A stretch of 37,122 bases of DNA from Candidatus Omnitrophota bacterium (GTDB taxonomy: Bacteria; Omnitrophota; Gorgyraeia; Gygaellales; Profunditerraquicolaceae). Positions 1 through 37,122 of the stretch are shown here, in pieces. The position numbers and the translations under genes are program-made. Numbering within the stretch: the stretch's first letter is position 1; every line of letters starts with the position of its first letter. The DNA is taken from contig JAKPTF010000047.1 in NCBI GenBank assembly GCA_029571225.1, forward strand, positions 1 through 37,122, given 5' to 3'. A model generated the notes under the pieces. The model was not told the DNA's origin and ran no database searches. It saw only the letters and a program-made list of their open reading frames with translations.

Positions 1-1
1 A

Positions 2-418
2 TCCATGCGCTGCGATTGCGGCAGGCAGCTGCGCCGAGCCATGCAGATGATCGAAAAGGAGCGTAAAGGCGTGATACTGTACATGAGCCAGGAAGGAAGG
101 GGTATCGGCCTTGAAGCGAAGATAAAGGCCTACCATCTGCAGGATAAAGGGCTCGATACCGTGGAGGCCAACAAGGTGCTCGGATTTAAACCTGACCTGC
201 GGGATTACGGCATAGGCGCACAGATACTTGCGGATCTCGGTATCCGGCAGATACGGCTGTTGACCAACAATCCCAGGAAAATCGTTGGGCTCGAGGGTCA
301 CGGCCTAATGGTAGTAGAACGCGTGCCACTGGAGATAGAGCCCAATCCCGCAAATATCGGATATTTGAGGACAAAGAAAGAGAAGATGGGCCATCATCTT
401 GATCTGAAGAGTTCATAA
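2..418 (+). CDS. ribA: GTP cyclohydrolase II (RibA, or C-terminal domain of RibBA), 5'-truncated by window edge
   Basis: Reading frame open from window start; [10 protein letters not shown] zinc/active-site motif, [36 protein letters not shown]; directly followed by ribH. Confidence 0.93.
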
Positions 419-439
419 CGATTAGAGAAGGAGGATTCT

Positions 440-907
440 GTGGCAAAAGTGATCGAAGGCAGTGTGGTTATCAAGGGGAAGAAATTCGGCATTATCGCAT
501 CGAGGTTCAACGATTTCATCACCAAACAGCTCGTTGCCGGCTGTTCGGATACGCTGGTCAGGCACGGAGCCAAGGAGGACGATCTGACAATCGCCTGGGT
601 GCCCGGCGCGTTTGAGATCCCGGCGATCGCGTCGAAAATGGCAGGATCGAAGAAATACGACGCGGTCATCTGCCTGGGGACGATCATCAGGGGAGCGACC
701 CCGCATTTCGATTTTGTCGCCTCCGAGGCGGCCAAAGGCATTGCCAGGGCAGGCCAGGATTCCGGGATTCCGGTCATATTCGGCATCATAACCGCCGATA
801 CAATCGAGCAGGCGATCGAGCGCGCCGGCACGAAGGACGGGAATAAAGGCAGGGACGCGGCTGTTTCTGCCATCGAAATGGTCAACCTTATGGACCAGCT
901 GAAATGA
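440..907 (+). CDS. ribH: 6,7-dimethyl-8-ribityllumazine synthase
   Basis: GTG start; [37 protein letters not shown] motifs; SD AGAAGGAGG upstream. Confidence 0.96.
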
Positions 908-922
908 GATTCCCGGGGATAT

Positions 923-1333
923 ATGAGAAAACGCAGCCTTGCGCGAGAATTCGCGTTACAGATCCTTTATGAGATCGATATCACCGGCGATGACCACAAG
1001 ACGGTCCTTGCCACGTTCTGGCATCTCGTCGAAGAGGACGTTAGCGACGAGGTAAAACAGTTCGCCGCGGATCTTGTCGAGACAGTCGTTAAGCACCGCA
1101 GCGATATCGACGCGAAGATATCCATGTATGCCACGAACTGGGAGCTGGACCGCATGGCAGTGGTTGACCGCAATGTGCTGCGGCTGGGCGGCTGTGAACT
1201 GCTGTACCGGAACGATATCCCCCCGAAGGTATCCATCAACGAAGCGGTGGATCTGGCAAAAAAGTTTTCCGGCCTCCAATCTGGGAAATTCGTAAACGGC
1301 ATCCTCGATAAACTGAAAGCGGAACGTTCATAA
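923..1333 (+). CDS. nusB: Transcription antitermination factor NusB
   Basis: RSLAREFALQILYEID N-terminus and DRNVLRLGGCELLYRNDIPPKVSINEAVDLAKKF typical of NusB; follows ribH as in many bacteria. Confidence 0.95.
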   Translation: MRKRSLAREFALQILYEIDITGDDHKTVLATFWHLVEEDVSDEVKQFAADLVETVVKHRSDIDAKISMYATNWELDRMAVVDRNVLRLGGCELLYRNDIPPKVSINEAVDLAKKFSGLQSGKFVNGILDKLKAERS

Positions 1334-2155
1334 ATGAGATCCGCAGACCTGCATCTTCATACCTTGTTCTCGGACGGCACCGACGCGCCCGATGAGCTCG
1401 TCAAGAAAGCGGCCAAGGCCGGGCTGGATGCCATCGCTGTGACCGATCACGATTCGGTCGAGGCAGTCCCAGCGGCCATAGACGCCGGCATCCTGCACGG
1501 AGTCGAGGTTATACCCGGCATAGAGTTAACCGCCGAATACGAGGGATTGGAAATCCACATCCTCGGTTATTTCCTCGACTACCGCAACTCCGTGCTGCAT
1601 GAGAAGCTGAGATTCCTTGAGAAGGCGCGGATAGAACGCATCCACGCGATGGTGGCAAAATTAAACGGCATGGGGGTGAAGATCGACGCGGACAAGATCT
1701 TTGCTTTGAGCGGCAAGGGTATTGTCGGCAGGCTGCACGTCGCGCGCGTCATGATGAGCGAAGGCATTATCGGTTCCATCTGGGAGGCGTTCTCCAAATA
1801 CATCGGCAACAACGGCCCGGCGTACGTGCTTGGCTTCAAGTTCTCTCCCCAGGATGCGGTCAGGCTGATAAGGGGCGCAGGAGGGATCCCTGTGCTTGCG
1901 CATCCGTACGCGCTCAGGCGCGACGACCTGATCCCGAGGCTGGTGCATTGCGGCATAAGGGGCCTTGAGGTGTATTATCCGGAACATACCAGTACCATGA
2001 GGAACAAATACATCAGGATCTGCCGGGAACACAAGCTATTGATGGCCGGAGGGTCGGATTATCACGGCAGGGCTAAGCCCGAAGTGGCGCTTGGGGCGTT
2101 CAAGGTTCCGTATGATCTGGTAGAATCCCTGCGCGAAGAAAGAAACAGATATTGA
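1334..2155 (+). CDS. PHP-domain phosphoesterase (TrpH/YciV-like, RNase AM family)
   Basis: ADLHLHTLFSDGTDAPDELV, AVTDHDSV, IPGIELTAEYEGLEIHILGYF, LAHPYAL, GGSDYHG motifs. Confidence 0.88.
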   Translation: MRSADLHLHTLFSDGTDAPDELVKKAAKAGLDAIAVTDHDSVEAVPAAIDAGILHGVEVIPGIELTAEYEGLEIHILGYFLDYRNSVLHEKLRFLEKARIERIHAMVAKLNGMGVKIDADKIFALSGKGIVGRLHVARVMMSEGIIGSIWEAFSKYIGNNGPAYVLGFKFSPQDAVRLIRGAGGIPVLAHPYALRRDDLIPRLVHCGIRGLEVYYPEHTSTMRNKYIRICREHKLLMAGGSDYHGRAKPEVALGAFKVPYDLVESLREERNRY

Positions 2156-2156
2156 T

Positions 2157-3251
2157 ATGAAAAAAGACCATATTTTCTATATGGAATACGCAATGCGCCT
2201 GGCGCTCAAGGCCAAAGGTATGACATCGCCCAATCCGCTGGTCGGAGCCGTTGTCGTCAGGAACGGCCGTGTTATCGGGCAGGGTTTTCACGCGAAATGC
2301 GGCATGGACCATGCCGAGGTGGTCGCCCTCGATGAAGCAGGGCACGATGCGAAAGGCGCTACGCTGTACGTGACGCTTGAGCCGTGCGCCCATTTCGGCA
2401 GGACGCCTCCTTGCGTTGACCGCATTATCCAGAGCGGGATCAAACGGGTCATCATCGGCATGATCGATCCGAATCCCGTCAACAACGGTAAAGGAATCCA
2501 GATCCTGCGCAACCACAATATCGCGGTTGAAGTCGGTTTCTGCGAGCAGAAGCTTAAAGAGATCAACGAGGCCTTCATAAAGTATGTCACGCAGAGGATG
2601 CCGCTGGTGACCGTCAAAATCGCCGAGTCGCTGGACGGCAGGATTGCTACCCGGACCGGCGATTCACACTGGATCAGTTCTGACCGGTCCCGCACGTGGA
2701 GCCACCGTATGCGCGCCTCTTATGACGCGATCATGGTCGGAGTGAACACGGTTCTGCGGGACGACCCCAAACTCGACGCGTGGTATTCCGACAGGCATCC
2801 GGTCAAGGTCATTGTGGACAGCCAGCTTTCGACCCCACAGAACGCAAACATCTTCAGCGGCAAGGCAGGCGTTATTCTTGTCACGCTGCCGGTAGGGCCC
2901 GGGCAAACGACGGAGAACCGCTCTATCCTTGGCAAAAAAGCCAGGATTCTCGAGGTCAAGGGCAAGAAGGGGCAGATCAACCTGAAGGATATGCTCAAGA
3001 AGCTTGCCCGCCAGGGTATTTCCAACCTTCTTGTTGAGGGCGGGGGCACGCTCATAGGCTCGTTGTTTGATGAAGGCCTTGTTGACAAGGTAATGTTCTT
3101 CATAAGCCCGCAGATTATCGGAGGCAAGGATGCGATCGGCGCAGTCATGGGCCATGGGATCGCGCGGCTAGATTCGGCTTTCCATCTGAAGAATTTGACA
3201 ATACGGCGCTTCGGCGAAGATATTCTCGTAAAAGGTGATATCAGGAAGTAA
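2157..3251 (+). CDS. ribD: Bifunctional diaminohydroxyphosphoribosylaminopyrimidine deaminase / 5-amino-6-(5-phosphoribosylamino)uracil reductase
   Basis: Deaminase motif HAEVVALDEAG...TLEPCAHFGRTPPC; reductase domain VTVKIAESLDGRIATRTGDSHWIS and LLVEGGGTLIGSLFDEGLVDK. Confidence 0.96.
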   Translation: MKKDHIFYMEYAMRLALKAKGMTSPNPLVGAVVVRNGRVIGQGFHAKCGMDHAEVVALDEAGHDAKGATLYVTLEPCAHFGRTPPCVDRIIQSGIKRVIIGMIDPNPVNNGKGIQILRNHNIAVEVGFCEQKLKEINEAFIKYVTQRMPLVTVKIAESLDGRIATRTGDSHWISSDRSRTWSHRMRASYDAIMVGVNTVLRDDPKLDAWYSDRHPVKVIVDSQLSTPQNANIFSGKAGVILVTLPVGPGQTTENRSILGKKARILEVKGKKGQINLKDMLKKLARQGISNLLVEGGGTLIGSLFDEGLVDKVMFFISPQIIGGKDAIGAVMGHGIARLDSAFHLKNLTIRRFGEDILVKGDIRK

Positions 3252-3293
3252 ACCCATGCCGTACTTTGTATTCCATAAGTCGTGCCCTAATTT

Positions 3294-3869
3294 ATGTTTA
3301 CAGGGATAGTGGAAGAGTTGGGAACAGTAAGGAGCTTCGCTAAGCGGGGCGCGGTTCATCAACTGGCTGTGGACTGCCGTAAGGTCATTGAAGGCACTTC
3401 CATCGGCGACAGCATCGCTGTCAACGGCGTTTGCCTGACGGTCGTTGAGGTTGGCGCTGCCAGTCTTGTTTTTGAGGTTATGGCAGAGACTGCCAGGGTT
3501 ACCGGCATCGGGGCGCTGCGGATGTCCGAAAAGGTCAACCTCGAGCGTAGCCTTAAGCTCGGGGACAGGGTGTCCGGTCATTTTGTCCTGGGCCATGTCG
3601 ATTGCGTAGGAGTCATCAGGTCGAAAAAAATTGCCAGGGGCAATTTTGTTTTTGATATAGCGATACCTCAGGAATTTTTTAAATGGATCATTTTGAAGGG
3701 CTCCATAGCGGTTGACGGCATAAGCCTGACTATATCCGGCCGCAGGTCGGACACGTTCGCGGTGTATATAATCCCGCACACGCTGAAGAATACGACCCTT
3801 GGATTCAAGGGGCCTTCGGACAAAGTTAATATAGAGATCGATATGCTTGCGAAGAAAGACCGGATTTAA
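3294..3869 (+). CDS. ribE: Riboflavin synthase alpha subunit
   Basis: MFTGIVEELGTV start, duplicated lumazine-binding repeats, GDSIAVNGVCLTV, GHFVLGHVDCVG, VDGISLTI. Confidence 0.96.
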   Translation: MFTGIVEELGTVRSFAKRGAVHQLAVDCRKVIEGTSIGDSIAVNGVCLTVVEVGAASLVFEVMAETARVTGIGALRMSEKVNLERSLKLGDRVSGHFVLGHVDCVGVIRSKKIARGNFVFDIAIPQEFFKWIILKGSIAVDGISLTISGRRSDTFAVYIIPHTLKNTTLGFKGPSDKVNIEIDMLAKKDRI

Positions 3870-3881
3870 GCTGTTTTTCTT

Positions 3882-3910
3882 TTGCCAAGTTTTCGTATTT
3901 TTGTTATACT
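3882..3910 (+). promoter_or_regulatory. Sigma70-like promoter for tRNA-Pro (TTGCCA, 17 bp, TATACT)
   Basis: TTGCCA at 3882-3887, 17-bp spacer, TATACT at 3905-3910; predicted TSS about 3917, 16 nt before the tRNA. Confidence 0.65.
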
Positions 3911-3932
3911 GATTCCCACAATCATCTTCTTT

Positions 3933-4006
3933 CGGGGCGTGGCTCAGCTTGGTAGAGCGCTTGGTTCGGGACCAAGAGGTCACAGGTTCAAGTCCTGTCG
4001 CCCCGA
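3933..4006 (+). tRNA. tRNA-Pro (anticodon CGG), CCA not encoded
   Basis: Acceptor CGGGGCG/CGCCCCG, D arm GCTC..GAGC, anticodon arm CTTGG-TTCGGGA-CCAAG, T arm ACAGG-TTCAAGT-CCTGT; C1-G72 and A73 typical of bacterial tRNA-Pro. Confidence 0.96.
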
Positions 4007-4016
4007 CATCTTCCCC

Positions 4017-4289
4017 ATGGACCAGCGGGTGCACGCGATATTCACCGGAACGGTGCAGGGCGTCGGTTTCCGGTATACTGCCGAACGGATCGCACAGGCA
4101 ACGGGCGTCCGCGGGTGGGTCAAGAATCTGCGTAACGGCGGCGTCGAGATCGTCGCGGAAGCGCCGCAGGAGGCCCTCTCGCAGTTCCTGGACCAGTTGA
4201 AAGACCGGTTTGCCGGATATATCAAGTCAGTTGATGTGGCCGGCGAGCCTGCGACCGGCGAATTCAGGGATTTCAGCATAACCTACTGA
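4017..4289 (+). CDS. acyP: Acylphosphatase
   Basis: RVHAIFTGTVQGVGFRYTAERIA, GWVKNLRNGGVEIVAEA motifs. The ORF track start at 3882 runs through the tRNA and is an artefact; ATG 4017 (or GTG 4029) is the likely start. Confidence 0.92.
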   Translation: MDQRVHAIFTGTVQGVGFRYTAERIAQATGVRGWVKNLRNGGVEIVAEAPQEALSQFLDQLKDRFAGYIKSVDVAGEPATGEFRDFSITY

Positions 4290-5017
4290 TGCGTTACGCT
4301 ATTTTCTCCGATATCCATGGTAACCTCGAGGCGCTGGAGGCGGTGCTGAAGGCGGCGCGTTCGGAGCGCATCGACGCGTACCTGTGCGCCGGCGATATCG
4401 TCGGCTACGGCGCGAATCCCAACGAATGCATTGAACAGGTGCGTTCTGTGAATGCCGTCACGGTAGCCGGCAATCATGACTGTGCGTCAGTCGGGCTGTT
4501 CGGCGCCCAGGATTTCAATCCGGAGGCTCAGGCGGCTATCGAGTGGACCCGCCAACATCTTTCGGAGGCATCCCGGGCATACCTTTCCTCATTGCCGCTG
4601 GTCCGGGAGATGCCGGAGCTGACGCTTGTTCACGGTTCGCTCGATGAGCCCCGGGATTTCAACTATCTGGTAAATGTCTACGGCTGCGCGGCTACGTTCG
4701 ACCTTCTTAAGACCCCTTTGTGTTTTATAGGCCATACTCACGTCCCGGTTATCTTTATCGAGGATTACGCCGGTACATTCCATTATCTCGACACGCCTGA
4801 TATCGTCCTGGATCCGCGCAACAAATACATCGTCAATGCGGGCAGTGTGGGACAGCCCCGCGACAGCATCGTGCAGGCCGCATACTGCATTTTTGATTCG
4901 TCCTCCAGGAGCATCTGTATCAGGCGCGTCAAATATGAAGTATTCAGGGCGCGTCAGAAGATCGTCGAAGCCGGACTGCCTCAGTTCCTGGGCGACAGGC
5001 TGTTGACGGGCAATTGA
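4289..5017 (+). CDS. Calcineurin-like metallophosphoesterase (YfcE-like)
   Basis: FSDIHGNLEALEAVL, GDIVGYGANPNECIE, GNHDCA, GHTHVP; TGATG overlap with acyP. Confidence 0.9.
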   Translation: MRYAIFSDIHGNLEALEAVLKAARSERIDAYLCAGDIVGYGANPNECIEQVRSVNAVTVAGNHDCASVGLFGAQDFNPEAQAAIEWTRQHLSEASRAYLSSLPLVREMPELTLVHGSLDEPRDFNYLVNVYGCAATFDLLKTPLCFIGHTHVPVIFIEDYAGTFHYLDTPDIVLDPRNKYIVNAGSVGQPRDSIVQAAYCIFDSSSRSICIRRVKYEVFRARQKIVEAGLPQFLGDRLLTGN

Positions 5018-5018
5018 T

Positions 5019-7016
5019 ATGAGTGGGCAGATCGCCAGACAAATCGAAGAATTGCGCAACCAGCTGCGGGAGCATGATTACCTGTATTACGTGCTCAGCC
5101 AGCCGAAGATATCCGATAAAGAATACGATGATCTTTTGCGCAGGCTGTTAGAGCTTGAGAACCGCTATCCACAATATCGGACCGACGATTCCCCTACGGT
5201 CAGGGTTAGCGGCGGGATCCTGGAAGGGTTTAAGACAGTCGAACACCGGCAGAAGATGCTGTCTCTGGACAATACGTATTCGTTCGACGAACTTCGCGAC
5301 TGGGAGAGCCGCGTGCGCAAGGTGTCGGGCGCAGGGGAAGTTGAATATGTCGTTGAGCCGAAGATCGACGGCCTGAGCGCGAATTTGGGCTATCGCGACG
5401 GAAAACTGGAGGTCGGCGCAACGCGCGGCGACGGTGAAAAGGGCGAGGATGTCACCTTGAACGTCAAGAAAATAAGGCCCATACCACTGGTTCTTAGGGG
5501 CAGGGATGTGCCTGCCTATATCGAGATCCGCGGAGAAGTGTATATGGAGCGGGATGATTTCGAACGGTTGAACAGGCAGAGGCAAAAGCAGGGAGAAGTG
5601 CTTTTCGCGAATCCCCGCAATGCGGCCAGCGGCTCATTAAAACTTTTAGATTCAGCGCTTGTGGCCCAACGGAATCTGAATTTTTTCGCCCATTCCCTCG
5701 GCTATCATGAAGGCGTGGATATCAAAAGCCAGTGGGACTATCTCCAGCGGCTGCGAGGCTGGGGCGTCAGGGTGAATCCTCTGTCCAGGGTGTGCAGGGA
5801 TATTAAGGCGGTTATAGACTATTGCGCCTCGATCCAGGAAAGACGGGATACGCTGACGTATGAGATAGACGGTATGGTGGTGAAGGTCAACGATATGCGC
5901 CGCCAGCAGGCGCTCGGCTCCACGGCCAAGAGTCCGCGCTGGGCCGTGGCCTATAAGTTTCCTGCGCGTCAGGCTACGACGCAGGTCCTGAAGATCAGGT
6001 TGAACGTCGGCAGGACCGGCGTGATCACGCCTTCGGCTGAACTGAAGCCTGTAGAATGCAGCGGCGTGACCATCAAGGCCGCGACGCTGCACAACTTCGA
6101 CGAGATCGAGCGGCTTGGGGTCCGCGAAGGAGATCGCGTGCTGATCGAGCGGGCAGGGGACGTTATTCCAAAGATCGTAAAGGTGGTCGAACACGGAAGC
6201 GGCCGGGCGCCGCAGGTGCCCCGCACCTGCCCCGTATGTAAAGGCAGGGTCGTCAAAGAGAAGGAACAGGATGTGGCATGCCGCTGTATAAACCCGTCCT
6301 GCCCTGCCCAGCTTGCACGGGGGTTGTTGCATTTTGCCTCGCGGCAGGCGATGAATATCGAAGGGATGGGCGAGTCAGTGGTCGAGCAGATTGTTTCCCT
6401 GCATATGGTCAAAAGCATTGCGGGGGTTTTCGGGCTTACGTCGCAGGATCTTTCCCGGCTTGAGCTGTTCAAGGAAAAGAAGACCGGGAATCTTCTGTCT
6501 GCCATCGAAAAAAGCAAATCCGCGCCTCTTTCCAGGCTCATATACGGCCTTGGCATCCGTCACGTCGGCGAAAAAGCTGCGATGGTGCTGGCCAGAAGGT
6601 TCGGGACCCTGGGGGCGCTGGCCTCAGCCCGTACGCAGGACCTGGAATCCATCCCGGAGATCGGCCCTGTCATAGCCGGATCCATCGTCGATTTTTTTTC
6701 GCAGCCGCAGACCAGGGAGATCATCAGGGAACTGAAGCAGTACGGGGTGAACCTGTCCGAGGCCAGGGTCAAAACCCGCGTGAACGGGTTTACCGGTAAG
6801 AAGGTCGTCTTTACCGGAGAGTTGAGCGGGTTCACCAGGGCGCAGGCTGAAGAGCAGGTCCGCGCCTCAGGCGGATACGCAGTCTCAAACGTGAGTAAAG
6901 AGACCGATTATGTCGTCGCCGGGGAGCATCCAGGTTCAAAAGCGCAAAAGGCAAGGGATATGGGGATTACTATTATTGACGAAAAGCAATTCGTGCATAT
7001 GTTGGAGGGGGCATGA
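5019..7016 (+). CDS. ligA: NAD+-dependent DNA ligase LigA
   Basis: VEPKIDGLSA adenylation motif, Zn finger CPVC...CINPSCPAQ, HhH region, C-terminal BRCT domain. Confidence 0.98.
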   Translation: MSGQIARQIEELRNQLREHDYLYYVLSQPKISDKEYDDLLRRLLELENRYPQYRTDDSPTVRVSGGILEGFKTVEHRQKMLSLDNTYSFDELRDWESRVRKVSGAGEVEYVVEPKIDGLSANLGYRDGKLEVGATRGDGEKGEDVTLNVKKIRPIPLVLRGRDVPAYIEIRGEVYMERDDFERLNRQRQKQGEVLFANPRNAASGSLKLLDSALVAQRNLNFFAHSLGYHEGVDIKSQWDYLQRLRGWGVRVNPLSRVCRDIKAVIDYCASIQERRDTLTYEIDGMVVKVNDMRRQQALGSTAKSPRWAVAYKFPARQATTQVLKIRLNVGRTGVITPSAELKPVECSGVTIKAATLHNFDEIERLGVREGDRVLIERAGDVIPKIVKVVEHGSGRAPQVPRTCPVCKGRVVKEKEQDVACRCINPSCPAQLARGLLHFASRQAMNIEGMGESVVEQIVSLHMVKSIAGVFGLTSQDLSRLELFKEKKTGNLLSAIEKSKSAPLSRLIYGLGIRHVGEKAAMVLARRFGTLGALASARTQDLESIPEIGPVIAGSIVDFFSQPQTREIIRELKQYGVNLSEARVKTRVNGFTGKKVVFTGELSGFTRAQAEEQVRASGGYAVSNVSKETDYVVAGEHPGSKAQKARDMGITIIDEKQFVHMLEGA

Positions 7017-7531
7017 CGGATATGATAGCGGCCGCGCGGCGCCGGATGGTTGCATGCATTGTGGTTGCCTGTATGACAGCGTGTTTGTGCAGCTGCGACG
7101 CGTTCGCGCGCAAGTTCACCCGTAAACCGAAAAAAGAGGCACGGCCGGCTGAACCGATGGTCCTGGAGCCTGCGGTATATGCCGACAGGGCTGCAGATAC
7201 GCACGATGCGTATCGCCGGTATTTTATGTATTGGGAGGGTTGGCATGCAGAGCTTATTGCCGCCCTTGCGGATGAGGCGCCGAGCATGCGCAGGAAGCTG
7301 GACTGTGTCCGCGAAGCAATCAGGAACCTTAATGAGATGCAGGGCCTGCTTTCCGGCAATGCCAGGGCAGAGGCGGATAAATACCTGTTGTCCATGAACG
7401 GCCTGAAGAACGATATTGAAAAGGATCTTTACGGCACGGACAGCTGGGCTGTGCGCAAAAAAGCTGAAGACCTTAAGCGTTTGATCAGCAGGACCCTGCA
7501 ATACGCTCTGGTCAAGGGCGATCTGCGATGA
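7013..7531 (+). CDS. Putative lipoprotein, uncharacterised
   Basis: ATGA overlap with ligA; N-terminal Arg-rich, hydrophobic segment and lipobox-like ACLCSC-D; helical C-terminal region; family not recognised. Confidence 0.65.
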   Translation: MTDMIAAARRRMVACIVVACMTACLCSCDAFARKFTRKPKKEARPAEPMVLEPAVYADRAADTHDAYRRYFMYWEGWHAELIAALADEAPSMRRKLDCVREAIRNLNEMQGLLSGNARAEADKYLLSMNGLKNDIEKDLYGTDSWAVRKKAEDLKRLISRTLQYALVKGDLR

Positions 7532-8145
7532 TTCTGGAAACCATTGTCGTGGGCGCGATAGAGACGAATTGCTATGTCGTTGCCGCCGGGAAGAACAGGG
7601 AGGCGCTGGTGATAGACCCGGGCGCTGACGCCGGCCAGATCAAGAAGGCGCTGTCGCGCCATAGCTGTACGGCGGGCCTGGTCGTCAATACGCACGGCCA
7701 CTACGATCATATCGGCGCTGACGGCGATTTCGGCGTGCCGGTTGCCGTGCATCGCAGCGACGCGGATATGCTCTACGACGGCCGCAAGAATTATTCGGCG
7801 ATCTTCGGCATATCCTTCAAGGTGAAGAATCCCGTCAGGTACGTTGAAGACGGAGAACTTTTAGAGGTTGGGGGTGTGAGCCTGCGGGTATTGCATACGC
7901 CGGGCCATTCGCCGGGCGGGATCAGCCTTCTTCTGGAAAAGCCGCAGTCGGGCATCGTGTTCACCGGGGACGCGTTGTTCGCCGGCAGCATCGGGCGCAC
8001 GGACCTGGGAGGCAGCCAGGAGGCGCTTCTGCGGTCCATCAGGGAAAAACTGCTTGTCCTGCCGGATGAAACGGTCGTGTATCCGGGCCACGGCCCTTCG
8101 ACCACTATCGGGCAAGAGCGCAGGGGCAACCCGTTTTTATCATAA
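7528..8145 (+). CDS. MBL-fold hydrolase (hydroxyacylglutathione hydrolase-like)
   Basis: NTHGHYDHIG, HTPGHSPGGI, FTGDALFAGSIGRTDL, VYPGHGPSTTIGQE motifs. Confidence 0.93.
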   Translation: MILETIVVGAIETNCYVVAAGKNREALVIDPGADAGQIKKALSRHSCTAGLVVNTHGHYDHIGADGDFGVPVAVHRSDADMLYDGRKNYSAIFGISFKVKNPVRYVEDGELLEVGGVSLRVLHTPGHSPGGISLLLEKPQSGIVFTGDALFAGSIGRTDLGGSQEALLRSIREKLLVLPDETVVYPGHGPSTTIGQERRGNPFLS

Positions 8146-8150
8146 AATAC

Positions 8151-9035
8151 ATGAAAGAATTAATCTTTTCGTTCCTTGATTTCCTGTCGGTCGAGCGCGG
8201 CCTGGCCAGGAACACGCTTTCTGCCTATCAGGACGACCTGGAGGCGTATGCGGCGTTCCTGTGCGGCAAGGGCAAGACCTTGTCGGCTACTACCAGGAAC
8301 GACGTCGTAAACTTCATGCTTTCCCAGAAGGACAATGGCATCGGCGCTTCGTCTATAGCCCGGCGGCTCGCGGCGATCAGGATGTTTTACCGGTTCCTGG
8401 TACGCGAGCGGGTCCTGCGCGAGGACCCGACGGGCCTTATAGATTCGCCGAAACTCTGGAAGAAGATACCCGATACGCTTTCCGTCAATGAGGTTGAGGC
8501 GCTTCTATCGCAGCCGGATGTCCGCAGCGCGCAGGGATTGCGCGACAGGGCAATTCTCGAGATAATGTACGCTACGGGCATGCGCGTTTCCGAGGTCGTG
8601 CACCTGAAGACAGGAGACCTTAATCTTGACGTCGGCTTCCTGCGGTGCGTCGGCAAGGGTAACAAGGAACGGGTTATTCCTCTGGGGAAAAAGGCCGTTG
8701 CCGCGGTCTCGAGGTATCTGGAAAAAGTCAGGCCCCGCCTGGTCAAGAACAAACAGTCGGATCATCTGTTCGTCAGCAGGCTGGGAGGGAGCATATCGCG
8801 CCAGTCTTTATGGAAACTGATCAAACGTTACGCGAGAGAGGCTCGCATCAAGAAGCCGATAAAGCCGCACATCCTGCGCCATTCGTTCGCGACGCACCTG
8901 CTGGAGCACGGGGCCGACCTGCGGTCGGTCCAGGAAATGCTCGGCCATTCGAACATATCTACCACGCAGATCTACACGCATGTAAACAGGGACCGCCTCA
9001 AGGCAGTCCATAAGATGTATCATCCCCGGCCATGA
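8151..9035 (+). CDS. xerD: Tyrosine recombinase XerD/XerC
   Basis: SAM-like N-terminal domain; catalytic residues in ATGMRVSEV, HILRHSFATHLLEHGADLRSVQEMLGHSNISTTQIYTHV. Confidence 0.92.
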   Translation: MKELIFSFLDFLSVERGLARNTLSAYQDDLEAYAAFLCGKGKTLSATTRNDVVNFMLSQKDNGIGASSIARRLAAIRMFYRFLVRERVLREDPTGLIDSPKLWKKIPDTLSVNEVEALLSQPDVRSAQGLRDRAILEIMYATGMRVSEVVHLKTGDLNLDVGFLRCVGKGNKERVIPLGKKAVAAVSRYLEKVRPRLVKNKQSDHLFVSRLGGSISRQSLWKLIKRYAREARIKKPIKPHILRHSFATHLLEHGADLRSVQEMLGHSNISTTQIYTHVNRDRLKAVHKMYHPRP

Positions 9036-10360
9036 AAACGTATCTCGCACGGCTTCCCCAGGACTTTATGTCATTGATCGACGCGGCAGGCGCTCTGGCC
9101 AGCGCGCGCAATGAAACCGCGTATCTCGTCGGCGGGTTTGTGCGCGACCTGATCCTGGGTGGCAGGAACTTTGACCTTGATATCGTGGTGGAGGGTGATG
9201 GGATCGCATTCAGCCACGAGTATGCCCGCCGCCTGCAGGGGAGGGTCACATCCCATCACCGGTTCGGCACCGCCACGGTTTACCTGGCGCATCACCTGAA
9301 GGTTGACATAGCAACGGCGCGCAAAGAAACCTATCCGCAGCCCGCGCATCTGCCGGTCGTGCAGCCTGGCTCCCTGCGCGATGACCTGTTCAGAAGGGAT
9401 TTCACGGTCAACGCGATGGCCTTGCAGATCTCTGGCAGTGAATCAGGCCGGCTGATAGATTTTTTCGGCGGCAGGAAGGATCTGGAGGACGGAATTCTTC
9501 GGGTTTTGCATCCGGTCAGCTTTATCGACGATCCTACGCGGATACTGCGCGGCATCAGGTTCGAGCAGCGTTTTGGTTTTATCTTCGAACGGCACACATT
9601 GGGCCTTTTGCGCAGCGCCCTGCGGCAATCCATGCTTGAGCGCGTCGAGCCGCAGCGCCTGCGGGATGAGGTGATCCTGCTTTTGAAGGAGGATTCGCCG
9701 CGCAAGGCGATTCGCAGGGTCGCGGCCCTTGCGGGATTATCGTTCATCAGCCCGAAACTTCGGCCAGACCCGGACATGATGCGGACCCTTGCGCAGATCG
9801 AACGGAGGATCCCCTGGTTCCAGGCCCATGCGTCATGCGCGCGGCCGATCGAAAAATGGCTTGTTTATTTTATGGGGCTGGTCGGAGGGTTATCCGTGCC
9901 GGACATCCATGCGGTCTGCAGGCGCTTTGTGTTCCGCAAGGCGGACGAAAAAAGGATCGTTTCGTGCGTCGAGGTTTGCAATAAGGCCGTCGCCGCGCTG
10001 GCTAAAAAGGATTTACGGCGTTCGGAGGCCTTTCATATCCTCGACCCCTTGAGCTATGAAGTGATCATCCTGATGCTGTCGCGCACGGACCGGAAGCTTG
10101 TCCTGGGCCGCATCATGGAATTCCTGAAGTTTACCAGCGGAACCAAAATTTCAGTTTCGGGCCATGACCTCGGTGCGTGCGGCCTGAAGCCCGGGCCGCA
10201 TTATCAGCGGATACTGAAGACAGTTCTGAGCGCAAAGCTCGACGGCAGGGCGCCGGACAAATCCTCGGAGCTGCGCCTTGCCAGGCAGCTGGCGCGGGAG
10301 GAGATGAATAGAAAGGGACAACAGCATGCTTCGTCACGAACGCGTCAAACAGGCGATTAA
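9032..10360 (+). CDS. tRNA nucleotidyltransferase / poly(A) polymerase family (CCA-type)
   Basis: YLVGGFVRDLILGGRNFDLDIVVEGDG, RRDFTVNAMAL, DDPTRILRGIRFEQRFGF motifs. Confidence 0.9.
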   Translation: MKTYLARLPQDFMSLIDAAGALASARNETAYLVGGFVRDLILGGRNFDLDIVVEGDGIAFSHEYARRLQGRVTSHHRFGTATVYLAHHLKVDIATARKETYPQPAHLPVVQPGSLRDDLFRRDFTVNAMALQISGSESGRLIDFFGGRKDLEDGILRVLHPVSFIDDPTRILRGIRFEQRFGFIFERHTLGLLRSALRQSMLERVEPQRLRDEVILLLKEDSPRKAIRRVAALAGLSFISPKLRPDPDMMRTLAQIERRIPWFQAHASCARPIEKWLVYFMGLVGGLSVPDIHAVCRRFVFRKADEKRIVSCVEVCNKAVAALAKKDLRRSEAFHILDPLSYEVIILMLSRTDRKLVLGRIMEFLKFTSGTKISVSGHDLGACGLKPGPHYQRILKTVLSAKLDGRAPDKSSELRLARQLAREEMNRKGQQHASSRTRQTGD

Positions 10361-10694
10361 GAGGGAAGTCAGCCTCATCATCGCGAACGAACTGATGGAT
10401 CCACGTATGGGTTTTGTCACGATAACGGCGGTGGATTTGAGCCCGGATATGAGGTATGCCAAGGTGAGCTACAGCGTCATGGGCAGTGTAGAGCAGCATA
10501 AGCAGACCAAGGGGGCGCTGGAGTCAGCGCTCGGACTGATCCGGACGCTCGTTGCTGAACGGGTGCAGCTGCGTTTTGCGCCTGAGATCAGCTTCCATGA
10601 GGACCTTTCAACCGAATACTCCGCGCATATGCAGGAGGTCTTTGAGAAGCTAAAGGACCTTGACGGACCCCAGAAACGCAAAAAAGAGGAATGA
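10326..10694 (+). CDS. rbfA: 30S ribosome-binding factor A
   Basis: RHERVKQAIKREVSLIIANELMDPRMGFVTITAVDLSPDMRYAKVSYSV; overlaps preceding gene by 35 nt. Confidence 0.94.
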   Translation: MLRHERVKQAIKREVSLIIANELMDPRMGFVTITAVDLSPDMRYAKVSYSVMGSVEQHKQTKGALESALGLIRTLVAERVQLRFAPEISFHEDLSTEYSAHMQEVFEKLKDLDGPQKRKKEE

Positions 10695-10695
10695 T

Positions 10696-11688
10696 ATGAG
10701 CATGCGATCCTGTATCAAGTTGATCGAAAAATACAAGCGGTTCCTGATAACGAGCCACACGAACATGGAGGGGGATGCGATCGGCTCCGAGCTTGCGTTT
10801 GCGTTCCTGCTCAGGAGACTTGGCAAGACGCCGTTGATCGTCAATGAAGACGATATCCCTTACGGCTATGACTTCCTTCCTGGGACTCGGGCGGTTACCA
10901 GGTACAATCGGTCCGCCGGGCGTATCAGCTTCGATTGTTTTGTGGCGCTTGATTGTTCCGACCTGCACAGGACAGGGGAGGTGTACCGTCTCAACGACGT
11001 GAACAAGCCAGTCCTTAATATAGACCATCATGTGTCCAACGGGTATTTTGGCACGGTCAACTGGGTCGATCCGCATGCGTGCTGTGCCTGCGAGCTTGTC
11101 TGGAGGCTTTATAAGAAGCTGCGCATTCCGATTAGCCGGGACGCGGCGCTTGCCCTGTACGCCGGTGTCGTAACGGATACAGGATCGTTCAGGTATGCGA
11201 ACACGACGTCGCAAACCCATGTGATCGCGGCTGAGCTGGTGGCAACGGGTATCGACGTGGCTGCCGTGTACCGGAACATTTACGCCAGCATACCGTACGA
11301 GGACCTGAAACTTCTCGCCTCCATATTGCCGACCATGCGGCGTTCCGACGACGGCAGGATCGTATGGTTCGAGGTCAGCAAGGAAATCCTTAAGAAGCAG
11401 AAGAAGATATTTTTTGATTTGAGCGAGAACATATTGAATTTCGGCCGCAGCCTCAAAGGCGCTGAGGTAGTGATCCTGTTCAAGGAGAATGTTGCCTCCA
11501 GGGGAGAAGTGCGCGTGAATTTCCGCTCGCACGGCCTTGTGGATGTCAATGCGGTTGCCAGAGAATTCGGAGGAGGGGGCCACCGGACTGCCAGCGGGGC
11601 GACTGTTACCGGGACTCTGCCCGGCATCAGGCGCCTGGTCCTGGCTTCGGTAAGGAAGGCTTTTAATGCGTGTCGTCCGCGATCTTAA
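10696..11688 (+). CDS. nrnA: DHH/DHHA1 phosphoesterase, NrnA-like (bifunctional oligoribonuclease/pAp phosphatase)
   Basis: SHTNMEGDAIGSE, NIDHHVSN, VVTDTGSFRY, GGGGHRTASGA motifs; start trimmed from 10660 to ATG 10696. Confidence 0.88.
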   Translation: MSMRSCIKLIEKYKRFLITSHTNMEGDAIGSELAFAFLLRRLGKTPLIVNEDDIPYGYDFLPGTRAVTRYNRSAGRISFDCFVALDCSDLHRTGEVYRLNDVNKPVLNIDHHVSNGYFGTVNWVDPHACCACELVWRLYKKLRIPISRDAALALYAGVVTDTGSFRYANTTSQTHVIAAELVATGIDVAAVYRNIYASIPYEDLKLLASILPTMRRSDDGRIVWFEVSKEILKKQKKIFFDLSENILNFGRSLKGAEVVILFKENVASRGEVRVNFRSHGLVDVNAVAREFGGGGHRTASGATVTGTLPGIRRLVLASVRKAFNACRPRS

Positions 11689-12568
11689 GAGTTTACGCGC
11701 ATGCCGCCGCGCGGTCCTTGCCATCGGGGTATTCGACGGCGTTCACCTCGCCCACCGGCTGATCATCAATGCGTGCGTGCGCCGCGCCAGGCGCATCGGC
11801 GGTAGTTCCGTCGTTATGACGTTCTGGCCGCATCCCCGCGGACAGAAAACCCTGTATTCTCTTGAGCATCGGCTTCGCCTGCTTTCCCATCTGGGAGTCG
11901 ATACCTGCGTGGTCGTGCCGTTCAACGGCGCTTTCAGCCGCATGAGCCCTGAGTCATTTGTCAAAAAGATCGTCTGTGAACGATTAAAAGCATACGCCGT
12001 CTATGTGGGAGAGAATTTTCGCTTCGGCAGGAATGCCGCCGGGGACGCCGCTTTATTGGCGCGGCTGTGCGCGGGTTGTCATGTCAGGGTCAGTATTTCA
12101 AGGACGGTCAGGGTTAACGGCACTGCCATCAGCAGTTCTCATATCCGCCGGCTCATCGCCGGTGGTAATCTTGCGTCCGCTGCCCGGTTGTTGTGCGCGC
12201 CGGTGAGCGTGTACGGCCATGTCGTCGAAGGGACAGGCAAGGGCAGGGAGCTTGGTTTCCCTACGGCAAACATAGATCCGCATCACGAGGTGACTCCGCC
12301 AGCCGGAGTTTATGCGGTGCGCGTCTTCTTCGACTCGACCTCGGCAAAAGGTGTGTGTTCTATCGGCACGCGGCCGACGTTCGATCGACGCGCGACCGAC
12401 CCAGTCATCGAGGTGCATATCTTAGGACTCACGAAGGACCTGTACGGCAAATATCTTGAAGCGCAATTCATAGCAAAACTCCGCGATCAACGGCCGTTTC
12501 GTTCCGCCTCCGCCCTCATACGCCAGATCAGGCGCGATATCTTAAAAGCAAAAAAAATCCTTTCATAA
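11666..12568 (+). CDS. ribF: Bifunctional riboflavin kinase / FAD synthetase
   Basis: IGVFDGVHLAH, VGENFRFGR, SSSHIRRLI, GKGRELGFPTANI, GVYAVRV motifs. Confidence 0.95.
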   Translation: MRVVRDLKSLRACRRAVLAIGVFDGVHLAHRLIINACVRRARRIGGSSVVMTFWPHPRGQKTLYSLEHRLRLLSHLGVDTCVVVPFNGAFSRMSPESFVKKIVCERLKAYAVYVGENFRFGRNAAGDAALLARLCAGCHVRVSISRTVRVNGTAISSSHIRRLIAGGNLASAARLLCAPVSVYGHVVEGTGKGRELGFPTANIDPHHEVTPPAGVYAVRVFFDSTSAKGVCSIGTRPTFDRRATDPVIEVHILGLTKDLYGKYLEAQFIAKLRDQRPFRSASALIRQIRRDILKAKKILS

Positions 12569-12652
12569 ACTCCCTGATTATACTATTTCCATGCCTTCAG
12601 GCAACATAAACCACTATATATTGTATGCCAATATTTTATGTAAATATTTGTC

Positions 12653-12681
12653 TTGACAAAATAGCCGTTTCTTCATACAAT
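12653..12681 (+). promoter_or_regulatory. Pmra: strong sigma70-like promoter (TTGACA, 17 bp, TACAAT) of the dcw cluster
   Basis: TTGACA 12653-12658; TACAAT 12676-12681; 17-bp spacer; A/T-rich upstream segment resembling an UP element. Confidence 0.85.
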
Positions 12682-12690
12682 TAGTCTATC

Positions 12691-12717
12691 AAGTGGGGAA
12701 AAGTGGAGTAAAGTGGT
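12691..12717 (+). promoter_or_regulatory. MraZ operator: three AAGTGG boxes with exact 10-bp periodicity
   Basis: AAGTGGGGAA / AAGTGGAGTA / AAGTGGTATG at 12691, 12701, 12711; matches the known TGGNN-N5 direct repeats bound by MraZ. Confidence 0.88.
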
Positions 12718-13158
12718 ATGTTTTACGGAGAATTTTTTCACTCAATAGACCGGAAAGGACGTCTTATCCTTCCGTCCAAATTCCGCGAAGCGGCCAAGGC
12801 CAACTTCGTCGAGAAGTTCTTTGTTACGCGGGGATTGGATACATGCCTTTTTATGTTTTCCGAGGAGGAATGGCGCAGCCAGGAGACGAAGTTCAAGTCC
12901 ATGCCTTTTACTAAACAGGAATCCCGCGTCTTCAACCGTCTTTATTTTTCAGGAGCGGTCGACGTGGTTCCAGACCGCCAGGGAAGGATCCTTTTGCCAC
13001 AGTTCCAGAAGGAATACGCGCAGATCAAGAAGGATGTTGTCATCGTTGGCGTTTCGAACAGGATAGAAATCTGGGGCGCGGAGAAGTGGAAGGAATTCTT
13101 CGGCACCTGGAAACAGTCGTTCGAAGAGATAGCCGAAAAATTGGTTGAAAGCCAATAA
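12718..13158 (+). CDS. mraZ: Transcriptional regulator MraZ
   Basis: Duplicated MraZ repeats: RKGRLILPSKFRE and RQGRILLPQFQKEY; adjacent to rsmH. Confidence 0.96.
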   Translation: MFYGEFFHSIDRKGRLILPSKFREAAKANFVEKFFVTRGLDTCLFMFSEEEWRSQETKFKSMPFTKQESRVFNRLYFSGAVDVVPDRQGRILLPQFQKEYAQIKKDVVIVGVSNRIEIWGAEKWKEFFGTWKQSFEEIAEKLVESQ

Positions 13159-14066
13159 TGGTCATCATGACAGAACAGATACACACGCCGGTAATGCTCG
13201 AGGAGGTGCTCGCGTATCTCGACCTGCGGCCTGGCAAGGTCATCGTGGACGCCACGGTCGGGATGGGCGGCCATGCTCTGGAGATCGTCAAGCGGATCGC
13301 CCCCACGGGCAGGCTCATCGCTATTGACCGTGATAAGGAGTCGCTGGGCCTGGCGCAGGAGCGGCTGAAGGACTATAGCGGCATAGTCGAATTCGTGTAC
13401 GGGAATTTCTCCGACATACAGGAGATCGTAAAACGCTTGAACGTTTCCGCGATAGATGGTATAGTACTTGATCTTGGCGTTTCGATGTTCCAGTTGATGC
13501 AGCCGGACAGGGGCTTCAGCTTTACCCGGGAAGGCCCGCTCGATATGCGCCTTGACCGCAACAGTTATATTTCGGCGTACGACCTGGTGAACAACCTAAA
13601 CGAAGACGAGATTTCCAACCTCCTATGGTCGTTTGGCCAGGAACGTTGGCATAACAGGATTGCGCGCCGGTTGGTCGAAGAACGCCAGAAACACCCTATT
13701 ACGACGACAGCCGAATTGAGCGATATAGTCATGCACGCGATACCGCCGCGTTTCAGGAAGTTTCATTACCGGATTCATCCGGCCACTCGGACCTTTCAGG
13801 CCGTGCGCATAGCTGTCAACCGCGAGCTGGAAGCGCTCGAACAGGTCCTGGCAAGGACGCTTCCGCTTCTGGCGCCGGGAGGCAGGATTTGTGTCATCGC
13901 ATTCCATTCGCTCGAGGACCGGGTGGTCAAGTGGGCGTTCCGTAAAGCGGCTGCAGCCGGCACGGTAAGGATACTGACGCCCAAGCCCCTGACGCCGCAG
14001 GAAGCGCAGGTGCGGGCGAACCCGTCGAGCCGAAGTTCTAAATTCAGGGCAGCGGAGAAGATATGA
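13158..14066 (+). CDS. rsmH: 16S rRNA m4C1402 methyltransferase RsmH (MraW)
   Basis: HTPVMLEEVL, DATVGMGGHA, GIVLDLGVSMFQL, DRGFSF, DMRLD, HPATRTFQAVRIAVNRELEAL. Start could be ATG 13158 or 13167. Confidence 0.97.
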   Translation: MVIMTEQIHTPVMLEEVLAYLDLRPGKVIVDATVGMGGHALEIVKRIAPTGRLIAIDRDKESLGLAQERLKDYSGIVEFVYGNFSDIQEIVKRLNVSAIDGIVLDLGVSMFQLMQPDRGFSFTREGPLDMRLDRNSYISAYDLVNNLNEDEISNLLWSFGQERWHNRIARRLVEERQKHPITTTAELSDIVMHAIPPRFRKFHYRIHPATRTFQAVRIAVNRELEALEQVLARTLPLLAPGGRICVIAFHSLEDRVVKWAFRKAAAAGTVRILTPKPLTPQEAQVRANPSSRSSKFRAAEKI

Positions 14067-14458
14067 AAGTATCCAGGTTCCTGGCCGTCTTGATCTCGGT
14101 GACAGTTTTGTCTCTCGTGTATGTCTGGCAGCAGAACGAGATCCTGCGTCTGGCGTACGAGAGGCAGAAGAACTACGCTTTCTTTCAGGATTTGCTTGAT
14201 GCGAATTCCTCTTTGCGCTATAATCTAACTCATAATACCTCTGTGACAAAGATAGCCGGCAGGATTTCTCAAGAGAGCGATTTCACGATGCCCGATAATT
14301 ATTGTCTTGTGAAGGTTCCAGCGCCGGCACGTCAGACTTGGTACGCGCAGGGGTATACCGGTAGGAAACAGACGCTGGTGTCCCGGGTGTTCGGAATCAG
14401 GCGCCAGGCAGAGGCAAAAACGATCGACACTGCTGTCCGGTCTCTTCCCCGCGATTGA
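14063..14458 (+). CDS. ftsL: FtsL-like bitopic division protein
   Basis: Position between rsmH and ftsI; single N-terminal TM segment followed by a helical region; weak sequence conservation expected. Confidence 0.65.
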   Translation: MKVSRFLAVLISVTVLSLVYVWQQNEILRLAYERQKNYAFFQDLLDANSSLRYNLTHNTSVTKIAGRISQESDFTMPDNYCLVKVPAPARQTWYAQGYTGRKQTLVSRVFGIRRQAEAKTIDTAVRSLPRD

Positions 14459-14468
14459 CGGGGAGGAG
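14442..14468 (+). promoter_or_regulatory. 10-bp stem-loop at ftsL/ftsI junction
   Basis: CTCTTCCCCG - CGATTGA - CGGGGAGGAG (one G-U wobble); ftsL stop TGA in the loop, GGGGAGGAG in the 3' arm. Confidence 0.6.
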
Positions 14469-14487
14469 CCATTAACTTTAAACTCGT

Positions 14488-16203
14488 GTGTATATAGTCA
14501 ATTATCGCCGCAGGGCCGAAGCGGTTTTTTTTGCAGTCCTTATCTTTTTTATCGCGTGCATCGCCCGCCTTCTGTATGTCCAGTTCTTCCACGCGGATTA
14601 CCTGGCTTCCATCGCCAAAAAACAGCATAACCTGTACGTTGAACTTGAGCCCCGCCGCGGAACCATCTACGACGCGAATTTCAAACCCCAGGCGGTGAAC
14701 CTGGCGTTTGAGTCGGTATTCGCGGTTCCCAACGATATGACTCAGCCCCAGAAGGAAGAGGCGTTATCCTGTCTGCCTGCGATATTAAAGATGGATGCGT
14801 CAGCCCTGCGCGACCGGCTCTGGCGCAATAAGTCGTTCGTGTGGCTTGCCCGGAAGGTCCCTTCTGATAAAATAGAGCTGATAAAGGCCCTCAAACTTAA
14901 AGGCATCGGCTTCATCAAAGAGAGCAAGCGGTGTTATCCCAACGGCTATCTTCTGAGCCACGTGCTGGGATTCGCCGGCATGGACAATAAGGGCCTCGAG
15001 GGAATCGAGCTATCCTATGACAAATACCTGAAGGGCCGGCCCGGATGGGCGTTGATGCTGCGCGACGCCCGCAGGCGCAGTTTGAACATCTATGACAATT
15101 CCATTATGCCCAAGGACGGCTATGACATCGTGCTCACAATCGACGAGGTCATCCAGTATATCGCCGAGCGGGAACTGGACGAGGTGTTCCGTAAATACCG
15201 CGCCAGAGGCGCCAGCATAGTCGTCATGGACCCAAAGACGGGCGCGGTTTTGGCCATGGCGAACAGGCCCACGTACGACCTGAACGTCCTGACGAAATTG
15301 GATAAGGACGTTATGCGCAACCGCGCCATTTGCGACATGTTCGAGCCGGGATCGGTCTTCAAGATCGTTACTGCCTCTGCGGCGCTGGAGGAGAAGAAGG
15401 TCCACGAGATGACGCCGGTTTTCTGCGAGAACGGCGAATACAGGGTTGCGGGCCGTGTCCTTCATGACCATACGCCGCACGGCACGCTTCCGTTTAAAGA
15501 GGTCATCGAAATGTCCAGCAATATCGGGACCGCGAAGGTCGCGCAGCTCCTCGGGCCAGAAACACTGTATAGGTATGTCAGGGCCTTCGGTTACGGGGAA
15601 AGATCGGGCATCGATATTCCCGGGGAGATCCCGGGTTCGATGAAGCCGCCTCGCCAGTGGTCAAAGACCACAATCACCTGCGTTCCCATGGGGCAGGAAG
15701 TCGGCGTGACGTCTTTGCAGCTCGCGTCGGGAGTGTCGGTAATAGCCAACGGCGGCAATCTCATGAGGCCGTACGTGATCAAAGAGATCAGGGATAAGAC
15801 AGGGGAAATGATTAAATACACAGCCCCTTATGTGTTGCGGCGCGTGATCAACGAAGAGACCGCCGCTAGGATGAAGAAGATTCTGATCGGCGTGGTCGAG
15901 AACGGAACGGGAAAGCTCGCCCGGCTTGACGGTTTTACCGCCGCGGGCAAGACCGGAACGGCGCAGAAGATCGAGCCTTCTGGCCAGTATTCGCACAGCC
16001 GTTTTATGGCGTCGTTCGTAGGGTTCGCTCCGGCCGAAGATCCGCAATTGGCGATCGCGGTCACGGTAGATGAGCCGCGGGGGATGTATTACGGCGGCGT
16101 TGTCGCCGCGCCAGTCTTCAAGAACGTCGCCATGGACAGCCTGAAATATCTCCGCACCAAGGATTATACGTCAGGAGCTCTGGCTTTAAATGAAACTCGT
16201 TGA
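14488..16203 (+). CDS. ftsI: Class B penicillin-binding protein (FtsI/PBP3), no PASTA domain
   Basis: GTG start; EPRRGTIYD, GSVFKIVTA (SxxK), SSN, AGKTGTAQK (KTG) motifs. Confidence 0.94.
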   Translation: MYIVNYRRRAEAVFFAVLIFFIACIARLLYVQFFHADYLASIAKKQHNLYVELEPRRGTIYDANFKPQAVNLAFESVFAVPNDMTQPQKEEALSCLPAILKMDASALRDRLWRNKSFVWLARKVPSDKIELIKALKLKGIGFIKESKRCYPNGYLLSHVLGFAGMDNKGLEGIELSYDKYLKGRPGWALMLRDARRRSLNIYDNSIMPKDGYDIVLTIDEVIQYIAERELDEVFRKYRARGASIVVMDPKTGAVLAMANRPTYDLNVLTKLDKDVMRNRAICDMFEPGSVFKIVTASAALEEKKVHEMTPVFCENGEYRVAGRVLHDHTPHGTLPFKEVIEMSSNIGTAKVAQLLGPETLYRYVRAFGYGERSGIDIPGEIPGSMKPPRQWSKTTITCVPMGQEVGVTSLQLASGVSVIANGGNLMRPYVIKEIRDKTGEMIKYTAPYVLRRVINEETAARMKKILIGVVENGTGKLARLDGFTAAGKTGTAQKIEPSGQYSHSRFMASFVGFAPAEDPQLAIAVTVDEPRGMYYGGVVAAPVFKNVAMDSLKYLRTKDYTSGALALNETR

Positions 16204-17692
16204 TCTTGTCAGTAATACGGGGGTCGTGCGCATGTACGCGGCGGCTAAACAGGTGTCGGCGGTCCCCGACCGCGACATCTCCTCGGTAAGCTGCAATTCC
16301 CGCGAGGACCTTCGTGAAGCAGTTTTTGTCGCTGTCAAGGGCACCAAGGCAGACGGCCATGCCTATATCATGGATGCGTTGCGCCGCGGCGCCGGGGCGG
16401 TCGTATTCCAGGACTCTAGACGGATCGCATCCCTGTTGAACGGGTCCGAGCAGGGAGCAGGGGACGCAGTGCTTATCCAGGTTGAGGATAGCAGGAAGGC
16501 GCTGGTCTTAATGGCAGGGGCATTCTACGGTTACCCGTCGAAATCGTTATCCGTCATAGGCATCACCGGCACCAACGGCAAGACGACGATCTCGTACCTT
16601 ATCGAGGCGATCGTGCGCAAGGCCGGCGGCAACCCGGCGGTGATCGGCACGGTCAACTACCGCTATAACGACAGGGTGATTGCTTCGGTCAATACCACCC
16701 CCGGCACTGTCGAGTTGCAGCGTCTTTTCAGGGACATGGTTAAGGGCGGTATCACCCATTGCGCCATGGAAGTGTCTTCTCATGCGCTTGACCAGGAAAG
16801 GACAAACGGGATTCGTTTTTCCTGCGGGATCTTCACCAATCTCACCCAGGACCATCTTGATTATCATAAGGACATGGAGGATTATTTCCTTGCTAAATCA
16901 AAGTTGTTCAGCGGCCTTGACGAAGGCGCGTTGGCCGTGGTTAATCAGGACGATCCGTACGGCCGCAGGCTGGCAGCGGCTACGCCCGGCCGCCTCGTTA
17001 CCTACGGCCTCGATGCATCCGCGCAGGTCAGAGGCCGCGACATACGCATGGACGCCGATCAGACGCGGTTTGTCCTGTGCGGCAACGGCCATGAGGTTCC
17101 TTTGTGTATCAGGTTGATTGGCAGGCACAATGTGTATAATGTCCTGGCAGCCTGCGCGTGGGCATTGAACGCGGGGATATCCCCGTACGTTATCAAAGAT
17201 GCGCTCGAGTCTTTTTCTTCCGTGCCTGGCAGGCTTGAGCGTATCGACGCACAGGGTGGGCTTAGGATATTTGTGGATTATGCGCACACTCCCGATGCCC
17301 TTTCCAATGTGATAACTACCCTGCGGCAGATCGCCGATAAGCGGATCATCGTGGTTTTCGGCTGCGGCGGTGACCGCGACAGGACAAAGCGGCCGGTGAT
17401 GGGAAGGGTCGCCGTAGAATTATCCGACCACGCGGTGATTACCAGCGACAATCCCAGGTCCGAAGACCCGGATGCGATCATTGGCGATATCATCCGCGGC
17501 ATTTCAAAATCTAATTATACCGTTGTCCCTGACCGGACCGCTGCCATCCGCGCCGCGCTTTCGATGGGTGCGGACGGAGATATCGTGCTGATCGCCGGCA
17601 AGGGCCATGAGACCTGCCAGATCACCAAGGACAGGGTGCTTCATTTTGACGACCGGGAGGTTGTTCGGGAATGTTTACTATCGAGGAATTGA
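16190..17692 (+). CDS. murE: UDP-MurNAc-tripeptide synthetase MurE
   Basis: GITGTNGKTTISYLIEAI, NTTPGT, MEVSSHALDQERTNGI, VDYAHTPDAL, FGCGGDRDRTKRPVMG, SDNPRSEDP (the DNPR motif suggests meso-DAP specificity). Confidence 0.97.
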   Translation: MKLVDLVSNTGVVRMYAAAKQVSAVPDRDISSVSCNSREDLREAVFVAVKGTKADGHAYIMDALRRGAGAVVFQDSRRIASLLNGSEQGAGDAVLIQVEDSRKALVLMAGAFYGYPSKSLSVIGITGTNGKTTISYLIEAIVRKAGGNPAVIGTVNYRYNDRVIASVNTTPGTVELQRLFRDMVKGGITHCAMEVSSHALDQERTNGIRFSCGIFTNLTQDHLDYHKDMEDYFLAKSKLFSGLDEGALAVVNQDDPYGRRLAAATPGRLVTYGLDASAQVRGRDIRMDADQTRFVLCGNGHEVPLCIRLIGRHNVYNVLAACAWALNAGISPYVIKDALESFSSVPGRLERIDAQGGLRIFVDYAHTPDALSNVITTLRQIADKRIIVVFGCGGDRDRTKRPVMGRVAVELSDHAVITSDNPRSEDPDAIIGDIIRGISKSNYTVVPDRTAAIRAALSMGADGDIVLIAGKGHETCQITKDRVLHFDDREVVRECLLSRN

Positions 17693-19038
17693 CCAGCGCC
17701 TCCGGCGGCAGGGTCGCCGCGCAAGGGAAGTGCAGGAACGTGAGCTCGGTATCTACGGATTCGCGCACGATCCTGCCGGAAGAGGCTTTTTGCGCCATCA
17801 GGGGGGAGAATTTCGACGGCCATGATTTTGTTCCCCAGGCGGTCCGCCGGGGTTGCCGCTGCGTCATCGTTCATCGGGGCAGCCATGTTTCTGCCGGATC
17901 CGGGGTCACGGTCATAGAAGTTGCTGATACAGTCAGGTCATACGGCGCCATCGCGCGGTTCCACCGCATGCGTTTCAATATTCCCGTCGTGGGCATTACC
18001 GGGTCGAACGGCAAGACTACGACCAAGGACATGCTCGCCTGGATACTTTCTGAGCATTCCCCTGTGTTGAAGAACGAGGGGACGAAGAACAACCATATCG
18101 GCGTGCCGGCGACGCTTTTACGTATGAACCGGTCCCATACGTGCGCCGTTATAGAGCTTGGCACGAACCATCCAGGGGAGCTGGAGTATCTTTCATGGAT
18201 ATGCGAGCCTGCCATGGCGTTGATCACGAATATAGGCCCGTCCCACCTGGAATATTTCGGGGATCTGGCCGGAGTCTGCCGCGAAAAGACGAGCCTGTTG
18301 CGAAGACGGGCAGGCCTCAGGATCGCGCTGTTGAACGCGGATGATCCATTGCTCAAAAGCAGGCTGGCGAGGCCTTCCCAGAAACCGGCGTGTTTCGGAT
18401 ACGGCATCCGTGCTGCCTGCGATTTCAAGGCCCGCGCGGTCAGCCCGGACGGCGATGGATTCCGTTTTATCATGCATCGGAAGTCTTTAATCCGGCTTAA
18501 GACGCCCGGGGAGTGCAATGTATACAATGCGCTCGCTGCGATCGCGGGGAGCCGTGTGCTTGGGGCATCATACGCATCCATTGCCCGCAGGCTTAAGACT
18601 TTCGTTTTCCCACAGGGCAGGCTAACCCTTCGCACCGTGCAGGACATCCGTTTCATCGACGATTCATATAATGCTAACCCCCGTTCAATGGAGCAGGCGA
18701 TGGATGCCCTTCGCAGGTCGCAAACTCCCTGCGGCAGGCGCGTGCTTATCATGGGAGATATGCTCGAGCTGGGACCAGGGGCTGAGCGTTTTCATCAAGA
18801 TGCTGGCAGGCTCGCAGCCGGATCCTGCGACGTGTTCATCACGGTCGGAAGGCACAGCGCTCTAGCGGCAGCAGCGGCGCTCTCGCAGGGATTCGACAGA
18901 ACAAGCGTTTTCTCCTGTGAGACGGCTGCACAGGCGCGGGATATCCTCTATAACACCGTCACGGTAACCAAGAACGACATCGTGCTCCTGAAGGGTTCCA
19001 GGGGCATGAAGCTCGAACAGGTTATCGAGCCCGGATAG
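17671..19038 (+). CDS. murF: UDP-MurNAc-tripeptide:D-Ala-D-Ala ligase MurF
   Basis: GITGSNGKTTTKDMLAWIL, NEGTKNNHIGVPATLL, ELGTNHPGEL, DDSYNANPRSM, MGDMLELG. Confidence 0.97.
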   Translation: MFTIEELTSASGGRVAAQGKCRNVSSVSTDSRTILPEEAFCAIRGENFDGHDFVPQAVRRGCRCVIVHRGSHVSAGSGVTVIEVADTVRSYGAIARFHRMRFNIPVVGITGSNGKTTTKDMLAWILSEHSPVLKNEGTKNNHIGVPATLLRMNRSHTCAVIELGTNHPGELEYLSWICEPAMALITNIGPSHLEYFGDLAGVCREKTSLLRRRAGLRIALLNADDPLLKSRLARPSQKPACFGYGIRAACDFKARAVSPDGDGFRFIMHRKSLIRLKTPGECNVYNALAAIAGSRVLGASYASIARRLKTFVFPQGRLTLRTVQDIRFIDDSYNANPRSMEQAMDALRRSQTPCGRRVLIMGDMLELGPGAERFHQDAGRLAAGSCDVFITVGRHSALAAAAALSQGFDRTSVFSCETAAQARDILYNTVTVTKNDIVLLKGSRGMKLEQVIEPG

Positions 19039-19055
19039 AAAGAAACGGCCGATCT

Positions 19056-20147
19056 ATGCTGTATTATCTGCTTTCTCCGTTCCAGGATACCTTCAACTTC
19101 CTGAACATATTCCGTTATATCACATTCCGAGCGAGTATGGCCGCTTTGACTGCCTTCGCCTTGAGCCTCATGTTCGGCCCGGCTATCATCCGGATGCTCA
19201 AGGCACTGCACATCGGACAGAATATCAGGGACCGCAAGGTCAGCGAAAGACTAAACGATCTGCACAGGGGAAAACAGGGAACGCCCACCATGGGCGGCAT
19301 TTTCATCCTGATCGCTATCACGGTATCCACCCTGTTGTGGGCTGAAATCACGAACAGATTCATACTTCTGGCGTTGTTCGGAACCCTGTGGCTGGGAGTG
19401 ACCGGTTTTATGGACGATTACCTAAAAGTCGTGAAAGGTTGTTCCAGAGGTTTGACCGCGTCCGCAAAATTCACCAGCCAGATAATACTGGGCCTTGCCG
19501 TCGGAATCATTCTGTATCTCGACCCGGCCAACGGCACGCGACTCGACATGCCGTTCCTCAAGAACGTGTCCGTAGATCTCGGTATTTTCTACATAGTTTT
19601 CGCCGTCGTGGTCATTACGGGTTCGTCGAACGCCGTGAATCTGACCGACGGCCTGGACGGACTGGCTATTGGCACGACCGTATTCGCCTCAATCGCGTTT
19701 GCGGTTTTGTGCTACGTCACGGGTAACATCAGGATCAGCGAATACCTGCTCATACCTTTCATTAAGGGCAGCGGAGAGCTGACCGTGTTCTGCGCCAGCA
19801 TCGTCGGCGCAGGACTCGGGTTCCTTTGGTTCAATTGTTTTCCTGCCGCGGTCTTTATGGGTGACGTCGGCGCCCTGGCGCTCGGCGGGGCCCTGGGGAT
19901 CGTGGCGCTTCTCATCAAGAAAGAAATGCTGCTTGTCCTTGTCGGCGGGATCTTTGTAATAGAGGCGTTATCGGTAATAATCCAGGTCGCGTCGTTCAGG
20001 TTAACGGGCAGGCGAGTGTTCAAATGCTCTCCTTTGCATCATCATTTCCAGTTCATCGGCTGGTCGGAGAACCAGATCATCGTGAGGTTCTGGATTATCG
20101 CCAGCCTTCTGGCATTGCTGACGCTGGTGACACTGAAGATCCGCTAA
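19056..20147 (+). CDS. mraY: Phospho-N-acetylmuramoyl-pentapeptide transferase
   Basis: Multi-TM; KQGTPTMGG, GFMDDYLKV, NAVNLTDGLDGLAIG, PLHHHFQFIGWSE. Confidence 0.98.
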   Translation: MLYYLLSPFQDTFNFLNIFRYITFRASMAALTAFALSLMFGPAIIRMLKALHIGQNIRDRKVSERLNDLHRGKQGTPTMGGIFILIAITVSTLLWAEITNRFILLALFGTLWLGVTGFMDDYLKVVKGCSRGLTASAKFTSQIILGLAVGIILYLDPANGTRLDMPFLKNVSVDLGIFYIVFAVVVITGSSNAVNLTDGLDGLAIGTTVFASIAFAVLCYVTGNIRISEYLLIPFIKGSGELTVFCASIVGAGLGFLWFNCFPAAVFMGDVGALALGGALGIVALLIKKEMLLVLVGGIFVIEALSVIIQVASFRLTGRRVFKCSPLHHHFQFIGWSENQIIVRFWIIASLLALLTLVTLKIR

Positions 20148-20156
20148 TGTTCATCC

Positions 20157-21434
20157 ATGAAGAATATAAATCTGTACTCTGGTAAAAAGATCGCGGTCAT
20201 CGGCCTTGCGCGCAGCGGTCTGGCATGCGCCAACCTCCTGCACAGCCTGGGGGCGCATGTCCGGGTTACGGATTCCAAGCAGCGCGGAGAACTTGCCGAT
20301 ACGATCCGTCAACTGGCGAGCCGCCAGATCACTCTTGAGTGCGGGGTGCACACAGAGGATACGATCGCCGGGTGCGATATGGCGGTGCTTTCCCCGGGGA
20401 TCCCGGATACGGCCCTGCCGGTGCAGTGGGCGCGCGCGCGCGGCATTCCGGTTTACAGTGAGATAGAGGTCGCCTGGACACTGTGCCCGGCGCCGGTCAT
20501 CGCCGTAACCGGTTCCAACGGCAAGACGACCACTACCACACTGATGGGCCTCGTGCTGGAAGCGGCCGGCCTGCGCGCGGTCGTGTGCGGCAATATCGGC
20601 GATCCGTTCAGCGGTGAAGTGGCAGGGATTAGGCCTCAGGACCATGTCGTCCTGGAGGTAAGTTCGTTCCAGCTGGAACATATCAGGACTTTCAAGCCCC
20701 ATATCGCTATTGTGACGAACCTCAATCCGAACCATCTTGACCGTTACGGCGACCTTCAGGAATATATCGGCGCCAAGAAGCGGATCTTCCTCAATCAGGA
20801 TGAGGGCGACCATCTGCTCTTGAACAGGGGTGACAGGGCGTCTGGGGAGTTCGCCGCTGGGGCCCGGTCGAAGGTTTCATATTTCGACGAAGAACCAGGG
20901 TTGAACCAGAATCAGGCCGCAGTGGTCAAGGCAGCGGGTATAATGGGCATATCACGCGGGGTCTGCATGAAGGTTTTTGCTGATTTCAAAGGCCTGGAGC
21001 ACCGGATGGAACAGGTTGCGCGTATTAACGGGGTTACGTTCATAAACGATTCGAAGGCGACTACGGTCGAGTCCGCCATGTGGGCGCTGCGCAACATCCC
21101 GCAGCAGGCGGTGTTGATTGCTGGCGGCAAAGACAAGGGGCTTGATTACCGGTTGATACTGGACCTTGCGCGCAGGAAACTTCGTTCCTGCGTCCTTATC
21201 GGCCAGGCTGCGGATAAGATCGCAAGCGTATTCGAAGGAGTTATCGATGTGGAGAAGGCAGGGGATATGGAGGACGCGGTGAGAAGGGCCTTCGAAAAAG
21301 CCTCTCCCGGCGATACAGTGATCCTGTCGCCTATGTGTTCGTCATACGATATGTTTGTTGATTACGAGGAGCGGGGAAGGGTATTCAAAAAAGCAGTTCT
21401 GGATCTGGAGGCAAATGCGCGCACTTCGGGTTAA
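20157..21434 (+). CDS. murD: UDP-MurNAc-L-Ala:D-Glu ligase MurD
   Basis: AVTGSNGKTTTTTLMG, NIGDPF, EVSSFQLE, NDSKATTVES, SPMCSSYDMF. Confidence 0.97.
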   Translation: MKNINLYSGKKIAVIGLARSGLACANLLHSLGAHVRVTDSKQRGELADTIRQLASRQITLECGVHTEDTIAGCDMAVLSPGIPDTALPVQWARARGIPVYSEIEVAWTLCPAPVIAVTGSNGKTTTTTLMGLVLEAAGLRAVVCGNIGDPFSGEVAGIRPQDHVVLEVSSFQLEHIRTFKPHIAIVTNLNPNHLDRYGDLQEYIGAKKRIFLNQDEGDHLLLNRGDRASGEFAAGARSKVSYFDEEPGLNQNQAAVVKAAGIMGISRGVCMKVFADFKGLEHRMEQVARINGVTFINDSKATTVESAMWALRNIPQQAVLIAGGKDKGLDYRLILDLARRKLRSCVLIGQAADKIASVFEGVIDVEKAGDMEDAVRRAFEKASPGDTVILSPMCSSYDMFVDYEERGRVFKKAVLDLEANARTSG

Positions 21435-22506
21435 TATCTTCATGACCAGCATGATGCTGATCTGTATCGGCATCGTGATGATTTACAGCGCATCAGGGAT
21501 TTACGCCCTTAACCAGTACAGGGACGGGTTTTTTTTCCTGAAGCGCCATCTGTTGTTCATCTTTATCGGCCTGCTGGCAACTTTTTCCGTGATGGCCTTT
21601 GACTACCGCAAACTCAAGAAATACGCCCGTCCCGCTTTGTGGGTCGCGTTTTTGCTTCTGGTGCTGGTGCTGGTACCGCATATCGGCAGGGAAGTGTCCG
21701 GCGCCAGGCGCTGGTTCCGCATAAAATTCGTCAGTTTCCAGCCTTCGTCATATGCCTGTATCGCGCTTATTGTTTACGTGGCAGATTTCATAGACCGCAA
21801 GGGGAATTTCATACGCACGATACGGTGGGGCCTGCTGCCTGTGATGTCCGTTTTAGCCCTTATGTCCGGCCTGATATTGATCGAGCCTGATCTGGGGACT
21901 ACCCTGGCGATCGGGGCGGTTGTGTTTGTCATGCTGTATGTTTCGGGGGTGCGGCTGGCTTATCTGGGTTCGATAATCCTGAGTTCTATACCGGCGCTTT
22001 ATTTTTTGATCTTCAGCATCCCGTACCGGCGCATGCGAATCCTGGCTTTCCTGAATCCGTGGGCTGACCCGAAAGGCAGCGGATTCCAGATAATTCAGTC
22101 GCAGGTGGCGCTGGGTTCAGGCGGCATTTTCGGGGTTGGGCTAGGACATTCCCAGCAGAAGCTTTTTTACCTGCCCGCGGCCCATACCGATTTCATTTTT
22201 TCTATAATAGGCGAGGAACTGGGGCTCATAGGAACGTTAGGGGTCATCATCCTGTTTATAGTGTTCATCAAACAGGGGCTGATGATCGTCAAGCACGCGC
22301 CGGATAAATTCGGATATTTTCTTGCATTGGGGCTTGTGCTTCTGGTTAGCCTCAAGGCCATGGTGAACATCGGCGTCTCATGCGGGATCCTGCCGACCAA
22401 GGGCTTGCCGCTGCCGTTTATCAGTTACGGCGGGTCCTCGTTCATATTCGACATGATGAGCGTCGGCCTTTTGATGAACATCGGCCGCGCGGGAGAGTAC
22501 CCATAA
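21415..22506 (+). CDS. ftsW: SEDS peptidoglycan polymerase FtsW
   Basis: Multi-TM; IEPDLGTTL, GSGGIFGVGLGHSQQKLFYLPAAHTDFIFSIIGEELG, LPFISYGGSS; start trimmed to ATG 21415. Confidence 0.96.
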   Translation: MRALRVNIFMTSMMLICIGIVMIYSASGIYALNQYRDGFFFLKRHLLFIFIGLLATFSVMAFDYRKLKKYARPALWVAFLLLVLVLVPHIGREVSGARRWFRIKFVSFQPSSYACIALIVYVADFIDRKGNFIRTIRWGLLPVMSVLALMSGLILIEPDLGTTLAIGAVVFVMLYVSGVRLAYLGSIILSSIPALYFLIFSIPYRRMRILAFLNPWADPKGSGFQIIQSQVALGSGGIFGVGLGHSQQKLFYLPAAHTDFIFSIIGEELGLIGTLGVIILFIVFIKQGLMIVKHAPDKFGYFLALGLVLLVSLKAMVNIGVSCGILPTKGLPLPFISYGGSSFIFDMMSVGLLMNIGRAGEYP

Positions 22507-22513
22507 GAGACAG

Positions 22514-23614
22514 GTGCGCGTGATGCGGATACTGGCGGTAACGGGTTCCAGCGGCGGTCATATATTCCCGGCGGCAGGTTTTCTCGACGAATTCAGGGCA
22601 GCGTATCCGGGGACCGCCACCATGCTTGTCCTGCCGGCTCGGAGCATCGAAACCCCTGCGTTGTCCCGGGAGCATCAGGTATGCCGTATCAGCGCCGGCA
22701 CCCTGTCTTTGAAGCCGTGCCGGAAGAATATCGTTTCGCTGTTTCTTTTTATAAAAAGTTTCTTTGAAAGCATTGTTTTGCTGGCCAGGTTTAAACCCGA
22801 TATTGTCGCCGGGTTCGGCAGTATTGCCAGCATTCCCGTAGTTATATGCGCCTGGCTGTTCAGGATCACGGTCGTCATACACGAACAGAACGTTCTGCCC
22901 GGCAGGGCGAACAGGTTGCTGGCGCATATCGCCGACCGGATCGCGGTGTCGTTTGAGCAAAGCAAAGGATTTTTCGGCGTTAACAGGGACAGGGTTGTCT
23001 GGACCGGCAATGTCGTGCGAAGCAGCCTGGTGCGGATCGAAAAACGCAGCGCGCGGAGGCATTTCGGCCTTGACCCGGATAAACGCACAATACTTGTAAT
23101 GGGAGGCAGCCAGGCGTCTCACAGTATCAATTTCGTTTTCGCCGGAGTGTACAGGGGCCTTCCGTGGCGCGATGAGTGCCAGGTGATCCATCTGTGCGGG
23201 GAAACGGACAGGCAGGCGCTTGAACGGGAATACGCCGGGAGCATACGGTCCGTCAGGCTTATCGGATTCCTGCGCGAAATGGAGTATGCCTACAGCGCAG
23301 CTGACCTGGCAATATGCCGGGCTGGCGCGACAACTATTGCGGAACTGGCCGCGTACCGTCTGCCTGCTGTCCTGGTCCCGTATCCTCATGCATACGGCCA
23401 CCAGGAGTTCAACGCGAAAGTGCTTGCCGACAAAGGGTGCGCAATTATTGTCGCCGACGGCCGGATGGCCGACGGCGACTTGCGAAGCGCCGTTGAAGCC
23501 TTGGCAGGGAACGGCGCATCGCTTGCTGACATGGAACGGTCGTTCGACAAAATGAATTCTTCCGCACCGGCATCCCTTGTGAAGGAGGCAATGGCAATAC
23601 ATCATCATGAATGA
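22514..23614 (+). CDS. murG: UDP-GlcNAc:lipid I transferase MurG
   Basis: TGSSGGHIFPA, HEQNVLPGRANRLL, GGSQASHSIN, CRAGATTIAEL; GTG 22514 or ATG 22523 start. Confidence 0.95.
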   Translation: MRVMRILAVTGSSGGHIFPAAGFLDEFRAAYPGTATMLVLPARSIETPALSREHQVCRISAGTLSLKPCRKNIVSLFLFIKSFFESIVLLARFKPDIVAGFGSIASIPVVICAWLFRITVVIHEQNVLPGRANRLLAHIADRIAVSFEQSKGFFGVNRDRVVWTGNVVRSSLVRIEKRSARRHFGLDPDKRTILVMGGSQASHSINFVFAGVYRGLPWRDECQVIHLCGETDRQALEREYAGSIRSVRLIGFLREMEYAYSAADLAICRAGATTIAELAAYRLPAVLVPYPHAYGHQEFNAKVLADKGCAIIVADGRMADGDLRSAVEALAGNGASLADMERSFDKMNSSAPASLVKEAMAIHHHE

Positions 23615-24974
23615 ACGCTACCATTTTATAGGCATCGGAGGCATAGGCATGTCGGGTATCGCGCAGCTGCTGATCGCGCGCGGCGGCAAAGTCAGCGGGT
23701 CTGACGTCAGGGAAAACGCCATGACACAGCTTCTTGCCGGGCTGGGGGCACGCATCTCCATAGGCCACGCCGCGGGCAATATCGCGGATGCCGATTATGT
23801 CGTCTATTCGTCGGCCGTCAAAGAAGATAACCCCGAGATGAGGGAGGCGCGCAGGCGCGGCATACCCGTCATGCAGCGGGCAGAGGCGCTCGCGCGGCTC
23901 ATGCGCGATAAGAAGGTCATATGCGTCACAGGCAGCCACGGCAAGACCACGACAACGTCGCTGGTGTCCCATATGCTGCTTGAGGCGCGGCTGTCGCCGA
24001 CCGTTGCGATCGGCGGCAATCTCAAGAACATTAACGCCAATGCCCTGGTAGGAGAAGGCGATTTTTTCTGCGCCGAAGCGGATGAATCGGACGGATCATT
24101 CCTTCATTATTCGCCTCTTTATTCCATCATAACCAATGTGGACCGGGAACATCTTGACCATTACGGGACCTTTGATGCTGTTATTGCCGCATACGCGGCG
24201 TTCATGGAAAGGACGCGGCCAGGAGGGTGTCTGTTCTGTTGCGGTGACGACGAGAACCTCGTGCGCCTGTGCCGGTCGCATCAAGGGCGGAGGGTCCTGT
24301 TCGGTCTCGGAGCTGCGTGCGACGTCTCAGCCAGGAATATCCGTATTGAAGGATTGTCCTCCGTGTTCGACTGTGTTTGCGGCGGCAGGCAAACCGGTAC
24401 GTTCCGCCTGTCGGCAGGCGGGCTGCATAATATATCCAATGCATTGAGCGTGATCGCACTGGGAGATGAGCTTCGGATAGACCGTGCGGTCATAACCCGG
24501 GCACTTGAGACGTATAAGGGCGCGGGCCGCAGGCTCGACGTAAAATGGCACGGCATGGAACTTATGGTCATTGACGATTACGCGCATCATCCGACCGAGA
24601 TCAAGGCGACGCTGGCAGCGGTAAGGAACCTGCAATGCAAAAGGCTTATTGCGGTGTTCCAGCCGCACCGCTATTCCCGGACGCGGCTGCTGCTTGATGA
24701 TTTTGCTTCCTGTTTCGATGCCGCGGACCTTGTGTTCCTTACCGATATTTACCCTGCCGGCGAGCAGCCCATTCCCGGGGTCACGCCCGAATGCGTGCGC
24801 GACGCGATCCGGAAACACTCTGCCGGAAAGCAGGTCGAGGTGATTCCGAAGAGCGGGCTTACGGAGCATGTCAGGCGCATCCTGGAGCCGGGAGACATCG
24901 TTCTGATGCTTGGAGCAGGGGATATCACGAGGATAAGCGATGAGCTTGCAGCAGAACTGTCCGGTTCCGTATAA
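23607..24974 (+). CDS. murC: UDP-MurNAc:L-Ala ligase MurC
   Basis: HFIGIGGIGMSGIAQLL, VTGSHGKTTTTSL, EADESDGSF, DDYAHHPTEIKATL, FQPHRYSRT. Confidence 0.98.
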   Translation: MNERYHFIGIGGIGMSGIAQLLIARGGKVSGSDVRENAMTQLLAGLGARISIGHAAGNIADADYVVYSSAVKEDNPEMREARRRGIPVMQRAEALARLMRDKKVICVTGSHGKTTTTSLVSHMLLEARLSPTVAIGGNLKNINANALVGEGDFFCAEADESDGSFLHYSPLYSIITNVDREHLDHYGTFDAVIAAYAAFMERTRPGGCLFCCGDDENLVRLCRSHQGRRVLFGLGAACDVSARNIRIEGLSSVFDCVCGGRQTGTFRLSAGGLHNISNALSVIALGDELRIDRAVITRALETYKGAGRRLDVKWHGMELMVIDDYAHHPTEIKATLAAVRNLQCKRLIAVFQPHRYSRTRLLLDDFASCFDAADLVFLTDIYPAGEQPIPGVTPECVRDAIRKHSAGKQVEVIPKSGLTEHVRRILEPGDIVLMLGAGDITRISDELAAELSGSV

Positions 24975-25821
24975 AAAAAAGGTCCGCCTTTCGCGTCATA
25001 CTACGTTCGGCATAGGCGGGCCGGCGCAGTTCTGGGCAGAGCCCGGGGACGTCTCTGCTTTGTCCGATCTGGTGCGCTGGTGCAGGACGCGACGGATGCG
25101 TATCCGCGTGATCGGCGCGGGAAGCAATATACTCGTTGCGGACCGCGGGGTCAAAGGATTCGTAGTGAAGTTGAACGCTCCATGTTTCTGCGGGATTGCG
25201 CGGGTCAACGGCCGCGTCATAGCCGGAGCCGGCGCGCCGCTTGCACGGTTGATTGCGTTCTGCGCAGGCGCGGGCTTATCCGGAGCTGAGTTCCTGCACG
25301 GCATTCCCGGAACTGTCGGCGGCGCAGTGGTCGGCAATGCCGGCTCAGGGACCCTGTCCATAGGGGATTTAGTTGAATTTGTCGTCGTTATGGATTATAA
25401 TGGCAAAATATCGAAACTTGAGGCCAAGGACATCGGTTTTTCTTATCGCCGTTCAGGCCTCGACAACGTCATTGTCCTGCAGGCATGCATGAGATTGTCC
25501 GTCTGCGCGCCGTCCGTTATACGCCGCAGAATAGCCCAGTATGCGCGGATGCGGCGCCTGACGCAGGGATCAGGATGGCGCAGCGCAGGATGCTGTTTCA
25601 AGAACCCTGGGAGCGAGTCTGCAGGCAGGCTTATAGATGCCTGCGGCCTGAAAGGTAGCCGCTGCGGCCGGGCGGTTGTTTCCAGGATCCATGCGAATTT
25701 CATACTCAATGACGGGCGCGCGGCTGCGTCGGATGTCCGCCGCCTGATGCGGCGCATCACATCCGCAGTCAAAAAAAAGTTCGGCATCAGATTGGAGCCT
25801 GAGATACGGATATGGCAATGA
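24940..25821 (+). CDS. murB: UDP-N-acetylenolpyruvoylglucosamine reductase MurB
   Basis: HTTFGIGGPAQFW, IGAGSNILVADRGVKG, GIPGTVGGAVVGNAG, FSYRRSGL, SAGCCFKNP, HANFILN; overlaps murC by 35 nt. Confidence 0.95.
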   Translation: MSLQQNCPVPYKKKVRLSRHTTFGIGGPAQFWAEPGDVSALSDLVRWCRTRRMRIRVIGAGSNILVADRGVKGFVVKLNAPCFCGIARVNGRVIAGAGAPLARLIAFCAGAGLSGAEFLHGIPGTVGGAVVGNAGSGTLSIGDLVEFVVVMDYNGKISKLEAKDIGFSYRRSGLDNVIVLQACMRLSVCAPSVIRRRIAQYARMRRLTQGSGWRSAGCCFKNPGSESAGRLIDACGLKGSRCGRAVVSRIHANFILNDGRAAASDVRRLMRRITSAVKKKFGIRLEPEIRIWQ

Positions 25822-26765
25822 CATACCCTATAAAGAGCGGTTTTGGCAAAGTCGGCGTGCTTATGGGCGGCCCGTCCGAGGAACGGCAAATATCGCTGAG
25901 GTCCGCTGCGGCGGTGTGCGAGAGCCTCAAGCAGCAGGGGCTCGACGTGGTGCCTCTTGATATAACGACTGATGACGCCGTATCAAACGCCGCATTGATC
26001 CGGTCGAGCATGATCGACTGCGCTTTTGTCGTGCTTCACGGCAGGTTCGGAGAAGACGGCACTATTCAGCAGATTCTGGAAGACCTTCAAATCCCATATA
26101 CAGGATCGGGCGTAGAAGCGAGCAGGCGCGCCATGGATAAGGTTGTTTCGCAGGAAATGTTCCTCCGGGCCGGCCTGCGCGTGCCCGAATATGTGAATGT
26201 ATCCCGATCCGCATTCGAGCGGGGTGCGGTGGTGAAAGTGCCTTTTGCCCTGCCGTGGGTCGTCAAACCTTCCCGCCAGGGGTCCAGCATCGGCCTTTCC
26301 ATCATAGATTCCCCCGACGGGCTTGGAGCGGCCATCAGGCTGGCGCTGGAAACGGACGACACGGCAGTTGTGCAGCAGTATATCAGGGGCAGGGAGTTGA
26401 CCGTGGCAATCCTCGAAGGAAAGCCGCTGCCTGTCATCGAGATCGTAACGACGAGGCGGTTCTTTGATTACGAGGCCAAGTATCAAAACGGATTCACCAA
26501 GTATATCGCCCCGGCCCTGCTAGACGCAACGGCCGCCTCACTCGTTCAGGAGGCTGCCATAGCCGCCCATCGGGCGCTTGGCTGCACGGGATATTCGCGC
26601 GTTGACATCATCCTGGGGGAAGATCGCGTTCCGTATATCCTTGAATTGAACAACATCCCGGGGCTCACGCAGACAAGCCTGCTGCCTAAGGCGGCGCGAT
26701 GCGCGGGAATAGATTTTAACCAGTTGTGCATCAGGATGCTCGGGTCTATCTATGAGAAGAAATAA
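25812..26765 (+). CDS. ddl: D-alanine:D-alanine ligase
   Basis: HGRFGEDGTIQQILEDLQIPYTGSGVEASRRAMDK, KPSRQGSSIGLS, DYEAKYQNGFTKYIAPA, LELNNIPGLTQTSL. Confidence 0.96.
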   Translation: MAMTYPIKSGFGKVGVLMGGPSEERQISLRSAAAVCESLKQQGLDVVPLDITTDDAVSNAALIRSSMIDCAFVVLHGRFGEDGTIQQILEDLQIPYTGSGVEASRRAMDKVVSQEMFLRAGLRVPEYVNVSRSAFERGAVVKVPFALPWVVKPSRQGSSIGLSIIDSPDGLGAAIRLALETDDTAVVQQYIRGRELTVAILEGKPLPVIEIVTTRRFFDYEAKYQNGFTKYIAPALLDATAASLVQEAAIAAHRALGCTGYSRVDIILGEDRVPYILELNNIPGLTQTSLLPKAARCAGIDFNQLCIRMLGSIYEKK

Positions 26766-27531
26766 ACCACTGTCCCCGCGGCAGAGCCGGAGCCGCCCTT
26801 CAGCGGCTGTGCCGGGCATTGTCCTGGCGCTTGTCCTTGTGTGCGCCGGTGCCGTATCGGTGCAATCGTTCAGGACACACGATTTTTTCAAGGTCAAGGA
26901 TATCATAATACGCGAAGGCACGAAAATACGCGACGACCGTGACAACGACCTCAAATTCCTAATCGGCAAGAACATATTCACGCTTGATTTGAAAAAGAAC
27001 GTTCAATTCATACAGTCCATGTATCCCGCCTACAGGACTGCGCGCCTTGTGAAGTTCCTGCCGAACCAGATGTGCCTTGACCTGATGAAACGCAACGCCG
27101 TTGCCTGCGTAAACACACAGCCGCCGTTATACATCGATGACCGGATGATTTTCTTTGAAGCGGTCGATCCCGCTTCCGCACAGAAGCTGCCGCTTATTTC
27201 GGGCATAGATACGACGAACCGGAATTTCAGGTCCGGAATGCGGACGAGCCACGCCGGAGTGATCTTCGCCGTGCGCCTCATACAGCAGGTAAAGGAAAAT
27301 AAGGTCCTGCAGCGCTATAATATCGAGCGCGTCGTAGTGCATGACGCGGTAAACGCATCGTTATATCTTTCCGGCCCTCTGGAAGTCCGTATCGGGGCCG
27401 GAAAACTAGACGATTCCCTGCATATACTGGCAAGCCTGCTGAACCAGGTTGGCAACGGCGTATCCAATATAGAATACATCGACCTGAGGTTCAAGGACCC
27501 GGTTATACGTTTTAAAGGCAAGGAGGCTTGA
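26752..27531 (+). CDS. ftsQ: Cell division protein FtsQ/DivIB (POTRA domain)
   Basis: N-terminal TM, POTRA-like region (FKVKDIIIREGTKI...GKNIFTLDLKKNVQFIQSMYPAYRTARLVKFLPNQM); between ddl and ftsA. Confidence 0.85.
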   Translation: MRRNKPLSPRQSRSRPSAAVPGIVLALVLVCAGAVSVQSFRTHDFFKVKDIIIREGTKIRDDRDNDLKFLIGKNIFTLDLKKNVQFIQSMYPAYRTARLVKFLPNQMCLDLMKRNAVACVNTQPPLYIDDRMIFFEAVDPASAQKLPLISGIDTTNRNFRSGMRTSHAGVIFAVRLIQQVKENKVLQRYNIERVVVHDAVNASLYLSGPLEVRIGAGKLDDSLHILASLLNQVGNGVSNIEYIDLRFKDPVIRFKGKEA

Positions 27532-27537
27532 GGGCAC

Positions 27538-28794
27538 ATGCTTGAGAATTCCATATGCGCACTGGATATCGGTTCGTCTAAGATTGCCGCGGTCGTCGCG
27601 CAGGTGAAAAAGGGGCATATCACCCGGATGTCCTTTGCGACGGCACCAGCCCGGGGCATCGCAAAAGGCGTTATCGTCGATTCCGTTGACCTCGTAGATG
27701 CGGTGACCAGGGTCATGAAGGATTTGAAAGCGTCCTCCGGGGTAAACGTGCGCGCGCTCTTCACCAATATTTCCGGAAGGCATATCACGACCAGGCACAG
27801 CAAGGCAGTGATCCCGCTTGCCCAGCGAGGGAATAAGCTCATTACGGCATCCGATATCCATAAGGTTAATGAGCAAGCCCGTATTTTGGGCTCGAGCATG
27901 GAAGAGGAAATCGTGCACGCGATACCGTTCGGATATTCCATCGATTCGAACGCAGCCATTGTAAATCCGATCGGGCTTTACAGCCACAGGCTCGAAGTTG
28001 ACCTGTATCTGGTGTGCGCGAACCTGGCTTCCGTCCAGACCGTTACGCATGTAGTCAACCAGGCCGGCTTCGACGTTAAGGGGCTCTTTTTTTCCGGTAT
28101 TGCCGGAGCCGCTATCGTGTTCCCCGAAGAGAACCGAAAGGGGACCCGCGTCCTGTGCGATATCGGCAGCGATGTTACGGAATTGCTGTTTTTCAAGGAC
28201 GGGTATCTGAAGAATATACGCGTCCTGGCAACTGGCGGGGACGAGTTGACTAACGGGCTCGCCGAGTCGCTGACCATCCCATGGGAACTGGCGGAGGATA
28301 TCAAGGTTTCCTACGGGATAGTCGGCGAACAGACGCGTGTCTCCGAGGACAAAGAGGTTTTGATCAAAAAAGACAATATTTACAAACCGGTGAAACAGCG
28401 CCAGGTATGCGAGACCATCACTGCCAGGGCGCGGACGCTGGTCAATCAGATCAAAGAGGCTGTGGAGAAAGAGGTCTCCCTGGTTCGCATCGATTCGTTT
28501 GTCGTGACCGGAAGGACGATATTTCAGGAAGGGCTGCTGGAAATGCTAGAGGCGGTTCTTGGTATCAGGGTCGCATGCGGCCGGATCACGGATCCGCAGA
28601 TCATCCCCTTCGCGAACAAGAACGATGTCCTTTCGGGCCAGAAATACCTGACCTATCTGACCACGCTTGGCATTATCTCTCACCAGTTGAAAGAATTACA
28701 GCCGAGCAAAGACGATTCGTTTTCCAGAATCCCCGACCATCCTATCCTCAGGATCTTCCATAAAGCCTGGGAAATCTATCAGGAATATTTCTAA
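27538..28794 (+). CDS. ftsA: Cell division protein FtsA
   Basis: ALDIGSSKIAAVVAQ, NISGRHI, CDIGSDVTELLFFKDG, ATGGDELTNGLAESL, VVTGRTIFQEGLLEML; amphipathic C-terminus HPILRIFHKAWEIYQEYF. Confidence 0.94.
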   Translation: MLENSICALDIGSSKIAAVVAQVKKGHITRMSFATAPARGIAKGVIVDSVDLVDAVTRVMKDLKASSGVNVRALFTNISGRHITTRHSKAVIPLAQRGNKLITASDIHKVNEQARILGSSMEEEIVHAIPFGYSIDSNAAIVNPIGLYSHRLEVDLYLVCANLASVQTVTHVVNQAGFDVKGLFFSGIAGAAIVFPEENRKGTRVLCDIGSDVTELLFFKDGYLKNIRVLATGGDELTNGLAESLTIPWELAEDIKVSYGIVGEQTRVSEDKEVLIKKDNIYKPVKQRQVCETITARARTLVNQIKEAVEKEVSLVRIDSFVVTGRTIFQEGLLEMLEAVLGIRVACGRITDPQIIPFANKNDVLSGQKYLTYLTTLGIISHQLKELQPSKDDSFSRIPDHPILRIFHKAWEIYQEYF

Positions 28795-28838
28795 AAATAA
28801 CGGGGATCAGAACCTTCCCCACAGTGCTCCTTTTTAGG

Positions 28839-28866
28839 TTGACCCGCAGGGCCGTGCGTGTATAAT
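28839..28866 (+). promoter_or_regulatory. Sigma70-like promoter upstream of yggS (TTGACC, 16 bp, TATAAT)
   Basis: TTGACC 28839-28844; TATAAT 28861-28866; lies in the second-largest non-coding gap of the cell-division region. Confidence 0.72.
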
Positions 28867-28882
28867 ATAAGAGTTTACAGCC

Positions 28883-29542
28883 ATGATCAGCGAGAATGTG
28901 CAGAGAGTGAAGGCGAGGATTGATGCGGCATGCCGCCGCGTCAACCGCGATCCTGCAGGGGTGACACTCGTTGCAGTGACCAAAGGCAGGCCCGTAGAGG
29001 ATATTCTTCAGGTCCTGGATACCGGCGTCCTCGATATCGGGGAGAACAGGGTTCAGGAGGCCGCGAAGAAATATGAAGAAGTCTGCCGTCTGGCACCGGC
29101 CCCGCAGCAGGTCAGGTGGCATATGATCGGCCACCTGCAGACCAATAAAGTAAGGGAGGCGGTGCGCATCTTCAGCCTCATCCATTCGGTTGACAGCCTT
29201 CGCCTGGCGCAGGAAATAGATAGACACGCGGCACACGCAGGCAAGATCCAGGATATTCTTCTGGAGGTCAAAACGTCGCCAGAGGATACTAAGTACGGGA
29301 TTTCTCCGGAAGAGTTTACTGCTGTCGCTAGCGATATTTCGCGGCTTTCGCACGTGCGCCTGCGCGGAGCCATGACCATGGCCCCTCGGGGCCTAAGTGG
29401 CGGGTTAGCCCGGCCTTATTTCCGCATCGTTAGCCGGCTCGGCCAGCAGGTCGTTTCAATGGGAATGTCGGATGATTTTGAGGTCGCGATCGAAGAAGGC
29501 GCGACGATCGTGCGCGTGGGCAGGTTATTATTCGAGGCATAG
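28883..29542 (+). CDS. yggS: PLP homeostasis protein, YggS/YlmE family
   Basis: LVAVTKGRPVEDI, DIGENRVQEA, WHMIGHLQTNKVRE, IHSVDSLRLAQEI, TKYGISPEE, MGMSDDFEVAIEEGATIVRVG. Confidence 0.94.
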   Translation: MISENVQRVKARIDAACRRVNRDPAGVTLVAVTKGRPVEDILQVLDTGVLDIGENRVQEAAKKYEEVCRLAPAPQQVRWHMIGHLQTNKVREAVRIFSLIHSVDSLRLAQEIDRHAAHAGKIQDILLEVKTSPEDTKYGISPEEFTAVASDISRLSHVRLRGAMTMAPRGLSGGLARPYFRIVSRLGQQVVSMGMSDDFEVAIEEGATIVRVGRLLFEA

Positions 29543-30373
29543 ATGAAAAGGGATACGGCTATAGGGGTTATAGGTTTTGGAAACATGGGAAGCGCCATAG
29601 CTCTGGGGTTAAAGGACAGGCACAGGGTTTTTATCTATGAGAAAGACCCCGCGAAGATTACCGGAGCTTCCGGCGTGACTGCCCTGGGTAGCATCGAGGA
29701 TATCATTGACGCCGCGCAGACAATCATTATCGCAGTAAAACCACAGGATTTCGACGCGGTGCTCGAGGAGCTGCGCGGCAAGGTTGTGCATCGGATGGTG
29801 ATATCCATTGCCGCAGGGATTTCCACCGGTTATATCGAGGAGAACATCGGGGACGTGCCGGTGATCCGCGTGATGCCGAACCTGCCAGCGAGTATTGGAA
29901 TGGGAATGATCTGCCTGTGTAAGGGAAGGTATGCTTTGGAAACCGACCTGGCGTATGCGCAGAAGCTTTTTGACCGGCTCGGCAGGACGCTTGTGGTAGA
30001 GGAATCGCAGATGAACGCAGTGACCGCGGTGTCCGGGAGCGGTCCGGGTTTCTTCTTCGGATTGATCGAAGACAAGCCTGAAGGCGAATGGGCGGTTTAC
30101 GGAACCAACATCTTTACCCCTTTATTGATAGAGGCGGCGCGCGAAATCGGATTCAGCCAGCAGCAGGCGCAGACGCTGGCTGTCGCTACGACAGAGGGCA
30201 GCCTTGCTCTCCTGCGCAGGACGCGCCTGTCACCGCAGGAACTGCGCCGCCGGGTCACGTCGAAAGGCGGCACTACCGAGGCGGGTCTGGAAACGCTTGC
30301 CAGAACGCAATCGCTAGTCCAGGCGGTCAGGGCTGCTGCGCAGCGTGCGGAAGAACTTGCCGGAGGGAATTGA
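29543..30373 (+). CDS. proC: Pyrroline-5-carboxylate reductase
   Basis: IGVIGFGNMGSAIALGL, IIAVKPQDFDAVLEEL, VIRVMPNLPASIGMGM, AVTAVSGSGPGFFF, RRRVTSKGGTTEAGLETL. Confidence 0.93.
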   Translation: MKRDTAIGVIGFGNMGSAIALGLKDRHRVFIYEKDPAKITGASGVTALGSIEDIIDAAQTIIIAVKPQDFDAVLEELRGKVVHRMVISIAAGISTGYIEENIGDVPVIRVMPNLPASIGMGMICLCKGRYALETDLAYAQKLFDRLGRTLVVEESQMNAVTAVSGSGPGFFFGLIEDKPEGEWAVYGTNIFTPLLIEAAREIGFSQQQAQTLAVATTEGSLALLRRTRLSPQELRRRVTSKGGTTEAGLETLARTQSLVQAVRAAAQRAEELAGGN

Positions 30374-30377
30374 TAAT

Positions 30378-31238
30378 ATGGGAAAGACAGGAATCATAGG
30401 CGGCAGCGGTTTGTACAAGATAGAAGGCTTTACCGATGTTAAGGAGATCGCGGTCAAGACCCCGTTCGGAGACCCGTCTGACAAATTCATGTCAGGTATC
30501 TTCGAGGGCAAAGAGGTCGTTTTCCTGCCGCGCCACGGCAGGGGCCACCGGATCAACCCTAGCGAGATCAATTACCGAGCGAATATCTTCGCAATGAAGA
30601 AGCTCGGTGTGGACCGGATCATTTCCCTGACCGCCTGCGGCAGCCTTCGAGCCGAGATGAAGCCGCTTGATTTTGTCCTTCCCGACCAGTTCGTTGACCG
30701 GACAAACCAGGCCAGGAAGATGACGTTCTTCGAGAACGGGATTGTCGCCCATGTGGGTTTTGCCGATCCGGTATGCAACAGCCTTCGCAGCCATGTGCAC
30801 AAAAGCATCCTCGCGCTCGGTTTCAACGTGCATGACGGAGGCACCTACATCACCATGGAAGGCCCGGCGTTCTCCACGCGCGCCGAATCTAACCTTTACC
30901 GCAGCTGGGGCATGGACATCATCGGCATGACAAACATGTCAGAGGCGAAGCTTGCGCGCGAAGCTGAGATCTGCTACGTGACGGTGGCAGCGGTCACGGA
31001 TTTCGACTGCTGGTACCAGTCGGCAGAAGAGGTTACCCTTGAGATGATTATCGCCAACCTGCAGAAGAACGTGGACCGCTCAAAGGCTATTGTCAGGAAT
31101 ATGATCAAAGACCTGCCTGATGAACGGACCTGCGGCTGCGGAAGTGCGCTACAGAACGCTATCGTAACCGACAGGGCGCTGATCCCGGCAAAGCTAAAGA
31201 AGGACCTTGCGCCGATAATCGGCAAATATATTAGATAA
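30378..31238 (+). CDS. mtnP: S-methyl-5'-thioadenosine phosphorylase
   Basis: TGIIGGSGLYKIEGF, TPFGDPSDKF, FLPRHGRGHRINPSEINYRANI, LTACGSL, TYITMEGPAFSTRAES, GMTNMSEAKLAREAEICY, VTDFDCW. Confidence 0.95.
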   Translation: MGKTGIIGGSGLYKIEGFTDVKEIAVKTPFGDPSDKFMSGIFEGKEVVFLPRHGRGHRINPSEINYRANIFAMKKLGVDRIISLTACGSLRAEMKPLDFVLPDQFVDRTNQARKMTFFENGIVAHVGFADPVCNSLRSHVHKSILALGFNVHDGGTYITMEGPAFSTRAESNLYRSWGMDIIGMTNMSEAKLAREAEICYVTVAAVTDFDCWYQSAEEVTLEMIIANLQKNVDRSKAIVRNMIKDLPDERTCGCGSALQNAIVTDRALIPAKLKKDLAPIIGKYIR

Positions 31239-31250
31239 GGAAGTGCACGC

Positions 31251-34070
31251 ATGGAATACAAAAATACTCTCAACCTGCCCAAGACAGATTTCCCCATGAA
31301 AGGGGACCTCCCCCGCCGCGAGCCTGAATTTCTCAAGAAATGGCAGGAGGCCGGGCTTTACCGGCTGATCCGGCAAAGATCCAGGGGAAAGCGGAAATAC
31401 GTCCTGCACGACGGGCCGCCGTATGCCAACGGCCATATCCACATCGGGCACGCCCTGAACAAGACCCTGAAGGATTTCATCGTCAAGTACAAGACCATGC
31501 GTGGGTACGATTCCGCGTATGTGCCAGGATGGGATTGCCACGGCCTTCCGGTGGAGCACGCCCTTTTCAAAGAGCTTAAGATCAATAAATACCAGATAGA
31601 CCAGGTGAGTTTCCGCAAAAAGGCGCATGACTACGCGATGAAATTCGTTTCCATACAGAAGGAAGAGTTCAAGCGCCTCGGCGTGCAGGGCGACTGGGAG
31701 GACCCGTATCTGACCCTGAGCCGCGAATATGAGGACGGTATCCTCGGGGCGTTTTCGGACCTCGTGAAGAAAGGATATATATACCGGGGCCTGAAGCCGG
31801 TCAACTGGTGCTTCCGCTGCGAAACCGCGCTTGCCGAAGCGGAGGTCGAGTATGAGGACCATACGTCGCCGTCCGTATTTGTTAAATTCAAACTTGAAAA
31901 GTCAACGCGATTCCCGGATGAAACGTTCCTGGTCATCTGGACCACGACTCCATGGACGCTGATCGCCAACGTCGCCGTAGCGGTGCATCCTGATTTTGAC
32001 TATTCCTGTATAAAGACCGCCAGGGGCAACCTCATCATCGCGGACGTGCGTTTTGCGGTCCTGGAGCGCATGGGTATCGAAAAATATGAGCTCGTCCGCA
32101 GGGTTAAAGGCAGGGATCTGGAGGGGCTTTTTTATGCCGGCCCGTTTAATCTGCGCACGGGTAAAGTCGTTCTTGCCGATTATGTCTCTTCTGAAGAAGG
32201 CACGGGGCTCGTTCATACGGCTCCGGGACACGGCGCTGACGACTATCTTACCGGGGTCAGGTATAAACTGGATGTTGTTATGCCGGTGAACGAGAAAGGG
32301 AGTTTTGACCGGACTGCCGGAGAATTCGAGGGAAAGAACGTCTATGATGCCAATCCCCTTATCATCGAACGTCTCAAAGCTGACGGCTCGCTGTTATTGG
32401 CGGAGAACATCAGGCATTCCTATCCCCATTGCTGGAGGTGCAAGAACCCGATTATCTTCCGCGCCACCAACCAGTGGTTTCTGGACATAGACCATAAGGA
32501 CCTGCGCAAACGGGCGCTGGAAGCGATCGCGTCAGGAATCACGTTCGTCCCGGCGTCGGGCAAAGAAAGGATATCCTCGATGGTCCAGTCGCGGCCAGAC
32601 TGGTGCCTTTCCCGCCAGCGGTACTGGGGCGTACCGATACCGTCTCTGGTCTGCGCGAAATGCAAATACGAGTTCATCGAACCTTCGGTTGTCGATACCT
32701 TAAGGAAATATGTCGTCAGCGAGGGCACCGACAGCTGGTTCATCAGGCCGCCAGGGGATTTTATACCCGCCGGGTTCTCGTGCGTAAAGTGCGGCGGCAC
32801 TGAATTCCGCAAAGGCACGGATATCCTCGACGTGTGGTTCGATTCAGGCGCGAGCAGCCAGGCAGTGCTGAAGAAGCGTCCCGATCTCATGCAGCCTCCG
32901 TGTTCATTGTATCTGGAGGGTTCGGACCAGCACCGCGGATGGTTTCAGTCATCGCTGTGGGTCGCGATGGGCGTTGACGAAAAACCTCCGTTCGAGTCGG
33001 TCCTGACCCACGGTTTTGTCGTAGACGGAGACGGGCGGAAGATGTCCAAGTCCCTGGGCAATGTTATCGCTCCGGACGACATCATAAAGAATTTCGGCGC
33101 CGATATTTTGCGGCTGTGGGTGGCCTCCAGCGATTATAACGAGGATATTCGTATTTCCCCGCAGATACTTCAACGTTTGTCGGAGGCGTACCGCAAGATC
33201 CGCAATACCGCCAGGTTCATCATGAGCAATCTGTATGATTTCAATCCGGATACGGATAGTGTCGATCCAGGCAACCTGTCGCTGATAGATACGTGGGTCC
33301 TTGCCAAATCCTCATCAATGGCCCGGATGGTCACGCAGGCGTATGACGATTTCGAGTTCCATAAGGCGTTTAAGGGGATCTATGATTTTTGCAACGAGAC
33401 TCTGTCCATGTATTATCTCGATATGGTCAAGGGGAGGCTCTATACGGCGGCTTCTGATTCGCGCCGGCGCAGGAGCGCCCAGACCGCGATTTACGGAATT
33501 CTAGATTCGCTGGTGAGGCTCATGGCGCCTATTCTGGCTTTTACCGCGGAGGACATCTGGCAGTATATGCCCAGGCGCGCGGCAGACGCTGGTGTTGCCA
33601 GCGTGCATCTGCTGGACTGGCCGGATTTTGAAGGCGGCACGACCGAGGCACATGACAAGGAGGCCGCTGCCCGCCTTGAATCAGTCATGGCATTAATCCC
33701 CTTAGCCACCAAGGCGCTTGAAGAGAAACGCTCCGAAGGGCTGATCGGCAGTTCGTTTGACGCGAAAATAAATATATTGACAAAAGATCAAAACCGGTAT
33801 AATTATTTAGATGGATTACGGGACAGCCTGCCTGAAATTTTCAAAGTTTCCCAGGTGGCAGTCATCAAGACAGACACACGTGACCCTTCTGCGCCGGCGG
33901 ACGCCTCTAACCCCGACATCGAGCTCCAGGTGCAGAAAGCAGACGGTCAGAAATGCGAGCGTTGCTGGAATTTTACCGAGTCCGTAGGTAAGAACCCGTC
34001 GCATGCGTTGCTGTGCGACCAGTGCGTATCAGCCATCCGAGGAGGCCAGAACGTTGAGAAAGAAACTTAA
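31251..34070 (+). CDS. ileS: Isoleucyl-tRNA synthetase
   Basis: [26 protein letters not shown], editing domain [39 protein letters not shown]-terminal Zn motif CERCWNF...CDQC. Confidence 0.98.
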
Positions 34071-34437
34071 TAAAAAAGACCTGGGCGTATACAAGAAACT
34101 CCTGCAGAAGCGTAAGGCAGAGGTCCTTGACGCGATCGATCACGCTTCGGAAGAGACCATGAAGAAATCCCAGAAGGACGCCTCCGGCGATATTTCGGGA
34201 TACACATACCATATGGCGGATGTCGCCACCGATACGTATGACAGGGAATTTTCGCTGAGCCTGGTGTCAAGCGAGCGCAAGATCCTGTTTGAGCTGGGCA
34301 CTGCGCTCAAGAAGATCGAGGACGGCAGTTACGGCATATGCGAAGACTGCCAGTCGCCGATAGCCAGGTCCAGGCTAAAGGCGATCCCCTATGCCCGCCT
34401 TTGCGTGAAGTGCCAGGAGAAAAGAGAGAAGAAATAG
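34054..34437 (+). CDS. TraR/DksA-type C4 zinc-finger protein
   Basis: [29 protein letters not shown] 34054 proposed start with GAGGAGG SD upstream, overlapping ileS. Confidence 0.88.
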
Positions 34438-34448
34438 CCCTTTCTTTC

Positions 34449-34898
34449 ATGGTCGTCCTTATCGTCGCCCTGATTCTTGTGAGCGACCGGCTGACAAAAG
34501 TTTTCTTTTCGCAGATACTACCCGCCGGCGGCTCGATCCCCGTTATCAAAGGCCTGTTCCATTTAACTCTCGTCCATAACCGCGGCGCGGCGTTCGGTAT
34601 GTTCAAGAACCAGACCCCGCTGTTTATCCTGACATCCGTGGTCGCGGTTCTGTTCATACTTTTGCATTTGAAGAAAAGCACGCTTTTGGAAAAATTCGCT
34701 CTGTCCCTGATCCTGGCGGGCGCCGTAGGCAATCTGATCGATAGGGTCCTTTACGGCTGCGTCATCGATTTTATCGATATTCACATCGAGCCGTATTTTT
34801 ACTGGCCTGTCTTCAATGTCGCGGACAGCGCGATCACCGTGGGTGCATGCATGCTCGGATGGCTTTTGCTGCGGCCTGCAGGCCCAAACAGACAATGA
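34449..34898 (+). CDS. lspA: Lipoprotein signal peptidase (signal peptidase II)
   Basis: SDRLTKVFF, HNRGAAFGMF, GAVGNLIDRVLYGCVIDFID, FNVADSAITVG; start trimmed to ATG 34449. Confidence 0.95.
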   Translation: MVVLIVALILVSDRLTKVFFSQILPAGGSIPVIKGLFHLTLVHNRGAAFGMFKNQTPLFILTSVVAVLFILLHLKKSTLLEKFALSLILAGAVGNLIDRVLYGCVIDFIDIHIEPYFYWPVFNVADSAITVGACMLGWLLLRPAGPNRQ

Positions 34899-35818
34899 CC
34901 GGACACATCATCGAGGTCGAAGGCGCGTCGGCTAGACAGCGGCTAGACCTGTTCCTCATGGAGTTCGCCGCGTCAACAGGCCTGGGCCTTTCGCGTACCG
35001 CGATACAGCATTGCATAGTATCGGGCCGCGTTTCGGTGGACGGCCGGACGGTGCACAAGGCAAGCTTCAAGGTTTCCGCAGGGAGTAAGATCGTTTTCGA
35101 ACCGGAGGCAGCTAAAACGGATCCGGCCCTCGTCGGGGAAGATATACCCCTGGACGTTGTCTATGAGGACGAAGATATTGCCGTGATAAATAAACCTGCG
35201 GGCCTTGTCGTACATCCGGCTCCTGGAAACGCGGCGCATACCATGGTTCATGCGATGCTGAACCGGTTCGGGACCCTTTCTGACATCAATCCTCATCGGC
35301 CGGGCATCGTGCACCGCCTTGACAAGGAGACATCCGGCCTCATTGTCATTGCCAGGAACAATGCCGCGCACCACGCTCTCGCGAAGCAATTTGCGGACCA
35401 TTCGATCAAACGTAAATACGTCGCGCTGGTCAAAGGCAGGGTCGAATATGACGAGAACGTCATAGAGTTGTCCATCGGAAGGCATCCTACCAGGCGCGAG
35501 CATATGGCCGTTCATTCCGGGGTCAATGCCAGGTATGCCAAGACCCGTTACCGGACCATTAAACGGACCGATACGGTGAGCCTGCTTGAGCTGGAGCCCT
35601 ATACGGGCCGGACCCATCAGCTCAGGGTGCATCTGTCTTATATCGGGCATCCCATCATGGGTGATGCAAAGTATGGCAGGCAGGCGGCGTTTCCCCGCAT
35701 GGCGCTTCATGCGAAGTATCTTGGTTTCATGCATCCTTCAAGCGGTAAATTTATAGAATTCGAGACCGGAACGCCTAAGGAGTTCAGCGATGCGGTGCGG
35801 TCGAAAGAAAGTTCTTGA
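34895..35818 (+). CDS. rluD: RluA/RluD-family 23S rRNA pseudouridine synthase
   Basis: S4 domain, INKPAGLVVHPAPGN, HRLDKETSGLIVIARN, TGRTHQLRVHLSYIGHPIMGDAKYG; ATGA overlap with lspA. Confidence 0.95.
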   Translation: MTGHIIEVEGASARQRLDLFLMEFAASTGLGLSRTAIQHCIVSGRVSVDGRTVHKASFKVSAGSKIVFEPEAAKTDPALVGEDIPLDVVYEDEDIAVINKPAGLVVHPAPGNAAHTMVHAMLNRFGTLSDINPHRPGIVHRLDKETSGLIVIARNNAAHHALAKQFADHSIKRKYVALVKGRVEYDENVIELSIGRHPTRREHMAVHSGVNARYAKTRYRTIKRTDTVSLLELEPYTGRTHQLRVHLSYIGHPIMGDAKYGRQAAFPRMALHAKYLGFMHPSSGKFIEFETGTPKEFSDAVRSKESS

Positions 35819-35843
35819 TTTCTGCGTAACTAATTGCTATAGT
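35815..35843 (+). promoter_or_regulatory. Candidate sigma70-like promoter (TTGATT, 17 bp, TATAGT) for the coiled-coil gene
   Basis: TTGATT 35815-35820, 17-bp spacer, TATAGT 35838-35843; strong SD AAGGAGGA at 35876-35883. Confidence 0.55.
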
Positions 35844-35887
35844 AATCAGATAAAAGGGTCGGAAAGATAACTCATAAGGAGGATCAG

Positions 35888-36691
35888 ATGGCCGGGAATA
35901 ACACGGGTTTAAAACTCCTTGTCGTATTGTTGGTGGTTGTTTCACTCGCATTGGGCATAGGCGGATATGTACTGCTTAAGCAGGAAAAAGAGCGCAGTGC
36001 ACAGCTGGAGTCAGAACTGAACGATACCAGGGGGAAATACCGGCAGGCCCAGGCGGAGATTGAGCAGCAGAATACAAAGATCGCCGGACTTTCATCGAGC
36101 CTCGACAACGCGAACATTGAGATCAGGAAGCTTAATGCGAAAGTGAGCGAAGAACAGCAGGCCAGGCAGGAAGCCGTCTCGAAGCTCGAGGCATTGACCG
36201 CTGACTTGAAGAAACAGTCGAATATTGCCGGAGAGCTTCAGAAGAAATTGAGCGAATCCCAGAGCGCTTTGCAGGAAGCGGATAAGCGCCTGAAGGAAAT
36301 GGAATTGCAGCTCAAGACGGCGGAGGCAAAAAAATCAGAGCTGGAGCAAAAGGTTAAATCACTGGAAGAAAAGGCCGCCAACGTTGAACTAGGCAAGATC
36401 GTAGTGAGCCCGGAACCTGCTGCGAAGAAGAAGGTTGAGCCCCCTAAAGAGCCGGCCAAGAAGCTCGAAGGCAAGGTGCTTGTCGTGAATAAGGATTACC
36501 GTTTCGCCGTAATCAACCTTGGCAGCAAGGACGGCGTCAATGTCGGAGCCGTTTTTTCGGTCGTGCACAGCGGCAAGAACATCGGCGACATCAAGGTCGA
36601 GAAGGTGCACGACACGATGTCCGCCGCAGGTTTTGTGACGCCGGAACTCAAGGATAAGATCCTCGAAGGCGATTCGGTCATTCAAAAATAA
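35888..36691 (+). CDS. Membrane-anchored coiled-coil protein with a C-terminal Gly/Val-rich beta domain, uncharacterised
   Basis: N-terminal TM (LKLLVVLLVVVSLALGIGGYVLL), about 130 aa of Gln/Glu/Lys/Leu-rich heptad-like sequence, Pro/Lys linker, then GKVLVVNKDYRFAVINLGSKDGVNVGAVFSVV... Confidence 0.8.
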   Translation: MAGNNTGLKLLVVLLVVVSLALGIGGYVLLKQEKERSAQLESELNDTRGKYRQAQAEIEQQNTKIAGLSSSLDNANIEIRKLNAKVSEEQQARQEAVSKLEALTADLKKQSNIAGELQKKLSESQSALQEADKRLKEMELQLKTAEAKKSELEQKVKSLEEKAANVELGKIVVSPEPAAKKKVEPPKEPAKKLEGKVLVVNKDYRFAVINLGSKDGVNVGAVFSVVHSGKNIGDIKVEKVHDTMSAAGFVTPELKDKILEGDSVIQK

Positions 36692-37122
36692 ATGGCTTCT
36701 TTTTCAACTCAGGGTATCCGCGCGCTTAAAGGCACGGTAATCCTTCGCGGGGATAAATCCATCGCGCACCGCGCGCTCATGCTGTCAGCCCTAGCCCGGG
36801 GCACAACGCGCATCCGTAATTTTCCCTCCCATGAGGATGCGGCAGCGACATTGCAGTCGCTGCGTTCTCTCGGTGTAAAGATTACAGTTCGGAAACAGGC
36901 CGTTATCGTACAGGGCAGGGGAGCGTCAGGCCTGCGGCCGTGCGCGAATACGGTATTCGTCAATGAATCCGGCACGACACTGCGCCTGCTTCTCGGAATT
37001 CTCGCGGGTCAGCCGTTCACCGTTTCGTTGCGCGCGGCTTCTGGCCTGTCACGCAGGCCCATGCTGCGCGTAATAGAACCGCTGCGCGCCATGGGAGCGA
37101 ATATCCGCGGCAGGCGCTTGGG
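36692..37122 (+). CDS. aroA: 3-phosphoshikimate 1-carboxyvinyltransferase (EPSP synthase), 3'-truncated by window edge
   Basis: Translated directly: LKGTVILRGDKSIAHRALMLSALARGTTRIRNFP..., NESGTTLRLLLGILAG, SGLSRRPMLRVIEPLRAMGA; runs off the window so absent from the ORF track. Confidence 0.95.
   Translation, partial: MASFSTQGIRALKGTVILRGDKSIAHRALMLSALARGTTRIRNFPSHEDAAATLQSLRSLGVKITVRKQAVIVQGRGASGLRPCANTVFVNESGTTLRLLLGILAGQPFTVSLRAASGLSRRPMLRVIEPLRAMGANIRGRRL

Follow-up and report, generated by a model that had tools for sequence, protein, structure and literature searches.

Most genomes of the Omnitrophota encode the cell-division protein FtsA without FtsZ, and in some lineages FtsA has lost much or nearly all of its subdomain 2B. 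FtsZ is the tubulin-like protein used for division by nearly all bacteria, and FtsA is its membrane anchor and partner. We consider it probable that ftsZ was cleanly removed at an early stage of the phylum's history, that FtsA works without FtsZ as a platform on which subdomain 2B has been relaxed, and that MreB and FtsK place the septum. The starting point of the analysis was the window, a stretch of 37,122 nucleotides from a Candidatus Omnitrophota contig (JAKPTF010000047.1), which carries a dcw cluster and a short gap where ftsZ would be expected (Table 1).

Table 1. Features of the dcw cluster and its surroundings in the window.
Feature	Position	Strand	Evidence
mraZ, start of dcw cluster	12718..13158	+	PF02381 E=2e-37
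mraW (rsmH)	13158..14066	+	PF01795 E=7e-101
ftsL-like ORF (131 aa)	14063..14458	+	position between mraW and ftsI only; no Pfam match
ftsI, septal transpeptidase	14488..16203	+	PF00905 E=9e-78; PF03717
murE, murF, mraY, murD	16190..21434	+	Mur ligase domains, Glycos_transf_4; individual names also by order
ftsW	21355..22506	+	PF01098 E=6e-114
murG, murC, murB, ddl	22514..26765	+	family searches
ftsQ	26752..27531	+	PF03799 E=2e-7
ftsA (418 aa), SHS2 (1C) and FtsA domains, C-terminal amphipathic helix ILRIFHKAWEIYQEYF	27538..28794	+	TIGR01174, PF02491, PF14450
88-bp intergenic gap, slot expected for ftsZ by cluster order	28795..28882	+	without FtsZ similarity
promoter-like element 5' of yggS, TTGACC-16-TATAAT	28839..28866	+	conserved in three relatives
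yggS	28883..29542	+	TIGR00044 E=4e-51
aroA, 5' part, cut by contig end	36692..37122	+	reading frame

ftsZ in the window and across the phylum

The cluster runs mraZ-mraW-(ftsL-like ORF)-ftsI-murE-murF-mraY-murD-ftsW-murG-murC-murB-ddl-ftsQ-ftsA. Family searches bear out the canonical order from mraZ to ftsA that an initial sequence-only reading had proposed, with the qualifications that the ftsL-like ORF is without a Pfam match and that the individual Mur ligases were named partly by their order. The same reading was correct in placing 88 bp between the end of ftsA (28794) and the start of yggS (28883), in finding a promoter there (TTGACC-N16-TATAAT, 11 of 12 matches) and in stating that no FtsZ is encoded anywhere in the window. 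The scanned region holds two promoter-like matches, which overlap, against 0.2 expected. Because the ftsA–yggS gaps of three relatives (L001, L002 and L052) carry the same TTGACC-N16-TATAAT element, the stretch resembles a conserved promoter region and not a scar with gene remains.

The sequence-only reading had allowed for either relocation or loss of ftsZ, and had proposed a search for FtsZ in the rest of the genome and a comparison of ftsA–yggS spacing in relatives. Loss is supported and relocation is not. A search of the window's own genome (88% complete, 114 contigs) with PF00091 returned zero tubulin matches, so that no FtsZ was found outside the window either. Across 285 Omnitrophota genomes sampled over the phylum, PF00091 gave one match only, to a TubZ-like protein and not to a canonical FtsZ, and none of 270 genomes exceeded the cut-off of the full-length ftsZ model, TIGR00065; 13 of 14 control genomes were detected by both profiles. 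The 216 high-quality genomes contain no tubulin detectable with PF00091 apart from one TubZ-like match, and four single-contig genomes (G073, G075, G215 and G249) were rechecked and contain no FtsZ.

The sole tubulin-family match (G198:C10:19434-20456, or L035 8426-9709; PF00091, E=3e-13) also matches the TubZ-like C-terminal domain PF22453, and its neighbours are unrelated genes. The genome that carries it has no FtsA past 1e-25. In the relatives examined, the gene after ftsA is yggS, proC or another gene and never ftsZ, and tblastn with FtsZ references detected none in those loci; over all loci examined, ten such references (seven annotated, three read from ORFs) produced only a weak match to the TubZ-like protein. 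In two loci from different families (L042 and L045), an ORF that reads like pilT overlaps the ftsA stop.

That ftsZ is merely missing from the assembly, through incompleteness or a misjoin at 28795-28882, is an explanation to which we give almost no weight. The completeness and fragmentation of the window's genome would leave room for such a gap, but the identical junction occurs in independent genomes, and ftsZ is absent from the single-contig genomes and, bar the TubZ-like match, from the 216 high-quality ones. A join within the gap itself is excluded because same-family relatives share the ftsA–yggS junction, the two genes lying 39-159 bp apart.

The FtsZ partners MinC and ZapA were each detected in 0 of 107 Omnitrophota genomes. 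Tubulin-family proteins can diverge far, and in a recheck of 12 genomes we obtained two sub-threshold tubulin matches (E 0.03-0.1). A highly divergent tubulin or FtsZ encoded elsewhere, overlooked by profile searches and still anchored by FtsA, is nevertheless very improbable: the two matches are single, come from two different genomes and score 12.9-14 bits, below the cut-off, whereas the same search detects the TubZ-like protein at E=3e-13. MinC and ZapA, moreover, are absent, and R300, D242 and in places the whole of subdomain 2B have been lost from FtsA (see below).

The loss of FtsZ in Omnitrophica had already been noted; the retention of FtsA in 237 of 270 genomes and the decay of subdomain 2B are new. 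A survey of 362 bacteria gives Omnitrophica as lacking FtsZ in a figure legend, and its wording on Gracilicutes implies that Omnitrophica FtsA is present; its text deals with presence and absence only and contains no analysis of FtsA decay (Pende et al. 2021, PMC8178401). Rivas-Marin 2016 listed FtsZ for a single Omnitrophica, OLB16, and took no position on the rest (PMC5147048). OLB16 (NCBI taxid 1617433) is now filed by NCBI in Candidatus Hinthialibacterota. The contrary claim rested on this genome alone. The absence of FtsZ across the sampled phylum helps to settle the conflict in the literature over Omnitrophota FtsZ. A 2017 review (PMC5945725) and a 2025 paper (PMC12283558) still group Omnitrophota with FtsZ-bearing phyla. 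Our literature search found nothing on FtsA in Omnitrophota genomes beyond its presence or absence.

FtsA and its subdomain 2B

The count of 237 FtsA-bearing genomes among 270 (186 of 210 high-quality ones) was obtained with a profile, A2, built from Omnitrophota FtsAs and applied at a threshold of 1e-25. A count with TIGR01174 at E<=0.001 gave 270 of 270 and was discarded, since this model also picks up MreB, at E=5e-17. FtsA went undetected in some genomes, chiefly of family f36, and is therefore not indispensable across the phylum. Many f36 genomes (among G168, G175, G176, G178, G198 and others) have no FtsA above 1e-25, which is perhaps a further step of erosion. FtsA keeps its dcw place beside ftsQ wherever examined.

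The window FtsA passes TIGR01174 (214 bits, curated cut-off 175.85) and contains both the SHS2 (1C, PF02491) and FtsA (PF14450) domains. Its relatives, at 49-83% identity, are found in four MAGs, three of them Candidatus Omnitrophota, and its 83% identity to the FtsA of L001 lies at the upper end of the range for neighbouring genes (62-88%). The earlier claim that its ATPase motifs are kept holds in part: the nucleotide-binding core is partly retained, and the glycines G214 and G337 of E. coli are replaced by D and R, respectively. The amphipathic C-terminal helix described at the same time is supported (hydrophobic moment 0.64 versus 0.27 for shuffled sequence, p=0.001), and 41 of 42 Omnitrophota FtsAs have a C-terminal YF. 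An AlphaFold model of the window FtsA (four sequences) reached a pLDDT of 52 and a pTM of 0.46.

Subdomain 2B is where the FtsZ tail binds (PMC9098913). Our alignment comprised 42 FtsAs from Omnitrophota and 12 for comparison, and the statistics are based on 28 dereplicated Omnitrophota sequences. The 12 comparison FtsAs (E. coli K-12, ten copies from plasmid records in PLSDB and a partial S. aureus PDB chain) form a mixed, largely FtsZ-bearing set, and a copy taken from a plasmid record may differ from the main FtsA of its organism. The PLSDB sequences are from Sinorhizobium, Bacillus, Paenibacillus, Sphingomonas, Legionella, Leptospira, Tistrella, Paracoccus, Acetoanaerobium and Fusobacterium. 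ftsZ is annotated directly 3' of ftsA in seven comparison loci, and an ORF with the tubulin signature was read as ftsZ downstream of ftsA in Tistrella, Paracoccus and Fusobacterium. These ten are the members checked for FtsZ, the other two being Acetoanaerobium (whose ORF is 711 aa as read) and S. aureus; a Rossellomorea FtsA whose gene is not followed by ftsZ was excluded. Mean within-set identity is equal in the two FtsA sets (28% and 26%).

Two residues that we take to lie in subdomain 2B, R300 and D242 (E. coli numbering), are rarely kept in Omnitrophota. R300 of E. coli FtsA presumably touches the FtsZ tail, and D242 is a putative part of the site. R300 occurs in 11 of the 12 FtsAs of the mixed comparison set versus 4 of 28 from Omnitrophota, and D242 in 11 of 12 versus 2 of 28. 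Among columns conserved at >=80% in the comparison set, the largest drops are at D242, L334, G214 and R300; L334 and G214, which are outside 2B, fall as strongly as R300. P146, A254, G336 and G381 stay conserved. The window FtsA has a full-length 2B with R at the R300 position and G at D242; at R300, five members of its family carry R, A, K, S or Q.

Elsewhere in the phylum 2B is reduced outright. Eight genomes, from families f8, f21 and f43, encode an FtsA of 353-380 aa in which only 9-14 residues remain of the 61 in E. coli (positions 243-303), and in three f10 genomes 37 of 61 remain, with the hairpin stretch lost. In three other FtsAs (L088, L087 and L086), 2B is expanded by insertion to about 100 residues. 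In the 12 comparison FtsAs, the 2B span is never shorter than 52 residues. The altered Omnitrophota proteins all have an intact subdomain 1C (81-82 residues) and retain the C-terminal helix with its final YF, and their genes all adjoin ddl and ftsQ; one short FtsA still scores 216 bits, past the ftsA cut-off. According to PMC4281207, deletion of 2B abolishes the interaction with FtsZ, for which strands S12-S13 are essential, and 1C serves self-interaction and the recruitment of FtsQ and FtsN. Loss of 2B with retention of 1C and the helix fits an FtsA freed from FtsZ and kept for other duties. Because most of the phylum keeps FtsA without FtsZ, and some of these FtsAs are without 2B, FtsA appears to do something useful in the absence of FtsZ.

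A candidate mode of division without FtsZ

MreB and FtsK were each found in 104 of 107 Omnitrophota genomes and SPOR domains in 101 of 107, and bactofilin is frequent. At the level of the phylum, this is the pattern of PVC-type division (no FtsZ, with MreB and FtsK kept), and the FtsZ gene that marks an FtsZ-dependent divisome is missing.

Judging from sequence and by analogy, FtsA is most likely a membrane platform for FtsQ, FtsW and FtsI in the absence of a Z-ring, with MreB and FtsK placing septal synthesis. ftsZ would have been removed cleanly from between ftsA and the genes now 3' of it, most simply at an early point in the phylum. FtsA would bind nucleotide and sit on the membrane via its C-terminal helix, and its 1C subdomain would self-assemble and recruit FtsQ and, through FtsQ, FtsW and FtsI. 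Subdomain 2B, with its FtsZ-tail-binding function, would be under relaxed constraint, extending to deletion in some lineages. MreB filaments and FtsK may supply the placing and dynamics that otherwise come from the Z-ring, as in Chlamydia; chlamydial MreB directs division in E. coli without FtsZ activity (PMC7029139), and a role of MreB in Omnitrophota division is suggested by this analogy. FtsA, FtsQ, FtsW and FtsI may divide cells without FtsZ, as the first reading proposed for the case that FtsZ is really absent. More tentatively, the Omnitrophota may run an FtsA-based divisome in which the septal membrane scaffold belongs to the actin family and not to the tubulins, and several families may have shed 2B as a result; we regard this as possible rather than probable.

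FtsA and MreB are both actin-like, SPOR domains are common in the phylum, and E. coli FtsA forms filaments with FtsN (PMC7613929). FtsA and MreB might accordingly co-polymerise, or FtsA alone might be a moving septal filament, giving an actin-based division ring. FtsA is undetected in part of the phylum, which counts against such a ring, and we consider it somewhat unlikely. FtsA might also have been kept for some role outside division, such as a PilM-like one in a type IV pilus, with MreB and FtsK alone running division. This is a distinctly less likely explanation. It draws on the weak similarity of FtsA to PilM, on the overlap of the pilT-like ORF with the end of ftsA in L042 and L045 and on the failure to detect FtsA in most of the listed f36 genomes, but in every lineage examined ftsA stays in the dcw cluster beside ftsQ, and 1C, described as the part that recruits FtsQ and FtsN (PMC4281207), is retained while 2B goes.

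Chlamydiota likewise lack FtsZ, possess MreB and FtsK and keep peptidoglycan genes (PMC12283558, PMC7029139), but they are also without FtsA (PMC8178401), whereas Omnitrophota keep FtsA in most genomes. The budding planctomycete Planctopirus limnophila (Planctomycetota) lacks FtsZ and has FtsK and many dcw genes, but it has no ftsA, and its listed dcw genes except ftsK are non-essential (PMC12283558); here, by contrast, the dcw cluster is intact and contiguous. The canonical divisome of E. coli and Bacillus has FtsA, FtsQ, FtsW, FtsI and mur genes in one cluster, as do the Omnitrophota, which differ in lacking FtsZ, MinC and ZapA and in having an FtsA with 2B relaxed or deleted. The phylum thus provides a natural experiment that separates the roles of FtsA, with the FtsZ-binding part dropped in some lineages and the divisome-recruiting and membrane parts kept.

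Elongasome genes downstream of the cluster

The right end of the window (contig C101, 37122) falls inside aroA, and contig C14 (reverse) of the same genome starts inside aroA and continues with mreB-mreC-mreD-mrdA-rodA. The dcw cluster therefore appears to continue past the contig end into aroA-mreB-mreC-mreD-mrdA-rodA, forming a single supercluster of dcw and elongasome genes. The same order downstream of rluD was found in G102, G075 and G073 (from sequence and tblastn), so that several genomes have their mre genes shortly after the dcw genes in one such supercluster. Between rluD and aroA in the window lies a coiled-coil ORF (35888-36691, 267 aa) with weak crescentin-like similarity, and a homologue that is 42% identical occupies the same position in G102 (L058).
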